Assembly: GCF_000021645.1 (NCBI RefSeq)
Contig: NC_011661.1
Location: 652,723 to 716,722, forward strand
Length of the DNA stretch: 64,000 nt
Source of the DNA: Dictyoglomus turgidum DSM 6724
GTDB taxonomy: Bacteria; Dictyoglomota; Dictyoglomia; Dictyoglomales; Dictyoglomaceae
Reading direction: 5' to 3'
In this document: piece by piece, positions 1 through 64,000 of the stretch
Layout: every line of letters starts with the position of its first letter
Numbering within the stretch: the stretch's first letter is position 1
Notes under the pieces: model-generated
What the model saw: the letters and a program-made list of their open reading frames with translations, nothing else
Told to the model about the DNA's origin: nothing
The model's database searches: none
Made by a program: the position numbers and the translations under genes

Positions 1-2
1 AA

Positions 3-827
3 GAAGATTTGGAATGGGCAGAGAAAGAAGCAAGTAAATTATATGAAAACCTTCAAAGATATGCTTGGGAAGGGGATAGGTTTGTAAGAGGATTTATGGG
101 AGACGAAGTAATAGGCTCAAAGAATAATTCTGAGGCAAGTTTCTGGCTTAATCCTCAGGTATGGTCTGTACTTTCAGGAGTAGCAACTTCTGAGCAGGCA
201 AAGATTGTTATGGATAATGTGGAGAAAATACTAAATACCGATTATGGCGCTATGATTATGTATCCTCCTGTAAGAACCTTAGGGCTTCCTGTGTTTAGGA
301 TGATACTTTTTAATCCTGGAATGAAAGAAAATGCTGGAATTTTCTGTCATCCTCAGGGTTGGTTGATAAAGGCTGAAACTATGCTTGGAAATGGGAATAG
401 AGCTTATAAATATTTCCAAGAGATAAATCCAGCTAATATGAATGATAAAGCCGAGATAAGAGAAGCTGAACCTTATGTGCATTGTCAATTTGTAGAGGGT
501 AAAGATAGTCCATTCCATGGTAGAGCTCATGTGCATTGGCTGACAGGTACTGCATCCAGTGTTATGGTAGCATGTGTAGAAGGTATTCTTGGACTTCAAC
601 CCGATTATGAAGGGCTAAGAATAGATCCATGTGTTCCTTCTCATTGGAAAGAATTCTATATGGAAAGGATGTTTAGAGGAAAAAGGTTAAAGATCAAAGT
701 TGAAAATCATAGTGGGTTTCAAAAGGGAGTAAAAAAGATAATAATAAATGGGAAGGAGATAAATGATAATTTTCTCCCCGAATCCGAAATGAAGGATGAA
801 AATGAAGTATTAGTCATTATGGGCTAA
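3..827 (+). CDS. GH94 family glycoside phosphorylase, C-terminal part (5' truncated by window edge)
   Basis: The reading frame is open from base 3, so the gene begins outside the window and only about the last 274 residues are seen. They align along their whole length with the end of the complete cellobiose phosphorylase that follows: both share KENAGIFCH, a WLTGTAS motif of the phosphate-binding region, a GL(R)xDPCxP segment and the closing GVK(R/K)I beta-domain. GH94 enzymes split beta-linked disaccharides with phosphate to give a sugar 1-phosphate and a free sugar in the cytoplasm. This copy reads [14 protein letters not shown] where the neighbour reads [14 protein letters not shown], so the acceptor specificity probably differs (for example laminaribiose, a longer cellodextrin or another beta-glucoside). 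The substrate cannot be assigned from this part. It lies 14 bases upstream of the next gene, so the two are probably co-transcribed. Confidence 0.88.
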
Positions 828-841
828 GAGGAGGTAAAAGT

Positions 842-3277
842 ATGAGATTTGGTTACTTTGATGATAAAAATAGAGAATATGTTATTACTGATCCTAAGAC
901 TCCATTTCCATGGATAAACTATCTTGGAGTTGATAACTTCTTTTCTTTAATATCTAACACAGGTGGAGGATACTGTTTTTATAAAGATGCAAGACTGAGA
1001 AGAATATTAAGGTTTAGATATAATAACGTTCCTATTGATAATGGTGGGAGATATTTCTATATATGGGAAAACGGAGATTTTTGGTCTCCTACTTGGAAAC
1101 CAGTAAGGAAAGATCTTGATAAATATGAATGTAGACATGGACTTTCTTATACTAGAATTCTGGGAGAGAGAAATGGAATCTCCGCACAGGTTCTTTATTT
1201 TGTTCCTCTAAAAGAAAACTGTGAGATTCATTATCTGAAATTAAAGAACAATACTAATTTAAAGAGAAGTTTAAAACTTTTCTCTTTTGTAGAATGGTGC
1301 CTCTGGAATGCTTGGGATGATCAAACTAACTTTCAAAGAAACCTTAGTACTGGAGAGGTAGAGATAGAAGGATCAGTGATTTATCATAAGACTGAATATA
1401 GAGAAAGAAGGAATCATTATGCCTTTTATTCAGTAAACGTTCCTATTCAGGGTTTTGACACCGATAGGGATATTTTTATAGGTATGTATAATGGATTTGA
1501 GGCTCCAAGAGCTGTGGTAGAGGGAAAGTCCTATAACTCAGTAGCTGAAGGTTGGTCTCCCATTGCATCTCATTATATTGAGATAGAACTTGAGCCTGGA
1601 GAAGTAAAGGATTTTGTTTTTATTCTTGGTTATGTGGAAAATCCTGAAGAGGAAAAATGGGAAAGACCTGGGGTTATTAATAAGAAAAGGGCTTATGAGA
1701 TCATAAATAAATTCAAGACTTCTGAAGATGTAGAAAAAGCTTTTTGGGAATTGAGGAATTATTGGAATGATATTTTGTCAAAATATCAAGTAAATCACAA
1801 TGATGAGATTTTATCTCGTATGGTTAATATTTGGAATCAATATCAATGTATGATTACCTTTAACTTGGCAAGAAGTGCCTCCTATTTTGAGTCAGGAATA
1901 AGTAGGGGGATTGGTTTTAGAGATTCTAATCAAGATATTCTTGGTGCAGTACATATGATTCCTGAGAGAGTAAGGGAAAGAATTCTTGATCTTGCATCTA
2001 CTATGTTTGAGGATGGTAGCTGTTATCACCAATATCAACCTTTGACTAAGAGAGGAAATAATGAAATAGGAAGCGGTTTTAATGATGATCCTTTGTGGAT
2101 AATTTTATCTACAGGTGCTTATATAAAAGAGACAGGGGACTTTAGTATACTGAGGGAGGTTATCCCATACAATAATGATGAAACTAAAAAAGGAACTTTG
2201 TTTGAGCATATCAAAAGGGCTTATCATCATGTAACCGATAACTTAGGCCCTCATGGTTTACCTCTCATTGGGAGAGCAGACTGGAATGATTGTTTGAATC
2301 TTAATTGTTTCTCTAAAAATCCTGATGAGTCTTTTCAGACCACATCTAACGTAGAAGGTGGGACGGCAGAATCTGTATTTATAGCTGGTTTGTTTGTATA
2401 TGCAACTCCTGATTATATAAGAATGTGCGAGGAAATGGGAGAGAAGGAGGAAGCAGAATGGGCTAAAAAGGCTGCTCAGGATATGATAAATGCAATTAAT
2501 AACTATGGATGGGATGGAGAGTGGTTCTTAAGAGCTTATGATTATTTTGGAAGGAAAGTAGGAAGTAAAGAATGTGAGGAGGGTAAGATATTTATTGAAC
2601 CTCAAGGAATTTGTACCATGGCTGGAATAGGAAAAGACGACGGAAGAGCAAAGTTGGCGTTGGATTCTTGTATAAAGTATCTGGATACAAAATATGGAAT
2701 GGTACTTCAGCAACCTGCATATTCTAAGTATTACTTGGAGCTTGGCGAAATATCTTCTTATCCACCGGGTTATAAAGAGAATGCAGGAATATTCTGCCAT
2801 AATAATCCTTGGGTTGGCATAGGGGAGACCATGATAGGTAGAGGTTGGAGAGCTTTTGATGTTTATAGAAAAATTACACCTGCTTATTTTGAAGATGAAA
2901 GTGAAATTCATAAGATGGAGCCTTATGTGTATTGTCAGATGGTGGCTGGAAAGGATGCAAAAAGACATGGAGAGGGTAAAAACTCTTGGCTTACAGGTAC
3001 TGCTTCTTGGGCTTTTGTATTGATCTCCCAGTACATATTGGGAGTAAGACCTGATTATGATGGGTTAAGAGTGGATCCCTGTATTCCTGAGGATTGGAAA
3101 GAATTCAGAGTGGTAAGGAGATATAGAGGTTCAGTTTATGATGTAAAAGTGATAAATCCTGAAGGGAAGTCTAAAGGGGTAAAGAGGATAGTTGTAGATG
3201 GGAAAGAAATTTCTGGGAATCTACTGCCTGTCTTTAATGATGGAAAGATTCATGAAGTGGTTGTAGAGATGGGTTAA
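842..3277 (+). CDS. cbp: Cellobiose phosphorylase (GH94)
   Basis: Converts cellobiose and phosphate to alpha-glucose 1-phosphate and glucose in the cytoplasm, saving one ATP per disaccharide. The 811 residues match the usual length of bacterial cellobiose phosphorylases. The N-terminus ([20 protein letters not shown]) is the characteristic opening beta-sandwich of this subgroup. The (alpha/alpha)6 barrel carries R-A-D-W-N-D-C-L-N around residues 478-486, and the last Asp (about 483) is the expected general acid. A WLTGTASW phosphate-site motif and a DPCIP segment follow. There is no signal peptide. The ATG at 842 is preceded by AGGAGG seven bases upstream. It follows the truncated GH94 gene and is closed by a strong terminator at 3307-3341. 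With the 2-epimerase at 6966-8135 it covers two fates of imported cellobiose. Confidence 0.95.
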
Positions 3278-3306
3278 GAGTAAAGGGTAATATTAAAGGG
3301 TACATT

Positions 3307-3341
3307 GGGGACAAGAAACTGAATCTTGTCCCCTTTTTTTT
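3307..3341 (+). terminator. Rho-independent terminator of the GH94 operon
   Basis: GGGGACAAG (3307-3315) and CTTGTCCCC (3325-3333) form a perfect 9-bp stem with a 9-base loop. Eight T residues follow (3334-3341). It sits 30 bases after the stop of the cellobiose phosphorylase gene. Confidence 0.95.
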
Positions 3342-3389
3342 CTTGGTATATTATTTAAGTATATTTAAAAATTTTGGGGGGGTTAGAAT

Positions 3390-5720
3390 TTGGACGAGAA
3401 AGTTTTGAGAGTAAAAGATGAGCTTTTGAAAATACATTTTATTACTCCTAAGATTGTTAATTTCCATTACTCAAAATATGGAAAATTTGATAAAAATTAT
3501 TCGCTCTGTGTGGATTATGAAAAGATAAAAGATTCAGGGGTGAGGGTAACTTATGAAGAGGGAGAAAATTATTATCGTTTATCTACAGATTATCTTGAAA
3601 TTATTGTTTCCAAAGAGTTAGGAAAGGTTTCTATTTATGATAAAGGTAAAAATTTGATTTTGTCCGATTATGAAGATAAAGGTTATGTAAAAGAAGGCAA
3701 AAAAATATATACCTATAAAAAGATTAGGCATGAAGAGGCTTTTTTGGGATTTGGGGAGAGGTTAGGTCCACTGAATAAAAGGGGTCATGTTTTAATCAAT
3801 TGGAATACCGATGAATCTGATCATAGTGTTGGAAATGATCCTCTTTATCAATCCCATCCCTTTTTTATTGCTTGGCATCCTACTGCAAGTTATGGTTTAT
3901 TTTTTGATAATACTTTTTTAAGTTATTTTGATATGGGGAAGGGAGATAAAGATTATTATTATTTTTGTGCTGAAGATGGAGACTTGGACTATTACTTTAT
4001 CTATGGGTCATCTCCAAAAGATGTGATAGAAGGTTATACTTATCTTACAGGTAGATATTATATGCCTCCTCTTTGGAGTTTAGGTTTGCATCAATCTCGT
4101 TGGAGTTATGATTCGGAGATAAAACTTTATAATCTTGCAAAGGAATTTAGAAAAAGAAATATTCCTTGTGATGCTTTGTATCTTGATATTGATTATATGA
4201 GAGGGTATAGAGTCTTTACGATTAATAAAAAGAGGTTTCCCCATTTTGAAAAGATGGTTAAAGATCTTAAAAATCTTGGATTTAAGTTAGTAGTTATTAT
4301 TGACCCAGGAGTCAAATGGGATAGGAAATATGAGATTTTTAAAGAAGGATTATCAAAGGATTTCTTTTGTAGAATGGAAAATGGAAAAGTTTTTACGGGA
4401 TATGTCTGGCCTGGAAAATCAGTTTTTCCTGATTTTTTAAGAAAAGAGGTAAGGAATTTTTGGGGAGAAAAGCTTAGAGAATTTATAAACATGGGAGTTA
4501 GCGGGTTTTGGAATGATATGAACGAGCCTTCTGTTTTTTCCAGAATAGAATATTGGGCAATGAAAATTCTCTTTCATATCTTAAAATTCAAAGAGCCCCC
4601 AAAACTTCCAAAGCCTAAAAATTTTGAAGAAAAGATAAAACAAATAAAAAGAAAAACCGTGCATGAAAAAGTAATTCATAAGGAAGATGATAAAATTTTT
4701 TATCATTCTGAGATCCACAATCTTTATGGACTTTTGATGAATCAAGCAACTTTTGAGGGTTTTTTAAGAGCCAATCCTCATGAAAGACCCTTTATTTTAA
4801 CAAGGTCAGGATTTTCAGGTATCCAAAAGTATTCTGCAGTTTGGTGTGGAGATAATAAAAGTTCTTGGGAAAATCTTTTTTCCTCGATTATAACTTTACA
4901 GAATTTATCTATTTCAGGTGTTCCTTTCATAGGGGAAGATGTAGGAGGTTTTTGGGGAGACTGCGAGAGAGAACTTTTTGTGAGATGGATGGAGCTTGGT
5001 ATTTTCTATCCCTTCTTTAGAATACACACGGCTAAAAATACAAGGAATCAAGAGCCATGGAGTTTTGGGGATGAAGTAGAAAAGATTGCAAAAGATTTTA
5101 TTTCCCTAAGGTATAGACTTATACCTTACATATATTCTCTATTTTACGAGGCAAAGGAGAAAGGAATTCCTCTTATAAGGAGTTTGATTTTAGAGTTCCC
5201 AAACTCAAAAGAGGTATTGAGTTATGAGGACGAATTCATGTTTGGTCCTTTTATTCTTGTAGCTCCTGTTTATGAAAAAGAAAAAAGGGAAAGAAAGGTT
5301 TATCTTCCTGAAGGTTTTTGGTATGACTTTTATACTGGGAAAAGATATAGAGGGGGAACTCTTGTGAAAGTTAATGCTCCTCTGAATAAAATTCCCTTAT
5401 TTTTAAGAGAAGGGGCAATTATTCCTATGTGGAATACGCAAAGTTATGTTGGAGAGAAAAAACAGGAAATGTTAAACTTAGAGGTATATCCAGGAGATGG
5501 AAAATTTCTATATTATGAGGACGATGGAATTTCTTGGGATTATGAGAAGGGTATGTATAATCTAATAGAGTTTTCTACCTTCAAAAAGGAAGAAAAACAG
5601 TTTTTAAGGATTCGTTTTATCCACAAAGGGTATAAGGATGGTACTAAATCTTTAAAGGTGCATTATTGTAAGAAGGAAAAGAAATTAGAACTTATGGAAG
5701 GAGAGTTTGAGATAAATTAA
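3390..5720 (+). CDS. GH31 alpha-glucosidase
   Basis: Retaining exo-alpha-glucosidase (or alpha-xylosidase) of family 31 that releases sugar from the non-reducing end of imported oligosaccharides. An N-terminal beta-sandwich (about 1-215) precedes a (beta/alpha)8 barrel. The signature GFWNDMNEP places the nucleophile at Asp376, and WCGDN places the acid/base at Asp488. A C-terminal beta-domain begins around residue 590. Roughly 40 extra Lys-rich residues (about 390-430) lie between the nucleophile and the conserved HNLYG motif, longer than usual. No signal peptide is seen, so it should be cytoplasmic. The start is TTG at 3390, supported by a seven-G ribosome site at 3376-3382 and by the lack of a better in-frame start. 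The overall motif pattern resembles maltose/isomaltose-type alpha-glucosidases, but alpha-xylosidase activity cannot be excluded. Confidence 0.92.
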   Translation: MDEKVLRVKDELLKIHFITPKIVNFHYSKYGKFDKNYSLCVDYEKIKDSGVRVTYEEGENYYRLSTDYLEIIVSKELGKVSIYDKGKNLILSDYEDKGYVKEGKKIYTYKKIRHEEAFLGFGERLGPLNKRGHVLINWNTDESDHSVGNDPLYQSHPFFIAWHPTASYGLFFDNTFLSYFDMGKGDKDYYYFCAEDGDLDYYFIYGSSPKDVIEGYTYLTGRYYMPPLWSLGLHQSRWSYDSEIKLYNLAKEFRKRNIPCDALYLDIDYMRGYRVFTINKKRFPHFEKMVKDLKNLGFKLVVIIDPGVKWDRKYEIFKEGLSKDFFCRMENGKVFTGYVWPGKSVFPDFLRKEVRNFWGEKLREFINMGVSGFWNDMNEPSVFSRIEYWAMKILFHILKFKEPPKLPKPKNFEEKIKQIKRKTVHEKVIHKEDDKIFYHSEIHNLYGLLMNQATFEGFLRANPHERPFILTRSGFSGIQKYSAVWCGDNKSSWENLFSSIITLQNLSISGVPFIGEDVGGFWGDCERELFVRWMELGIFYPFFRIHTAKNTRNQEPWSFGDEVEKIAKDFISLRYRLIPYIYSLFYEAKEKGIPLIRSLILEFPNSKEVLSYEDEFMFGPFILVAPVYEKEKRERKVYLPEGFWYDFYTGKRYRGGTLVKVNAPLNKIPLFLREGAIIPMWNTQSYVGEKKQEMLNLEVYPGDGKFLYYEDDGISWDYEKGMYNLIEFSTFKKEEKQFLRIRFIHKGYKDGTKSLKVHYCKKEKKLELMEGEFEIN

Positions 5721-5722
5721 AA

Positions 5723-6964
5723 CTAGTTTATTCCTTTTTTATCAAAAATAGAGTATATATGTTTCCTTAATAGAGGGAGTCTTATTCTATAAATAAAACT
5801 ACAAATAATACATAATATTCCACTTAAAAGTACCGTACTTACAGCTCCTATATGCTTTGCGAAAAGACCACCTATGTAACTTCCTATAGGCATAGATCCC
5901 ATAAAGAACATTACGTATATACTCATTACTCTTCCCCTTACATGATTATCAATGATACTTTGTATTAAGGTATTACTACATACAGAGTTTAGCATAAAGC
6001 TAAGTCCTGTAATGAATAGAGCAAAGAGAGAAAAATAAAGATTTTTTGATAGGGAGAAAAGAATAAGTCCAATTCCAGCAGTTCCAAAAGAATAGGATAT
6101 TATACTTTCTATTCCTTTGACCTTTGATCTTCCTGCAAGATAAATTGCTCCTATAAGGGCTCCACCGCCGATTGCTCCCGTCAAAATTCCAAGGGTTTCT
6201 GGTCCTCCGCGAAGGATGTCCTTAGCAAAAATAGGCATGAGTACGCTATATATTGAGGCAAAGAGGCTGGAAAGGGAAATAAATATAAGGATATATTTTA
6301 CAACTATAAATTTAAAGGCATAATTAAATCCAGCTTTTAGATCCTTAATAATGTTTTCCGAAACAACCAAAATTTGGGACTTTATTCTCATAAAAAGCAA
6401 TGCAATGATTACTGCTAGAAAGCTTAATGCGTTTATCAAGAAGCACATGCCTTCGCCTAATAGGGCAATAAGAAATCCACTTATGGTGGGTCCTATAAGC
6501 CTTGCAATATTAAAAAGAAGAGAATTTAGAGCGATGGCATTACTTAAGTCTTCTGGATTTTCTACCATCTCAATTACAAAGGATTGTCTTGTAGGTGCAT
6601 CAACGGAATTAAGAATTCCAAGAATTAAACTTAAGAGTAAAAGGTGCCATATTCTTATTGTATTTGTAAGAGTTAAAAGAGAAAGAGTAAAGGCCTGAAA
6701 CATAAGGAGGGTTTGGGTAAGTATTAGGATCTTATGTTTGCTAAATCGGTCGAGAAATACCCCCACAAAAGGAGAAAAGAATAGGTTTGGTATTTGGGAA
6801 AGAAAGGCGGTAGTTCCGAGAAGAACAGAGGAATTAGTTAACCTATATACGAGCCAACTCATAGCTGTAGATTGAATCCAGCTTCCTATTAAGGATATAG
6901 CTTGACCTGAAAAGTATAGTTTGTAATTTCTGCTTTTTAGTGCTCTAAATAAGTTCTTCCTCAT
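5723..6964 (-). CDS. MFS transporter of the MFS_3 exporter type
   Basis: A 413-residue membrane protein with about twelve hydrophobic segments. The opening RNYKLYFSGQAISLIGSWIQ is typical of the MFS_3 (EntS-like) subfamily, and the A-loop FLDRFSKHKIL between helices 2 and 3 fits MFS proteins. This subfamily usually exports small molecules by proton exchange. The ATG at 6964 lies one base after the stop of the cellobiose 2-epimerase gene upstream, so the two are translationally coupled. The substrate is unknown; coupling to a sugar epimerase suggests, but does not show, a carbohydrate-related cargo. The gene ends two bases from the convergent GH31 gene, and no terminator is visible in that junction. 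Confidence 0.85.
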   Translation of the reverse strand: MRKNLFRALKSRNYKLYFSGQAISLIGSWIQSTAMSWLVYRLTNSSVLLGTTAFLSQIPNLFFSPFVGVFLDRFSKHKILILTQTLLMFQAFTLSLLTLTNTIRIWHLLLLSLILGILNSVDAPTRQSFVIEMVENPEDLSNAIALNSLLFNIARLIGPTISGFLIALLGEGMCFLINALSFLAVIIALLFMRIKSQILVVSENIIKDLKAGFNYAFKFIVVKYILIFISLSSLFASIYSVLMPIFAKDILRGGPETLGILTGAIGGGALIGAIYLAGRSKVKGIESIISYSFGTAGIGLILFSLSKNLYFSLFALFITGLSFMLNSVCSNTLIQSIIDNHVRGRVMSIYVMFFMGSMPIGSYIGGLFAKHIGAVSTVLLSGILCIICSFIYRIRLPLLRKHIYSIFDKKGIN

Positions 6965-6965
6965 T

Positions 6966-8135
6966 TTAAATCCTTTTTATTACCTCAAGACACATTCTCC
7001 CATTGTGATATGGGCACTTCCATAAGTCTACCTCAGGCATAGGAGATGGAATATAGTTTTCATCAAGTTTCCAAAACCATTCCCCTTGGGCTCTTTTATC
7101 TACAAGAAAGTCTTTTATAAATTCCCAAAGTTCGAAAACAGCTTTTAAGAACTTATCTAATTTTGATTTTTGATATGCATTTAAGAAACCCACTAAGGCT
7201 TCTGCCTGAACCCACCAGATCCTGTTTTTATCCACTATTCCCCTTACCCTTTCATTTAGTAGGCTTCCGCTCTCAAAAGCTTCCTCTAATACTTTTTCTG
7301 CTATTTTAAGGTTTATCTCACTCATTTCTTTTATTAATTTATTGTTATCAATATATCTTAAGGCTTCATCTATTAACCATGTAGCTTCAATATCATGTCC
7401 ATAAGATATGGCATCTATAATGGGGTTCATCTTTTTGTCGAAAAATACATAAAGATGATTAGTCTTAGAATCGTAGATCTTTTCTTTAAAAAGTATTATT
7501 AAATCTTCTATCTTTTTTTTAATACTTTGATCATAAGTAGCAGTAAAAAGGTTTGTATATGCTTCCAAAATATGAAGTAGAGTATTCATACTCCTCTCAC
7601 ATATAATTCCATATTCACTCACAATTATGTTTTCTTTTGGATTCCATTTTTCATCAAATTCTTCTTTGTAGCCTACATCATTTTTACATACCTCTTCAAT
7701 TATTTTGTAAATCTCTAAAGCCAAATCAAGGCTTTCCTTTTTTTGAGTGGCTTTATAGTATTCCGAGAGTCCATAGAGAACAAAGGCTTGCCCGTATAAA
7801 TGTTTTCTTTTGTCTATAGGCTCTCCTTTGTAATCTACCATCCAGTAAAAACCTTTGTTTTCCTTATCTAAAAAGCTTTTAATAAGAAATTTGTATGAGT
7901 GATCTGCAAAATTTATAAATTCCTCTTTTCTCAATTGATTGTAAAGTCTGGAGAAAAACCATAAAATTCTTGAGGTTAAGACCAATCCTTTGGGAGCATA
8001 GGGGTCGGGTTTTAAATCAAAACCCACATAACTTATGTATCCTCCATTATTTTCGTCCTTTAATTCTTCCCAGAAGGGGATTATTTTGTTGTTTAGATGT
8101 TCAAAAATCTCACTTTTTAAAACTTTTAAATCCAT
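6966..8135 (-). CDS. ce: Cellobiose 2-epimerase (AGE superfamily)
   Basis: Epimerises the reducing-end glucose of cellobiose and related beta-1,4 (often also alpha-1,4) oligosaccharides to mannose. Its 389 residues have the N-acylglucosamine 2-epimerase (alpha/alpha)6 barrel. Visible family residues are KHLYGQ (His112), SMNTLLHILEAY (His188), SYGHDIEATW (His247), NRIWWVQAEALVG and the closing CPYHNGRMC (His377). His247 and His377 are the positions expected for the catalytic base/acid pair of characterised cellobiose 2-epimerases; the CPYHNGR ending separates these from GlcNAc 2-epimerases. A cellobiose 2-epimerase from Dictyoglomus turgidum has been described in the literature. Start is ATG at 8135. 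It is the first gene of a two-gene unit with the MFS gene. In the cell it would feed Glc-Man to mannosyl-glucose-type metabolism (compare the GH130 gene at 12536). Confidence 0.93.
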   Translation of the reverse strand: MDLKVLKSEIFEHLNNKIIPFWEELKDENNGGYISYVGFDLKPDPYAPKGLVLTSRILWFFSRLYNQLRKEEFINFADHSYKFLIKSFLDKENKGFYWMVDYKGEPIDKRKHLYGQAFVLYGLSEYYKATQKKESLDLALEIYKIIEEVCKNDVGYKEEFDEKWNPKENIIVSEYGIICERSMNTLLHILEAYTNLFTATYDQSIKKKIEDLIILFKEKIYDSKTNHLYVFFDKKMNPIIDAISYGHDIEATWLIDEALRYIDNNKLIKEMSEINLKIAEKVLEEAFESGSLLNERVRGIVDKNRIWWVQAEALVGFLNAYQKSKLDKFLKAVFELWEFIKDFLVDKRAQGEWFWKLDENYIPSPMPEVDLWKCPYHNGRMCLEVIKRI

Positions 8136-8185
8136 CTTTTTATACTCCCTTTTAAATATTTAGATAGCTATGTAACTATTATATA

Positions 8186-8214
8186 TTGTGTTATCTTAAT
8201 TTCAATACTATAAT
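8186..8214 (+). promoter_or_regulatory. Probable sigma70-type promoter for the 8251 operon
   Basis: TTGTGT (8186-8191), 17 bases, then TATAAT (8209-8214), about 37 bases before the ATG at 8251. The -10 is perfect and the -35 matches only TTG. Confidence 0.55.
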
Positions 8215-8250
8215 GTTTAAAAAGCTTGAAAGTCTTTCTGGAGGAGAAAT

Positions 8251-9888
8251 ATGGGATATAAAAATTTTAAGCTTGCTATTTATTGTACTGCTCCCTTCTT
8301 AAATAACACATCTATTTATAGTCTGGAAAATGATTTGAAATTTTTTCAAAGGTATTTGCATTTGGATAAAGTTTATCTTGAAACCCATAGAGGGAAGGAG
8401 GATGTATCAAGAGAGAAATTACTTGAGTTTAAAAATTTTTTTGAGAGCCAAGGAATAAAAGTTTCGGGAGGTATTACTACTACTATTGATCTTTTGGATG
8501 ATCCTGTACATAATTTGAGAATTTTTCATACTTTTTGCTATTCAAAAGAAACTTTAAGAGAGAAATTAAAAGAGATTGTTGAATACACTGCTAGCATATT
8601 TGATGAGATAATTCTTGATGATTTTTATTTTACCAGTTGCGCCTGTGAAGATTGTGTTAGGGCAAAGGGAGATAGATCTTGGAGAGACTATAGGCTTAGT
8701 TTGATGACTGAAATTTCCCAGGGATATGTGGTAGAGCCTGCGAAGAAATTAAATCCAAAGGTAAATATAATAGTAAAATATCCTAATTGGATAGAATCTT
8801 ATCACGAAAATGGGTATAATCCAGAAACTCAGAAGGATATATTTGATGAAATGTATGTGGGTACTGAGACCAGGGATCCTAGGTATACTCAACAAGATCT
8901 GCCAAGATATCTAAGCTATTCTCTTATGAGATGGTTTGAGAATGTAAAGCAGGGAAGGATTAAAGGTGGTTGGTTTGATTCCTTTGAGTGTGATTTGACT
9001 CAGTATTTGGAACAAGCTCATTTAACTTTATTTGCCAAGGCAAAGGAGATTACTCTTTTTGATTTTAGCTCTTTGAGGAACACTGTATATATTCCTCCTT
9101 TAGGATTTGAATTAGAAAGGATTGATGATATGCTTTCTTTATTGGGCAATCCAGTAGGGGTTAGTTTTTATCATCCTTTTCACTCTGATGGAGAGAATCA
9201 TTTAGAGGATTATCTTGGAATGATGGGAATTCCTTTTGAACCTACTCCTTACTTCTCCTATGAGGAAAGCCCTGTATTTATAACAGAGACTTCTTGTGGC
9301 GATAAAGATATAATAGAGAAGTTAAAAAATACACTCTTAAGGGGTAATACTGTCATAATCACTTCAGGAGTTTTAAGAAAACTTAGCAGAAGAGGGATTG
9401 AAGAACTTACCTCTATAAGGTACACTGACGGTAAAGCTTATTTAGACTTTTTTGCTATTGACCCAGCTATGACTGGCTTTACCAAGTATATTCATTCAAA
9501 GGAGATATTATTCCCGATTCTTGAGTATTATACTAATTCTTCTTGGCCCCTAATTGTGGGCATAAAGGGAGAAAAGAATTTTCCTATTCTTTTGAAAGAT
9601 TTTTATGGGAAAGGGAAATTATATGTTTTAAATATACCCGATAATTTTTCTGACCTATATAATTTTCCTGTAGATGTTCTAAATGAGATAAGAAAAGTTT
9701 TTATGGAAAAGATAAATATATATCTTGAGGGGAAGGAAAAGATAGGGCTCTTCTTATATGATAATAATTATGCCATTCTTGAGTCTTTCTTACCCTATAG
9801 AACAGAAGTGTTCCTAAATTATAAAGATAAAAGGATTAAAATATTACTTAGTCCACACACTTTCAAACTGATAAACTTAAGTCAATGA
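8251..9888 (+). CDS. Uncharacterised protein, glycosidase-like (probable TIM barrel plus GATase-like domain)
   Basis: I do not recognise a named family. The first 290 residues look like a (beta/alpha)8 glycosidase fold: strand-like hydrophobic stretches end in acidic residues, such as EIILDDFYF (about 125-133) and GGWFDSFECD (about 241-250), which could supply catalytic carboxylates. A Cys pair follows in CACEDC (about 136-141), possibly a metal site. The C-terminal part (about 310-460) has alternating strands and helices (SPVFITET, NTVIITSGVL) resembling the glutamine-amidotransferase-like domain that follows the barrel in GH42-type enzymes. There is no signal peptide. ATG at 8251 has GGAGGAG just upstream. 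The stop overlaps the next gene by four bases. The fold is inference and no substrate can be given. Confidence 0.7.
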   Translation: MGYKNFKLAIYCTAPFLNNTSIYSLENDLKFFQRYLHLDKVYLETHRGKEDVSREKLLEFKNFFESQGIKVSGGITTTIDLLDDPVHNLRIFHTFCYSKETLREKLKEIVEYTASIFDEIILDDFYFTSCACEDCVRAKGDRSWRDYRLSLMTEISQGYVVEPAKKLNPKVNIIVKYPNWIESYHENGYNPETQKDIFDEMYVGTETRDPRYTQQDLPRYLSYSLMRWFENVKQGRIKGGWFDSFECDLTQYLEQAHLTLFAKAKEITLFDFSSLRNTVYIPPLGFELERIDDMLSLLGNPVGVSFYHPFHSDGENHLEDYLGMMGIPFEPTPYFSYEESPVFITETSCGDKDIIEKLKNTLLRGNTVIITSGVLRKLSRRGIEELTSIRYTDGKAYLDFFAIDPAMTGFTKYIHSKEILFPILEYYTNSSWPLIVGIKGEKNFPILLKDFYGKGKLYVLNIPDNFSDLYNFPVDVLNEIRKVFMEKINIYLEGKEKIGLFLYDNNYAILESFLPYRTEVFLNYKDKRIKILLSPHTFKLINLSQ

Positions 9889-10295
9889 AGGGAATATATG
9901 TATTAGTGTTAGAAGTAGAGGAAGATATAGAGGTAGAAGTGGGAAGCCTTGGAAAACTAACCTTTAAAAAGGGGATATATTTATATGTTGGATCTGCACA
10001 AAATAATTTGGAAAAGAGGATAAAAAGACATTTATCAAAAGATAAGAAATTTCATTGGCATATTGATTATCTTTTGGCAAATAGAAAGGTAAAAATTGTT
10101 GAGGTTTTATATAGAGAGCTTAGCAAGGAGTGGGAATGTAAGATAGCAAAATCCATAACTGGTGAGATAGTGTCCAAGTTTGGAGCTTCCGATTGTAATT
10201 GTCTTTCTCATCTTTTTAAGATAGACAAAAGTCAGATACAATTTTTGAGAGAATTGAGATTTAAAAATCTTATTATAGGGGAGACAAGACTATGA
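9885..10295 (+). CDS. DUF123 protein (GIY-YIG-like domain)
   Basis: A 136-residue protein of the DUF123 family, a variant of the GIY-YIG nuclease fold common in archaea and thermophilic bacteria. Visible features are KGIYVLVLEV at the start, GIYLYVGSAQ with a following RIKRHLSKDKKFHWHIDYLL block, and the family hallmark GASDCNCLSHLF near the C-terminus. In some species this domain is fused to endonuclease III, which suggests a role near DNA repair, but no activity is established. The ATG overlaps the stop of the preceding gene (ATGA) and its own stop overlaps the exporter gene, so it is the middle gene of a tightly coupled trio. Confidence 0.85.
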   Translation: MKGIYVLVLEVEEDIEVEVGSLGKLTFKKGIYLYVGSAQNNLEKRIKRHLSKDKKFHWHIDYLLANRKVKIVEVLYRELSKEWECKIAKSITGEIVSKFGASDCNCLSHLFKIDKSQIQFLRELRFKNLIIGETRL

Positions 10296-10921
10296 GTTTG
10301 GGAATTTGGGGTATATTCATTACAAGTTTTCTTGTAGGTTTTTCAGGGGCATCTTCACCAGGTCCTATGCTTACCATGGTTCTTACTCAAAGTAGCATAA
10401 AAGGTTGGTTTGAGTCGGTAAAAATAGTTACTGGGCATGCTATTCTTGAAGGAATTCTTGTGATACTTCTTCTCTTAGGTTTACAGCCTTTTTTACAAAA
10501 TCAGGTTTTTCTTAAGATTTTTTCTTTTCTTGGAAGCTTATTCCTTCTTTACATGGGAATAGGATTATTTGTCTCTCTTTTGAAAAATAATATTCATATT
10601 AAAAATGCATCTTCTTTAAAAATTCCAAGTATTCTCGGTGGTATTTTGGTTTCTTTTTCTAATCCCTACTGGCTTATGTGGTGGATTACTATTGGTGTTA
10701 GTTTTCTTACTCAAGCAAAAGATTATTTGATTTTCGGAGTTTTGAGTTTTTATTTTGGGCATATCCTTTCCGATTATGTATGGTATGCCTTTATCGGGCT
10801 TATAGGACAAGGTTTATCCCTTCCTTTTTGGAAAAGGATATACAAAGTTATTTTATACTTTGCTTCTGTGTTTTTAATATTCTTTGGAATCTATTTTATG
10901 CGGTATGTTTTTGTAGGCTAA
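10292..10921 (+). CDS. LysE/RhtB-family amino-acid or metabolite exporter
   Basis: A 209-residue inner-membrane protein with six hydrophobic segments. The family signature GFSGASSPGPMLTMVL lies near residues 15-30, and a conserved SNPYWLMWW segment lies at about 120-128. LysE/RhtB proteins export amino acids or small metabolites by proton antiport. It overlaps the DUF123 gene by four bases. Substrate unknown. It ends four bases before the convergent gene at 10925 with no obvious terminator. Confidence 0.85.
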   Translation: MSLGIWGIFITSFLVGFSGASSPGPMLTMVLTQSSIKGWFESVKIVTGHAILEGILVILLLLGLQPFLQNQVFLKIFSFLGSLFLLYMGIGLFVSLLKNNIHIKNASSLKIPSILGGILVSFSNPYWLMWWITIGVSFLTQAKDYLIFGVLSFYFGHILSDYVWYAFIGLIGQGLSLPFWKRIYKVILYFASVFLIFFGIYFMRYVFVG

Positions 10922-10924
10922 GAA

Positions 10925-11386
10925 TTATTTTTGATGTCTGAAAAGTAAAAATACTCCAACAATTATAAGGACTATTGGTATGAGATATCTTAAGTAGTCG
11001 GGGAAACTTTGGATTAGGCTAATTAAAATACCAATTATAATTAATATTATTCCAGGATATAAAGACCAATATTTTTCTCCAGGACTAATATCTCTTTTTC
11101 CAAAATAATGAATAAAATATATTCCTAAGAAGCCTATTCCTATAAAAGTTAGACTGTGAATTGGGTTTATATTAAAAAGATTATTTACTGTGTTAAAGAG
11201 AAATATAGAAAAAAGAATGCATCCTGGGATCAAGAATCCAATATTTCTATTCATTCTAAAATATAGAATTAAAAAGATAGCGCTCAAAAGCAATAAAAAT
11301 ATTTCTCCCCTAAGAAGATTAAAGTTTGCAAGAAGAAGGAAGACACCTACAAGGAGTAAAAGAATTCCTATGGATTTATTTCTCAT
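10925..11386 (-). CDS. Small polytopic membrane protein (LiaI/LiaF-like transmembrane type)
   Basis: 153 residues, almost wholly hydrophobic, with about six short membrane segments in the pattern IGILLLLVGVFLLLANF...GIILIIIGILISL. This resembles the DUF5668/LiaI-LiaF transmembrane region, also found at the start of the protein at 15958. The ATG overlaps the stop of the CapA-like gene by four bases, so it is translated with it. No catalytic residues are visible. Function unknown; a cell-envelope role is an inference from the family and partner. Confidence 0.72.
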   Translation of the reverse strand: MRNKSIGILLLLVGVFLLLANFNLLRGEIFLLLLSAIFLILYFRMNRNIGFLIPGCILFSIFLFNTVNNLFNINPIHSLTFIGIGFLGIYFIHYFGKRDISPGEKYWSLYPGIILIIIGILISLIQSFPDYLRYLIPIVLIIVGVFLLFRHQK

Positions 11387-12432
11387 ATTTGTTCCTCCTC
11401 TAATCTAAGAATTTTCTTTACCCTTTTTAAGTATATTTTATCCTTAACATCAATATTTGATAAGTATTTAACCTTCTCTGCCTTTAAAAGCTTGTATTCA
11501 TATTTACTTCCTAAACTTTTTCTCCAAATGAATATGGGGATTATATCTTTTTTAATAATGTTTACTCTCTCTTTGTATTTTAAAAGGTAAAGGTTTAATA
11601 TATACCCGTATTTTACCTCCGGTCTATATACCCCATATTGGTCAGTAAAAAAGTTGCCGAGAGCATAGAAACACCATTTTCCCTCTATGTTTTCATAGGT
11701 TTTAATGGCGTGAGGGTGGCTTCCTACTATAAGATCTGCACCATAGTTTATAATTTCTTTTGCAAGTCTTTTTTGCCATTCTTCTACTTCGTCTAAATAC
11801 TCTATATTCCCCCAATGTAGGTAAACTATTTTGAAATCACAGAGATTTTTTACCTTACTAAGATCTTTTTTGATTTTCTCTCTATCTATTAGATTAACGA
11901 AGTATTCCTTACCTTTGGGTAAAGGAATACCATTTGTGCTAAAAGTATGTGCAAGGACTCCAATTTTTATATTATTTTTCTCTAAGATGAGATACTTTTT
12001 ACTTTCCTCTTTTTTACTATTTGTTCCTACATAATATAAATCTCTTTTTCTTATATTTTCTATAGTAGCAATAAGTCCTCTTTCTCCTTTATCTAAGGCA
12101 TGATTTCCTGAAGTGATCATTATGTTAAATCGAACCCTTTTTAAAGTGTCCAGAATCTCTATAGGAGCATTATATGAGGGGTATCCTGAGGGAGGACAAA
12201 GATTGGTGGCCACAGGAGTATCAATGACAATATAGGAAAAATCTTTGTTTATGTATTCTCTTATATCTTCAAATATTTCTTCTGGGAAATAATAAGTTTT
12301 CCTTTGGGGATCATAATATGAATTGAATAATTGTCTTTGAATAAAAAGATCTCCTACAAAGGATAGGCTTATGGTCTCAAGGGAGTTTTCTTGAGAGTGT
12401 AAGTCAATAAGAAAGGTAATTAATGGGAATAT
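11383..12432 (-). CDS. CapA-family metallophosphoesterase-like protein with probable AUA start
   Basis: Belongs to the CapA/PgsA (PGA_cap) family, calcineurin-like proteins of the cell surface linked to polyglutamate or capsule export. Visible motifs are SLSFVGDLF near the N-terminus, TSGNHALDKG, YLHWGNIEY and GSHPHAIK. The first ATG/GTG/TTG in frame is GTG at 12213, but the family frame continues without a stop to 12468 and encodes the essential VGD motif upstream of that GTG. No ATG, GTG or TTG occurs in 12214-12468. AAGGAG at 12443-12438 followed five bases later by ATA at 12432-12430 is the only start with a ribosome site, giving 349 residues whose first 16 form a weak signal-like segment (FPLITFLIDLHSQEN). 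An AUA start, a recent start-codon mutation or a sequencing error are the options. It is coupled to the membrane-protein gene at 10925. Confidence 0.75.
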   Translation of the reverse strand: MFPLITFLIDLHSQENSLETISLSFVGDLFIQRQLFNSYYDPQRKTYYFPEEIFEDIREYINKDFSYIVIDTPVATNLCPPSGYPSYNAPIEILDTLKRVRFNIMITSGNHALDKGERGLIATIENIRKRDLYYVGTNSKKEESKKYLILEKNNIKIGVLAHTFSTNGIPLPKGKEYFVNLIDREKIKKDLSKVKNLCDFKIVYLHWGNIEYLDEVEEWQKRLAKEIINYGADLIVGSHPHAIKTYENIEGKWCFYALGNFFTDQYGVYRPEVKYGYILNLYLLKYKERVNIIKKDIIPIFIWRKSLGSKYEYKLLKAEKVKYLSNIDVKDKIYLKRVKKILRLEEEQI

Positions 12433-12535
12433 TTTTTCTCCTTGATTTTTTTCTTTAATTTTATATCATATTTACCTTGGAATAACAAAAACCAATGAAA
12501 GAAGTAAAAATTGGTAGAGGGAGGAAATAGGTTAT

Positions 12536-14680
12536 ATGGTTTTTACAAAAGGCGATGTAATAAATGTGATAGGATTTAATGATTTCCTAACTCCAGTTAT
12601 AAATTACTGGGAAGAGGAAGGATATAGGGTGGAAATATCCTACGATTATAGAATTAGAAATAAGGATTACAAATTGTATCTTGTCATAGACACTCCTAAG
12701 GCTCAGGTACCATGGAGGATCCTCTTAGAAGAATTAAAAGAAGTAAAGGGTAAAGTATTATTTTTGAATTATCCAAGAGCTTACAAAATGCCTGATCATC
12801 CCCTTTGGAAACATCAATGGGATGGGATTATTGCTTTCTTCTGGGAAGAATATCTACCAAAAAACATCTACCTTGTTAACTTTCCATCGTATCCAGTAGT
12901 AGAGAAGCAGGTTACAGTATCTAGAGAAAAGTTTAGAATTCCAGAGAATAAAAAGGCAATTCTTGTCATAGCTGATTATAGTTTTGAAAATATTCTTTTA
13001 CAACTCTCTGAATTAAAGAGAAAGCAAGATTTTTACTTTATGGTTTTTGTGTCCACAGCGGAGAGGGAAGTCCTCGTTAAAAGATTTATTGAAAAGCAGG
13101 GTATTGATGTAAATAGTATAACCCTTGGAGGAGTATGGTATGATGAATTACAACTCATATCTGCTGTAGATCTTGTGATTATTGATGGAGGAAAAGATGT
13201 GGAGCCCTTTCACGTATATAAGCTTATAGGTTGTAGAACTCCTGTGATAGTTAAAGACAAGATTTTTACAAATTTTCTATATAACGAAGTTATAAAATTT
13301 GATGGTAAGGAGAAGACAGAAATTAAAGGAATTACTCGTACAGAACTCAGTACAGGTGTGATGAAGTTTAGAAATAAGGAGGAGTTATTTTATAAGATAG
13401 ACCTTATTTTTACTAATGACTATTTTAGAAATCTAATCCTTGGGACTTCTCGGGCTTTTGCTTATGCTCATTCTCCTGAGAGGGTGGGAAGTCAGTTCAT
13501 ATTTATATTTAGAGATGTACTTAATCCTCCTCTTTATATCTCTTCTAAAAAGGCTATAAGATATATGAATAATCCTCTATTTAAAGCAAGACCAAAAGTT
13601 TATATTAATGTGGGAAGGAAAAAAGTGGCTTGGGAAAAATTAGTTTATAATGCTGGAGCTATAAGAATAAAAGGGACTACTTATGTTTTATACAGAGCCT
13701 TAGGAGAGGATGGGGTTTCCAGGATTGGCCTATGGTGGTCAAGGGATGGATATACTCAGGAGGGGAGATTGGATTATCCCATATTTGGACCTAAGGAAAG
13801 CTATGAGATGCCTAAAAATCCTGAGCAAAGGAGAAGATTTCATAAAAGGACTTTTGGAATGATAAGAGAGGTTGGGGGAACTGAGGACCCAAGATTGAGC
13901 TTGATAGACAACAATTTGTATATGACCTATACTGCATATGGGGATGTGGTACAACTTGCGCTTGCCAAGATTCCTGTTGAGGTGTTTTTAAAAGGAGTAA
14001 AAAGTTTTAGAAGTTATGAGGAATGGAATAATGCATGGATTAGGAATGGACCAATTTTTAAATATTTAGAAGATAAAGATGCGGTTTTATATTTGGTAGA
14101 TGAAAGGCAGGAAGAATATTCAAATGGGAAGAGAGTAGAGGATGATTTTGTGAACATCTTTCCTGAACTTTTAGAAAAGAAGATTGCTCTTATTCATAGA
14201 ATTCCTCCTGATATGCAGATTCTTTACACTGATGAATTGAAGAGAAAAAGTATTAAAGTAGGAAGAACTTTTTTAATGCCAACTCCTAAATTTTGGGATA
14301 GTATAAAGATTGGTGCAGGAGCTCCTCCTTTGAAGACAAAATATGGTTGGCTTCATATTTATCATGGGGTAGGAGATTGGATGGGTAAAAAGGCATATGG
14401 TTTGGGAGTGGTTTTGACTCCTCTTGATGATCCAGAAAAAATTATATATAGATCTGCAGAGCCCATTCTTCAACCTGAGGAAATTTATGAAGTTGAAGGA
14501 TGGGTTCCTAATGTAGTGTTTACCTGTGGAGTAGTTCCAAAGAATAAAGATTCCACTGAAACTCTTGATTTAAATGACGAAATACTTATCTATTATGGTG
14601 GTGCCGATGAAGTGATGGCTCTTGCCGAGATTAAGGTTGGAGATTTACTGCCTGAGGATATCATAGCTAAGACTTATTAG
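12536..14680 (+). CDS. Glycosyltransferase-like domain fused to GH130 beta-mannoside phosphorylase-like domain
   Basis: 714 residues in two parts. Residues about 350-714 are GH130: GGTEDPRL (Asp451 the expected proton donor), KIGAGAPPLKTKYGWLHIYHGV and the closing YYGGADEVMALAEI are hallmarks of mannosyl-sugar phosphorylases. Residues 1-330 look like a GT-B glycosyltransferase, with a Rossmann-type strand KKAILVIADY and a nucleotide-domain pattern (YDELQLISAVDLVIIDGG...YKLIGCRTPVIV), but I see no clear sugar-nucleotide EX7E motif. Ordinary GH130 enzymes are about 300-400 residues, so the extra domain is unusual. ATG at 12536 has GGGAGG about ten bases upstream. A phosphorylase acting on mannosyl-glucose would be a natural partner for the cellobiose 2-epimerase at 6966. 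Cytoplasmic. The 3' end overlaps bioY (convergent) by 14 bases. Confidence 0.85.
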   Translation: MVFTKGDVINVIGFNDFLTPVINYWEEEGYRVEISYDYRIRNKDYKLYLVIDTPKAQVPWRILLEELKEVKGKVLFLNYPRAYKMPDHPLWKHQWDGIIAFFWEEYLPKNIYLVNFPSYPVVEKQVTVSREKFRIPENKKAILVIADYSFENILLQLSELKRKQDFYFMVFVSTAEREVLVKRFIEKQGIDVNSITLGGVWYDELQLISAVDLVIIDGGKDVEPFHVYKLIGCRTPVIVKDKIFTNFLYNEVIKFDGKEKTEIKGITRTELSTGVMKFRNKEELFYKIDLIFTNDYFRNLILGTSRAFAYAHSPERVGSQFIFIFRDVLNPPLYISSKKAIRYMNNPLFKARPKVYINVGRKKVAWEKLVYNAGAIRIKGTTYVLYRALGEDGVSRIGLWWSRDGYTQEGRLDYPIFGPKESYEMPKNPEQRRRFHKRTFGMIREVGGTEDPRLSLIDNNLYMTYTAYGDVVQLALAKIPVEVFLKGVKSFRSYEEWNNAWIRNGPIFKYLEDKDAVLYLVDERQEEYSNGKRVEDDFVNIFPELLEKKIALIHRIPPDMQILYTDELKRKSIKVGRTFLMPTPKFWDSIKIGAGAPPLKTKYGWLHIYHGVGDWMGKKAYGLGVVLTPLDDPEKIIYRSAEPILQPEEIYEVEGWVPNVVFTCGVVPKNKDSTETLDLNDEILIYYGGADEVMALAEIKVGDLLPEDIIAKTY

Positions 14681-15182
14681 TTTTTAATTGTTTCTTTAAT
14701 CTCTGCCATATAAGATAGGAGATTAAAGCCTTTGCAAAGTCATAAGGTATAAATGGGAGTACTCCTGTAATTAGGGCTTTATAATAACTTATTTTTAGTG
14801 AGTTGGAAAGCCATATACTGCCAGTTAGATATATTATAAGAATACCTAAAAATAGGGCAAGGATCTCAGAGTATTTTTTAACCATAGAAATAATAATTCC
14901 TCCAATTAGGAATCCAAAGAGGTATCCTCCGGTAGGTCCAAAAAGTGCATTTAGACCTCCTTTTCCTCCTGCAAAAACTGGGAGACCAATTCCTCCAAGA
15001 AGTAAGTATGCAAATACGATAAAAAAGGTTTCTACTGGAGAAAAATATAGGGTAATAAGGAAAAGAAAAAATACTTGTAAAGTGAAGGGAATTTGAGTAA
15101 ATGGAAGATAAAAGCTTAGATAACTTCCTAGAATTAATAAGGCAAGTCCCAAAGCAAGGTAGGGAATTTGTCTTACCTTCAT
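14667..15182 (-). CDS. bioY: BioY biotin transporter (ECF S-component)
   Basis: A 171-residue, six-segment membrane protein that captures biotin and works with the shared ECF energy-coupling module, which is not in this window. Family motifs are clear: a PFTQIPFTLQ stretch near residues 27-36, GLPVFAGG with a following GPTGGYLFGF segment (about 66-92), and a C-terminal YDFAKALISYL. The start is ATG at 15182 with GGAGGTGA about ten bases upstream. No biotin-synthesis gene is adjacent, which fits a biotin scavenger. I looked for a BirA operator dyad upstream and did not find one. Confidence 0.93.
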   Translation of the reverse strand: MKVRQIPYLALGLALLILGSYLSFYLPFTQIPFTLQVFFLFLITLYFSPVETFFIVFAYLLLGGIGLPVFAGGKGGLNALFGPTGGYLFGFLIGGIIISMVKKYSEILALFLGILIIYLTGSIWLSNSLKISYYKALITGVLPFIPYDFAKALISYLIWQRLKKQLKTNKS

Positions 15183-15324
15183 ATGCTATCTTCACCTCCG
15201 GTTTTAGGGATTTTAGAAAGGGATTATATCATCTTTATTTTAAAGAAAATTTAAAATTTTGGTTGCAACTTTTAATGGGGTAATAGAGTATTTACAAGTG
15301 AGTAAAAAGGGAGGAGGTAAATTT

Positions 15325-15570
15325 ATGGAGAAAAAGCTGTATAGAAGTAGGAAGAACAGAGTCATTTTAGGAGTTTGTGGAGGAATAGCGGAATATTTAA
15401 ATATTGATCCTACAATAGTTAGGCTTATTTTTATTTTTCTTCTCATACCCTTTAATTTTACTCTAATAATATTATATTTCCTTTCAGCCTTTGTTATTCC
15501 TGAAGAGCCTGAAAACATAGAGAGAAAAGACGATACTATAACACCTTCGGGTCCAGCGCAACATCTATAA
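15325..15570 (+). CDS. PspC-domain protein, short copy
   Basis: An 81-residue protein with the PspC domain: KKLYRSRKNRVILGVCGGIAEY followed by one membrane segment and a FVIPEEPE tail. PspC proteins sense or buffer membrane stress, often with LiaF- or LiaI-like partners. ATG at 15325 is chosen because GGGAGGAGG ends seven bases upstream; the open frame reaches 15259, but that extension has no ribosome site or family similarity. It is the first of three genes (15325-16848) on one strand and is nearly duplicated by the next gene. Confidence 0.88.
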   Translation: MEKKLYRSRKNRVILGVCGGIAEYLNIDPTIVRLIFIFLLIPFNFTLIILYFLSAFVIPEEPENIERKDDTITPSGPAQHL

Positions 15571-15585
15571 AGGGAGGAAGAAAAT

Positions 15586-15945
15586 ATGGAAAAAAAACTT
15601 TATAAAAGTAAAAAAGATAGGATTTTTTTAGGAGTTTGTGGAGGAATAGGTGAATATTTGGGTATAGACCCTGTTTTAATAAGACTTATTTTTATATTTT
15701 CAATTCTTTTTTTAGGTCCTTTAAGTGTTCTTCTTTATATTATTTGTGCTCTTGTTATTCCTGAAGAGCCTGAATATAGTGAACCTCGCTCTTATAGGAG
15801 TGATGGAGAACTTTTGGGATGGTTATTTCTTGCTATTGGAGTTTATTTTCTAGGAAGGACTTTTGGGATTTTTCATGTCTCTTTTGGTTTAATGCTTGCT
15901 TTACTTTTTATCTTTTTGGGTATTTTACTTCTTTTTAAAAAATAA
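15586..15945 (+). CDS. PspC-domain protein, long copy
   Basis: 119 residues. The N-terminal 65 residues repeat the PspC domain of the upstream gene (KKLYKSKKDRIFLGVCGGIGEYL, then VIPEEPE), pointing to tandem duplication. The extra C-terminal half adds two hydrophobic segments (LLGWLFLAIGVYFLG and a Leu/Phe-rich tail) that the short copy lacks. GGGAGG lies about 12 bases before ATG 15586. Thirteen bases separate it from the LiaF-like gene, so an operon is likely. Expected role: membrane-stress response at the inner membrane. Confidence 0.88.
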   Translation: MEKKLYKSKKDRIFLGVCGGIGEYLGIDPVLIRLIFIFSILFLGPLSVLLYIICALVIPEEPEYSEPRSYRSDGELLGWLFLAIGVYFLGRTFGIFHVSFGLMLALLFIFLGILLLFKK

Positions 15946-15957
15946 AGGGGTGATATT

Positions 15958-16848
15958 ATGAAAAGACGAATCTCTTTATTAGGTATTTTTCTAATTCTGA
16001 GCGGGTTATTATTACTTTTATCAGAATTGAGAGTGATCCATTTTTACTGGAAAGATCTTCTTATGCTGTGGCCCTTAATTTTCATCTTTTGGGGACTTGA
16101 TTTGCTTATTGGAGAAAAAAGATGGGGAAGCTGGGTGACCATTTTAATTATTTTCCTATTAGTCTTTTTCATTGTATTTTTATCTACTTATGGAAGGCCC
16201 TTTTTTAGAGGTAGAGGACACGATTTTTACTATAAGGAATGGAGATATCCTTTTAAAGAGAATGTAAAGGTACTTAATTTAGATATTTCTACTGGGATAA
16301 GAAGTGTGATATTAGAAGGGGTGAAAAATAAAGAAGATTTAATCTACATAAAATCTAATTCAGATTTTTATATTAATAAAATAAAGGAAGAAGAGCAAAA
16401 TGGGGAATTAAGTCTTTCTTTAAAAATTGAGAATAAAGAATTGGAATTTGGCTTCTTTTATATGTCAAATGCAGATCAAATTAATCTTAATATTTCGTCT
16501 GATATCTTTCTTAACTTAAATTTTGAGAGAGGAGTGGGAAATGCAGTTTTGAATATGAAAAATTTTAAATTAAGAAATTTGTCAGTTAAAGGTGGAGTTG
16601 GAAATTTAAAAGTATATCTACCAAAATTCTCTTGTTATGTGGAAGTAGAAGGCGGAGTAGGTAGTATAGAAGTATACATACCTGAAAATGTGATTTTAGA
16701 TCTTTCCACAGAAGCAGGAATAGGAAGAATCTCTGTGGATAAAAACATAGAACAGGGAAAGGGTGGAGAAAAGGAGATAATACATTTGCGGGTAAGGTCA
16801 GGAATAGGGAATATAAAAATTCTTTCTGAAAAGAAAGAAGTAATTTAA
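15958..16848 (+). CDS. LiaF/DUF5668-like membrane protein with beta-repeat C-terminal domain
   Basis: 296 residues. About four hydrophobic segments (LLGIFLILSGLLLLLSEL, LLMLWPLIFIFWGLDLL and following) match the LiaI-LiaF transmembrane region. A soluble domain from about residue 85 has repeated short beta-strands with GVGN/GVGS/GIGN turns (residues about 195-285), as in LiaF/DUF4097-type adhesin-like domains. In Firmicutes, LiaF keeps an envelope-stress two-component system off. No histidine kinase or response regulator is adjacent here, so the output is unknown. Third gene of the PspC cluster. Its stop lies two bases from the convergent LacI-type gene. Confidence 0.82.
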   Translation: MKRRISLLGIFLILSGLLLLLSELRVIHFYWKDLLMLWPLIFIFWGLDLLIGEKRWGSWVTILIIFLLVFFIVFLSTYGRPFFRGRGHDFYYKEWRYPFKENVKVLNLDISTGIRSVILEGVKNKEDLIYIKSNSDFYINKIKEEEQNGELSLSLKIENKELEFGFFYMSNADQINLNISSDIFLNLNFERGVGNAVLNMKNFKLRNLSVKGGVGNLKVYLPKFSCYVEVEGGVGSIEVYIPENVILDLSTEAGIGRISVDKNIEQGKGGEKEIIHLRVRSGIGNIKILSEKKEVI

Positions 16849-16850
16849 TC

Positions 16851-17867
16851 TTATCCTGCTGATCTTCTCCATATAAAGGTAGCAGGAAGGATTATGGGTT
16901 CAAAGTCTATAGGGTTGTCAAGAATATGCAGAAAAAGTTTTGCTGCTTCTTTTCCCATTTCTTCTATTTCTTGTCTTACCGAGGCAAGAGGTGGTTCTAT
17001 TTTCCCATCAATATATAGATCATCAAATCCAATTATAGCAACATCTTCTGGGATTTCCCATTTTTCTTCCAAGATAGCATCCATTGCTCCTATGGCCATG
17101 TAATCGCTGCAGGCAAGAACTGCCGTAGGAGGATTATTTATTTTTAATAACTTTTTCATGGCTTTATAGCCACCATCTATAGTAAGGGTATCTTCTACTA
17201 TTAATTTAGGATCTGGTTTTATTCCATATTTTTTAAGAGCAAGTATGTAGCCTTCATATCTATCTTGAATAAAGTTATAGTTACTATTTCCTTTCAATAG
17301 AGCTATTCTCTTATGTCCTTTCTCTAAGAAATAAGTAGTAGCTTCAAAGGCACCTTTTACATTGTCAGTGTCTACGTAAGGATATTTCTTAAGCTTTGAT
17401 GATACTCTTCCCACGCTTACAAAGGGAATATTTTCTTCATAGAGAATTTCTGGAAAAGGATCATCTTTTTTCACGTTTGCTAAGATATATCCATCTACAA
17501 TTCCTCTTTTGTATAGAGAGACATATTTTTGTGGTATGTAAGGAGATTCAATCATTGATAACATAATATTGTATTCTTTTTTGTCAAAAACCTCAGTCAT
17601 ACCCTTTATTAATGGTGGGAAGAAGGCATCTGATAATATAAAGCCTCTTTCATAAGGAATTAAAAGGGCTACAATTTGAGTTCTTGCCTTAGATAATTTT
17701 TGAGCAAAAGCACTGGGATGGTAGTCGTACTCCTGAATAATTTTCAGTACTTTTTTCCTTGTTTTTTCACTTACATTAGGACTACCATTAATAACCCTTG
17801 AGACTGTAGCTACAGACACATTAGCAAGTCTTGCTATATCTCTTATATTAATCTTAACCTTTCTCAA
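16851..17867 (-). CDS. LacI-family transcriptional regulator
   Basis: 338 residues with the LacI layout: helix-turn-helix NIRDIARLANVSVATVSRVI (7-26), hinge helix SAFAQKLSKA, then a periplasmic-binding-protein-like sugar-sensing domain (from about 65) with CSDYMAIGAMDA and AIIGFDDL motifs. The start is TTG at 17867, preceded by GAGGTGAGGT; no ATG with a ribosome site exists nearby. It is divergent from the ABC transporter/GH5 operon at 18136, so it most likely controls that operon in response to an imported beta-glucan or mannan oligosaccharide. Candidate sites lie between the two genes at 17909-17991. Confidence 0.92.
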   Translation of the reverse strand: MRKVKINIRDIARLANVSVATVSRVINGSPNVSEKTRKKVLKIIQEYDYHPSAFAQKLSKARTQIVALLIPYERGFILSDAFFPPLIKGMTEVFDKKEYNIMLSMIESPYIPQKYVSLYKRGIVDGYILANVKKDDPFPEILYEENIPFVSVGRVSSKLKKYPYVDTDNVKGAFEATTYFLEKGHKRIALLKGNSNYNFIQDRYEGYILALKKYGIKPDPKLIVEDTLTIDGGYKAMKKLLKINNPPTAVLACSDYMAIGAMDAILEEKWEIPEDVAIIGFDDLYIDGKIEPPLASVRQEIEEMGKEAAKLFLHILDNPIDFEPIILPATFIWRRSAG

Positions 17868-17908
17868 TATACCTCACCTCAAAGTTTTTTATTTCTTGAT
17901 ATTATACA

Positions 17909-17991
17909 TCAAACTGGTTAAGTAAATAAAGGGTATGGTTTCAGTTTGAAATCATTAAAACCCTTTAAATCATTTAATTTCAGTTTAAAAT
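17909..17991. promoter_or_regulatory. Three CAGTTTRA elements in the divergent regulator/transporter region
   Basis: TTTCAGTTTGAAAT (17939-17952) recurs as TTTCAGTTTAAAAT (17978-17991), 13 of 14 bases identical and starting 39 bases apart. The core is present a third time inverted as TCAAACTG (17909-17916). The downstream copy abuts the -35 of the transporter promoter. They are candidate operators for the adjacent LacI-type regulator or another factor; no protein is proven to bind. Confidence 0.55.
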
Positions 17992-17995
17992 TATA

Positions 17996-18024
17996 TTGAC
18001 ATCTGGAAATGCCTATTATAAAAT
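17996..18024 (+). promoter_or_regulatory. Sigma70-type promoter of the oligosaccharide transporter operon
   Basis: Perfect TTGACA at 17996-18001, 17-base spacer, TAAAAT at 18019-18024. Transcription would start near 18031, leaving a leader of about 105 bases before the ATG at 18136. Confidence 0.75.
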
Positions 18025-18050
18025 CATTAACGAAATTAGTTCCAATTAGG

Positions 18051-18060
18051 AAGGAGGTGA
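18051..18060 (+). promoter_or_regulatory. Orphan extended Shine-Dalgarno in the leader (STAB-SD-like)
   Basis: AAGGAGGTGA is a near-perfect complement of the 16S 3' end but no gene starts behind it. The true start is 76 bases downstream with its own site (GGGGGAGGAG, 18119-18128). It would lie about 20 bases from the mRNA 5' end. The arrangement resembles Bacillus mRNA-stabilising STAB-SD elements; that role is inferred. Confidence 0.5.
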
Positions 18061-18135
18061 AGGGTAAAATATTAATTCTTTTAAAAATCGTTTTCCTTTA
18101 AAAATTTTTAAAATTTTTGGGGGAGGAGTGATTAA

Positions 18136-20079
18136 ATGCGTAGTAAAAAAGGTTTAATTATTTTGTTGGTTTTAGTTTTAGTTTTCCTATTTTCGGGGGT
18201 AATTAATGGACAAAAGGAAAAAGTTGTGAGTTTGCCTTTCTGGGATACCCCTGGATTGATTCCTTACTATTGGCAAGCTCAACATATATTAGCACAGGGA
18301 ACAATTTTTGAGGGACTTTATGGGTATGCTCCCGATCCTAAAGGACTTGGTGGTGTAAAAGTCGTTCCAGTTATTGCACAAAGTTATAAGGTTTCTAAGG
18401 ATTACAAGGTATGGACTTTTAAATTAAGAAAGGATAAGAAGTGGTCTAATGGTGATCCGGTGACTGCAAAGGATTTTGAATGGTCCTTCAAATACTACGC
18501 AAGTCCTAAGATTCCAGATCTTCCTGCATGGGCAGGTCCACTTCAATTTATTGAGAACTTCTGGGCAGTAAAATCTGGAGCATTGGATCCTGATAAACTT
18601 GGGGTAAAGGCTCTTGATGATTATACATTAGAGATTAGGCTCACCACTCCAAGATATGATATGAAAGAATGGCTCTGCGTAGCTCAAGGAGTGCCAATTC
18701 ATAGAAAGAGTGTTGAGGCAGATCCTCAGAACTGGTGGAGACCTGGAAAAATAGTAGTTAATGGACCTTATATTCCTGTATCTTGGACACCTGGAAAAGA
18801 CATGACCTTGGTGAAGAACCCCAACTATGTAGGTGAAAGAGGAAACGTAGATAGGATTGTGCTTAAGTTTGGTGGACTTGGAATCCAGCAATATCAAGCA
18901 GGAGAACTTGATGCTGCAATGATTAACAACGTAGCTGAGTACAGATTTGTAACATCTGATCCTAAACTCTCCAAAGAATTTCATGAAGATGTGATGGATT
19001 GCTTCTGGAATGGATATCAATGGTCTCGTGGATTTGATCCAATAATGGATAACGAAAAATTAAGACAAGCTCTTGCTATGGCTATAGATAGGGAAAAACT
19101 TTGTAAGGATGTTCTTGGTGGAAGAGCATTACCCCTTAATAAATATTGGCCTGATGGTAACCCCATTGGAGACAAACTAAAGGGAATACCCTTTGATGTA
19201 AAGAAGGCTCAACAATTACTTGCAGAAGCGGGATATCCTGGTGGGAAAGGCTTGAAGACTCTTGTATTCTACATCACTGGTGGTGGCGATCCAGTGGTAG
19301 AGTTCATAGTAGATCAATGGAAGAAGAATCTTGGAGTTAACGTAATAATTGAGAATATAGAGTCTGGATTATATTGGAACTCCTATGTATGGCCAAGCTT
19401 CTCACCTGATTCTAAGGCTGGATTCACTGTGATAGGTGCTCCAATGAATAACTTAGAGATTGGTGCATTGTTTAAGAACTCTGACCATACCGTTTGGTTC
19501 TATGATTTTCCAACTTCTGCAAGAAAAAGATACTATGAGTTACAACAGGAGCAAGATGCATGGTTGAGAAAAAGTGGTGGATTAACTGAGGCAGATTGGA
19601 AACCATTACTTGAAGCAAGGAAGACATTATATGAAACTTACAAGAAAATTGTAAGCACAGAGCCTGAGAAATTATGGGTAGCAGATCTAACTACCAAACC
19701 GGAATGGTATGAGAGATTTGATGAACTTTATGAAAAATGGAAGGCTGCAAAGACTGATGCGGAGAAGACTAATTATTGGAGACTTGCAGGAAGAGAGATT
19801 GTAGGACAACAGATATTCCAAAATTGGTATCTTAATCTTACTGAGAGAGCAAAGAATGCATTAAGATGGAGATATAGAACAGTTAATAGGCCATTCAGTG
19901 AGGCAGTAAAAGTAGCTCATTATGGACTCCAACTTATGCAAGATGCATACTACATGGTACCAATTTATCTTGCAAAGGCACAATGGATACAGAATCCAAA
20001 ACTTGAGGGCTTGATGCTCTACAAGTTCTCTTGGGGTCCTGGATTCTTTAACTTTAAGTGGCTTAATCTTAAAGACTAA
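18136..20079 (+). CDS. ABC transporter substrate-binding protein, family 5 (oligosaccharide/oligopeptide type)
   Basis: 647 residues. A signal peptide (MRSKKGLIILLVLVLVFLFSG, cleavage near 26) precedes a family-5 solute-binding fold. The segment WTFKLRKDKKWSNGDPVTAKDFEWSF (about 95-120) is the classic SBP_bac_5 block. Family-5 proteins were first known for peptides, but in Thermotoga and other saccharolytic thermophiles many bind cello- or manno-oligosaccharides. The abundant Trp residues and the adjacent GH5 genes favour beta-gluco/manno-oligosaccharides here. It sits in the periplasm or on the cell surface. A strong promoter, an unusual leader and a hairpin immediately downstream suggest it is made in excess over the permeases. 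Confidence 0.9.
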   Translation: MRSKKGLIILLVLVLVFLFSGVINGQKEKVVSLPFWDTPGLIPYYWQAQHILAQGTIFEGLYGYAPDPKGLGGVKVVPVIAQSYKVSKDYKVWTFKLRKDKKWSNGDPVTAKDFEWSFKYYASPKIPDLPAWAGPLQFIENFWAVKSGALDPDKLGVKALDDYTLEIRLTTPRYDMKEWLCVAQGVPIHRKSVEADPQNWWRPGKIVVNGPYIPVSWTPGKDMTLVKNPNYVGERGNVDRIVLKFGGLGIQQYQAGELDAAMINNVAEYRFVTSDPKLSKEFHEDVMDCFWNGYQWSRGFDPIMDNEKLRQALAMAIDREKLCKDVLGGRALPLNKYWPDGNPIGDKLKGIPFDVKKAQQLLAEAGYPGGKGLKTLVFYITGGGDPVVEFIVDQWKKNLGVNVIIENIESGLYWNSYVWPSFSPDSKAGFTVIGAPMNNLEIGALFKNSDHTVWFYDFPTSARKRYYELQQEQDAWLRKSGGLTEADWKPLLEARKTLYETYKKIVSTEPEKLWVADLTTKPEWYERFDELYEKWKAAKTDAEKTNYWRLAGREIVGQQIFQNWYLNLTERAKNALRWRYRTVNRPFSEAVKVAHYGLQLMQDAYYMVPIYLAKAQWIQNPKLEGLMLYKFSWGPGFFNFKWLNLKD

Positions 20080-20096
20080 CTTGTAGTAAAATACCA

Positions 20097-20125
20097 GGGG
20101 GAGAGTATAAAACTCTCCCCCTTTT
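20097..20125 (+). terminator. Intra-operon terminator/attenuator after the binding-protein gene
   Basis: GGGGGAGAGT (20097-20106), loop of 5, ACTCTCCCCC (20112-20121), then TTTT. The perfect 10-bp stem with a short T-run suggests partial termination or 3' protection, lowering permease and ATPase mRNA relative to the binding protein. Confidence 0.8.
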
Positions 20126-20148
20126 AAATTATGTAAAGGAGGTAGAAA

Positions 20149-21111
20149 ATGGGCCTTTTAAAGTACATTTTACGAAGACTCTTTACTATTTTCGTATCAA
20201 TCGTAGTAGTAATAATCATAACCTATGTACTTATGTGGCTTGCTCCTGGTGAATTTTTTAATATTGCTCAATTCCAGGCAAGTGCTGGTAAAGTTGCCAC
20301 TTTGACTCCTGAACAACTTCAAATATTAATAAAAGGATTTGAGGAAAAGTATGGACTAAATGTACCTTTGTGGAAACAGGTTTGGAATTACCTAAAAGAT
20401 GCCTTTAGATTTAAATTTGGTCCATCCTTTTCTAATCCTAACGAGCCTATAGAAGTGCAAATAGCAAGAAGATTTCCTGTGACCTTTACCCTTGCAATTC
20501 TGGCTATGGCTCTCGCTGTAATTGTGGGAATACCTCTTGGGGTGCTTGCTGCTTTAAGGAGGAATACATGGGTAGATTATATTACCATGTTTTTCTCAAT
20601 GATAGGAAGTATTATTCCTGCCTATCTTATTGGTGTTATAATGGTTATAATATTTAGTGTTTATTTGAGATTGCTTCCTACCTCAGGTTGGGAAACTCCA
20701 AAACAGATGATTATGCCTGTTATTACTGTTGCTTTGGGTCCTATGGCAATAATTGCGAGGTTTACAAGATCAAGTCTTCTTGACGTATTGAATCAGGATT
20801 ATATAAGGACTGCTTATGCAAAGGGTGGAACAGATAGGGCGGTAATTATGAGACATGCTTTAAGAAATTCACTTTTGCCTGTAGTTACTGTTATTGGTCC
20901 TCAACTTGCATTCCTTTTTACAGGAACAGTGTGGATTGAAAACTTATTTAGAGTTCCTGGCCTTGGGCAACTTTTTGTGAATGCTGCTTCTATGAGGGAT
21001 TATCCTCTCCTTGTAACCTCAACTTTTATTCTTTCTTTGTCAGTTATGTTAATGAATCTTTTAGTGGATATTATCTATGCCTTCTTAGATCCTCGAATTA
21101 AATATCAATAA
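20149..21111 (+). CDS. ABC transporter permease, DppB/OppB type
   Basis: 320 residues with an N-terminal anchor (LKYILRRLFTIFVSIVVVII) and about five further membrane segments. The BPD_transp_1 EAA-like loop (DYIRTAYAKGGTDRAVIMRHALRNS) docks the ATPase. It pairs with the DppC-type permease at 21150 to form the channel for the substrate delivered by the upstream binding protein. AAAGGAGG lies seven bases before ATG 20149. Second gene of the importer operon. Confidence 0.93.
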   Translation: MGLLKYILRRLFTIFVSIVVVIIITYVLMWLAPGEFFNIAQFQASAGKVATLTPEQLQILIKGFEEKYGLNVPLWKQVWNYLKDAFRFKFGPSFSNPNEPIEVQIARRFPVTFTLAILAMALAVIVGIPLGVLAALRRNTWVDYITMFFSMIGSIIPAYLIGVIMVIIFSVYLRLLPTSGWETPKQMIMPVITVALGPMAIIARFTRSSLLDVLNQDYIRTAYAKGGTDRAVIMRHALRNSLLPVVTVIGPQLAFLFTGTVWIENLFRVPGLGQLFVNAASMRDYPLLVTSTFILSLSVMLMNLLVDIIYAFLDPRIKYQ

Positions 21112-21149
21112 CAAATGGGCTTTATGAATATAGAAGGAGGTTTTGCTAA

Positions 21150-22022
21150 ATGGAAGTCGCATTAAAGCAGAAAACAAAGAGGGTAAGTTATTGGTCTGCT
21201 GCTTGGAGAAGGTTTAAAAGAAATAAAATGGCTGTTGCAGGATTAATTTATATTATAATAATCACCATAGCAGCCATATTTACTCCCTGGATTGCCCCAT
21301 ACCCTTATGATGAACCTCATTATGCTCATACCTTTGAACCGCCAAGTGCAAGATTTTGGTGGGGTACTGATGATTTAGGTAGGGATATGTTTAGTAGAAA
21401 CTTATATGCTATGAGAAACGCACTGTTAATAGGATTTGGCTCCCAAATAGTAGTACTAATAATAGGTGTTATAATTGGATCCATAGCTGGATTTCGAGGT
21501 GGTGCGGTAGATACATTCCTTATGAGGATTACAGATATCATGTATGCTTTTCCAACATTCCTTTTTAACGTCATATTGGTTACCGTTATGGGAAGAGGAC
21601 TTTTTACTATTCTTGTAGCGGTGGGTCTTACGGGATGGGCTGGTATGGCAAGGCTTGTTAGAGGAATGGTTATGTATCTTAAACATGCTGATTTTGTGGA
21701 AGCAGCAAGAGCTCTTGGGGCAAAAGACAGTTATATTATCAGAAGATACATTTTACCTAATATGTTGGGTCCTATAATTGTTAGCCTTGCCTTTGGAATA
21801 CCTAATGGAATATGGGTAGAAAGTGGTTTAGCATTAATTGGTATGGGAGTAAGACCACCTATGCCTTCTTGGGGAAATATGATTGGTGCAGGGATAGGAT
21901 ATATTATGGCTTTCCCTCATATGGTTATTTTCCCAGTCTTGACTTTTGCTATTACTCTTCTTGCCTTCACTTATGTAGGGGATGGTTTGAGAGATGCATT
22001 TAATCCAAGGAGTGAGGTATAG
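21150..22022 (+). CDS. ABC transporter permease, DppC/OppC type
   Basis: 290 residues. The opening WRRFKRNKMAVAGLIYIIII is the usual OppC N-terminal block, followed by the FWWGTDDLGRDMFSRN segment and the coupling loop EAARALGAKDSYIIRRYILPN. It forms the second half of the membrane channel. ATG 21150 has AGAAGGAGG ten bases upstream. The gene ends four bases before the ATPase start at 22027. Confidence 0.93.
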   Translation: MEVALKQKTKRVSYWSAAWRRFKRNKMAVAGLIYIIIITIAAIFTPWIAPYPYDEPHYAHTFEPPSARFWWGTDDLGRDMFSRNLYAMRNALLIGFGSQIVVLIIGVIIGSIAGFRGGAVDTFLMRITDIMYAFPTFLFNVILVTVMGRGLFTILVAVGLTGWAGMARLVRGMVMYLKHADFVEAARALGAKDSYIIRRYILPNMLGPIIVSLAFGIPNGIWVESGLALIGMGVRPPMPSWGNMIGAGIGYIMAFPHMVIFPVLTFAITLLAFTYVGDGLRDAFNPRSEV

Positions 22023-22026
22023 AGCC

Positions 22027-23007
22027 ATGGCAGAACTATTAAGAGTTAATAATTTAAAAACCTATTTTGATAGATATGATGGTGTGGTTAAAGCTGTGGA
22101 TGGTGTTAGTTATAAAGTGGATTATGGAGAAACCTTAGCTATTGTGGGGGAAAGTGGTTCTGGTAAGACTCAGTCAGTTCTTTCCCTTCTAAGACTTATT
22201 AAGGGAAATGGAAGAATTGTAGATGGAGAAGCCATATTTGAGGGTAAAGATCTATTAAAATTGAGTAAGGAAGAATTAAGACAGATAAGAGGAAAAGATA
22301 TCTCTATTGTTTTTCAGGATCCAATGACAAGCTTGAATCCTATTATGAGAATTGGTATCCAGATAATGGAGCCTATCTTGTGGCACAAGATTATGTCTGA
22401 CAAGGAAGCAAGGGAAAGGGCTATAGAGCTTTTAAGGGTCGTAGGAATTCCAGAATACAAAACCAGAGTATGGGATTATCCATTTCAGTTTTCAGGTGGA
22501 ATGAGACAAAGGGTTATGATTGCAATTGCTCTTGCATGTAATCCAAAGCTTGTTATTGCTGATGAGCCAACAACAGCATTAGATGTTACAGTGAGAGCTC
22601 AAATATTGAATTTGTTATCAGACATGAAAGAAGAGTTTAAAACCAGTGTTATATTTATAACCCATGATGTTACCCTTGCAATGAATTTTGCAGATACTAT
22701 TATGGTAATGTACGCAGGAAAAATTGCCGAGTATGCTCCTATAGATAAATTTATAAGAAATCCACTACATCCATACTCCAATGGCTTAATAAGTTCCACC
22801 TTAGATATAAACGCAAAAGAGGGTACTTTAAAGCCCATACCTGGAAACCCACCAAGCTTAGTTAATCCACCATCTGGTTGTAGATTCCATCCTAGGTGTC
22901 CATATGCTCAAGATATTTGTAAAGAAGTTGAGCCAGAGTATAGAGAGGTGGAAGATGGACACTATGTAGCTTGTCATCTTGTGAAGGGAGGAAAATTCAA
23001 TGCCTGA
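22027..23007 (+). CDS. ABC transporter ATP-binding protein, DppD/OppD type
   Basis: 326 residues. Walker A is GESGSGKT (about 40), the signature FSGGMRQRVMIAIAL and the Walker B VIADEPTTALD are intact, and the oligopeptide-transporter C-terminal extension (NPPSGCRFHPRCPYAQDIC) carries the Cys pattern seen in this subfamily. ATG 22027 was chosen: the frame stays open upstream to 21994, inside the permease gene, but AAGGAGTGAGG sits before 22027 and family alignments begin at AELLRVNNL. It energises import as a heterodimer with the next gene. Confidence 0.93.
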   Translation: MAELLRVNNLKTYFDRYDGVVKAVDGVSYKVDYGETLAIVGESGSGKTQSVLSLLRLIKGNGRIVDGEAIFEGKDLLKLSKEELRQIRGKDISIVFQDPMTSLNPIMRIGIQIMEPILWHKIMSDKEARERAIELLRVVGIPEYKTRVWDYPFQFSGGMRQRVMIAIALACNPKLVIADEPTTALDVTVRAQILNLLSDMKEEFKTSVIFITHDVTLAMNFADTIMVMYAGKIAEYAPIDKFIRNPLHPYSNGLISSTLDINAKEGTLKPIPGNPPSLVNPPSGCRFHPRCPYAQDICKEVEPEYREVEDGHYVACHLVKGGKFNA

Positions 23008-23947
23008 ATTATTGGTAGTTAAAAACTTAAAAAAATATTTTCCTGTAAGAAGAAAGTTTTTAAAGGCTGTAGATAATGTGTCTTTTTCTTTGGAACAAGG
23101 AGAAACTTTGGGCCTTGTGGGAGAGAGTGGATCTGGCAAGTCTACCCTTGGAAGAAGTATATTAAGACTTATAGAACCTGATGATGGAGAGATAATATTT
23201 GATGGGGTAGATATAAGGAAACTTCGTGGAGAAGAATTAAGACAGAGAAGAAGATTTATGCAAATTATATTCCAGGATCCTCTTGCATCTTTAAATCCCA
23301 TGATGACTATTGGGCAGAATATTGAGGATCCTTTAATAATCCATAACATAGGTACAAAAGAAGAAAGAAGAAGAGCTGTGGAGGAGCTTCTTGAAATAGT
23401 AGGTCTTGGAAGAGAGGTTATAGATGCCTTTCCTCATGAGTTTTCTGGGGGACAACAACAAAGGGTAGGAATAGCAAGGGCTCTTGCATTAAATCCTAAA
23501 TTCATTGTGGCAGATGAGCCTGTTTCGTCCTTAGACGTGTCAATTCAGGCACAGATTGTCTCTCTCCTTTACGAGCTTAAGAGAAGATTTAAGATATCTT
23601 ACCTATTTATATCCCACGACTTAGCTGTAGTAAGATATCTCTCTGATAAAGTTGCTGTTATGTACTTAGGAGCAATAGTAGAGATGGCTCCTAAGGAAGA
23701 GTTATACCAAAACCCATTGCACCCTTATACCAGAGCACTACTCGCTTCGGTACCTAAAATGCCAAGGGATGGGGAAAGACAAAAGAGATTCCCTGCTCTT
23801 AAAGGTGAGATACCATCCCCAATCGATCTTCCTCCTGGGTGTAGATTCCAGAGTAGATGTGAATATGTGATGGATGTATGTAGAAAACAAGAACCTGCTT
23901 TTAGGGAGGTATCTCCCGGACATTTTGTGGCTTGTCATTTGGTTTAA
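23000..23947 (+). CDS. ABC transporter ATP-binding protein, DppF/OppF type
   Basis: 315 residues with Walker A GESGSGKS, signature FSGGQQQRVGIARAL, Walker B IVADEPVSSLD and the family C-terminal LPPGCRFQSRCEYVMDVC. It overlaps the previous ATPase gene by eight bases and has GGGAGG before the ATG, so the two partners are made together. Last of the five transporter genes; the secreted GH5 gene starts 52 bases later with its own strong ribosome site. Confidence 0.93.
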   Translation: MPELLVVKNLKKYFPVRRKFLKAVDNVSFSLEQGETLGLVGESGSGKSTLGRSILRLIEPDDGEIIFDGVDIRKLRGEELRQRRRFMQIIFQDPLASLNPMMTIGQNIEDPLIIHNIGTKEERRRAVEELLEIVGLGREVIDAFPHEFSGGQQQRVGIARALALNPKFIVADEPVSSLDVSIQAQIVSLLYELKRRFKISYLFISHDLAVVRYLSDKVAVMYLGAIVEMAPKEELYQNPLHPYTRALLASVPKMPRDGERQKRFPALKGEIPSPIDLPPGCRFQSRCEYVMDVCRKQEPAFREVSPGHFVACHLV

Positions 23948-23999
23948 AAAATGCCTTTGGGGTGAGAGGGGAAAAGTAATTTAAAGGAGGAAAGAGGGA

Positions 24000-24998
24000 A
24001 TGAGGAGGATTTTGTGGATAATTTTGTTAACTTTATTTATTTTTAACATCAATGGATATACTCAAGAGAAACTTCCTATTAGAAGAGGAGTAAATCTAAC
24101 AGGGCTTGAGGCTCCTTTTGAAGGGTCCTGGGGGGTTTATGTAAAGGATGAATATTTTGAATTAGTGAAAAAGGCAGGTTTTGATCATATAAGGGTTCCT
24201 ATAAGGTGGAATGGGCATGCCGCTTATGAACCTCCTTATACTATTAGAGATTATCTTTTTGAGAGGGTAGACCATATAATAGAAATGGCATTTAAAAATA
24301 AATTATATATAATAATTAACATTCATAATTATGAAGAGCTAATGCAAAATCCAGAAAAGCATAAAGAGAGGTTTCTTGCTCTATGGAGACAAATAGCAGA
24401 ACACTATAAAAATTATCCTGATACCTTGTGGTTTGAGCTTCTAAATGAACCAAATACTAATCTTACTCCTCAACTTTGGAATGAGTATTTAGCTGAGGCA
24501 GTAAAGGTTATAAGAGAGACTAATCCTACAAGGAAAATTGTGATAGATACTGCTAATTGGGCAAACTATAATACTATATCTTTTTTGAAGCTTCCTCAAG
24601 ATAGAAATTTAATAGTAAGTTTTCATTATTATAATCCCTTTAATTTTACCCATCAGGGTGCAGATTGGGTTCAACCTCAACTTCCTGTAGGAGTAAAATG
24701 GACCGGTTCTGACCAAGAGAAAAAAGCTATTGAGAGAGAACTTGATTTTACTTTGGAGTGGGCAAAGAGAAATGGTAATGTTCTCCTTTACATGGGGGAG
24801 TTTGGAGCATATTCAAAGGCAGATATGGAGTCAAGGGTAAGGTGGACAGATTTTGTAGCAAGATCTGCAGAAAAAAGAGGTATTGCTTGGTCATATTGGG
24901 ATTTTGCCTCGGCAGGCTTTGGAGTTTATGATGGGTTAAATAAGATGTGGAGGATCGAACTCCTCAAAGCATTGATTCCTGAAACAAAAATAAAATAG
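24000..24998 (+). CDS. Secreted GH5 endo-beta-glucanase/mannanase
   Basis: 332 residues. A signal peptide (RRILWIILLTLFIFNINGYTQ) is followed by a GH5 (beta/alpha)8 barrel. The acid/base is Glu150 in FELLNEP and the nucleophile Glu267 in LYMGEFGAYS; RVPIRW, INIHNYEE and SFHYYNP are conserved subsite motifs. It is expected to cut beta-1,4-glucan or beta-1,4-mannan outside the cytoplasm; GH5 enzymes of this genus have been reported to act on both. ATG 24000 has AAAGGAGG upstream. It is followed 17 bases later by a paralogue without a signal peptide. A 110-base stretch (24792-24901) is almost identical to the paralogue. Confidence 0.92.
   Translation: MRRILWIILLTLFIFNINGYTQEKLPIRRGVNLTGLEAPFEGSWGVYVKDEYFELVKKAGFDHIRVPIRWNGHAAYEPPYTIRDYLFERVDHIIEMAFKNKLYIIINIHNYEELMQNPEKHKERFLALWRQIAEHYKNYPDTLWFELLNEPNTNLTPQLWNEYLAEAVKVIRETNPTRKIVIDTANWANYNTISFLKLPQDRNLIVSFHYYNPFNFTHQGADWVQPQLPVGVKWTGSDQEKKAIERELDFTLEWAKRNGNVLLYMGEFGAYSKADMESRVRWTDFVARSAEKRGIAWSYWDFASAGFGVYDGLNKMWRIELLKALIPETKIK
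24792..24901 (+). repeat. 110-bp near-identical segment shared by the two GH5 paralogues (copy 1)
   Basis: 109 of 110 bases match 25754-25863; the single difference is at 24857 (A) versus 25819 (G), a silent Val codon change. The flanking coding sequence is much less similar (I judge about 60% protein identity by eye), which points to recent gene conversion. Confidence 0.9.
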
Positions 24999-25015
24999 AT
25001 AGGAGTGGGGAGAGA

Positions 25016-25954
25016 ATGAACAATCTTCCTATTAAGAGAGGAATTAATTTTGGGGATGCTTTAGAAGCTCCTTATGAGGGGGCTTGGAGTGGTTATATAA
25101 TTAAGGATGAATATTTTAAAATTGTTAAAGATGCAGGTTTTGATCATGTAAGAATTCCCATAAAGTGGAGTGTTTATACTCAAAAAGAAGCCCCATATTC
25201 TATTGAGAAAAGAATTTTTGACAGAGTGGATCATTTAATAGAAGAAGGACTTAAAAATAATCTCCATGTTATTATAAACATTCATCATTATGAAGAGATA
25301 ATGGAGGATCCCTTAGGGGAAAAAGAAAGATTTCTAGCTATATGGAGACAGATTTCTGAACACTACAAGGATTACCCTAATAATCTTTATTTTGAACTTT
25401 TAAATGAGCCTACTCAAAATCTGAGTAGTGAATTATGGAATCAGTTTTTAAAAGAGGCTATTGAAGTTATAAGGAGAACGAATCCTGAAAGGAAGATTAT
25501 TGTAGGACCAGATAATTGGAATAGTTTATATAATCTTGAGAAATTGATAATTCCAGAAAATGATGAGAATATCATAATTACTTTTCATTATTACAATCCT
25601 TTCCCTTTTACTCATCAGGGGGCAGGGTGGGTAAAAATTGATTTACCTGTAGGAGTAAAATGGTTAGGTACTGAGGAAGAGAAAAGGGAAATAGAAAGAG
25701 AACTTGATATGGCAGTAAGTTGGGCAGAAGAGCATGGCAATATACCCCTTTATATGGGGGAGTTTGGAGCATATTCAAAGGCAGATATGGAGTCAAGGGT
25801 AAGGTGGACAGATTTTGTGGCAAGATCTGCAGAAAAAAGAGGTATTGCTTGGTCATATTGGGAATTTTATTCTGGATTTGGAGTGTTTGATCCTGAGAAA
25901 AATGAATGGAGAACGCCTCTTCTTAGGGCATTAATACCTGAAAGGAATATATGA
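25016..25954 (+). CDS. Cytoplasmic GH5 beta-glycanase paralogue
   Basis: 312 residues, paralogous to the preceding secreted enzyme from LPIKRG onward but lacking a signal peptide (starts MNNLPIKRGINF). Acid/base Glu131 in FELLNEP, nucleophile Glu249 in LYMGEFGAYS. A cytoplasmic location suggests it trims oligosaccharides after import by the adjacent ABC system. ATG at 25016 follows GGAGTGGGGAG. The segment 25754-25863 is almost identical to the secreted paralogue, including the nucleophile region. Confidence 0.9.
   Translation: MNNLPIKRGINFGDALEAPYEGAWSGYIIKDEYFKIVKDAGFDHVRIPIKWSVYTQKEAPYSIEKRIFDRVDHLIEEGLKNNLHVIINIHHYEEIMEDPLGEKERFLAIWRQISEHYKDYPNNLYFELLNEPTQNLSSELWNQFLKEAIEVIRRTNPERKIIVGPDNWNSLYNLEKLIIPENDENIIITFHYYNPFPFTHQGAGWVKIDLPVGVKWLGTEEEKREIERELDMAVSWAEEHGNIPLYMGEFGAYSKADMESRVRWTDFVARSAEKRGIAWSYWEFYSGFGVFDPEKNEWRTPLLRALIPERNI
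25754..25863 (+). repeat. 110-bp near-identical segment shared by the two GH5 paralogues (copy 2)
   Basis: Matches 24792-24901 with one mismatch (25819). It encodes the nucleophile loop and the next helix and strand (MGEFGAYSKADMESR through WSYW). Confidence 0.9.
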
Positions 25955-25980
25955 ACTTATTTTAGATAGGAGGTATAGTT

Positions 25981-26976
25981 TTGAAGATAAAAAATGTTAT
26001 TCCGAGATGGAAGGGTTTTAATCTGACAAATATGTTTCTTTTTCATCTTGCGAAGGATTTTGATGAGGAAGATTTTAAGTGGATTAGTGAGTGGGGTTTT
26101 AACTTTGTTAGAATTCCCCTTTGTTATAGGCTATGGATAGAAGATGATAATGTTTACAAAATAAAGGAAGAAATTTTAGAGAAAATAGATAAAGTGGTGG
26201 CATGGGGGCAAAAGTACAATATTCATGTTTCTTTAAATTTTCACAGAGCACCTGGCTATTGTGTAAACAATGAATTTACAGAAAAATTTAATCTCTGGAG
26301 GGATGAATCTGCTCTTGATGCCTTTTGCTTTCATTGGGGTATTTTTGCGAAAAGATATAAAAGGGTTTCATCTAAGTATTTAAGTTTTAATTTGGTAAAT
26401 GAGCCTTTGCATCCTTCTCCTGAAGTCATGACAAGAGAGGATCATAATAGAGTAATTAGGCGCACAGTAGAATATATAAGAAATATTGATTCAGAAAGGC
26501 TGATCATTATAGATGGTATTTCCTATGGAAATTCTCCTCTTCCAGAGCTTTCAGATCTTAATGTAGTCCAAAGTTGTAGGGGATATCTTCCTATGGGGCT
26601 TACCCATTATAAAGCAAATTGGGTGGGGGGAGAAAATTGGCCAGAGCCCAAGTGGCCAGGCGCCTGGCATTATGGAGAAATATGGGATAGGGAAAAACTT
26701 GGAAGACATTATGATGAGTGGGCAAAACTAATAGGAATGGGAGTAGGAGTTCATTGTGGAGAGGCGGGGGCATATAAGTTTACACCTCATAAGGTAGTAA
26801 TCGCATGGCTTAGAGATCTTCTTGAGATTTTAAAAGAAAGGGATATAGGTTTTGCACTTTGGAATTTTAAGGGACCTTTTGGTATTCTTGATTCTGATAG
26901 ATCAGATGTGGAGTATGAAGATTGGTATGGACATAAGCTTGATAGGGAGATGTTAAAACTTTTGCAGGAGTACTAA
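25981..26976 (+). CDS. Third GH5-family glycoside hydrolase, divergent
   Basis: 331 residues, GH5 fold but clearly distinct from the two preceding enzymes. It opens with PRWKGFNLTNMF, the acid/base is Glu141 in FNLVNEP and the nucleophile Glu261 in HCGEAGAYKF. SLNFHRAPGY and a long Trp-rich stretch (NWPEPKWPGAWHYG, about 219-232) would shape the substrate cleft. No signal peptide. The start is TTG at 25981 with AGGAGG about nine bases before. The GEAGAY motif and FHRAPGY block recall exo-acting or small-substrate GH5 subfamilies, so a beta-glucosidase or mannosidase-like role is possible; the exact subfamily is not resolved. It overlaps the convergent gene by four bases. Confidence 0.85.
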   Translation: MKIKNVIPRWKGFNLTNMFLFHLAKDFDEEDFKWISEWGFNFVRIPLCYRLWIEDDNVYKIKEEILEKIDKVVAWGQKYNIHVSLNFHRAPGYCVNNEFTEKFNLWRDESALDAFCFHWGIFAKRYKRVSSKYLSFNLVNEPLHPSPEVMTREDHNRVIRRTVEYIRNIDSERLIIIDGISYGNSPLPELSDLNVVQSCRGYLPMGLTHYKANWVGGENWPEPKWPGAWHYGEIWDREKLGRHYDEWAKLIGMGVGVHCGEAGAYKFTPHKVVIAWLRDLLEILKERDIGFALWNFKGPFGILDSDRSDVEYEDWYGHKLDREMLKLLQEY

Positions 26977-28148
26977 GGAGACTTTTTGTAGATCTCTATT
27001 TTATAGCCATCTTTTCCTGATAGCATTATTATTAAAAAGTTTTCGTTTTTTGAGAATTGAATATCTTCCACAAAATAGTCTTCTTTAAGATTGATTCTTT
27101 TTTGCTCATTGTTTTCCCTATTTATAATGAGGATTTCCCTTGAAAGAGAAGCGAAATTCTTGCTCAAAGCATAAGCCATATAGGTTTGGGAAGGAGATAG
27201 AGAAGAATTAGATCCTAAGTAGGTTGCTATTAATTCTTTATTTTTAATATCAAATATATTTATACTTCTGTTTCCTTCTACTATTAGAAGGTTCTCAAGA
27301 GGACTAAATTTTACATAGCCTGAGATTGGAAGTGTAGAAATTTCATTTAAACTTTTTAGATCAATAATTTTTGTGCCAGTCTCTTCTGTGGAGGCTACAA
27401 GAAGTTTGGCACTTTTGGTTGTGTCAAAATCTATAACTGTGGTGTTTGGAAGAAGATTGTATTCTTTTTGTTTGTTTAGATCATATAAAGTAAGTCCATA
27501 GAATTTATTAGAGTCTTCTATATATTTTGTATTTTTAAAGATCAAAAAATTATCATCAGGTGAAAATACTGCATTTTCAAAGTTTATTTCCTTAAGGGTA
27601 ATAAGCTTTTTGAATTCAGGATAGGATAGAATCGTGTATTCATAGTGGTCTTCAATGGGTATAAAATTTAGGAACAATTTAGTTATGTGTTTCTTAGTAA
27701 AAATGAATTTAGCGGTGTTGGATATATCTAAATCCTCGATAATTTCAAGCTGAGAGATAAAAAGGTTATTTTTTTCATTCTTATTGTATTCTATATTAAA
27801 TGGTAATTCTATTTTGCTATTTTTAACAGGATTCCATATTGTTAGGTATGGCTCGTTATTTATTAAGGCTACATCACCGTTGGATAGCAACTTAAATTTT
27901 AGGATATAAGTATTAAAATCTTGAGCTTTTGAAGACTTAACTCTTAATCTTGTCTCTTTAAAGGTATTAAGATCGAGAAGAACAATCTGATCTTGATAAG
28001 CATAAATTAGAGAATCGTTATAAGTGATAAAATAATTAAGAGCTTCAGTACCTATAAATATGGATTTAGCAGGTACCGTATCAAAACCTTGGGAAAAGAT
28101 ATTTCCTACAGTTAACAAAGCTATACTTCCTATGATGACTTTTCTCAC
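26973..28148 (-). CDS. Putative exported beta-propeller protein
   Basis: 391 residues of unrecognised specific family. The N-terminus (RKVIIGSIALLTVGNIFSQ) looks like a signal peptide. The rest is repeated beta-strand blades with recurring patterns such as NAVFSPDDNFLIFK, YVKFSPLENLLIVEG and DIQFSKNENFLIIML, typical of WD40/PQQ/TolB-like propellers. No catalytic motif is visible, so a binding or scaffold role is the most that can be said. ATG 28148 is 22 bases downstream of the end of the spacer after the ABC exporter genes on the same strand, so it may be the third gene of that unit. Confidence 0.7.
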   Translation of the reverse strand: MRKVIIGSIALLTVGNIFSQGFDTVPAKSIFIGTEALNYFITYNDSLIYAYQDQIVLLDLNTFKETRLRVKSSKAQDFNTYILKFKLLSNGDVALINNEPYLTIWNPVKNSKIELPFNIEYNKNEKNNLFISQLEIIEDLDISNTAKFIFTKKHITKLFLNFIPIEDHYEYTILSYPEFKKLITLKEINFENAVFSPDDNFLIFKNTKYIEDSNKFYGLTLYDLNKQKEYNLLPNTTVIDFDTTKSAKLLVASTEETGTKIIDLKSLNEISTLPISGYVKFSPLENLLIVEGNRSINIFDIKNKELIATYLGSNSSLSPSQTYMAYALSKNFASLSREILIINRENNEQKRINLKEDYFVEDIQFSKNENFLIIMLSGKDGYKIEIYKKSP

Positions 28149-28170
28149 TTTTTGTGTCTCCTATAAGTTT

Positions 28171-30123
28171 CTATTTGTTAGCATAATTTAAACTTTGTAA
28201 TTTGTAAAGATGGTAATATATTCCTCTTTTTCTTATTAGTTCTTGATGATTTCCTTTTTCTACAATTCTCCCTTTATGCATTACATATATAGTATCTACT
28301 TTTTTAATTGTGGAAAGCCTATGGGCAATTATTATGCTTGTTCTACCTTGAGTTACTTTTTCAATGGCATCTTGTATGAGTTTCTCAGTCTGGGTATCTA
28401 TATTAGCAGTGGCTTCGTCAAGAATAAGAATCTTAGGTTCAAAGACAAGGGCTCTTGCAAAAGCAATGAGTTGGCGTTGTCCAGCAGAAAGCGTTGCTCC
28501 TCTCTCTTGTACAGGTGTATAGTATCCTTGAGGAAGCTCTCTTATAAATTTATCAGCATTTACTAATTTTGCAGCTTCTATTACTTTTTCCTCAGGTATA
28601 TCATTTCTATTAAGTCTAATATTTTCTAAGATGTTAGTTGCAAAGAGATGTACATCTTGCAGTACAACACTTATTTGCCTTCTTAAATCATAAAGATCAA
28701 CATCCTTTATATTTATGTCGTCAATTAAAATTTCACCTTTTTGTACGTCATAAAATCTTGTAAGAAGGTTTATTATGGAAGTCTTTCCTGCACCTGTTGC
28801 TCCTACGAAGGCTACCTTTTCTCCTGGCTCTATTTTGAAGGATAAATCCTTTATAACCCATTCTTTGTCGTAAGCAAACCATACATTTCTAAATTCTATC
28901 TTTCCCTCTATTCGGGTTAATCTTATAGGATTCGAAGGTGAGTCTATGCTTATTTTTTCGTCCCTCAGAAGAAAAATTCTCTCTGCTGATGCCATGGCAT
29001 CCTGTAATATATCATATTTTTCTGCTATGTCTTGAATGGGTTGAAAGAAACTTCCTAGATAGGAGATAAAGAGAAATAAAGTTCCAAAGGATATTTGGTT
29101 ATTCATAATTTGCCAACCACCAAAAAAGATTAAAAGAGCTGAGATAATACTGCCAAGAGCACTTACTACAGGTCTAAAAATAGCATTTACAAAGACATTT
29201 CTTAACTGTGCCTCTAACAATTTATCGTTTATTTCTTTAAATTCTTTTTCATTTTCTTTCTCTCTTGCAAAAAGTTGGGTTACTCTTACTCCACTTATAT
29301 GTTCTGCTAAATAGGCATTAAGTCTTGCAAGTCTTATTCTAAAGTTGCGATAGGCTTCCCTCGCATATTTTCTAAATACAAAGCTTATATATCCTACTAT
29401 AGGAAGAGAGCCAATACATATTAAGGCTAATTTCCAGTTTAAGAGAAACATTACTATGGAAAGTCCGAAAATTAGAAATGTATCCACAATAAAACTAGTG
29501 ATTACAGAATTATACATTTGTTGGAGAGTTTCGGTATCGTTAGTAACTCTTGTAACAAGTCTTCCTACCGGGTTCTTATCAAAGAAGCTTATGGGAAGTT
29601 TAAGAATGTGTCCAAAGAGTTCTTTTCGCATATCAAAAATGATTTTTTGAGAGGTTAAATTTAGAATATAAACTTGAGCATAAGTTAGCGTAAATATGAG
29701 AAGTATGATTAAAAAATAAATTAAAGCTGATTTTTTAAGATTATTTATATCTTTAAATCTAACAATAATTCTGTCCTTAGAACTTAATTTATTTAAATCT
29801 TCAAGCAATATATATTTTCTACTTTTAAAGTCTTTTATTATATTTTTATACCTTTGCAGTATATCCTTAGGTATTTTTTCGTCTAAATAGTAAACTCTTA
29901 ACTCTTGGTTATTTATTAAGATTGTCTCTATTGGATTTATACTTTTATCAATGGAATTTTTGATTATATATGGGTTTACAAGTTTTAATACAGTTACAAG
30001 AATAATAAGAAGGAGAGCAAAGAGAATATAGCGCAAATAAGGTTTTGCATATTTGAGAAGTCTTCTCATTATTCTTGAATCATAGGCTTTTCCTAATATT
30101 TCTTCTTCATAATATTCTTTCAT
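28171..30123 (-). CDS. Heterodimeric ABC exporter subunit with canonical catalytic Glu (long extracellular insert)
   Basis: 650 residues: six-helix membrane domain, then a nucleotide-binding domain with Walker A GATGAGKTS (about 440), signature LSAGQRQLIAFARAL and Walker B ILILDEATANID with the catalytic Glu. About 70 polar residues between helices 1 and 2 (VNPYIIKNSIDKS onward) form an enlarged outer loop, as in BmrD-like subunits. ATG 30123 is chosen over TTG 30138 because GAGAGGAGAG immediately precedes it. The start overlaps the end of the partner gene by 17 bases. The pair resembles TM287/288 and BmrCD multidrug or lipid exporters; cargo unknown. Confidence 0.9.
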   Translation of the reverse strand: MKEYYEEEILGKAYDSRIMRRLLKYAKPYLRYILFALLLIILVTVLKLVNPYIIKNSIDKSINPIETILINNQELRVYYLDEKIPKDILQRYKNIIKDFKSRKYILLEDLNKLSSKDRIIVRFKDINNLKKSALIYFLIILLIFTLTYAQVYILNLTSQKIIFDMRKELFGHILKLPISFFDKNPVGRLVTRVTNDTETLQQMYNSVITSFIVDTFLIFGLSIVMFLLNWKLALICIGSLPIVGYISFVFRKYAREAYRNFRIRLARLNAYLAEHISGVRVTQLFAREKENEKEFKEINDKLLEAQLRNVFVNAIFRPVVSALGSIISALLIFFGGWQIMNNQISFGTLFLFISYLGSFFQPIQDIAEKYDILQDAMASAERIFLLRDEKISIDSPSNPIRLTRIEGKIEFRNVWFAYDKEWVIKDLSFKIEPGEKVAFVGATGAGKTSIINLLTRFYDVQKGEILIDDINIKDVDLYDLRRQISVVLQDVHLFATNILENIRLNRNDIPEEKVIEAAKLVNADKFIRELPQGYYTPVQERGATLSAGQRQLIAFARALVFEPKILILDEATANIDTQTEKLIQDAIEKVTQGRTSIIIAHRLSTIKKVDTIYVMHKGRIVEKGNHQELIRKRGIYYHLYKLQSLNYANK

Positions 30124-31876
30124 CTTCTCTCCTCTCAAGTTCTGATTCTATCTTTTGCTGCTCAAATAATTCCGCATAAAATCCACCAAGCCTCATTAAT
30201 TTATTGTGGTCACCTCTTTCTATTATTTTCCCTTCCTTTAATACAATTATTTCATCCGCATCCTGAATTACAGAAAGTCTTTGAGCAATTACTATGAGGC
30301 TTTTGTTTTTTCTTATCTCTAAAAGATTTTCAAGAATTTGCCTCTCTGTTTTAGCATCCACAGCAGATAAGGCATCATCAAATATAAGAACAGGAGGATT
30401 TATGGCTAAAGCTCTTGCAATGGCAACTCTTTGCTTTTGTCCTCCAGAAAGGGTTACTCCTCTTTCACCTACTATAGTGTGTATACCGTTAGGAAATTCT
30501 TTGAGATCTTCCTCTAATGCTACGATTTTGATGAGTTTATAGATTTCATCATCACTTAGGTCAGGTTTTCCAAATCTTATATTGTTTGCAATGGTATCCG
30601 AGAATAAGAAACTGTCTTGGGGAACAAATCCTATGTTTTTTCTAAGGTAATGAAGGGATAGATCCTTTATAGGGATATTATCAATAAAGATTTCTCCCTT
30701 TTGTATGTTGAATAATCTTGGTATAAGACTTACAAGGCTTGTTTTTCCTGAACCAACAGGACCTGTTATACCTAAAAATTTTCCTGGTTTGATTTCTATG
30801 GAGATATCTTCAAGGATCCATTTTGGACTTGATGGATATTTAAAATACACATTTTTAAAAGTTATATAACCCTCTAATGTTTCCTTTTTTATAGATTTAG
30901 GGGAGTCTTTTATATCAGGAATTTCATCAAGAACTTCATTTATCCTCTCAAGGGAAGCTCTACCTCTTTGGAAATTGTTAACTACCCATCCAAGGGCATT
31001 CATAGGCCAAATAAGAAGCCCTAAATATGAGTTAAAGGCAATGAAATCACCAAGACTAATATTTCCCTTTATAACTTCAAGGCCTCCTAATAAGAATACG
31101 AGAAGAATAGAAAGATTTGCCAGAAGTTCAATAGTGGGAAACATAAATCCCCAAGCCTTTACCAAGTGAATATTTTTACTTAATAAATCTTGAGCTTTTT
31201 CTATAAATTTTTTTAATTCTGCTTCTTCTTGGACATAGGCTTTTACTACTCTTATTCCAGCTATGGTTTCCTCTGCCTTATCAGTTAGTTTTGCAAAGCT
31301 GTCCTGTACAAGTTTGAATCTTTTATGAGTTATTTTCCCAAAGAAGGCAATAGTTAAGGTTATTAATGGGAGAGGTATAGCAATGTATAAAGTAAGTTTA
31401 GGGCTTATGCTTAATAAAAAGAAGATAGAAAGGGTGCCAAGGAAAATTGTATCCAGTAGCATAACTACTCCAAAAGCAAACATTTCTCTTACAGCTCCTA
31501 AATCGTTTGTGGCAAGAGCCATTAATTCTCCCGTCTTTTTGTAGTTAAAGAAGTTAAGGGATAAAGTTTGTAGGTGAGTAAAATATTTTTCTCTTATTTG
31601 GGCTTCTAATTTTCTTGCTGTTGCGAGGATTTGTATTCTCCAAAAAAAGCGAAATATGGCCGTAAGTATGGCAAGAAGTAGTAATGATGAAAATACTAAT
31701 AGTAGGCTTTTAAAGGTTAAGGATCCTTTATTAAGGTAGTCTACTCCCCAACCGATTAATCTTGGAGATATGAGTTGGAATATGTCTGTAAGGAGTAGAA
31801 AAAATGCTCCTGTTATGTATTTCCATCTGTATTGTATTAATAGCTTTTTAATATGTCTAAGTAATGGTTTGTTCAT
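30107..31876 (-). CDS. Heterodimeric ABC exporter subunit with degenerate catalytic site
   Basis: 589 residues: six membrane helices then a nucleotide-binding domain with Walker A GPVGSGKTS (about 373) and a canonical signature LSGGQKQRVAIARAL, but Walker B reads VLIFDDALSAVD, with Asp where the catalytic Glu normally stands (about 497). The partner has the Glu but an LSAGQ signature, so together they give one active and one degenerate ATP site, the hallmark of heterodimeric exporters. Start at 31876 (ATG). First gene of the pair, followed by the other subunit with overlap. Confidence 0.92.
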   Translation of the reverse strand: MNKPLLRHIKKLLIQYRWKYITGAFFLLLTDIFQLISPRLIGWGVDYLNKGSLTFKSLLLVFSSLLLLAILTAIFRFFWRIQILATARKLEAQIREKYFTHLQTLSLNFFNYKKTGELMALATNDLGAVREMFAFGVVMLLDTIFLGTLSIFFLLSISPKLTLYIAIPLPLITLTIAFFGKITHKRFKLVQDSFAKLTDKAEETIAGIRVVKAYVQEEAELKKFIEKAQDLLSKNIHLVKAWGFMFPTIELLANLSILLVFLLGGLEVIKGNISLGDFIAFNSYLGLLIWPMNALGWVVNNFQRGRASLERINEVLDEIPDIKDSPKSIKKETLEGYITFKNVYFKYPSSPKWILEDISIEIKPGKFLGITGPVGSGKTSLVSLIPRLFNIQKGEIFIDNIPIKDLSLHYLRKNIGFVPQDSFLFSDTIANNIRFGKPDLSDDEIYKLIKIVALEEDLKEFPNGIHTIVGERGVTLSGGQKQRVAIARALAINPPVLIFDDALSAVDAKTERQILENLLEIRKNKSLIVIAQRLSVIQDADEIIVLKEGKIIERGDHNKLMRLGGFYAELFEQQKIESELERREDERIL

Positions 31877-31928
31877 AACAGTAAATAATTTTATAGCTAA
31901 TTATTTTTTTTGTAAACAAGAATTATAA

Positions 31929-31961
31929 AAAATAAAAGCGGGGAGGAAAAATCCTCCCCGC
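31929..31961 (-). terminator. Terminator after the GH57 gene
   Basis: On the minus strand GCGGGGAGGA (31961-31952), loop of four, TCCTCCCCGC (31947-31938), then a T-rich tail (31937-31929). It lies 17 bases past the stop of the amylopullulanase gene. Confidence 0.9.
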
Positions 31962-31977
31962 TTTTTGATTGGTTACT

Positions 31978-34900
31978 TTATTGAGACATTAAAACCCTAA
32001 GGGGGATCAAGGGTAATTCTACATAAACATTTTCTTCCTCATCTTCACTACTTACCCATTTAGACAGTATATCCTCTTGTTTCATTCCAGGGGGAACAAT
32101 CATATCTATGATATTAGGATCGCCGTAGAAGTCGTCCCCACCGCCAAATCTCCATTGTTTAGCTTCTTCTTCTACTTCTCTTACTCTCCAGCTTCCAGGT
32201 CTTGGGTATCCTTCTTGTCCACATAATATCACGAGGATTTTCCAGTCAGGTGTTACAGGACCTAAGTATTTTTCAGGTACTGAGATTATTATAGTTCTTT
32301 CTGTAGGATCGGTGCTTAATTGTACTACTCCTTTTATCTCTTTTAGTTGTACTTTTCCTTTCTCATCTAATGTAGGAATTATTAATTCTTGTATCCATCC
32401 TTCAGCCCAAATTGCTTTGTTCCAACCCTCAGGAATATTAGCTTGTCTTCCAGGTAAGGCTTGATAGTAATAGGTGCTCTCTTTTCCATCATTAATATAT
32501 ATGTCTATGGTTTGAACTGAGACTCCTGTGGGCGAACCCCATGGATTTTCTAAATCTCCTCTAATCTTAATTTTGAATACAATATCATCTTTGCTTTTAC
32601 CCATTTCTACATGGATTATGTCGAAAACACCGGGTTTAAATACTGGAGCTGTTGGATATACAACTTTGCCCCATCCATAGTCATCCCCAGTTGGATCATC
32701 AATAGAGAAGTATGTTATTTCTAACTTCTTCTCAGGAACAGTTAAGTAAATAGGAACATAGTAAGGTACCACATCTATCGGTTCTTCTTTCCCAAATATC
32801 ACATTCATTGCTATTTGTTCTCTTCCTTGTACTTTAATTTCCTTGAAAGGTACGCCTACTTCTATGTATTTCTCCGATACTCCTGCTTTTAGTGTAGATT
32901 GTTGTCTCCAGGAATTATTACCAGTAGCTTGATTTAATATGGCATCTACTTCTCCAAGGGAGCTGATCTTTGAAAAATCAATTAGAAGTTCGTAAGCTAT
33001 TCCATACCCGAGAGTCTGACTTCCCTTTCTTGGATACAAATTATATTCCTTTTGGTTTGGATTAGAAAAGTACACTGCTAAGAAATAAGGCTTTCCTAAA
33101 TAGTCTTTGAGATTTGTTTTTGACTCTATAAGAAAGTATACATTATCATTGTCAAGACCTAAGTATACTTTTTCAATAAAATCACTTGGCTTTGTGGAAA
33201 GTCCTGTTCCTTTTTTAGCAAGGTAGATTGCAGCGTTCTTCCATTCGTCTTCGGGATTAATCAGTCCATCAATCTTAGGTGTGAATTTTGCTTGTAAGCT
33301 TTGTACTGGTTTTTCTTCACCTATTTTTACTATAGGAAGGAACAATTCTTGAGGAACTTCTTTACCAATTAATTTGTAGACATTTATAAGATGTTTCCTA
33401 AAGAGTTCATCAAAGGCAAGGTCATTTGTGGAGTCTTGATCATCTCCATACCACCAGAACCAGTCACTACCTTCTGCTGCATATAGTTCAAACCATGCTT
33501 TTTCGATATTGTTTCTTAAGAGATCTGGATTTAATACGGGAGATATAGTTTTCTTCTGTTTCACTGTTTCATATATTAACTCTGTCCTTGCTTTATCTAA
33601 GATTTCCCATGCTTTGTTTTCTTCTTGTTCTCCTACCCAAGTTAAGAAAGTGCCATCTATCCAAGATCCTGAATGGAGCCTTTCTATCTTCTTAGTGGGA
33701 GGGAATTTATTTAAGTAGTCTGTTAGCCTTACTGTTTCAATATAAGGACTGTCTGTGAGTAATTTATAAAGAGTGTTTAAAAATTCCTTTCCATCGTTTT
33801 CATAATATTCCCAACAGTTTTCACCGTCAAGTATTACTGTTACGAGATATGACTTTTTGTCATCCTTTACTCTCTCATAGATATTCTCTAAGCGGTTTAC
33901 AAAGTCTTTTGCTGCATTTTCTCCTTTCATTCCACTATAGACAAAACCAATTTTATCTGAAAGATTTTTGTCTCTAAACACCACATAAACCTTTTTACCT
34001 TGTTCTTCCACTATGTAAGGTTGATAAAGTACATCAGGATTCGTTACATTTCCTCTTGAGTCTCTGAGGATAGGAGTGTTTAGAGATTTTGAAAGCACAT
34101 CCTCATCACTTGCCATCCATAAAAAGCCTGAATTTCCTACGATGGGAATAATGTCTTGGCTTACGGATCCTTCGGAAGGCCAAAGACCCTTTGGTGTATC
34201 TTTGAAAAATTTTTTATAGTAGTTAACAGCCATTGAAAGTTGAGCTGATGTATCATCACTGTAGTTTATTGTGGCATTAGGTAGAGCTATGTCTTGTACT
34301 GCAATTTTGGCAGATTTTATGTCCACTAATAATGGCATTATTGGATGGAAAAATGGAGTAGTAGTTACTTCTATTTGTTTGGTTTTTTGTAGTTCCGCAT
34401 AAAGAGGAATAATCTTAGACATAATTTCATATTGTTTGTTTATTACCACTTTTTTATCTTCTTCAGTAAAGTTTTTACCTTTTTCTATAAGTCTTGATAG
34501 ATCTTTGTCATACTTTTGAAAATCAGGATCAAACCATGCTAAATTGAACCATACTTGTAGATCTCTAAAATCTTGAGTTGTAAATTTCTGAATTGCTTTT
34601 GCTATTACCACATCGTCAACAGATTGGCCTCTTTTATTCAAAAGTTCCCAATATCTTGGGAATTTTTTGATTATTCTATCCCAATTAACGTCAAAGAATC
34701 TTCTTAATATAAATTCTTTATCTTCAATGGTAAGTTGATCTGCAGGTTTTTCTGTGAGAATTAGATATTTATCCTTTATGCCCTTCTTGGTATAAAGTTC
34801 TAATTGATATAAGAGAGATGGAACCATGTTAAAATTAGCTTTTATTTGGGGATAGTTTTTTAATATGTATGCCATGTCATAGTAATCTTTTATTGCATGC

Positions 34901-35106
34901 ATCCTTACCCAAGGAAGGATATTTATATTTTGATCTGGATCATAATATAAAGGCTGGTGGTTATGCCATATAATGGCTAAGTATAATGGTCTTTCTACTT
35001 TTTGTACCTTTGGATCATAGATATTTAAAGGAATGTCTTGGGAAAAGCTTAAGGAGATTAGGGAAATTATAATAAAGAGTAGAGAAAAAGCTAAAATTCT
35101 CTTCAT
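31978..35106 (-). CDS. Secreted GH57 amylopullulanase with glucodextranase-like C-terminal domain
   Basis: 1042 residues. A signal peptide (MKRILAFSLLFIIISLISLSFS) precedes a GH57 catalytic domain (about 38-600): HNHQP at 48-52, TPFFHPIMPLL near 250, nucleophile Glu312 in WPSEGSVSQ and acid/base Asp427 in ILDGENCWEYY, spaced as in Thermococcales amylopullulanases. A middle beta-domain (about 620-790) is followed by a C-terminal region (about 800-1020) resembling glucodextranase domain C, with GDDYGWGKVVYPT, NPWGSPTGVSVQTIDIYI and GGGDDFYGDPNIIDM. It should hydrolyse alpha-1,4 and alpha-1,6 bonds of starch, pullulan and glycogen outside the cytoplasm. It follows the 267-residue homologue of its C-terminal domain by 13 bases, so they form one unit. 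Confidence 0.92.
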   Translation of the reverse strand: MKRILAFSLLFIIISLISLSFSQDIPLNIYDPKVQKVERPLYLAIIWHNHQPLYYDPDQNINILPWVRMHAIKDYYDMAYILKNYPQIKANFNMVPSLLYQLELYTKKGIKDKYLILTEKPADQLTIEDKEFILRRFFDVNWDRIIKKFPRYWELLNKRGQSVDDVVIAKAIQKFTTQDFRDLQVWFNLAWFDPDFQKYDKDLSRLIEKGKNFTEEDKKVVINKQYEIMSKIIPLYAELQKTKQIEVTTTPFFHPIMPLLVDIKSAKIAVQDIALPNATINYSDDTSAQLSMAVNYYKKFFKDTPKGLWPSEGSVSQDIIPIVGNSGFLWMASDEDVLSKSLNTPILRDSRGNVTNPDVLYQPYIVEEQGKKVYVVFRDKNLSDKIGFVYSGMKGENAAKDFVNRLENIYERVKDDKKSYLVTVILDGENCWEYYENDGKEFLNTLYKLLTDSPYIETVRLTDYLNKFPPTKKIERLHSGSWIDGTFLTWVGEQEENKAWEILDKARTELIYETVKQKKTISPVLNPDLLRNNIEKAWFELYAAEGSDWFWWYGDDQDSTNDLAFDELFRKHLINVYKLIGKEVPQELFLPIVKIGEEKPVQSLQAKFTPKIDGLINPEDEWKNAAIYLAKKGTGLSTKPSDFIEKVYLGLDNDNVYFLIESKTNLKDYLGKPYFLAVYFSNPNQKEYNLYPRKGSQTLGYGIAYELLIDFSKISSLGEVDAILNQATGNNSWRQQSTLKAGVSEKYIEVGVPFKEIKVQGREQIAMNVIFGKEEPIDVVPYYVPIYLTVPEKKLEITYFSIDDPTGDDYGWGKVVYPTAPVFKPGVFDIIHVEMGKSKDDIVFKIKIRGDLENPWGSPTGVSVQTIDIYINDGKESTYYYQALPGRQANIPEGWNKAIWAEGWIQELIIPTLDEKGKVQLKEIKGVVQLSTDPTERTIIISVPEKYLGPVTPDWKILVILCGQEGYPRPGSWRVREVEEEAKQWRFGGGDDFYGDPNIIDMIVPPGMKQEDILSKWVSSEDEEENVYVELPLIPLRVLMSQ

Positions 35107-35119
35107 AGAGAATCACCTC

Positions 35120-35923
35120 TTACTTTACGTATATGAAAGGTACTTGAGCATATACATTTTTCTCAAATTTAGCATCACTCTTATACTTGCCTAAAACTTC
35201 AAATTGATTAATTCCCTCGTAATCTAACATGTCTATAATATTAGGATCGCCGTAGAAGTCGTCCCCACCACCAAATCTCCATTGTTGAGCAGTGGAAAGT
35301 ACCTCTCTAATCCTACAAGAAACAGGGTCTTGAGTCGGGAATCCTTCTTGTCCCATTATGAATACCTGAAATCCCCAACCTTTCTGGAAATCATCTCCAA
35401 GGGTCTTTTTAGAAACAGGGATGATGATAGTATTGCCATCAACAGTCACACCTTTTGAGGGGAAGACGCAATATTTGTACATTTCTGGAGCTGCATTCTT
35501 TACCGAGCTTTTAAGTTCTGTAGGCCAGCCTTCTACAAGTATAGCTAAATCCCATGCACTTTCTGGAGTGGTTTGAGCTCTTACTCCTGGTATAAAATCT
35601 CTAAATCCTGAATCTTTCTTATGATCTTTGTCAATATATATGTGGATTGTTTGAAGAGAGAGTCCTATTGGACTTCCCCAAGGATTTTCTATAGGTACTC
35701 TGAAAGAGATTTTAAAGTATACATTATCATTGTCAGCATCTATAACTACTTTTGTCATGTCAAAGGTTCCAGGTTTAAATACCCCATCTGTGGGATAAGT
35801 ATATGTTCCTGGTCCTTTGTCATCATTTGTAGGATCATTAAAAACTAAAGGATATTTAACAGGTTCTGCAAAAATAAGAGTGGAAAGAAGAATTAGAAAT
35901 ATGAAAATCAAAAACTTTTTCAT
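35120..35923 (-). CDS. Secreted free-standing glucodextranase-C-like domain
   Basis: 267 residues: signal peptide (KKFLIFIFLILLSTLIFA) then a single domain homologous to the C-terminal part of the neighbouring GH57 enzyme (shared DDxxGxGxYxYPT, FKPGxFD, NPWGSPxGxSxQTI, WRFGGGDDFYGDPNIIDM). There is no catalytic domain. The family is thought to bind carbohydrate or the cell surface, so it may act as an extra starch-binding or anchoring subunit. A 62-base stretch (35229-35290) matches the GH57 gene (32102-32163) with four differences. It lies between the porin-like gene and the GH57 gene on the same strand; the terminator at 35940 partly separates it from the porin. Confidence 0.85.
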   Translation of the reverse strand: MKKFLIFIFLILLSTLIFAEPVKYPLVFNDPTNDDKGPGTYTYPTDGVFKPGTFDMTKVVIDADNDNVYFKISFRVPIENPWGSPIGLSLQTIHIYIDKDHKKDSGFRDFIPGVRAQTTPESAWDLAILVEGWPTELKSSVKNAAPEMYKYCVFPSKGVTVDGNTIIIPVSKKTLGDDFQKGWGFQVFIMGQEGFPTQDPVSCRIREVLSTAQQWRFGGGDDFYGDPNIIDMLDYEGINQFEVLGKYKSDAKFEKNVYAQVPFIYVK

Positions 35924-35939
35924 TTTACTAACCCCCTTT

Positions 35940-35967
35940 AAAATCGGGGAGGATTTATCCTCCCCGA
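35940..35967 (-). terminator. Terminator/attenuator after the porin-like gene
   Basis: Minus strand TCGGGGAGGA (35967-35958), loop of four, TCCTCCCCGA (35953-35944), then TTTT (35943-35940). The short T-run suggests partial readthrough into the starch genes. Confidence 0.8.
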
Positions 35968-35980
35968 AATTTTAAATTCA

Positions 35981-37393
35981 TTAGAAATCAAAAGAAATTT
36001 TTGCTCCTATTTGCTTTACAAAATCTGCGGGAGTTCCTTCTTCTGGAGCATTACCAAAGTATAAAGAAGCGTTGGGGAGTTCAAGAGCTAAGTAATAAGT
36101 GTTATGTTTTGTTCCGTTATCGTTAAATAGTTGAGAGATACCTCTTAGTTTGAGATTTTTAGCCAAGTCATACGCAGCATTTAAGAAAAGATAGGATTTA
36201 TTTGTTGTATAATTACCAGCTAAATAAATGCTTAAATTATTGTAGATGGTAGATAGATTTCCATAAAGCTCAGTATTTCCACCTATTGGTTGATATAATT
36301 TACCATATACAGAAAGATCTTTTAGTGGTACAAAGGTTGCTTCAAGGGTAACATTAGTGGAATTGGTGCTATCAACTGTTGAATTATTCACGGTTCCTTT
36401 GATGGTTAAATTCTTGCTTACTATATATGTGACTATACCTGTTAGGTTGGTAGTTTTTTGGCTTATATCTTCTCTATTTATTAACTCAACAATGGGCTCA
36501 AAGGATAAGTTGGAAATTGGAGCAATTACTGATCCAAGCTTAAAGTATGTACCGTAAGATTTACTTGTTCCTGGAATAAGTTGAGTTTGGTCAGTTTTGA
36601 ACCAATCAAATTGGTTAATATAGCCCTTATCAACTTTCTTTCCAATTCCATAAAGCTTTATAACAGGTGTTAATTGGGTTGAGAAGTCCCCATAAAGGAC
36701 CATTCCGCCCTCAGAATCGGTAGGATTTGGACCCCATACGCATTTACCATATATTCCTTCTGCTTTTATGTCCACATTAGCTACTTTTCCAGTAACATCT
36801 ACTCCAAATAGGCTCTTTCCTACGTTAGCTTGTCCCCAATTACTACCCATAGCAGTAAATCCAACCATGAGTGGTGGGAAAGCTCGTTTTAGTCTCACAT
36901 AAGAAATTTGATCTGAGGAATTAATTCCTGCCAAGAAATTTGTATCAAATGCTTTTCCAGAGATCTCAATTCCGTTTCCCCATATCCAGGAAGATCCAGG
37001 AAGATCTCCAGGTTTATTTAAGAGAAGAGGATCATCAAAGGGAGTTGCATCTTCTTTATAATATACCCTTAAGTTCATAACAGAGCTTTTTGCTATTAAG
37101 TGTGCCTTTTGTACTTCTATGATGCCAGGCCCAAAAAGGTTGCTATAATTTGGATATAGATGAAGTTCGAAATAGCCTTCAAGAAGGCTTGAGGGTTCTG
37201 CTTTTATTTTAAAGTAGGTATTCCAATAATCCAGATTAACTGGTCCTAAGGTATTAGAGTAATTTCCATTGGAATCTTTTAAGAATTCACTATGAACTCC
37301 TATTTCACTATAACCATAGAAATTGACCTCTTGAGCATACACAAAGGTTAACGTTAAGAGAAGAGCAAGAATTAAAAACAATACTTTTTTCAT
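35981..37393 (-). CDS. Outer-membrane beta-barrel (porin-like) protein
   Basis: 470 residues. A signal peptide (KKVLFLILALLLTLTFVYAQ) is followed by alternating aromatic/polar beta-strands throughout. The last residues (IGAKISFDF) end in Phe, the usual outer-membrane insertion signal. NFYGYSEIGVHSEF opens the barrel. It probably forms a pore or carbohydrate channel in the outer membrane; the adjacent secreted starch proteins suggest maltodextrin uptake, but specificity is not visible. ATG 37393 has AAAGGGGG upstream, preceded by a leader of about 150 bases with a 5' hairpin and an orphan Shine-Dalgarno. Strong promoter and leader suggest high expression. Confidence 0.82.
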   Translation of the reverse strand: MKKVLFLILALLLTLTFVYAQEVNFYGYSEIGVHSEFLKDSNGNYSNTLGPVNLDYWNTYFKIKAEPSSLLEGYFELHLYPNYSNLFGPGIIEVQKAHLIAKSSVMNLRVYYKEDATPFDDPLLLNKPGDLPGSSWIWGNGIEISGKAFDTNFLAGINSSDQISYVRLKRAFPPLMVGFTAMGSNWGQANVGKSLFGVDVTGKVANVDIKAEGIYGKCVWGPNPTDSEGGMVLYGDFSTQLTPVIKLYGIGKKVDKGYINQFDWFKTDQTQLIPGTSKSYGTYFKLGSVIAPISNLSFEPIVELINREDISQKTTNLTGIVTYIVSKNLTIKGTVNNSTVDSTNSTNVTLEATFVPLKDLSVYGKLYQPIGGNTELYGNLSTIYNNLSIYLAGNYTTNKSYLFLNAAYDLAKNLKLRGISQLFNDNGTKHNTYYLALELPNASLYFGNAPEEGTPADFVKQIGAKISFDF

Positions 37394-37480
37394 CTCTATA
37401 CCCCCTTTAGATTTTTAAAATTTTTAAGAAGTGAAGTTAACTTGAATTAGTTTTTGTTTTTCTGTATTCTTATTCCTTAT

Positions 37481-37490
37481 ATCACCTCCT
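37481..37490 (-). promoter_or_regulatory. Orphan Shine-Dalgarno in the porin leader (STAB-SD-like)
   Basis: AGGAGGTGAT on the minus strand (37490-37481) lies 88 bases before the start codon with no gene behind it. It directly follows the leader hairpin at 37493-37529. The same kind of orphan site occurs in the binding-protein leader at 18051-18060. Confidence 0.5.
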
Positions 37491-37492
37491 AA

Positions 37493-37529
37493 ACACGTGT
37501 TAATTTTCTTTAATAAAAATTACACGTGT
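37493..37529 (-). promoter_or_regulatory. Paired ACACGTGT palindromes forming a 5' leader hairpin or operator pair
   Basis: ACACGTGT occurs at 37493-37500 and 37522-37529. The arms extend inward: 37493-37507 and 37516-37529 pair over 14 bp with one bulged base and an 8-base loop. By the predicted promoter the hairpin would begin about 10 bases from the transcript 5' end. As DNA, the two 8-bp palindromes could equally be operators. Confidence 0.65.
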
Positions 37530-37546
37530 TAGTATTCCTTGATGAT

Positions 37547-37576
37547 ATTTTAAGAGAAGATGGTTAAATTTGTCAA
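37547..37576 (-). promoter_or_regulatory. Sigma70-type promoter of the porin-like gene
   Basis: Minus strand TTGACA (37576-37571), 18-base spacer, TAAAAT (37552-37547). Transcription would start near 37540. Confidence 0.7.
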
Positions 37577-37595
37577 GAATATTTTTAAACCAATC

Positions 37596-38039
37596 TTAAA
37601 GTATTTTAAAATCTTTTAATCTTATCTCTGTAACCTTTCGGGAAACATAGAAAATACTAGAGATCTTTTCAAGAGAAAGATTTAAATATCTACCAAGAAG
37701 AAAGTCTGGAAGAAGTAGAGATGCTGCAAAGGTATTAGCTTCTCTTTCAATTTTAGAGTTTTCTATTGGGTAGTCAAGATAGATTTTGTTGTTGGAATAA
37801 TGAAGTAAGAAATGTCCAATTTCATGGGCAATTGTAAATCGCTGTCTTAAAAGGTTGTCATTTTTGTTAATAAGCATTGTGGGACTATTTTTGCGGTTAT
37901 ACAATATTCCAGAAATCTGTAAGGGTAATTCGTAGAAGTATAATTCTACTCCTAATCCGTAGGCTATAATCTCGGGTTTTATGGGAGGCTTATTTATATA
38001 AAAAAGGGATAACAGTTCTTTAATCAGTTCTTCGTACAC
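37596..38039 (-). CDS. ImmA/IrrE-family metallopeptidase
   Basis: 147 residues with the zinc-protease motif HEIGH (His72, Glu73, His76) and a downstream EREANTFAASLLLP (Glu100 as probable third ligand). ImmA/IrrE peptidases cleave a partner XRE repressor to switch genes on. The partner is plausibly the XRE gene just upstream, which it overlaps by 20 bases. The pair lies directly upstream of the porin gene on the same strand. No phage or integrative-element genes are visible nearby, so this may be a chromosomal regulatory pair. Confidence 0.88.
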   Translation of the reverse strand: MYEELIKELLSLFYINKPPIKPEIIAYGLGVELYFYELPLQISGILYNRKNSPTMLINKNDNLLRQRFTIAHEIGHFLLHYSNNKIYLDYPIENSKIEREANTFAASLLLPDFLLGRYLNLSLEKISSIFYVSRKVTEIRLKDFKIL

Positions 38040-38337
38040 CTTTTTTCTTCTCCAAGGATTTAATGAGTTGAATTATCATCCTTCTTTCATCTTCATCAAG
38101 GGAGGTTTTTGTTCTTAGAAAGGTCTCTATGGTTTCATCATTATCTTCTGAGAAAAAGTAGGAAGTAGGAAGGTTAAGAGCTTGAGCTATTCTTTCTAGG
38201 GCTTTTAGAGACGGGTTTTTAAGCCCTCTTTCAATGAGGGATATATAAGATAAAGAAAGACCTGTTTTTTCTGCCAGATCTTCCAGTTTCATATTATGCT
38301 TTTTTCTAATTTCCCTTATTCTCTTCCCCACATTCAT
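38020..38337 (-). CDS. XRE-family transcriptional regulator
   Basis: 105 residues. The N-terminal Cro/C1 helix-turn-helix reads RIREIRKKHNMKLEDLAEKTGLSLSYISLIERG, a canonical XRE domain, followed by a linker and an acidic/basic C-terminal tail (about 66-105) that could be the ImmA cleavage or interaction region. It overlaps the ImmA/IrrE gene. Likely target genes are itself and possibly the downstream porin/starch cluster; the ACACGTGT palindromes at 37493-37529 are candidate sites. Confidence 0.9.
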   Translation of the reverse strand: MNVGKRIREIRKKHNMKLEDLAEKTGLSLSYISLIERGLKNPSLKALERIAQALNLPTSYFFSEDNDETIETFLRTKTSLDEDERRMIIQLIKSLEKKKGVRRTD

Positions 38338-38380
38338 GGTTACTTATATTTTATTATCAATTTGGTATTTTGTTAATAAA

Positions 38381-38405
38381 AGGGGGACTTTTATATTGTC
38401 CCCCT
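38381..38405 (-). terminator. Terminator of the M42 peptidase operon
   Basis: Minus strand AGGGGGAC (38405-38398) pairs with GTCCCCCT (38388-38381) around a 9-base loop, followed by TTTATT. It lies just past the stop of the last M42 gene. Confidence 0.85.
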
Positions 38406-38410
38406 AAAAA

Positions 38411-39421
38411 TTAAAAAAGGCTTTCTTCACTTTCTACTAAGAGTTTTAATATTTTAACTGCATTTTCTACGTCTTTTATGTCTACCATTTCATGGGGTGA
38501 ATGCACATATCTTGTAGGTATAGATAAGGTTCCTGCAGGAATTCCTTCTCCTGTCCTTTGTAGAGCAGCAGCATTGGTACCACCACGAAGTAGAATCTCA
38601 ATTTGGTAAGGGATATTATTCCTTTCTGCTATATTTTTCAACTTTTCAACTATTCTTCTATCACTAATAGATGCGCTGTCTTTTATTTTTATGGCAGGTC
38701 CTTTTCCTAATTCGAGGGACATTCTTTTTGGTCCTTTAGGAGTATCAGAGTGGGCTGTAACATCAACAGCTATGGCAAGATCTGGTTTTATATTAAAGGC
38801 AACCACACTTGCTCCTACAAGTCCTATTTCTTCTTGAATAGAAAAGGTTCCATAAAGGGTATAGTAAGGATTAGATTTTTTGAAAACTTCAATTATTATA
38901 GCACATCCAATTCGGTCATCCATGGCTTTAGATACAATTCTTTCTCCTAAGTCTTTAAAGCTTGCTGAGTAAACTCCAAAGGTTCCTGGTGGAACAAGCT
39001 TTTCTGCTTCTAATTTATTTTTTGCTCCAATATCTACAAAGATTTTATCAAAATCAAGATTTTTGAGGTTTTTTGAAAGTTCCTCGGAAGTTTCTCCTTC
39101 AACTCCTACAAATCCTTCTATATTTGGAAATGCTATGCTACTTCCTAACAAGTTATAAGGAGAAACTCCTCCGATAGGTTCTATTCTGATAAATCCTTTT
39201 TCATCGATATGAGTGGCAAGGACTCCAATCTCATCCATATGAGCATCAAGAAGTATTTTTCCTTCTTTTTTTCCTTTTTTCCAAACTATTAAGTTTCCGA
39301 GTTTATCTATCTCATAGCCATCAATGTATTCTTTTAATTCTTCAAGGATTGCACTTCTTATATTTTCTTCTCTACCACTTGGAGATTTTATTTCTGTTAA
39401 TTTTTTGATAAGTTCTTTCAT
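38411..39421 (-). CDS. M42-family aminopeptidase (third of tandem set)
   Basis: 336 residues of the M42 (TET/glutamyl aminopeptidase, FrvX-like) family, dodecameric cytosolic peptidases that trim short peptides. Metal and catalytic residues are in place: DAHMDEIG, AMDDRIG, IQEEIGLVG, AVDVTAHSD and the final YVHSPHEMVD. The start lies one base after the stop of the middle paralogue. Some M42 members were once called cellulases by mistake, so no polysaccharide role should be assumed. Last gene of the three, followed by a terminator. Confidence 0.9.
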   Translation of the reverse strand: MKELIKKLTEIKSPSGREENIRSAILEELKEYIDGYEIDKLGNLIVWKKGKKEGKILLDAHMDEIGVLATHIDEKGFIRIEPIGGVSPYNLLGSSIAFPNIEGFVGVEGETSEELSKNLKNLDFDKIFVDIGAKNKLEAEKLVPPGTFGVYSASFKDLGERIVSKAMDDRIGCAIIIEVFKKSNPYYTLYGTFSIQEEIGLVGASVVAFNIKPDLAIAVDVTAHSDTPKGPKRMSLELGKGPAIKIKDSASISDRRIVEKLKNIAERNNIPYQIEILLRGGTNAAALQRTGEGIPAGTLSIPTRYVHSPHEMVDIKDVENAVKILKLLVESEESLF

Positions 39422-39422
39422 C

Positions 39423-40421
39423 TTATAAGACCTCCTTTATAAGAATTAGGGAAAGAAGCTTTAGAGTATTTTGATAATCACTAATATTTACTACACTCAT
39501 GGGGGAGTGAATATATCTGGAAGGAATAGATATAACTAAGGATGGTGTACCTGTAGTTATGGCTATTCTTGCCGCATCAGTACCCCCTACAGTTCTTCTT
39601 TTTATTTGATAGGGGATGTTATTTTCTTTTGCTACTTTTACCGCAAAGTTAAATAATCTTTCATCGTTTACATATCCCCTATGGGCAGGTGTAATAACAG
39701 GTCCTTTTCCAAGTTCTGAAGATCTTCTGTCAGGAGGGAATTCTGGATTATCCCCCGAAGTGGTGGTTTCTACCACAATTGCAAAATCAGGGTTTATCTT
39801 AAAGGCACAAGAGCCAGAGCCTCTCAGTCCTGTTTCTTCTTGTATTACGAAGGCAAAAAATGTGTCGTAATATAGATCTAAACCTGAAAGGATTAAGTCC
39901 ATGAGAATTGAACATCCCCCTCTATCATCAAGGGCTTTTCCAGATATCCATTCTTCGTGTACCATGGCGTTTGGCGCAAAACTTACAAAATCACCAATTT
40001 TTACTTTTGATTCAGCCTCTTGTTTTTTTGTGGCTCCAATATCTACTTTTATATTCTCAAAGGATACTTTTTCGTATCCCTCCATAAGGTGTACAGGTTT
40101 TGAACCTATAACTCCCAATATCTGTTTTTCTCCTATTACTACCTTTTTCCCTAAGACTACTCTTGGATCAATGGTCCCTAAAGGTATTATGCTTATCTTT
40201 CCATCTTCTTCAATATTACTTACAATAAACCCTACTTCATCCATGTGGGCGGTAATCATAAGTTTTTTATTTACTTTACCTTTTTTAAGAGCTATAAGGT
40301 TTCCTAATTTGTCTGTCTCTATATAATCTACTTTATCTTTTATCTTTTCTTTAATAAATTCTCTTACTTTTCCCTCAAACCCAGAAACCCCAGGTATATC
40401 TGAAAGTTCTTTTAAAAACAA
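39423..40421 (-). CDS. M42-family aminopeptidase (second of tandem set)
   Basis: 332 residues. Motifs TAHMDEVGF, ALDDRGGC, IQEETGLRG, VVETTTSGD and YIHSPMSVV. At the fourth ligand position it has Glu (VVETT) where both paralogues have Asp (VDVT, LDVT), which may alter metal preference. It is separated by only a few bases from both paralogues, so the three are one operon and may assemble into mixed TET particles. Confidence 0.9.
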   Translation of the reverse strand: MFLKELSDIPGVSGFEGKVREFIKEKIKDKVDYIETDKLGNLIALKKGKVNKKLMITAHMDEVGFIVSNIEEDGKISIIPLGTIDPRVVLGKKVVIGEKQILGVIGSKPVHLMEGYEKVSFENIKVDIGATKKQEAESKVKIGDFVSFAPNAMVHEEWISGKALDDRGGCSILMDLILSGLDLYYDTFFAFVIQEETGLRGSGSCAFKINPDFAIVVETTTSGDNPEFPPDRRSSELGKGPVITPAHRGYVNDERLFNFAVKVAKENNIPYQIKRRTVGGTDAARIAITTGTPSLVISIPSRYIHSPMSVVNISDYQNTLKLLSLILIKEVL

Positions 40422-40423
40422 TT

Positions 40424-41431
40424 TTATTCACCTCCTCTTGCAAGGAAAAAGCTCAGAAGTCTTGCGGTTTCCTCCATATCTCTTATGTTTACTACTTCAT
40501 ATGGGGTATGCATATATCTTAGGGGGATAGAAATAAGTAAAGTAGGAATGCCTTCTCTCGTTATTTGTATTCTATCGGTATCGGTATGGCTATGATCACC
40601 ATTAGGTTCTATCTGATAATTTACTGAAAGTTTTTCGGCAAGATTTTTAATTTTATCGAAATACTCATAATTCACCATAGGGCCTATATCTAATACAGGA
40701 CCTTTTCCTGTCTCAATTTTAGGATATGATGGTCTTAGGATGTCTCCGTGAGTCACGTCTAAAACTATAGCAAGATCAGGATTTATTTTATATGCAGCAT
40801 TGACGGCGCCAGACACACCATCTTCTTCTCTCACTGAAAAAACGAAATAAATATCAGCATTGACTATAAATTGATTTAGTAGTTCCAATGTATAAAGGAG
40901 AGTGGCACAGCTTGCTCGGTTATCTAAGGCTTTTCCTGCGATATATCTTTCATTCAAATCAAAAGCTTCTGAGTCAAAAGTAGCAAGATCACCTATTTGG
41001 ACACTATCACTTTTGTCGAGCACATCTATAAAGAGGTCATCGAAAGTAATGTTTTTTTGTCTTATTTCCTCATTCTGTAGATGGGGTTCTAACATGCCTA
41101 CTATACCGTACGAAATGCCTTCTTTAGTGTGAATTCTTAGCCTTTGAGAGATTACAACCTTAGGATCTACTCCTCCAAAGGTGTGGATACGAAAATAATT
41201 TCCAAATTCCTTTTTTGTTATCACAAAAGCAATTTCGTCGGTGTGAGCAAATAAGGCTATTTTTCTTCCATCACCCTTTTTCCTCACAATAAGATTTCCA
41301 TGATTATCTATGAGGGTTTTTACAGGGGCAATTTTTTCTGCCACATCTTTAATATACTTAATCACTGGAAACTCGTATCCTGAGGGTCCATCCAAATTTG
41401 ATAGATTCTTTAATATCTCTTTGACTTCCAC
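40424..41431 (-). CDS. M42-family aminopeptidase (first of tandem set)
   Basis: 335 residues. Motifs FAHTDEIAF, ALDNRASC (Asn instead of the second Asp of DD), VREEDGVSGA, VLDVTHGD and YMHTPYEVVN. The start is GTG at 41431 with AAAGGAGG upstream; there is no nearby ATG. It is the most divergent of the three and the first transcribed. The three specificities probably differ (acidic, basic or hydrophobic N-termini), but this cannot be read from the sequence. Confidence 0.9.
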   Translation of the reverse strand: MEVKEILKNLSNLDGPSGYEFPVIKYIKDVAEKIAPVKTLIDNHGNLIVRKKGDGRKIALFAHTDEIAFVITKKEFGNYFRIHTFGGVDPKVVISQRLRIHTKEGISYGIVGMLEPHLQNEEIRQKNITFDDLFIDVLDKSDSVQIGDLATFDSEAFDLNERYIAGKALDNRASCATLLYTLELLNQFIVNADIYFVFSVREEDGVSGAVNAAYKINPDLAIVLDVTHGDILRPSYPKIETGKGPVLDIGPMVNYEYFDKIKNLAEKLSVNYQIEPNGDHSHTDTDRIQITREGIPTLLISIPLRYMHTPYEVVNIRDMEETARLLSFFLARGGE

Positions 41432-41520
41432 CCTGAAGCCTCCTTTCTTTTAAAGTTATATTTTGATTATACATGTTTATGCTAAACTTTAGTAGTTTGA
41501 TTATGGAGGTGGGAGATAAT

Positions 41521-42153
41521 ATGGATAAAAGGGAGCAAGTAATAGAGATACTCAAAAGGTTGAGAACTATTTATGAACCTAAAATTGCTCTAAAATTTTC
41601 TAATCCATGGGAACTTCTTGTAGCTACAATACTTTCAGCACAAACCACCGATGAAAGGGTGAATATGGTTACAGAAAAGCTTTTTAAAAAATATAGAAGT
41701 CCAGAGGATTATTTAAAAGTTTCTTTAGAAGAGTTAGAACAAGATATAAGGTCGGTAAACTATTATAAAACGAAGGCTAAAAATATTAGAGCCTGTGCTC
41801 AAATAATTGTAGAAAAATACAATGGTAAAGTTCCAGATACTATGGAGGAACTTTTAAAGCTTCCTGGAGTTGCGAGAAAAACCGCTAATGTAGTGCTTTC
41901 CGCGGGTTATGGAAAGAATGAAGGTATTGTGATAGATACCCATGTAAACAGGCTTTCTAAGAGGCTTAATTTAGGGAAGGAAAAAAATAGGGACAAGTTA
42001 GAACAGGAATTAATGAAGATTGTCCCAAAAGATGAGTGGGCAAATTTTTCCTATCTTTTGATCCATCATGGAAGAAACGTATGTAAGGCAAAGAATCCAA
42101 AATGTGATGAATGTATATTAAAGGATATCTGTCCTTCAGCATTTAATGAGTAG
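41521..42153 (+). CDS. nth: Endonuclease III (DNA glycosylase/AP lyase)
   Basis: 210 residues. Removes oxidised pyrimidines and cuts abasic sites. The helix-hairpin-helix LPGVARKTANVVL carries the catalytic Lys120; the catalytic Asp is Asp139 in VIDTHVNR. A [4Fe-4S] cluster is held by Cys188, Cys195, Cys198 and Cys204 (C-x6-C-x2-C-x5-C). ATG 41521 is chosen because GGAGGTGGGAG precedes it; the frame stays open further upstream to 41473 but has no ribosome site there. It is divergent from the M42 operon and ends at a terminator shared with the convergent aldo-keto reductase gene. Confidence 0.96.
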   Translation: MDKREQVIEILKRLRTIYEPKIALKFSNPWELLVATILSAQTTDERVNMVTEKLFKKYRSPEDYLKVSLEELEQDIRSVNYYKTKAKNIRACAQIIVEKYNGKVPDTMEELLKLPGVARKTANVVLSAGYGKNEGIVIDTHVNRLSKRLNLGKEKNRDKLEQELMKIVPKDEWANFSYLLIHHGRNVCKAKNPKCDECILKDICPSAFNE

Positions 42154-42179
42154 GAGGGGAACATAAGAGTTCCCCTCCT
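42152..42179. terminator. Bidirectional terminator between nth and the aldo-keto reductase gene
   Basis: AGGAGGGGAAC (42152-42162), loop of six, GTTCCCCTCCT (42169-42179): a perfect 11-bp stem. AAATTTT on the plus side gives only a weak T-run; on the minus side few T residues follow. Confidence 0.8.
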
Positions 42180-42184
42180 AAATT

Positions 42185-43315
42185 TTAATAAGATAATGTA
42201 TTATGAACCATTTCTAAGAGATCTCTTATGGCAAGACCCTGAGGACATTTAGTCTCACATTCTCCACACTTCTTACAATTTTCAGCTCTCTCTTCAGGTT
42301 TCATAGCATTATTATATTCCCATCTTGGGGCGCCCCAATCATCATATCTTACACCTTCATTGTAAATATAGAAATTCCTTGGTATATCTACCCCATATGG
42401 ACAAGGCATACAATATCTGCATTGAGTACAATCTATAGCCCTTCTTCCTAAGAAGGCAAGTCTAACTTTTTCTATAAATTCAAGATCCTCTTTAGAAAAG
42501 ATATTTACTTCTGCTTTATCTGCGATTTCTAAGTTTTCTTTGACTTGGTCTAAGGTGCTCATTCCGGAAAGAGCAAGCGAAACTTCTTTGTGGTTCCATA
42601 CCCAAAGTAATGCCCACTCTACAGGAGATCTTTTTGTAGGATATTTTTCTATGAGTTCCATCACATCCTTAGGTGGTCTAGCAAGCCTTCCGCCTCTTAG
42701 AGGTTCCATTACTATGACTCCTATCCCTTTTTTACCTGCATATTCTAATCCTTCTTTTCCTGCTTGGTAGTCTATGTCCATGTAATTATATTGAATTTGG
42801 CAGAAATCCCAATCATGAGTATCGATTATTTTCTTAAAGGTTTCAAGGTCATCATGGAAAGAAAAACCAAAATATCTTATGAACCCCTTTTCTTTCATTT
42901 TTTCTCCCCATTCAATGGCTCCGAGGTTATATATTTTTTGCCAGCTATCTTTGTTCAAAGCATGAAGGAGATAAAAATCTATGTGATCAGTATCGAGTTT
43001 CTTAAGCTGCTCATTTAATAATCTATCCATATCTTCCTTCTTGTTTACAAACCATACAGGAAGTTTTGTGGCAAGGTAGGTTTTTTCTCTATAACCATTC
43101 TTTAATGCTTTTCCAACTAATATCTCACTCTGCCCTCCATGATATCCATAGGCTGTATCTACATAATTTACTCCGTGATCAATGGCGTATCTTATCATCT
43201 CTATAGCTTTTGGTTCATCAATTTGAGATTCTGTTCCTAGTGTGGGGAGTCTCATTGCACCAAACCCAAGTACTGAAACGGTTACGTCAAGCTTTCCCAT
43301 TTTCCTGTACTTCAT
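42185..43315 (-). CDS. Aldo-keto reductase with C-terminal ferredoxin-like domain
   Basis: 376 residues. The barrel (about 1-290) has the AKR tetrad Asp53, Tyr58 (DTAYGYHGG), Lys84 (LATKLP) and His118 (YLLHAL). The C-terminal part has two Cys clusters, CTQCRYCMPCPYGVDIP and CKKCGECETKCPQGL, as in iron-sulfur AKRs of anaerobes. It probably reduces an aldehyde or sugar with NAD(P)H or ferredoxin; substrate unknown. ATG at 43315 has AAGGAGGG upstream. Divergent from the zinc dehydrogenase at 43472, with a dyad between them. Confidence 0.9.
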   Translation of the reverse strand: MKYRKMGKLDVTVSVLGFGAMRLPTLGTESQIDEPKAIEMIRYAIDHGVNYVDTAYGYHGGQSEILVGKALKNGYREKTYLATKLPVWFVNKKEDMDRLLNEQLKKLDTDHIDFYLLHALNKDSWQKIYNLGAIEWGEKMKEKGFIRYFGFSFHDDLETFKKIIDTHDWDFCQIQYNYMDIDYQAGKEGLEYAGKKGIGVIVMEPLRGGRLARPPKDVMELIEKYPTKRSPVEWALLWVWNHKEVSLALSGMSTLDQVKENLEIADKAEVNIFSKEDLEFIEKVRLAFLGRRAIDCTQCRYCMPCPYGVDIPRNFYIYNEGVRYDDWGAPRWEYNNAMKPEERAENCKKCGECETKCPQGLAIRDLLEMVHNTLSY

Positions 43316-43388
43316 TCTTATCCCTCCTTAATTTTGTGATAATTTCTTGCTGATTTTATATCAGTGGAAATACTATAAAGTAAATGTT

Positions 43389-43438
43389 TTTTACAATTTT
43401 AAATTTTACTATATCATGTTTAAATTGTAAAATATAAT
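43389..43438. promoter_or_regulatory. AT-rich inverted repeat overlapping a promoter -10 in the AKR/dehydrogenase divergent region
   Basis: TTTTACAATTT (43389-43399) and AAATTGTAAAA (43422-43432) are exact reverse complements separated by 22 bases. The right arm ends just before TATAAT at 43433-43438, the likely -10 for the gene at 43472. This layout fits an operator controlling one or both divergent genes; the protein is unknown. Confidence 0.55.
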
Positions 43439-43471
43439 CGATTAATTTATTTTTTAGCGGGGTATGTTAGT

Positions 43472-44488
43472 ATGATTGCAGCAGTATGGAAGAATAGAAG
43501 AATATCCTTAGAGAATTTACCTAATCCTATCATTGAAAAAGGTGATGAAGTTATTATTAAAGTTCTTGCTTCGGGCATATGTGGCACTGATCTTCATGTG
43601 TTTTCAGGAAAGGCATATGGCAAAGATGGAATAATAAGGGGACACGAATTCTCAGGAAGAGTGGTTGAAGTAGGTAAAGAAACTAAAGGGATAAAGGTAG
43701 GAGATCTGGTAGCTGTTGACCCTAATATAACTTGTGGCTATTGTTATTTTTGTAAGAGGGGAGAAGTAAATCTTTGTGAGAATCTTATTGCTTTAGGTGT
43801 AGATATAGATGGAGGTTTTGCAGAATACTGCATAGTGCCTTATAAACAGCTTTATGTTTTTTCTAGCAAAATCTCCCCTGTAGAAGGAGCAATGATGGAA
43901 CCTGTGGCATGTGCTCTTCATGGAATTGAGAGATTAAATATTAAATCGGGGGATGTAGTGCTTATTGTAGGAGGAGGCGCCCTTGGATTGATATTACTGC
44001 AACTTGCAAAACTTTCTGGGGCTTCTAAGGTCTTTTTGGTGGAAAAGGTAGAATGGAAAAGAGAGATTGCAAAAGAGCTTGGGGCTGATGTGATTATAAG
44101 CCCTGAGGAGAATGTGGTAGAGATTATTAAAGAGAATAATAAAGGGAGAGGGGTAGATGTGGGAATTGAGGCGGTAGGAAAAGGGGAGACTGTGAGACTT
44201 ACCTTGGAAAATGTAAGAAGGGGAGGAAAAGTTTTAATATTTGGAGTATCCTCTCCTGAGGATTTAATTAGCATTTCTACCTATGACATATACTTTAAAG
44301 AGTTAACTATTATGGGCTCTTTTGTTAATCCTTTTACCAATTCAAAGGCTCTCTCCCTTATTGAAGAGGGGAAGATAAATGTGAAAAGAGTTGTTTCTCA
44401 TGAGTTTCCTATAGAGAAGATAGAAGAAGGAATAAAGATGGGGCTTTCTGGGGATGCTTTGAGGGTAATGATAACTTTTAAGGAGTGA
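43472..44488 (+). CDS. Zinc-dependent alcohol/polyol dehydrogenase (MDR family)
   Basis: 338 residues of the medium-chain dehydrogenase family. Catalytic zinc ligands are Cys in GICGTDLH and His-Glu in RGHEFSG; structural zinc Cys residues are in CGYCYFCKRGEVNLC. The cofactor domain has GGGALG. The pattern resembles threonine or sorbitol dehydrogenases acting on sugars, polyols or threonine with NAD(P); the exact substrate is open. ATG 43472; the ATG nine bases upstream is out of frame. First of three plus-strand genes (43472-45772) with very short spacing. Confidence 0.88.
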   Translation: MIAAVWKNRRISLENLPNPIIEKGDEVIIKVLASGICGTDLHVFSGKAYGKDGIIRGHEFSGRVVEVGKETKGIKVGDLVAVDPNITCGYCYFCKRGEVNLCENLIALGVDIDGGFAEYCIVPYKQLYVFSSKISPVEGAMMEPVACALHGIERLNIKSGDVVLIVGGGALGLILLQLAKLSGASKVFLVEKVEWKREIAKELGADVIISPEENVVEIIKENNKGRGVDVGIEAVGKGETVRLTLENVRRGGKVLIFGVSSPEDLISISTYDIYFKELTIMGSFVNPFTNSKALSLIEEGKINVKRVVSHEFPIEKIEEGIKMGLSGDALRVMITFKE

Positions 44489-44492
44489 TAAA

Positions 44493-44909
44493 ATGGTATT
44501 TGATATTATATGTACGGTTACTATTTTAGGGCTTGCTTTAAAGGGAATAAAAGAATTATTTTTTAACAGGCTTGCCTTAATTGTTTCTTTAATAATTGCT
44601 TTTTCTTTATCCTCAGTGCTTATGCCTATTTATGGGGAGTATATAAGACTTCCCATAAATCTCTCTTCTAATATATCAAGTTTTATATTAACTTTTATTC
44701 TTGCATATCTTCTTCTAACTCTTCCTGGATTCTTTTTAAAAGTGGCTGTTGGAGGTATTATTCTTATAATAATTTATGGGGTTATTTTGAACTTTATTCC
44801 TTTAGAATATCAGAAAATGATTGTCCAAAACTCTTATATTTATTCTTTTATAAAGCCCATAGTTTGGTATATATTGATTCTCTTTAGGTTTTTGAGAATT
44901 ATTAAATGA
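44493..44909 (+). CDS. Small CvpA-like membrane protein
   Basis: 138 residues with about four hydrophobic segments (LALIVSLIIAFSLSSVL, ISSFILTFILAYLLLTL and others) and an N-terminal FDIICTVTILGLALKGIKELF like the opening of CvpA-family proteins. The similarity is weak and no functional residue is known. The start is four bases after the dehydrogenase stop and the stop overlaps the phosphoesterase ATG, so it is co-translated with both. Confidence 0.7.
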   Translation: MVFDIICTVTILGLALKGIKELFFNRLALIVSLIIAFSLSSVLMPIYGEYIRLPINLSSNISSFILTFILAYLLLTLPGFFLKVAVGGIILIIIYGVILNFIPLEYQKMIVQNSYIYSFIKPIVWYILILFRFLRIIK

Positions 44910-45772
44910 AGATCTTTGCAATTTCTGATCTTCATATTGATTATCTAAGAATTCGGAGAGGGCTTAAGATTTTTGAAGAGAGGGAATTGCTAAAAGATTT
45001 TTTAAAGGAACTAACAAGTAAAGATGTTGATGTTTTTGTCTTTGCTGGAGATATCTCTGCTAAGTTGTGGGAAGTAGAATTATTTTTAGAGGTATTTAGA
45101 AAATTTTCAGGATTAAAGATCTTCGTTCCAGGAAATCATGATATCTGGAGGGAAGGTGAAATTACCAGCGATCAAAAGTATTACAAAATTCTTCCTGAGC
45201 TTTGTAAAGGGTATGATTTTATATATTTGCCCTTTAAACCCTTAGAATTTAGTAATTTAGCTATAATAGGGACTATGGGTTGGTATGATTATTCTCTTGG
45301 GGATAGTTATTATAGTAAAAGGGACTTTGAAAGGGGAGAGTATAAGGGTATTAGATGGAGAGAGACCTATTGGAAGCTTGTGAATTTTTATAACCATGAA
45401 AAAGTACTTAGAAATGAGGAGATTTGCGAGTTAATATATGAGGAGTTTCAAAATAGTCTTTTAAAAGTGGAAAAAAGTATAGAAAAAATTGTTATAACCC
45501 ATTTTATTCCTTTTGAAGAAATCTTGCCTATTAAGAATTTCTTTTCGGCTTATCTTGGGAGCAAAAAATTTGGAGATGTCATTGTTGCAAATAATGTAGG
45601 CAAAGTTATATGTGGACATGAGCATAAAAGTGGAGTCTTTTATGTGAGCAATATAACCGTATATAAGCCTGCTATTGGATATGCAGATTCCATTGAGTCT
45701 TTAATTTCTAAGTATAGACAAAACTCTATACTGATAGAGATATTAGATAATCACAGGCTTAGTATGATATAA
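44906..45772 (+). CDS. Calcineurin-like metallophosphoesterase
   Basis: 288 residues with the complete two-metal phosphoesterase motif set: ISDLHIDY, FAGDIS, PGNHDIW, VITHFIP and CGHEHKSG. It hydrolyses a phosphate ester or cyclic nucleotide; target not deducible. Overlaps the CvpA-like gene by four bases and the convergent ROK gene by 30 bases at its 3' end. Confidence 0.88.
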   Translation: MKIFAISDLHIDYLRIRRGLKIFEERELLKDFLKELTSKDVDVFVFAGDISAKLWEVELFLEVFRKFSGLKIFVPGNHDIWREGEITSDQKYYKILPELCKGYDFIYLPFKPLEFSNLAIIGTMGWYDYSLGDSYYSKRDFERGEYKGIRWRETYWKLVNFYNHEKVLRNEEICELIYEEFQNSLLKVEKSIEKIVITHFIPFEEILPIKNFFSAYLGSKKFGDVIVANNVGKVICGHEHKSGVFYVSNITVYKPAIGYADSIESLISKYRQNSILIEILDNHRLSMI

Positions 45773-46906
45773 CTCTAAGGCTCTATATATGGCTCCATAG
45801 ACTACTGTTTTTGGATAGAGAGCTGAAGGTATGATTTTTACAGGAACAGGCAAATAATATTCTATAGTTGGCTTTATCTTCCGCATTAAAATATTTAGGA
45901 ATTTTCCTACTATTCCACCTACTATTATGACTTCAGGATCAAGTACACTTACCATGTTTACTATAGCCTTTCCAAGGTATTCCCCGATCCTATCAATTAA
46001 TACTTTTATTTCTTCAACCTTGTTGTAATCATCGAAGATTATTTCCAAAAGAGTATATTTGGAGTCGAAGGATTTTGCTTTTTCAATGATTCTTGCTCCC
46101 GAAGCAACCCATTCTAAGGCACCTAAGGGAGTATATTCTACGCCAGGAAAGTTTTCATGGTGACTATCCACTACCATATATGAGATTTCACCAGCAAACT
46201 TATTACTTCCTTCATAAAGTTTACCATCTATGACAATTCCCGCACCTATTCCTGTACTTAGGCTTAAATATACTATATTTTTAAGACCTTTTCCTGCTCC
46301 TTTCCACATTTCACCCATTACAGCCGTATTCACATCATTCTCTAAAATTACCTGAGTTTCTGGAAAAGCTTCTTTTATTAAATTCTGAAGAGGAGCATGA
46401 TTCCACTCAGGTAGGTTTGGTGCGAAGATTAGTTTTCCCTCTTCTATAATACCAGCAATTCCTAAGGCAATTACTCTTATATTCTTCTCTTCAACACTGT
46501 TTTCTTTTAGAAATTGCTTTATTATGTCAATAAAGTTTTCTGGTTTCATCATATTTTTTTGCCGTAAATCATTAAGAGATAACACCTTTTCATATAAAAT
46601 CTCTCCACACAGATCTGACAAGGCAAAGCGCATGATAGATCCTTCTATGTCTCCTGCAAGAAAATATCCATGTCTTGCATTATACTTTAAAAGAATCCCT
46701 TTTCTTCCTTTAGAACCTTTTCCTTTTCCTACTTCAATAACTAATCCTTCTTTTAATAACTCTTTTATATGGGTAGAGACAGTGGGACGACTTAATCCTA
46801 ATCTTCTTGCAATTTCTGCACGGGATATAGGGCCTTCTTCTCTCAATAATTTCAAAATTTGTCCTTTATTAACTTCATCAATTAATTGAGGTCTTCCTAT
46901 CTTCAT
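45743..46906 (-). CDS. ROK-family transcriptional repressor lacking the usual zinc motif
   Basis: 387 residues. A MarR-like winged helix (ISRAEIARRLGLSRPTVSTHIKELL, about 26-50) precedes a ROK sugar-kinase-like domain with STGIGAGIVIDG and LENDVNTAVMGE. The usual ROK G-H zinc His and CxCGxxGCxE cluster are absent: the region reads GEISYMVVDSHHENFPGVEYTP. ROK repressors sense sugars and control their uptake or catabolism; loss of the zinc motif suggests changed ligand sensing. ATG 46906 has GGGGAG upstream. Divergent from mnmA, with a 16-bp palindrome between them. Confidence 0.88.
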   Translation of the reverse strand: MKIGRPQLIDEVNKGQILKLLREEGPISRAEIARRLGLSRPTVSTHIKELLKEGLVIEVGKGKGSKGRKGILLKYNARHGYFLAGDIEGSIMRFALSDLCGEILYEKVLSLNDLRQKNMMKPENFIDIIKQFLKENSVEEKNIRVIALGIAGIIEEGKLIFAPNLPEWNHAPLQNLIKEAFPETQVILENDVNTAVMGEMWKGAGKGLKNIVYLSLSTGIGAGIVIDGKLYEGSNKFAGEISYMVVDSHHENFPGVEYTPLGALEWVASGARIIEKAKSFDSKYTLLEIIFDDYNKVEEIKVLIDRIGEYLGKAIVNMVSVLDPEVIIVGGIVGKFLNILMRKIKPTIEYYLPVPVKIIPSALYPKTVVYGAIYRALELYHTKPVII

Positions 46907-46941
46907 ATTTTCTTCTCCCCATAAATAAAATTTTTAAATTA

Positions 46942-46970
46942 AAAATATAACGAAAGAAAAATTTTGTCAA
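46942..46970 (-). promoter_or_regulatory. Probable promoter of the ROK repressor gene
   Basis: Minus strand TTGACA (46970-46965), 17 bases, TATTTT (46947-46942). Confidence 0.55.
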
Positions 46971-46983
46971 GGAAAAATAAAGA

Positions 46984-46999
46984 TATAATTTAAATTATA
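46984..46999. promoter_or_regulatory. 16-bp perfect palindrome between the ROK repressor and mnmA
   Basis: TATAATTTAAATTATA is self-complementary and sits just upstream of the ROK -35 element and 29 bases before the mnmA -35. It is a candidate autoregulatory site, though AT-rich palindromes can arise by chance in this base composition. Confidence 0.4.
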
Positions 47000-47027
47000 G
47001 TATTTAACTTATGTTTATTTGTTAAGT

Positions 47028-47056
47028 TTGACTTTTCAATGAAAAAATCTTATAAT
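47028..47056 (+). promoter_or_regulatory. Promoter of mnmA
   Basis: TTGACT (47028-47033), 17 bases, perfect TATAAT (47051-47056). The transcript would start about 24 bases before the ATG at 47088. Confidence 0.8.
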
Positions 47057-47087
47057 TTATAAAAAATCCATACTTAAAAGGTATAAA

Positions 47088-48119
47088 ATGTCTATTAAAG
47101 TAGCAGTAGGAATGAGTGGCGGTGTGGATAGCTCCATAACTGCATACCTTCTTAAAAAAGAAGGGTATGAAGTTATTGGTTTAACTATGAACATTGCTTA
47201 TTCTTCTTCTATTAAAGATGCAAAAAAAGTTGCAGAATATCTTAATATACCTCATTTTTTTGTAGATCTAAAGAATGAATTTGAGGAAAAGATAATAAAA
47301 TATTTTGTGGAATCTTATAAGCATGGTTATACTCCAAATCCGTGTGTCTTCTGTAATAAATTAATAAAATTCGGACTTCTTCTTGAAAAGGCTAAGGAAC
47401 TTGGGGCAGATTTTCTTTCAACAGGTCACTATGTAAGAAAGGTCTGGGATGAGGAAAGGAAAACATATCTCCTTATGAGGGCTAAAGACCTAAAAAAGGA
47501 TCAGTCTTATTTTCTTGGGATGTTAACTCAGGAACAAATTAAAAAGACTCTTTTCCCTTTAGGGGAGCTAACAAAGGAAGAAGTAAGAAAAATAGCTGAT
47601 GAGCTTGGGATTTTTGTGGCTAATAAAAAGGAAAGTCAGGATATTTGCTTTTTGCCTGATAAGGATTATAAGAGATTTTTGAGTAAATATCTTGAAGATA
47701 AGCCAGGAAAAATTATTACGGAAGATGGAAAAGAAGTGGGTTATCATAGTGGAGTTTTCTCTTTTACTATAGGTCAAAGAAGGGGTTTAAGGGTTGCTTT
47801 AGGAGTGCCAGTTTATGTGAGAGATATTGATCCTAACACGGGGAATGTTACCGTAACAGATAGAGAGAAAGTATTTGGAAAAGAAGTTTATGCTGTTAAT
47901 GTAAATTATCCTTCATATTTTCCAGAGAAAAGAGAATTGAGGGCCTATGCTATGATAAGGTATAATATGAAACCTTCTCCTGGAGTATTGAAGATTGTTT
48001 CAGAAAAAGAAGTTTTATTTATATTTGATGACCCTCAGTGGGCTATTACTCCAGGGCAAATCCTTGTCTGCTATTTAGATAATCATGTTCTTTGTGCAGG
48101 TATAATTGAAAGAAAGTAA
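47088..48119 (+). CDS. mnmA: tRNA 2-thiouridylase MnmA
   Basis: 343 residues. Adds sulfur to U34 of tRNA-Lys, -Glu and -Gln, using ATP and a persulfide relay. The PP-loop GMSGGVDSS lies at residues 8-16; NPCVFCNKLIKF supplies the first catalytic Cys, STGHY follows, and SQDICFLPD supplies the second Cys. The C-terminal beta-barrel begins near residue 210. The start is ATG 47088 behind a strong promoter, with only a weak ribosome site (AAAAGGT). A single-gene unit ahead of the trp operon. Confidence 0.96.
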   Translation: MSIKVAVGMSGGVDSSITAYLLKKEGYEVIGLTMNIAYSSSIKDAKKVAEYLNIPHFFVDLKNEFEEKIIKYFVESYKHGYTPNPCVFCNKLIKFGLLLEKAKELGADFLSTGHYVRKVWDEERKTYLLMRAKDLKKDQSYFLGMLTQEQIKKTLFPLGELTKEEVRKIADELGIFVANKKESQDICFLPDKDYKRFLSKYLEDKPGKIITEDGKEVGYHSGVFSFTIGQRRGLRVALGVPVYVRDIDPNTGNVTVTDREKVFGKEVYAVNVNYPSYFPEKRELRAYAMIRYNMKPSPGVLKIVSEKEVLFIFDDPQWAITPGQILVCYLDNHVLCAGIIERK

Positions 48120-48138
48120 ATTTTTGAAAACCTATGAT

Positions 48139-48167
48139 TTGAAAATTTTTTATTTTTGTATTATAAT
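48139..48167 (+). promoter_or_regulatory. Promoter of the trp operon
   Basis: TTGAAA (48139-48144), 17 bases, perfect TATAAT (48162-48167), about 30 bases before the T-box leader. Confidence 0.75.
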
Positions 48168-48195
48168 TTATGACACAATTTAAGAAAGTTTTGTT

Positions 48196-48490
48196 TTAAA
48201 GGCTGAGAACAGGAGGAGTAGCTCCCAAGCGGGATCCAGAGAGGCCGGGTAAGGTGGAAGCCGGCTATCTGCGCAGGGAGTGAATGGGCCTGGGAGCTGC
48301 ATACTGAAAGGGAAGATAATGTTCTTCCTGAGTAAGCTATGCCGGAGTAGCCACCGTTATCAAGGCGAAGGGTATCGGAGGCGATGTGGTACTCCCGTAC
48401 CCGAGAACGAGATGGGCAATGTAGCCCAAGAAAGGTGGCACCGCGAGAGTAAACCCTCTCGCCCTTTTAAAAGGGCGAGAGGGTTTTTTA
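48196..48490 (+). ncRNA. T-box riboswitch, tryptophan-specific, upstream of trpE
   Basis: This 414-base non-coding gap holds a full T-box leader. Stem I runs from about 48200 to 48300 and closes by pairing GAGCTCC-like arms (GTAGCTCCC near 48228, GGGAGCTGC near 48292). The specifier loop contains GTGAATGGGCC, giving the Trp codon TGG at 48285-48287. The T-box proper TGGCACCGCG (48436-48445) follows, whose TGGC would pair with the GCCA end of uncharged tRNA-Trp. A terminator follows at 48454-48489. Uncharged tRNA-Trp binding would favour the antiterminator and switch on tryptophan synthesis. A reading frame across 48280-48573 is spurious. Confidence 0.95.
48454..48489 (+). terminator. T-box regulated terminator
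   Basis: CCCTCTCGCCC (48454-48464), TTTTAAAA loop that can itself pair, GGGCGAGAGGG (48473-48483), then TTTTTT. The left arm overlaps the sequence that follows the T-box motif, as expected for a competing antiterminator. Confidence 0.95.
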
Positions 48491-48533
48491 TTTGGAAGGT
48501 TTTTAAAACTCTTTTAGGGAGGTGGTCCCAATT

Positions 48534-49931
48534 GTGGAGAAGATTTTATCAACAAAAAACTATGTACCGATAATTTATGATTTTCCAGGAGATTTTGAAA
48601 CTCCGTCTAGTTTGCTTTTTAAAGTAAGGGATGAAGACTTTTTATTTCTTTTAGAAAGTGCAGAGGGTGGGGAGAGAGTTGGTAGGTATTCTTTCATAAG
48701 CTGGAGGCCCAAAGAAGTTTTAACCTTTAATAATGATGTAAATTTTGACATTTTGACATATCTTTCTGAAAGATTCCCTGTGGTTAATGTTAAAAATGGG
48801 AAAATTTTACCAAGATTTGTTGGAGGATTGGTAGGTTATTTTGGTTATGATTTGGTTAGGCAGTGGGAAAAGCTCCCTAATTTAACCCATGATCCTATTG
48901 GATTTCCCTTGGCAGAATTTCAGGTGGTAGATTTTTTAGTGGTTTTTGATCATCTTAAAAGGAGAATAAGCGTGATTTTTCTTATACCCGAAGAGGAAAT
49001 AGGTAATTTTGAGGTAAAAGATAGAATAGAAGAAAAAATCTCAGAGATTAAGGAAGTTTTAAAGAAACCAGTAGGAAATCTTTGTAAAGCAAACATTAAT
49101 GCACAAATAGAAAATTTAACTTCAAAGGATGAATACGAGGAGAATGTTAAAAAAGCTATAGAATACATAAAAGCAGGAGAGATATTTCAGGTGGTATATT
49201 CCCAAAGATTTTACACGAGATATGAGGGAGACCCTTACCTTCTTTATAGGGCTTTGAGGTTTGTAAATCCTTCTCCTTATATGTTCTTCTTAAAGTTTAA
49301 GGATAGATATTTAATTGGTTCTTCTCCTGAAGCTCTTGTAAAAGTTGAAGAAGGGAAAGCAGAGATAAGACCTATTGCTGGTACAAGAAGAAGGGGGAAG
49401 GACGAGGAAGAAGATATATCTCTTGAAAAAGAACTTCTTAGGGATGAAAAGGAAAAGGCTGAACATACTATGCTTCTTGATCTTGCAAGAAATGATCTTG
49501 GAAGGGTTGCAAAGATTGGTACTGTAAGGTGTGAAAATCTGATGCATGTAGAAAAGTACTCTCATGTAATGCATTTAGTAAGCACTGTTACTTGTGATGT
49601 TAGAGAAGGCATTCACCCTCTCGAGGTTCTAAGAGCTTCCTTTCCTGCAGGCACAGTATCTGGAGCTCCAAAGGTTCGAGCTATGGAGATAATAGAAGAA
49701 CTCGAGAAATATCGTAGAGGTCCTTATGCAGGAGGAGTTGGTTATTTTTCTCTAAATGGTAATTTAGACACTTGCATAACTATAAGGACATATCTCTTAA
49801 AAGGGAAAGATCTATTTATCCAGACAGGAGCTGGTATTGTTTATGATTCTATTCCAGAAAGAGAATATAAGGAATGTATAAATAAAGCTAAGGCTCTTTT
49901 TGAAGCCATAAAGATTGTGGGGGATATTTAA
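48534..49931 (+). CDS. trpE: Anthranilate synthase component I
   Basis: 465 residues. Converts chorismate to anthranilate with TrpG. The feedback-inhibition motif LLESAEGG (about 38-45) and the catalytic block IRPIAGTRRRG, LLDLARNDLGRV and GGVGYFSLNG are intact. I chose GTG 48534: the GTG at 48522 overlaps the GGGAGG ribosome site (48517-48522), whereas 48534 lies 11 bases after it. First gene of the trp operon, behind the T-box. The stop is one base before trpG. Confidence 0.95.
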   Translation: MEKILSTKNYVPIIYDFPGDFETPSSLLFKVRDEDFLFLLESAEGGERVGRYSFISWRPKEVLTFNNDVNFDILTYLSERFPVVNVKNGKILPRFVGGLVGYFGYDLVRQWEKLPNLTHDPIGFPLAEFQVVDFLVVFDHLKRRISVIFLIPEEEIGNFEVKDRIEEKISEIKEVLKKPVGNLCKANINAQIENLTSKDEYEENVKKAIEYIKAGEIFQVVYSQRFYTRYEGDPYLLYRALRFVNPSPYMFFLKFKDRYLIGSSPEALVKVEEGKAEIRPIAGTRRRGKDEEEDISLEKELLRDEKEKAEHTMLLDLARNDLGRVAKIGTVRCENLMHVEKYSHVMHLVSTVTCDVREGIHPLEVLRASFPAGTVSGAPKVRAMEIIEELEKYRRGPYAGGVGYFSLNGNLDTCITIRTYLLKGKDLFIQTGAGIVYDSIPEREYKECINKAKALFEAIKIVGDI

Positions 49932-49932
49932 T

Positions 49933-50511
49933 ATGGTGCTTTTAATAGATAATTACGACTCTTTTACTTACAATCTCTATCAGTATGTAGCTGAGTTTTG
50001 TAAGGTAAAGGTATATCGAAATGATAAAATAACTATTGAAGATATTTATAAATTAAATCCTCAGGCAATTATCATCTCTCCAGGACCTTCTATTCCCGAA
50101 AATGCTGGAGTAAGTATTCCAGTAGTAAAAGAATTTAAGAATAAATTGCCAATTCTTGGAATCTGCCTTGGACATCAGGCTATCGCTGCGGCTTTTGGAA
50201 CCAAGATTGTAAGGGCACCTGTTCCTGTGCATGGGAAAGTTTCTTATATTTATCACTCTCAAAATCCTATCTTTGAGGGTATAAATAATCCTTTTGAAGC
50301 AACAAGATATCATTCTCTTGTAGTGGACATAGATTCTTTGAGCTCTTCTTTAAAAGTTATAGCCTGGACCCAAGACAAACTTATCATGGGGATTCAATAT
50401 GAGGATAAACCAGTGTATGGATTGCAGTTTCATCCTGAATCTATATTTACAACTTTTGGAAAAAGAATAATTAAAAATTTCCTAAAAATAGGGGGTGTCA
50501 TATATGGTTAA
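49933..50511 (+). CDS. trpG: Anthranilate synthase glutamine amidotransferase
   Basis: 192 residues. Supplies ammonia from glutamine to TrpE. Opens LLIDNYDSFTYNL, has the oxyanion motif SPGPSIPENAG, nucleophile Cys in GICLGHQAI, and the His/Glu pair in LQFHPESI. ATG 49933 lies one base after the trpE stop; the upstream in-frame extension to 49915 is inside trpE. It is not fused to trpD, unlike in some enterobacteria. Confidence 0.96.
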   Translation: MVLLIDNYDSFTYNLYQYVAEFCKVKVYRNDKITIEDIYKLNPQAIIISPGPSIPENAGVSIPVVKEFKNKLPILGICLGHQAIAAAFGTKIVRAPVPVHGKVSYIYHSQNPIFEGINNPFEATRYHSLVVDIDSLSSSLKVIAWTQDKLIMGIQYEDKPVYGLQFHPESIFTTFGKRIIKNFLKIGGVIYG

Positions 50512-51514
50512 AGAATTTTTGAAAAAGATATCTGAAGGAAAGCATTTAAATTTTGAAGAGGCAAGAGAAATAGTACTTAGTATTGATAGGGAAGAGATTA
50601 CAGAGGCACAGCTTGGAGCTATTCTTCTCGGTTTAAGGTTAAAAGGAGAAAATCCAGAGGAGATAGCTGGTTTTGTGGATGTACTCCATGAAAAGGCAAA
50701 AAAAGTACCTAATAAGACTCCAGCTATAGATGTCTGTGGTACAGGAGGAGATAAATCAAATACTTTTAACATCTCCACTGCTGTAGCTTTTACTCTTGCA
50801 AGCTTAGGAATTAAAGTAGCAAAGCACGGTAATAGAGCTATGTCAAGTAAAGCGGGTAGCATTGATGTGATTGAGGCTTTGGGCTTCAAATGTAGCGATA
50901 ATCCTGAAGAAATTGCAAAGGACATAGATGATAAAGGAATAGGCATAATCTTTGCACCCTATTTTCATCCTGTGGTAGGTAAAGCGGTAAAGGTGAGAAG
51001 AGAACTTGGTATTGGAACCATATTTAACATGGCAGGTCCTATGTTAAATCCTGCTAATTTATCTGGACAAATTCTTGGGGTTTACTCAGAAAAAGTTATG
51101 CATAGAATGGCAGAAGCGTCTTTAATCTTGAAAAAAGATAATATTTTATTCTATCACGGTAAAGATGATGGAATTGATGAGATCTCTTTGTCTGGAAAAA
51201 CTGTTTTTGCCTATTTAAAAAATAGTAAAATAGATTATTTTGAATTTTCTCCTGAGGATATTGGAGTAAAGAGATATCAAAGAGAAGATTTTAATGGTGG
51301 AGATGCTCAGGAAAATGCCAAGATATTAGAGAACATTTTTAAGGGTAGAGCAAAAGAGGCTCATATTGACATTGTGGCAGTAAATAGCGCTTTTGCCCTT
51401 TGGGTTTTAGGAAAAGTAAAAGAGGTAAAAGAGGGCTTTGATATGGTAAAGGATCATATCATGAAAGGAAAAGTATATGAATATATTGAAACCTTGAGGG
51501 GGAAGACCGCATGA
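50504..51514 (+). CDS. trpD: Anthranilate phosphoribosyltransferase
   Basis: 336 residues. Joins anthranilate to PRPP. The PRPP motif VCGTGGDKSNTFNIST (about 77-92), KHGNRAMSSKAGS and the magnesium motif DEISL are intact. ATG 50504 overlaps the end of trpG by eight bases and follows GGGGGTG; GTG 50495 lies within that ribosome site and is rejected. The stop overlaps trpC. Confidence 0.95.
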   Translation: MVKEFLKKISEGKHLNFEEAREIVLSIDREEITEAQLGAILLGLRLKGENPEEIAGFVDVLHEKAKKVPNKTPAIDVCGTGGDKSNTFNISTAVAFTLASLGIKVAKHGNRAMSSKAGSIDVIEALGFKCSDNPEEIAKDIDDKGIGIIFAPYFHPVVGKAVKVRRELGIGTIFNMAGPMLNPANLSGQILGVYSEKVMHRMAEASLILKKDNILFYHGKDDGIDEISLSGKTVFAYLKNSKIDYFEFSPEDIGVKRYQREDFNGGDAQENAKILENIFKGRAKEAHIDIVAVNSAFALWVLGKVKEVKEGFDMVKDHIMKGKVYEYIETLRGKTA

Positions 51515-52287
51515 ATATTTTGGATAAACTTGTAGAGGAGAAGAAAAAAGTAATTTTCAATAAAATATATAAAATACCTAATAGCTTTCCTGAAAAGGAA
51601 AAGGACTATTTTTATAAAGTTTTAAGCAAGGATAGATTCAATATAATAGGAGAAATAAAACCTGCTTCTCCTGTGAAGGGAAAACTTCTTTCTCTAACCG
51701 TTTCTGAGATGGCAAGGATATACGATGGCGCTAAGGAAATATCTGCTATATCGGTCCTTACTGCTGAGTCTTTTTCTGCAAGTATGAATAATCTATCTTT
51801 GGTAAGGAAGATTACTCAGAAACCTTTGTTACAAAAGGATTTTATTCTTATACCTGAGCAAATTTACGAAGGAAGACTCCTTGGTGCTGATGCAATCTTA
51901 CTCATAGCAAGGATACTTTCTCAGAGTGATATTAAGGCTTTGTACAATCTTTGCTTGAGGCTTGATATGGAACCCATAATAGAGGTTTACAATGAAGAAG
52001 ATTTAGAAAAAGTAATTGATTTAAAACCAAGAATTATTATGATAAACAATCGAGATCTTACAAGTTTTAAAGTAGATATTAATAACACCTTAAGGTTATT
52101 GCCTCATATACCAGCAGATACTTTTGTGATAAGCGCCAGTGGTATAAAAGATGGAGAAGAAGTAAAGATTCTTTATGAGCATGGAGTAAAAGGTATTCTT
52201 GTTGGAGAAAGCATTGTGATCTCACAAGATCCTCAAAAGAAAATAGAGGAACTTTTTGAGGGATGTGGATTAAAATCTGTGGAATAA
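51511..52287 (+). CDS. trpC: Indole-3-glycerol phosphate synthase
   Basis: 258 residues. Closes the indole ring of CdRP. Catalytic residues lie in EIKPASPVKG (Glu, Lys), LLQKDFI (Lys), EVYNEEDLEK, NNRDL and SASGIKDGEEV. Not fused to TrpF. ATGA overlap with trpD; the 3' end overlaps trpF by 25 bases. Confidence 0.95.
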   Translation: MNILDKLVEEKKKVIFNKIYKIPNSFPEKEKDYFYKVLSKDRFNIIGEIKPASPVKGKLLSLTVSEMARIYDGAKEISAISVLTAESFSASMNNLSLVRKITQKPLLQKDFILIPEQIYEGRLLGADAILLIARILSQSDIKALYNLCLRLDMEPIIEVYNEEDLEKVIDLKPRIIMINNRDLTSFKVDINNTLRLLPHIPADTFVISASGIKDGEEVKILYEHGVKGILVGESIVISQDPQKKIEELFEGCGLKSVE

Positions 52288-52883
52288 CAGATATAATAAG
52301 TGCTTTGCATTGCGAAATGGAGAAGGTGAATGCCATAGGTTTAGTTTTTGTTCCATGGTCTCCCAGATTTATATCCATGGAACAGCTTAAAAAAATGTCC
52401 CCCCATCTTAAGAGAATTAATATAATGAAAATAGGGGTATTTGCAGGAAATTCTGAAGAAGAAATAAAAGAGGTTTTGGAAATTCTTCCTCTTGATGGGA
52501 TTCAATTTCATGGGAATGAGGATCTTTCTTTTTTAGAAAAGTTTAAAGAATATTTCTTGATTAGGGCTCTAAATATAGATGAAGAAGTTGACTTAGAAGA
52601 GAATATAGAAAAATTTTCCAAATTGGCTTATATTTTGCTAGATAAAAGCAAGAAATCAGATATGAGTTTTGAAGAATTTATAAGAAAGGTAAAAAATTAC
52701 GTGGATAAGAAGGTGATTATAGCAGGAGGTATAAATGAGAGTAATGTAGATATGGCTTTAGAGCTTGATCCGTTTGGTTTGGATCTTTCCAGTGGTGTTG
52801 AAATAGAAAAAGGCAAAAAAGATCTTATTAAGATATCAAATTTTATGAGAAAGGTGAGAGATTATGAGAAAAATAGACTTTAA
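52263..52883 (+). CDS. trpF: Phosphoribosylanthranilate isomerase
   Basis: 206 residues. Isomerises PRA to Cd[11 protein letters not shown] at the start contains the catalytic Cys; [27 protein letters not shown] and GLDLSSGVE (catalytic Asp and phosphate site) are conserved. The long overlap with trpC is real because the CGIT motif begins directly after the ATG at 52263. The ribosome site (GAGG) lies inside trpC. Confidence 0.94.
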
Positions 52884-54069
52884 AAATCTTCCCGATGAGA
52901 GAGGATACTTTGGAGAATTTGGAGGAAGGTTTGTTCCTGAGACTTTAATGGAACCATTACTTCAGTTAGAAGAAGCTTATAATAAATACAAAGATGATGA
53001 AGAATTCAAAAAGGAATTAGGTTATTATCTTAAAACCTATGTGGGAAGACCAACTCCTCTCTATTTTGCAAAAAATCTCTCAGAAAGGCTAAATGCAAAG
53101 ATATACCTAAAGAGAGAAGACTTATGCCATACAGGAGCTCACAAAATAAACAATGCTGTAGGACAAGCACTACTTGCTAAATACATGGGAAAAAGGAGAC
53201 TAATCGCAGAGACGGGTGCAGGACAACATGGTGTTGCTACTGCTACTGTAGCTGCACTTTTTGGTTTTCAGTGCACAGTTTATATGGGAGAGGAAGATTG
53301 TGAAAGACAAAAGATTAATGTCCTAAGGATGAAACTCTTAGGTGCAGAAGTAGTTCCTGTAAAGGTTGGTTCAAGGACTTTAAAAGAAGCAATAAATGAG
53401 GCATTGAGGGATTGGGTAGCACATCCTGAAGATAGTTATTATCTTTTGGGATCAGTAGTTGGTCCTCATCCTTATCCCATTATTGTAAGGGATTTTCAAA
53501 AAATAATAGGCGAAGAAGCCAAGAATCAGATATTAGAGATAGAAGGAAGACTTCCTGATTATTTGATAGCCTCCGTAGGAGGAGGAAGCAATTCTATAGG
53601 ACTTTTTTATCCTTTTCTTGAGGAAGATGTAAAGATAATAGGAGTTGAGGGAGGAGGAAAGGGGTTAGGATCTGGCTTACATTCTGCAAGCATAAATTTT
53701 GGAAAAGTAGGGGTTCTTCACGGGGCTAAGATGTATCTTATACAAGACGAAAATGGGAATGTTTCTCCTACTCATTCCATATCTGCTGGTTTGGATTATC
53801 CTGGGGTGGGTCCTGAACATAGTTTCCTTGCTCAGATTGGAAGAGTAAAATACGATATAGCTACTGATGATGTGGCATTGAAGGGTTTTTTGACTCTTTC
53901 GGAGTTGGAGGGAATTATTCCTGCTCTTGAGAGTGCTCATGCCATAGGATATGTAATAGAGCATAGAAAAGATTTTCCTGAAGAAGAACCTATTATAATA
54001 ATCAACCTTTCGGGAAGAGGAGACAAGGATTTAGGAATAATAATAAATTACATGGGGGAGAAAGAATGA
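52864..54069 (+). CDS. trpB: Tryptophan synthase beta chain
   Basis: 401 residues. Condenses indole and serine. The PLP Lys is in [37 protein letters not shown] and the closing [10 protein letters not shown] are intact. It carries the KRED catalytic Glu motif ([10 protein letters not shown]) of the classic TrpB1 type. Overlaps trpF by 20 bases and trpA by four. Confidence 0.97.
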
Positions 54070-54827
54070 GCAATTTATTAGAAAAATTCAAAAATAAAAG
54101 TAAATCTCTATTTTTTATTCCCTTTTTTGTTTCAGGATTTCCCAGTTTTGATTTTTTGGAGGTTTTTTTATTGAAGAACAAGGATAAGATTGATATACTT
54201 GAGCTTGGGGTTCCTTTTTCGGATCCAGTGGCTGATGGTCCCGTTTTACAGGAGATAAATTACAGGGCGATGGTAAGGGGAGTAAATTTAAATAGTACTC
54301 TTGATTGGCTTGTGAGGTCGGGAGTTTCGAGAAATATTGATGTTATTCTTCTACTTTATTTTAATTTAATTCAGAATAAGCTTGAAGAGAATCTGAAAAG
54401 ATTCAAGGATACGGAGATTAAAGGATTAGTTATACCTGATCTTCCTATGGAAGAGGCAGAAACTTTAATTCCTCTATTTAATAAATATAACCTTGATCTT
54501 ATTCTTTTTATTTCTCCTACCACAAGGGATGAAAGGATGAAAAAGATTTTAAAAATGGCTCCAAGTTTTCTTTATTGTATCTCTGTCAAAGGAGTGACAG
54601 GAGAAAGAGACAAACTTCCTGAAGAGGGAGTGTCTTTTATAAGTAGGATTAAAAAAGAAACTGATAAACCTCTTGTTTGGGGTTTTGGTTTAAGTAATAG
54701 TTCTCAAATAGCTGCTTTAAAAGGCTTAGTTGATGGAGTAATTGTGGGAAGTGCTATAGGGAAGAGACTTTTAAATAATGAGGATATTCAGGAATATTTT
54801 GATGAGCTTTATAGAGCTACATTATGA
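54066..54827 (+). CDS. trpA: Tryptophan synthase alpha chain
   Basis: 253 residues. Cleaves indole-3-glycerol phosphate and channels indole to Trp[18 protein letters not shown] holds the catalytic Glu and Asp; [18 protein letters not shown] and [11 protein letters not shown] are conserved. ATGA overlap with trpB. Last biosynthetic gene of the operon. Confidence 0.96.
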
Positions 54828-54848
54828 ATTTTTAGGAGGACTAAAAAT

Positions 54849-56075
54849 ATGAAGGCAGTGTGGTTTGAGGAAAGTATACCGAGATATTTAATAAGTAAAG
54901 CTTTAGGAAAAGTGCATCATTCTTTTTATTACAATATTTTTTCCTGTATAAGATATGGAGAATATCCTGAGCCAAAACTTCCCAGCGGTAAATGGGTAAA
55001 GATAAAAACTTTGATGGGAGGAATTTGTGGCAGTGACATAGGTCTTATTAGATTACATGATAGTCCTTCTACCTCTCCTTTTGCTTCTTTTCCTTTTGTT
55101 ATAGGACATGAAAATTTAGGAATTATAGTAGAAAAAGGAGATGAAGTTGAGGGATTTGAGGTAGGAGATAGGGTTATAGCAGATCCTACTTTGTCTTGTA
55201 ATGCCAGAGAAATATATCCTCCATGTGAGAAATGTCAAAATTTTGAATTTTCCCAATGTATGAATTTTAATGAAGGTATAGTTTCTCCTGGTCTTATGAT
55301 TGGATCTTGTAGGGATACAGGCGGAAGTTGGGGAGAATACTATGTAGCTAATCAATTTCAGCTCTTTAAGGTGCCTGATAAAGTTTCTAATGAGAATGCT
55401 ATTCTTGTGGATGCTTTTTGTTCAGCTTTACATCCTGTAATGAGAAACTTCCCAAAGGATAGCGATACAGTGATTGTGGTTGGATCTGGAAGTATAGGCA
55501 TAAATGTAGTTAGTGCTTTAAGGGCGTTGGGGAGTAAGACAAGAATTATTGTTCTTGCAAGATATAAGTTTCAAGGAGAGTTTGCAAAACATTATGGGGC
55601 AGATGAAGTGGTATATACAAAAGGTTTGAATAAATGGGAACTTTATAAAAAAGTGGCTGAATTAACCTCTGCTAAGCTTTTAAAACCTCTTCTTGGAAAG
55701 CCTGTAATGGTGGGTGGAGCAGATGTAGTCTTTGAGTGTGTGGGAAGCGATGACTCTATAGATGATGCTTTGAGGTTTACAAAGCAGGGAGGAACAACTG
55801 TTCTTGTGGGGCTTGCAGGGGTTACCAAGAGGGTAGATTGGACTTTTGTTTGGTTTAAAGAATTAAGAGTAGCAGGTACCAATAGTAGTAGTGGAGAAAT
55901 TTTTAGGGGTGAGAGGAAAAGAGGATATGGCATAGCTTTACAGTTAATGGAAGAAGGTCTTGATCTTTCCCCGCTCTTGACCCATACTTTCAAGCTTGAG
56001 GAATATAAAAAGGCAATAGAGATGAACTTTTTCCGAGGAAAATATGGTTTGATAAAATCGGCTTTTGTGTTTTAA
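54849..56075 (+). CDS. Large zinc-binding dehydrogenase (MDR family), downstream of trpA
   Basis: 408 residues, longer than typical MDR enzymes because of an N-terminal stretch (YLISKALGKVHHSFYYNIFSCI, about 11-32) before the barrel. Catalytic zinc ligands are in GGICGSDIG and IGHENLG; a structural-type Cys set is in CNAREIYPPCEKCQNFEFSQC. The cofactor site is VGSGSIG. It lies 21 bases after trpA with AGGAGG before the ATG, so it may be transcribed with the trp operon, but no link to tryptophan is apparent. Substrate unknown. Confidence 0.85.
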   Translation: MKAVWFEESIPRYLISKALGKVHHSFYYNIFSCIRYGEYPEPKLPSGKWVKIKTLMGGICGSDIGLIRLHDSPSTSPFASFPFVIGHENLGIIVEKGDEVEGFEVGDRVIADPTLSCNAREIYPPCEKCQNFEFSQCMNFNEGIVSPGLMIGSCRDTGGSWGEYYVANQFQLFKVPDKVSNENAILVDAFCSALHPVMRNFPKDSDTVIVVGSGSIGINVVSALRALGSKTRIIVLARYKFQGEFAKHYGADEVVYTKGLNKWELYKKVAELTSAKLLKPLLGKPVMVGGADVVFECVGSDDSIDDALRFTKQGGTTVLVGLAGVTKRVDWTFVWFKELRVAGTNSSSGEIFRGERKRGYGIALQLMEEGLDLSPLLTHTFKLEEYKKAIEMNFFRGKYGLIKSAFVF

Positions 56076-56725
56076 GTTATTTGTAATATACTTTCTACTT
56101 CCTCATAAATTTTGTCAGAAAGCAGAATCCCGTCTTTCAAAAGGGATTCTGCTTCTTTTTGTATATTTTTCACAAAATCTTTATCTCTTATACTTGCTAA
56201 GTTAATCTTTACGTTAAGCCAAGCTCCTTGAAGAGCAGCTTTAAGACATACTGCTCCAACTCCTATATCACTTACTGCATTGGGATTAGAGTTTCCAAGG
56301 GATTTTTCAAGGAGTCTTAGTGCATTTATACTTTTTCTTATGATCTCAAGGGGAACAAGGGCTGCTTCTTTTAGTGCAGTTTCTAATGCTTCTTTTCTTT
56401 TATTTTTTTCTTCTTCTGTACCTTTAGGCATTTTTAGAGCTTTTGCTACCTTGGAAAAGGCTTCGGCATCTTTTTCTATTAATTCTAAAAGTTCTTTTTG
56501 AATTTTCTTGTTTTCTTCTATTATTTCATTCATTAATTCCTCTTTATCTTTAAACTTTTCCTTCCCCACGGTGAGATTTGCCACCATTGAAGAAAGAGCA
56601 ACCCCAATAGCGCCTACCAAAGAAGATGCAGCTCCCCCTCCTGGGGCGGGTTCTTGAGAGGCTAAGAGTTCAATAAATTCTGTTATGGCTCGATTAATGA
56701 GTTTTATTTTACTATATGATTCCAA
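56072..56725 (-). CDS. Cyclodeaminase/cyclohydrolase family protein (FchA-like)
   Basis: 217 residues from TTG 56725 (or 224 from TTG 56746). An all-helical protein of the formiminotransferase-cyclodeaminase family. The hallmark [19 protein letters not shown] lies near the N-terminus, with [12 protein letters not shown] later. Members act as 5,10-methenyl-THF cyclohydrolase (FchA) or formimino-THF cyclodeaminase. TTG 56725 is preferred because AGGGAAG precedes it; both starts lie inside the end of the upstream oxoamine synthase gene, so translation is coupled. It overlaps the convergent dehydrogenase by four bases. Confidence 0.88.
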
Positions 56726-57902
56726 CTTTCTTCCCTGCCTTTTCAAAAATTTCTAAGGCTCTGTCTATTTGTTCTTCAGTGTGAGTCGCCATATAGCTGG
56801 TTCTAAGTAGGGATTGATTAGGAGGAACACCAGGAGGAAGTACAGGATTGCAATAGACTCCAAGATCAAAAAGTTCCTTCCACATGTAGATTGTCTTCCA
56901 ACGGTCCCTAATGTATATAGGAATAATTGGAGTACAACTGTTTCCAATATCAAAACCAAGGGATTTTAAGCCCTCTCTCATCCTATTTGCTATCTTCCAG
57001 AGATGGTCAATTCTTTCAGGTTCTTCTTGCATGACTTCTAAAGCTGCGAGGGCTGCTGCAGTATTTGCTGGTGACATACTTGCAGAAAATATAAAGGATC
57101 TTGCAGTATGTTGTATGTAGAATATTACATCTTCATCTCCCGCTATGAATCCACCAAGGCTTGCAAAAGATTTACTAAAAGTTCCCATAATTATGTCTAC
57201 TTTGTCCTCAAGTCCAAAGTGATTTGCAGTTCCTCTTCCGTGATCTCCCAGCACTCCAATGGAATGAGCATCATCTACCATTAGTCTTGCCCCATATTTT
57301 TCACATAACTTTACAATTTCAGGAAGGGGTGCTATATCTCCAGCCATAGAAAATACCCCATCTACAATGACTAATTTTCCTGCATTATCAGAGCAGGAAG
57401 CAAGAACTTTTTCCAAATCTTCCATGTCATTATGTTTAAATCTTTTCATCTCTCCCTGAGAAAGTCGGCATCCATCAATTATGGATGCATGATCTTCTTT
57501 ATCAGTTATAGCGATATCCCCTTTGCCAATTAAGGCAGAAATAGTGCCAAGATTTGTCTGATACCCTGTTGAAAAAACAAGAGCTGCTTCTTTGTGTAAA
57601 AACTCCGCAAGTTTTTCTTCTAATTTTTTATGAAGCTTTAATGTACCGTTCATAAATCGGGAACCGGTACAACTAGTACCATATTCTTTTATTGCCTTTA
57701 TTGCTGCCTCTTTCACTTTGGGGTGGGTGGTTAAGCCAAGGTAGTTGTTAGAACCAAGCATTATCAATCTTCTACCATTTATAACCACTTCTGTTCCTTC
57801 AGTCTCTTCAAGCGGTAAGAAAAAGGGATAAATCCCTTGGTCAATGGCTATCCTTGCTTCTTGTAAATATTCTACTTTCTTTATCTTATCAAATAAATCC
57901 AT
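56712..57902 (-). CDS. Alpha-oxoamine synthase (KBL / BioF / serine-palmitoyltransferase-like)
   Basis: 396 residues of the PLP-dependent alpha-oxoamine synthase family, which condenses an amino acid with an acyl-CoA. The internal aldimine Lys is Lys244 in [27 protein letters not shown] and [13 protein letters not shown] are hallmark blocks. The opening [14 protein letters not shown] and the GSNNYLGL segment resemble bacterial serine palmitoyltransferase-like members as much as 2-amino-3-ketobutyrate CoA ligase. Candidates are glycine C-acetyltransferase (threonine breakdown), 8-amino-7-oxononanoate synthase or a sphingolipid-type enzyme. Pairing with a folate C1 gene favours glycine metabolism, by inference. 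ATG 57902 has GAAGGTGAAGGAG upstream. Confidence 0.85.
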
Positions 57903-58017
57903 ACTCCTTCACCTTCTTTAAAATTATAAATTTTTATCTATGAATATAGCACTTTTATATGGGATTTTTCAATAACCTTGGTTTGTTGAGATTTTTAATT
58001 TCTTAATATTTCTTTAA

Positions 58018-58046
58018 TTGACTTTTTGGAATAGTATTGATTTAAT
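58018..58046 (+). promoter_or_regulatory. Promoter of ldh
   Basis: TTGACT (58018-58023), 17 bases, TTTAAT (58041-58046), about 39 bases before the ATG at 58085. Confidence 0.7.
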
Positions 58047-58084
58047 TATATTTAGAATTCATACTAAAAGGGTAGGTGATTTAA

Positions 58085-59041
58085 ATGAAAAAAGTATTAA
58101 TCGTAGGTGCAGGTGCTGTTGGAACATCCTTCGCTTATAGCCTTATTCATAAAGGTCTAATAGAAGAAATTGTACTTTATGATATAGATGAAAAAAGAGC
58201 GATAGGGGAGGCTTTAGATTTAGCTCATGGAATATACTTTACAAAGCCTGTAGAAATAAGAGCAGGAGATTTGAAGGAAGCTAAGGATTCAGACATGGTA
58301 GTTATCACCGCTGGAGCTAAACAAAAACCAGGAGAAACAAGGTTGCAGCTTTTAGATAGGAATATCAATATTTACAGGAGTCTTATTCCAGAAATAGTTC
58401 AGAGTGGTTTTAATGGAATATTCTTGATCGTGACCAATCCTGTAGACGTTTTAACTTACTTTACTTATAAGTTCTCTGGTTTCTCCAGGAATAAAGTGAT
58501 AGGTTCGGGAACTGTTCTTGATAGCTCAAGGTTTGCTTATCTTCTTTCAAGACATTGTGATGTAGATCCCAGATCTGTAAATGCTTATGTAATAGGAGAA
58601 CATGGAGATACTGCGGTTTTAGCCTGGAGTTTGACTCATATTGGTGGCATTTCTCTTTCGGAATTCTGTCCTGTTTGTGGTAAGAGATGTTTTGAGGATA
58701 ATGTGAAAGAGGCGATAATAAAGGAGGTAAGGAATTCTGCTTATAAAATAATTGAATATAAAGGTGCAACTTACTATGCTATAGGACTTGCCCTTGTAAA
58801 TATAGTAGAGGCAATAGCCCGAGATGAAAATAGGATTCTTCCTGTCTCCATAGTTCATCCGGAGATTTTTGGGTTTAAAGATATACCTTTAAGTTTACCC
58901 TCTATAGTCGGAAGAAATGGGGTGAAAAAGGTTTTACAAGTGAAATTATCAGAAGAGGAAGAAAGAGAGCTTTATAAGTCAGCGAAATTGATAAAGGAAG
59001 TAATAGATTCTTTTAGTTCTCTCTCCCTCTCCTCACTATAA
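58085..59041 (+). CDS. ldh: L-lactate dehydrogenase
   Basis: 318 residues. Reduces pyruvate to L-lactate with NADH, recycling cofactor in fermentation. NAD site VGAGAVGTS near the start with Asp in LYDID; Gln80 in AKQKPGETR is the LDH-specific residue (malate dehydrogenases have Arg there); DSSRF gives the substrate-binding Arg149 and GEHGDTAV the catalytic His173. ATG 58085 follows GGTAGGTGAT. Own promoter and a strong terminator make it a single-gene unit. The tail SFSSLSLSSL is unusual but short. Confidence 0.95.
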   Translation: MKKVLIVGAGAVGTSFAYSLIHKGLIEEIVLYDIDEKRAIGEALDLAHGIYFTKPVEIRAGDLKEAKDSDMVVITAGAKQKPGETRLQLLDRNINIYRSLIPEIVQSGFNGIFLIVTNPVDVLTYFTYKFSGFSRNKVIGSGTVLDSSRFAYLLSRHCDVDPRSVNAYVIGEHGDTAVLAWSLTHIGGISLSEFCPVCGKRCFEDNVKEAIIKEVRNSAYKIIEYKGATYYAIGLALVNIVEAIARDENRILPVSIVHPEIFGFKDIPLSLPSIVGRNGVKKVLQVKLSEEEERELYKSAKLIKEVIDSFSSLSLSSL

Positions 59042-59065
59042 CCTCAGCCTCTCCTTCTAACCCAG

Positions 59066-59099
59066 AGCCCCGGGTCCCCCTTCCCGGGGCTTTAAGTTT
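59066..59099 (+). terminator. Terminator of ldh
   Basis: AGCCCCGGG (59066-59074), 8-base loop, CCCGGGGCT (59083-59091), then TTAAGTTTT. A GC-rich 9-bp perfect stem 25 bases after the stop. Confidence 0.88.
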
Positions 59100-59165
59100 T
59101 ATATTTTAATTTAAAATTTTTGATATACTTTAATAAATTTCTCTTTAAAAAGGGGAGATGAGAGC

Positions 59166-60077
59166 ATGGAAAAAGAGGAAAGAAGTTATCAGCAGACTCA
59201 GTATGAGGTAGTAGAAGATGCAATTTTATCTTTGAAAGACATAGGTGATAGGGCTGTAGAAATAAGAGGTATTCCTACTGGAATAGAAGGACTTGATAAT
59301 CTTTTTTTTACAACAAAAATTGAAAAAGGAAAAACAAGAGTTGTACCTTTAGGAGGAATTCCTCAGTATAGCGTATTCAACCTGACGGGAATTTCTGATA
59401 CAGGTAAGAGTCTTATGGGAGAGCAATTTGCAATAAAACAAGCTTCTTTAGGAAATGCGGTGGCCTTTATTACAGTAGAGTCTCCAGCTCATTTTGTGGC
59501 TACATCTATGAAGTCAAGAGCTGCTGCAATGGGTGTAGAAGAAAGTGTAATTGATGAGAATATTGTGTTTATTGATGCAGCTTCTTACTCCAAACTTAGG
59601 GAAGATGTGCCCACTCTTCTTGCAACCCTTGCCCATGCCATAAAAAAGTATAAGATAAAATATACGGTAATAGATTCTATAACTGGACTTTATGAGGCTA
59701 AGGAAATGATGGCAAGGATTATTGTACGGCAACTTTTTAATTTTATGAAGAAATGGTATCAAACAGCTATATTTATTTCTCAAAAAAGATCTAGCCAAGA
59801 AGAATTTTCAGCCGAAGCAGCGGGAGGTTTTGCCATATCTCACATAGTGGATGGAACTATGGTCCTTTCAAAGGTTTTAATTAGTAGTCAGTATATGGAG
59901 AGGATGTATAAAAGACCTATGGGAGAGTTGGTCAGACTTTTTAGAATAGATGGTTGTAGGATGTGTGGACATAGTACTGATACCTATCTTCTTGAGATTG
60001 ACAGGAATGGTTTAGTGAGAATTGGTCAATCTTTGAAGGAACTTTCTAAGGGGGTGAAGGCTGATGCCAATACTTAG
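59166..60077 (+). CDS. KaiC-like RecA-superfamily ATPase
   Basis: 303 residues, single KaiC/RAD55-type domain. Walker A GISDTGKS at about 75-82, the strand AFITVESPAHF, and Walker B YTVIDSITGLYEA. Single-domain KaiC-like ATPases are common in archaea and thermophilic bacteria; roles in signalling or regulation have been proposed but no clock role is implied. A DGCRMCGH Cys pair near the C-terminus is unexplained. ATG 59166 has GGGGAGATGAG upstream. It overlaps the next HTH gene by 14 bases, implying they work together. Confidence 0.85.
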   Translation: MEKEERSYQQTQYEVVEDAILSLKDIGDRAVEIRGIPTGIEGLDNLFFTTKIEKGKTRVVPLGGIPQYSVFNLTGISDTGKSLMGEQFAIKQASLGNAVAFITVESPAHFVATSMKSRAAAMGVEESVIDENIVFIDAASYSKLREDVPTLLATLAHAIKKYKIKYTVIDSITGLYEAKEMMARIIVRQLFNFMKKWYQTAIFISQKRSSQEEFSAEAAGGFAISHIVDGTMVLSKVLISSQYMERMYKRPMGELVRLFRIDGCRMCGHSTDTYLLEIDRNGLVRIGQSLKELSKGVKADANT

Positions 60078-60447
60078 TGGTGATGAGATCCCTATAAAAG
60101 AAGATGAGCTCGATAGTCTTGCTATGAAGACCTTTTTAAAGACTCTTGATATTCTGGGTGGACCAAGGAAATTAATTCTCTATAGAAACCTTACTTGGGT
60201 TCCAAGCCTTATTGAGGCTTGTTATGCAGTAATATTGAGGGATAGGTATATGAAGACAGAAGCAGAGATAGCCGAGTTTCTTGGACTGACAAAGCAAACA
60301 GTAAGGAATATTCTTAAAGCAGATCCTGATATAGTTCTTGATGTCCTTGAAGATGAGTTAAAGAAGAAAGAGATAAAAACTCATGTGGCAGGGGGGCTTG
60401 CTAAATTAGCCTATAGAAAAGTAAAAGAGGAGCTTGGTATAGAATAA
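60064..60447 (+). CDS. HTH regulator-like protein paired with the KaiC-like ATPase
   Basis: 127 residues, soluble. A helix-turn-helix (TEAEIAEFLGLTKQTVRNIL, about 78-97) sits in the middle; the N-terminal half (SLAMKTFLKTLDILGGPRKLIL) is of unknown fold. It resembles small archaeal-type predicted regulators sometimes found next to KaiC-like genes. The start ATG at 60064 has AGGGGGTGAAGG just upstream, inside the KaiC-like gene. Function unknown; a regulator gated by the ATPase is a reasonable guess only. Confidence 0.75.
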   Translation: MPILSGDEIPIKEDELDSLAMKTFLKTLDILGGPRKLILYRNLTWVPSLIEACYAVILRDRYMKTEAEIAEFLGLTKQTVRNILKADPDIVLDVLEDELKKKEIKTHVAGGLAKLAYRKVKEELGIE

Positions 60448-60453
60448 AGGTAT

Positions 60454-61800
60454 ATGGTTAAAGTCGGAGAAGAATATCAAGTAAAGATTGAGAAAATAAA
60501 TTCTCAAGGACAGGGGATTGCTTATATAAATAGTTTTGTAGTGTTTGTAGATTATGCTCTTCCTGGAGAGGTTGTTAAAATCAAAATTCATACAGCAAAA
60601 AGGGATTATGCTGTTGGAAAAATTGTGGAGTTTATAACAAAGGATCCTCAAAGATGTGAACCTGCTTGTAATGTATTTTATCAATGTGGAGGATGTCATT
60701 TAATGCATGTTAATTATGGTTATCAATTAGAATTAAAAAGAATGATTGTAGAAGATGCTTTTAAAAGAATTGGAAAGATTGAAAAGGAGATAAGTCCTGT
60801 AATAGGTATGGAAAACCCTTACAGATATAGAAACAAGGCAAAAATTCCTGTAGGAAAAAGAAGAGGAAAGGTAGTTTTAGGATTTTATAAGCCCAATACT
60901 CATCACATCGTAGATATAAGTGGTTGTATAGTGCAACATGAAGATGCGGATAAAGTTATAGAAACCACAAAAGAAGCTATAAAAAAATTTCATATAGAAG
61001 TTTATAATGAGCTTCAACACACAGGACTTTTGAGGTTTGTAGTGGTAAGAAGATCTTTTGCCTTTGATGATCTTATGGTGGTTCTTGTTTCCAAAGGGAT
61101 GATTGATAATGCCAAAAAGATTGCAAGATTTTATAGATATAGACTTAAGAATTTAAAGTCTTTTTATATAAATATCAATCCTAAAAGGACAAATGAGATC
61201 TTTGGGGAAGAGAGTAGACTTATATGGGGAGAGGAGGTAATAAGAGATAAAATTGGAGAATTTATATTTGAGATATCTCCTGTTTCCTTTTTTCAGATAA
61301 ATTCTATTCAAACGGAAAAACTTTATAACAAGGCTTTAGAGTATTTATCCCCTAATAGTAAATTGGTTTTTGACGCTTATTGTGGAATTGGAACTATTTC
61401 TCTTTTTCTCTCTAAAAAAGCTGAAAAAGTGTATGGGATAGAAGTAGAAAGATCAGCTATTGAAGATGCTTGGAAGAATGCGAGAATAAATAAGGTTAAA
61501 AATGTGGAGTTTATTTGGGGAAGATCTGAAGAGGTAATACCTAGATTAATCGAGGATGGGAAGATTCCTGATGCTATAGTGTTGGATCCACCAAGAAAGG
61601 GATGTGATCAAAATCTTCTTGAGGCTATAATCCGTGCTAAGGTTAAGCAGATTATATACATCTCTTGTTATCCTTCAACCTTAGCAAGGGATGTGAATAT
61701 TCTTGTGGATGCTGGTTATAATTTGGTGAATATTCAGCCTGTAGATATGTTTCCTCAAACTTTCCATGTGGAGAATATTGCCTTACTTGAAAAGGGATAA
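60454..61800 (+). CDS. TrmA/RlmD-family RNA m5U methyltransferase
   Basis: 448 residues. N-terminal TRAM RNA-binding domain (about 1-60); a Cys cluster CEPACNVFYQCGGC (about 69-82) fits the RlmD-type [4Fe-4S] site; SAM-binding FDAYCGIGTISLFL (about 308-321); VLDPPRKGCD; catalytic Cys in YISCYPSTLARD. It methylates C5 of a uridine in rRNA or tRNA; which one is not clear from sequence alone. ATG 60454 lies six bases after the preceding stop, with a weak AAAGG site. Confidence 0.9.
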   Translation: MVKVGEEYQVKIEKINSQGQGIAYINSFVVFVDYALPGEVVKIKIHTAKRDYAVGKIVEFITKDPQRCEPACNVFYQCGGCHLMHVNYGYQLELKRMIVEDAFKRIGKIEKEISPVIGMENPYRYRNKAKIPVGKRRGKVVLGFYKPNTHHIVDISGCIVQHEDADKVIETTKEAIKKFHIEVYNELQHTGLLRFVVVRRSFAFDDLMVVLVSKGMIDNAKKIARFYRYRLKNLKSFYININPKRTNEIFGEESRLIWGEEVIRDKIGEFIFEISPVSFFQINSIQTEKLYNKALEYLSPNSKLVFDAYCGIGTISLFLSKKAEKVYGIEVERSAIEDAWKNARINKVKNVEFIWGRSEEVIPRLIEDGKIPDAIVLDPPRKGCDQNLLEAIIRAKVKQIIYISCYPSTLARDVNILVDAGYNLVNIQPVDMFPQTFHVENIALLEKG

Positions 61801-61858
61801 AAAATTAGTTAGGAAAGTGATAAAATAAAAAACAAAAAGTTGTTTATGAGGATCTTTC

Positions 61859-62803
61859 ATGGATGTTGATAGATATGTAGAGTTTAAGGAAAAAGTGGTG
61901 AAAAACGTTTCAAAGGCCATAGTAGGGAAGGAAAAGATAATTGAGCTTATAGCAATATCTTTTATATGTGGAGGACACGTTTTATTAGAAGATGTGCCTG
62001 GACTTGGGAAGACTCTTATGGTAAAAGCTTTTGCTAAAACTATTGGAGGAAGTTTTAAGAGAATTCAGTTTACTCCAGACCTTCTCCCTTCAGATCTTAC
62101 AGGGATTAATTTTTATAATCAGAAAAAAGGGGAATTTGAATTTAGGCCTGGACCATTGTTTGCTAATGTTATTCTTGCTGATGAAATAAATAGGGCAACT
62201 CCAAGGACTCAAAGTAGTTTATTAGAAGCAATGGAAGAAAAGCAAGTTACTGTAGATGGAGTTACTTGGAAGCTTCCTGATCCTTTCATGGTGCTTGCAA
62301 CTCAAAATCCTGTAGAAACTTACGGAACTTTTCCTCTTCCTGAAGCAGAACTGGATAGATTTTTTATGAGAATAAAGATTGGATACCCCACGAGAGAAGA
62401 GGAAATAGAAATTATAAATAGAAATAAAAAGAGGGACATGCTTGAAGATGTGGAAAGTGTAGTAAATTTTGATGAAATAGAGTATTTAAGAAATAATTTT
62501 AGTAATGTAAAAATCTCGAGAGAAGTACTGAATTACCTTCTTGACATAGTAGAGTATACTCGAAATTCCGATACTATTCTTCTAGGAGTAAGTCCTAGAG
62601 GGAGTATTGCCCTTTTTAAGGCAAGTCAAGTTTATGCTCTCTTTAATGGTAGAGATTACGTAATACCTGAAGATATAAAGTACCTTGCTCCTTTTATACT
62701 GAATCATAGGATAATCTCTATGGGTGCATCCAGAACTAAGGATATATATGAGAATATCAATATTATTGTTGACAATGTTAAAGTCCCATTAGAGGAATTT
62801 TAA
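61859..62803 (+). CDS. MoxR-family AAA ATPase
   Basis: 314 residues. Walker A (EDVPGLGKTLMV, about 39-50), Walker B VILADEINRATP and the sensor ATQNPVETYGTFPLPEAELDRF are typical of MoxR. MoxR ATPases act as chaperones for metal- or redox-dependent complexes and usually sit next to DUF58 genes, as here. First gene of a new operon; ATG 61859 has GAGG upstream. Confidence 0.93.
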   Translation: MDVDRYVEFKEKVVKNVSKAIVGKEKIIELIAISFICGGHVLLEDVPGLGKTLMVKAFAKTIGGSFKRIQFTPDLLPSDLTGINFYNQKKGEFEFRPGPLFANVILADEINRATPRTQSSLLEAMEEKQVTVDGVTWKLPDPFMVLATQNPVETYGTFPLPEAELDRFFMRIKIGYPTREEEIEIINRNKKRDMLEDVESVVNFDEIEYLRNNFSNVKISREVLNYLLDIVEYTRNSDTILLGVSPRGSIALFKASQVYALFNGRDYVIPEDIKYLAPFILNHRIISMGASRTKDIYENINIIVDNVKVPLEEF

Positions 62804-62815
62804 GAGGAATTTTAA

Positions 62816-63955
62816 ATGGTATATCTCTTACTTTTTTTAATATTAATTGGTATTTTGTTAAACGAATTATCAAAAAGATATATCCTTGACAAGGTATACT
62901 TCAATAGAAATTTTTCGAAGAGAGTTGCTGAAATAGCAGAAGATATATATATTGAAGTAGTGGTTGAAAATAGAAAACTTATACCTGTTACGTTTCTTCA
63001 GGTTATTCAAGAACTACCCTCAGTCATTGAGTATAAATTTCAAGTAAATAAGGTGAGAACAAAGGACTTTTTATATCATACTATGACTTTTTTTCTTCTA
63101 CCTTATCAGAGAATAAAAAGAAAATACCTTGCTACTTGTACTAAAAGAGGAAGATACGTGTTTGGAAATGTAGAGCTTTGTGGAGGAGATTTTTTAGGAT
63201 TGAATTTAAAAACTAAGTCCATTTCTCTTGTTCAAGACTTAGTAGTTCTTCCTAAAAGAAAAGATCTTGAGAAAGATTTGATCCCCTATGGAAATTTTAA
63301 TGGGGATACTTCAGTAAAGAGATGGATTATAGAAGATCCTACCATGATTATCGGAGTTAAGGATTATACAGGAAGGGAGCCAGCCAAAACCATTCATTGG
63401 CCTCTTTCTTTAAAACATAACAAGATTCTCGTAAAAAATTTTGATTTTACCTATGAGAACAATGCCATGATATTTTTAAATGTGGAATGCTCTAAACCTT
63501 ACTGGATCAAAATGGATGAGAAAAGTATTGAGGAATGTATATCGGTAGCGAGAAGTGTAGGGGAGATATTTCATGAAAGAAAGATTCCTTTTGGTTTTAC
63601 TACTAACTCTTTAATCTATGGATTTTCAAGAGATGAGAATACAGTCTATCCAGGTATGGGCGATGCTCATCTTCAACTTTTCTTGGAATATTTAGGGAGG
63701 CTTTCTTATAATGTTAATGTTCCTTTTGAGGAAGTGATAAAGGCTTTTATGAGGAATAATAACTTCATGATCTCTACCTATGTAATAATTACGCCCTATC
63801 TTTTAAGGGAATATATTCCATATATCTCTGCTCTTGATACTGATTTAACGAAAGTGATATTAATAACGTATTATGATGACAATCTTAGCTTTCTTTCGCC
63901 AAAGATACTGAAATATTCCTTGAGAAGGGAGAAAAATGTGGCTTCTATATCTTGA
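62816..63955 (+). CDS. DUF58 protein (MoxR partner)
   Basis: 379 residues. An N-terminal hydrophobic anchor (VYLLLFLILIGILL) is followed by a beta-rich part and the DUF58 core with VKDYTGREPAKTIHWPLSLKHNKILVKNF (conserved IHW). This is the usual downstream partner of MoxR; the C-terminal half is vWA-like in many members. GAGGAA precedes ATG 62816. Its 3' end overlaps the next gene by 20 bases. Confidence 0.88.
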   Translation: MVYLLLFLILIGILLNELSKRYILDKVYFNRNFSKRVAEIAEDIYIEVVVENRKLIPVTFLQVIQELPSVIEYKFQVNKVRTKDFLYHTMTFFLLPYQRIKRKYLATCTKRGRYVFGNVELCGGDFLGLNLKTKSISLVQDLVVLPKRKDLEKDLIPYGNFNGDTSVKRWIIEDPTMIIGVKDYTGREPAKTIHWPLSLKHNKILVKNFDFTYENNAMIFLNVECSKPYWIKMDEKSIEECISVARSVGEIFHERKIPFGFTTNSLIYGFSRDENTVYPGMGDAHLQLFLEYLGRLSYNVNVPFEEVIKAFMRNNNFMISTYVIITPYLLREYIPYISALDTDLTKVILITYYDDNLSFLSPKILKYSLRREKNVASIS

Positions 63956-64000
63956 TTTAATAACCAGAATATCTTTTATATTTTCTCTAATTATGGCGGC
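63936..64000 (+). CDS. Start of a third gene in the MoxR operon (truncated by window end)
   Basis: ATG 63936 opens a frame that runs to the window edge without a stop (MWLLYLDLITRISFIFSLIM), preceded by GAAGGGAG. The hydrophobic start suggests a membrane protein; in many genomes a transglutaminase-like or DUF4129 membrane protein follows MoxR-DUF58. Only 21 residues are visible, so no product can be named. Confidence 0.6.
   Translation, partial: MWLLYLDLITRISFIFSLIMA

Follow-up and report, generated by a model that had tools for sequence, protein, structure and literature searches.

The 714-residue protein encoded in the analyzed window (the whole 64,000-nucleotide stretch of the Dictyoglomus turgidum DSM 6724 genome) is probably an intracellular beta-1,2-mannoside phosphorylase of family GH130 carrying a non-catalytic GT-B module at its N-terminus. 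The gene is an uninterrupted frame with an ATG start (Table 1), and the genome, a single contig of 1,855,560 bases, carries a second, ordinary GH130 gene elsewhere. Four other Dictyoglomota genomes carried the complete fusion, and a fifth carried it cut by the contig end; because of this recurrence, the fusion is not a sequencing accident.

The neighbours of the fusion gene, a capsule-synthesis-type PGA_cap gene and BioY according to Pfam, provide no pathway context for it. Note that homologous N-terminal sequence of the PGA_cap gene (window 11383-12213, minus strand) extends in frame beyond the listed GTG in the 5' direction, and no ATG, GTG or TTG start was seen in this upstream extension. 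Additionally, two neighbouring small similar genes, SRKNRVILGVCGGIAEYL and SKKDRIFLGVCGGIGEYL, were observed at window 15259-15945 (plus strand), apparently as a tandem duplication, and a 545-residue protein without a Pfam match at E<1 is encoded at window 8251-9888 (plus strand).

Table 1 Features of the fusion gene, in window coordinates
Feature	Position	Strand	Basis or remark
Probable ribosome-binding site GGGAGG, 11 nt 5' of ATG	12519..12524	+	Direct sequence reading
Fusion gene, N-terminal GT-B-like domain and C-terminal GH130, 714 aa	12536..14680	+	Kept in other Dictyoglomota
Residues 1-337, degenerate GT4-like GT-B domain	12536..13546	+	Fold model, Foldseek, hhalign, retention 15/42
HSPERVGSQF (residues 312-321), most conserved segment in the N-terminal domain, at the C-terminal helix of its GT-B fold, preceding GH130	13469..13498	+	Alignments
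Residues 338-714, GH130 domain, five-bladed propeller family	13547..14677	+	Pfam and alignments
E450-D451 in GGTEDPR, catalytic Asp and adjacent Glu (BT3780 E141/D142)	13883..13888	+	Alignment; roles from PMC4599007
K514 in DKDAVL, aligned with BT3780 K199	14075..14077	+	Alignment to 9fj8 and 7fip; role from PMC4599007
Insertion of residues 519-541 between the KDAVL and FPEL motifs, a feature of the fused clade	14090..14158	+	Alignments

The GH130 half

The Pfam model Glyco_hydro_130 (PF04041) matched residues 370-704 with E=2.5e-35 and 122 bits (cut-off, 26), and the closest solved relatives by sequence were the 1,2-beta-oligomannan phosphorylase 9fj8 and the beta-1,2-mannobiose phosphorylase 7fip. 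With 162 bits, the score of NF052550 (beta-1,2-mannobiose phosphorylase) fell short of the equivalog cut-off (450), and the substrate is therefore predicted rather than assigned; NF058598 (beta-1,2-mannosidase) was well behind at 54.6 bits. The invariant catalytic Asp was found in an (E/Y)DPR-type motif, E450-D451-P-R, which aligned with 9fj8 and 7fip, and the roles of the corresponding pair at the GH130 catalytic site have been described for BT3780 (PMC4599007). In the same alignment, K514 paired with the NKDA motif of both enzymes; its BT3780 counterpart is reported to set beta-1,2-mannosidic specificity and is conserved in the beta-1,2-specific GH130 members (PMC4599007). The HR, K-T and YH motifs, which would supply the three basic phosphate-contacting residues that take the place of the mannosidase glutamates, matched in a comparison with these two phosphorylases alone. 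The best-scoring matches, the ED pair and K514 make a beta-1,2-mannoside phosphorylase the most likely prediction for this half. Man-Glc, which the preliminary description had named as a substrate to assay, is a weaker candidate than beta-1,2-linked mannosides, given that beta-1,2-mannobiose and 1,2-beta-oligomannan phosphorylases are the relatives with the highest scores.

It is improbable that the GH130 half is instead a hydrolase or a GDP-Man-using, GT108-like synthase. GH130 does include beta-1,2-mannosidases (PMC4599007), and the Leishmania GT108 enzymes, which have the same fold, act both as transferases and as phosphorylases (PMC8950772), but the top curated and structural matches are phosphorylases, and the mannosidase score is much weaker. 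The likeness to Leishmania GT108 (mannogen), drawn by description alone, comprises the propeller fold and the beta-1,2-mannan chemistry; the difference is that one propeller does both reactions in Leishmania, where a GT-B domain is not reported (PMC8950772).

For the predicted phosphorylase, the closest known systems are the Thermoanaerobacter beta-1,2-mannoside phosphorylases Teth514_1788 and Teth514_1789, together with 9fj8 and 7fip. The catalytic ED and the KDA lysine of the latter two are shared by the Dictyoglomus protein; however, all four are single-domain enzymes of about 300-313 residues with neither a fused GT-B domain nor the insertion between KDAVL and FPEL, both of which are present in Dictyoglomus. 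In Thermoanaerobacter, the GH130 genes are reported to share their cluster with a gene for a GT4 enzyme and one for mannose-1-phosphate guanylyltransferase (PMC4264767).

The N-terminal GT-B domain

About 337 residues precede the Pfam GH130 domain, and their preliminary description as GT-B-like was borne out by structure prediction and structural search. By sequence, residues 1-333 matched nothing in Pfam at E<1 or in the PDB at E<10, and nothing useful was obtained from NCBIfam and plasmids (an xylF match with E=0.23 was disregarded). Residues 1-343 were modelled with AlphaFold from 13 related sequences (mean pLDDT 83), and the model matched GT4 enzymes of the GT-B fold in a Foldseek search of the PDB (MshA with E=1.3e-8, BshA with TM 0.66-0.69), the PDB matches as a whole, at E about 1e-8 and TM about 0.6-0.69, placing a GT-B fold in this domain. 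Profile comparison by hhalign connected the Dictyoglomus N-terminus with the intact GT relatives (99.7% probability, E=1.1e-25) and the intact GT family with GT4 proteins (E=1.9e-31). Moreover, the intact N-termini of the relatives L024 and L025, as well as most of six further GT sequences scanned, matched GT4 Pfam models below the cut-offs; the Dictyoglomus protein itself gave no hit to these models. Judged from the fold model and these alignments, residues 1-337 are a GT-B domain that derives from a GT4-like partner. The competing identity, a non-transferase domain of known type that regularly accompanies GH130, was rejected on the basis of the GT-B model. The fold model of the full-length protein was poor (pLDDT 58), so the domain interface is not readable from it.

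The retaining GT4 enzymes MshA, BshA and PimA share the GT-B fold and profile homology with this domain (the PimA matches being weak); unlike them, the Dictyoglomus domain has no glycine-rich loop and no recognisable GT4 donor motif, and it is shorter than the matched GT4 enzymes. The extent of the loss was estimated at the 42 columns that are conserved at >=85% in the intact GT family, including a W-N-x3-G loop, D-E-x2-V-x-R-C, a His and S-S. The intact-domain fused relatives retained 37-41 of these 42 residues, and the Dictyoglomus protein kept 15, with 19 changed and 8 deleted. In particular, the glycine-rich acceptor loop and a conserved block of about 40 residues were deleted, the conserved His of the family was gone, and the "SST" donor-side motif was replaced.

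These losses separate the two functional options of the preliminary description. A degenerate sugar-binding or regulatory module fits the data; joined synthesis and phosphorolysis does not fit the Dictyoglomus protein because this protein lacks the glycine-rich loop, the approximately 40-residue block, the His and the SST motif. A bifunctional enzyme, in which the N-terminal domain would be an active mannosyltransferase making the glycan for GH130 phosphorolysis, could draw on the relation of the fold to GT4, on the full set of family-conserved residues in the intact relatives, and on one gene cluster that includes a mannose-1-phosphate-guanylyltransferase-like nucleotidyltransferase fragment and inositol-1-phosphate synthase. 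It is nevertheless highly improbable, given the missing elements and the GT4 E-x7-E motif, which was not recognisable in the alignment even in the intact family. A rewired active site could exist in the Dictyoglomus N-terminal domain; dual synthesis and phosphorolysis in this protein is unlikely. For the intact-GT relatives, a joined GT and phosphorylase remains a relevant idea.

For the two closest Dictyoglomus species, dN/dS was 0.11 in the N-terminal part and 0.06 in the GH130 part, and the N-terminal values across four species pairs were 0.09-0.24. Since these values are well under 1, the N-terminal domain is under purifying selection, which is more relaxed than that on the GH130 half. Alternatively, the domain might be a relic, whose role is limited to the folding of the chain and which is tolerated through its linkage to a useful enzyme. 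Its faster evolution (between genera, about 28% identity in the N-terminal part against 63-67% in the GH130 half) and the additional deletions in L007 agree with a relic, but dN/dS far below 1 in all four species pairs, the lack of stop codons or frameshifts, and the retention of the domain in every well-covered Dictyoglomota genome make such a relic rather unlikely. On sequence grounds, the GT domain of Dictyoglomus is thus best described as degenerate yet maintained.

Relatives, gene pairs and circular permutation

In a scan of GTDB contigs, relatives of the same clade were found in Thermotogota, Omnitrophota, Poribacteria, Armatimonadota and one Aenigmatarchaeota-labelled MAG; the archaeal label of L024 could be due to a mis-binned contig. 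In the tree, the fused and permuted GH130 domains formed one clade with support of 99/99. A fusion private to Dictyoglomus was therefore rejected, the relatives from other phyla falling into this single clade. Its sister comprised GH130 domains with a hexapeptide-type N-terminus, a different fusion that is not GT-B. In these proteins (L026:3182-5047, L027:2584-4437 and L121:1498-3138), GH130 was observed fused to a hexapeptide-repeat-like N-terminal region, the hexapeptide-repeat match in L027 being weak.

Searching 386 genomes with a profile of the intact GT domain revealed the partner GT family as a separate gene (>200 bits) in 13 of them. In 11 of these 13, a GH130 gene on the same strand was located no more than a few hundred bases from the GT gene, the two often overlapping or separated by a few bases; in the other two (G073 and G545), no GH130 gene was found inside the 1.5-kb flank of the separate GT. 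Omnitrophota and the Aenigmatarchaeota-labelled genome yielded further GT/GH130 gene pairs. No separate intact GT copy was detected in the Dictyoglomus genome; a first search gave, besides the fusion, one match with E=0.06, and the profile search gave only a distant GT4-type match. An undescribed GT/GH130 partnership is suggested, because the intact GT is usually the next-door gene elsewhere and is fused in Dictyoglomus. Neither the GT-GH130 fusion nor its permutation was described in the open-access papers searched.

One cluster, L112:3762-12819, combines two GH130 genes and three genes of the partner GT family with a mannose-1-phosphate-guanylyltransferase-like nucleotidyltransferase fragment and inositol-1-phosphate synthase, and may point to a mannosylated inositol compound. 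In Omnitrophota, a GH130 unit (L078) and a GT-GH130 unit (L023) were observed within open frames of 8619 and 3609 residues, respectively.

In two Poribacteria (L025:865-3255 and L123:703-2997), one ORF encodes, in this order, the GH130 C-half, the intact GT and the GH130 N-half, and in one Armatimonadota genome (L028:5407-6561), a permuted GH130 (C-half, then N-half) without GT directly follows another GH130 gene. The permuted ORFs begin near FPEL and finish at KDGVLFP(E/G); in the unpermuted fused proteins, this site is occupied by an insertion with LFP-type motifs on either side. An assembly artefact was rejected as the origin of the permutation, given the same order in two Poribacteria and the permuted GT-less GH130 in one Armatimonadota genome.

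Proposed function and implications

According to the proposed scheme, the Dictyoglomus fusion would act in the cytoplasm as a GH130 mannoside phosphorylase, most likely on beta-1,2-linked manno-oligosaccharides, with phosphate attacking the terminal mannose to yield alpha-mannose 1-phosphate, or with the reaction running in reverse. The GT-B domain would have been inherited from the GT4-like partner, which is encoded beside GH130 in many other prokaryotes, and would have lost the parts essential for a glycosyltransferase (the glycine-rich acceptor loop, the conserved block and the donor-side motif). It would have been kept as a non-catalytic module, whose likely role is holding of the glycan chain, positioning of the propeller, folding or oligomerisation.

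A broader proposal, which we regard as possible rather than probable, is that the GT-B partner family and GH130 constitute an undescribed two-part mannoside machine spread across several bacterial phyla as an operon, a fusion and a permuted fusion. In the intact-GT relatives, a single polypeptide would use a sugar nucleotide to build a beta-mannoside and would recycle this product through phosphorolysis, and the GT half of the Dictyoglomus protein would serve as a regulatory or glycan-holding module.

The analysis provides a concrete and testable tie between a GT-B family of unknown function and the GH130 phosphorylases. Should the intact members prove active, synthesis and recycling of beta-mannosides would take place within one enzyme; should they prove inactive, a glycosyltransferase fold would have been reused as a non-catalytic companion to a phosphorylase. 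The permuted relatives, in turn, would be natural test cases of how a five-bladed propeller is circularly permuted when an entire domain lies at the old terminus.
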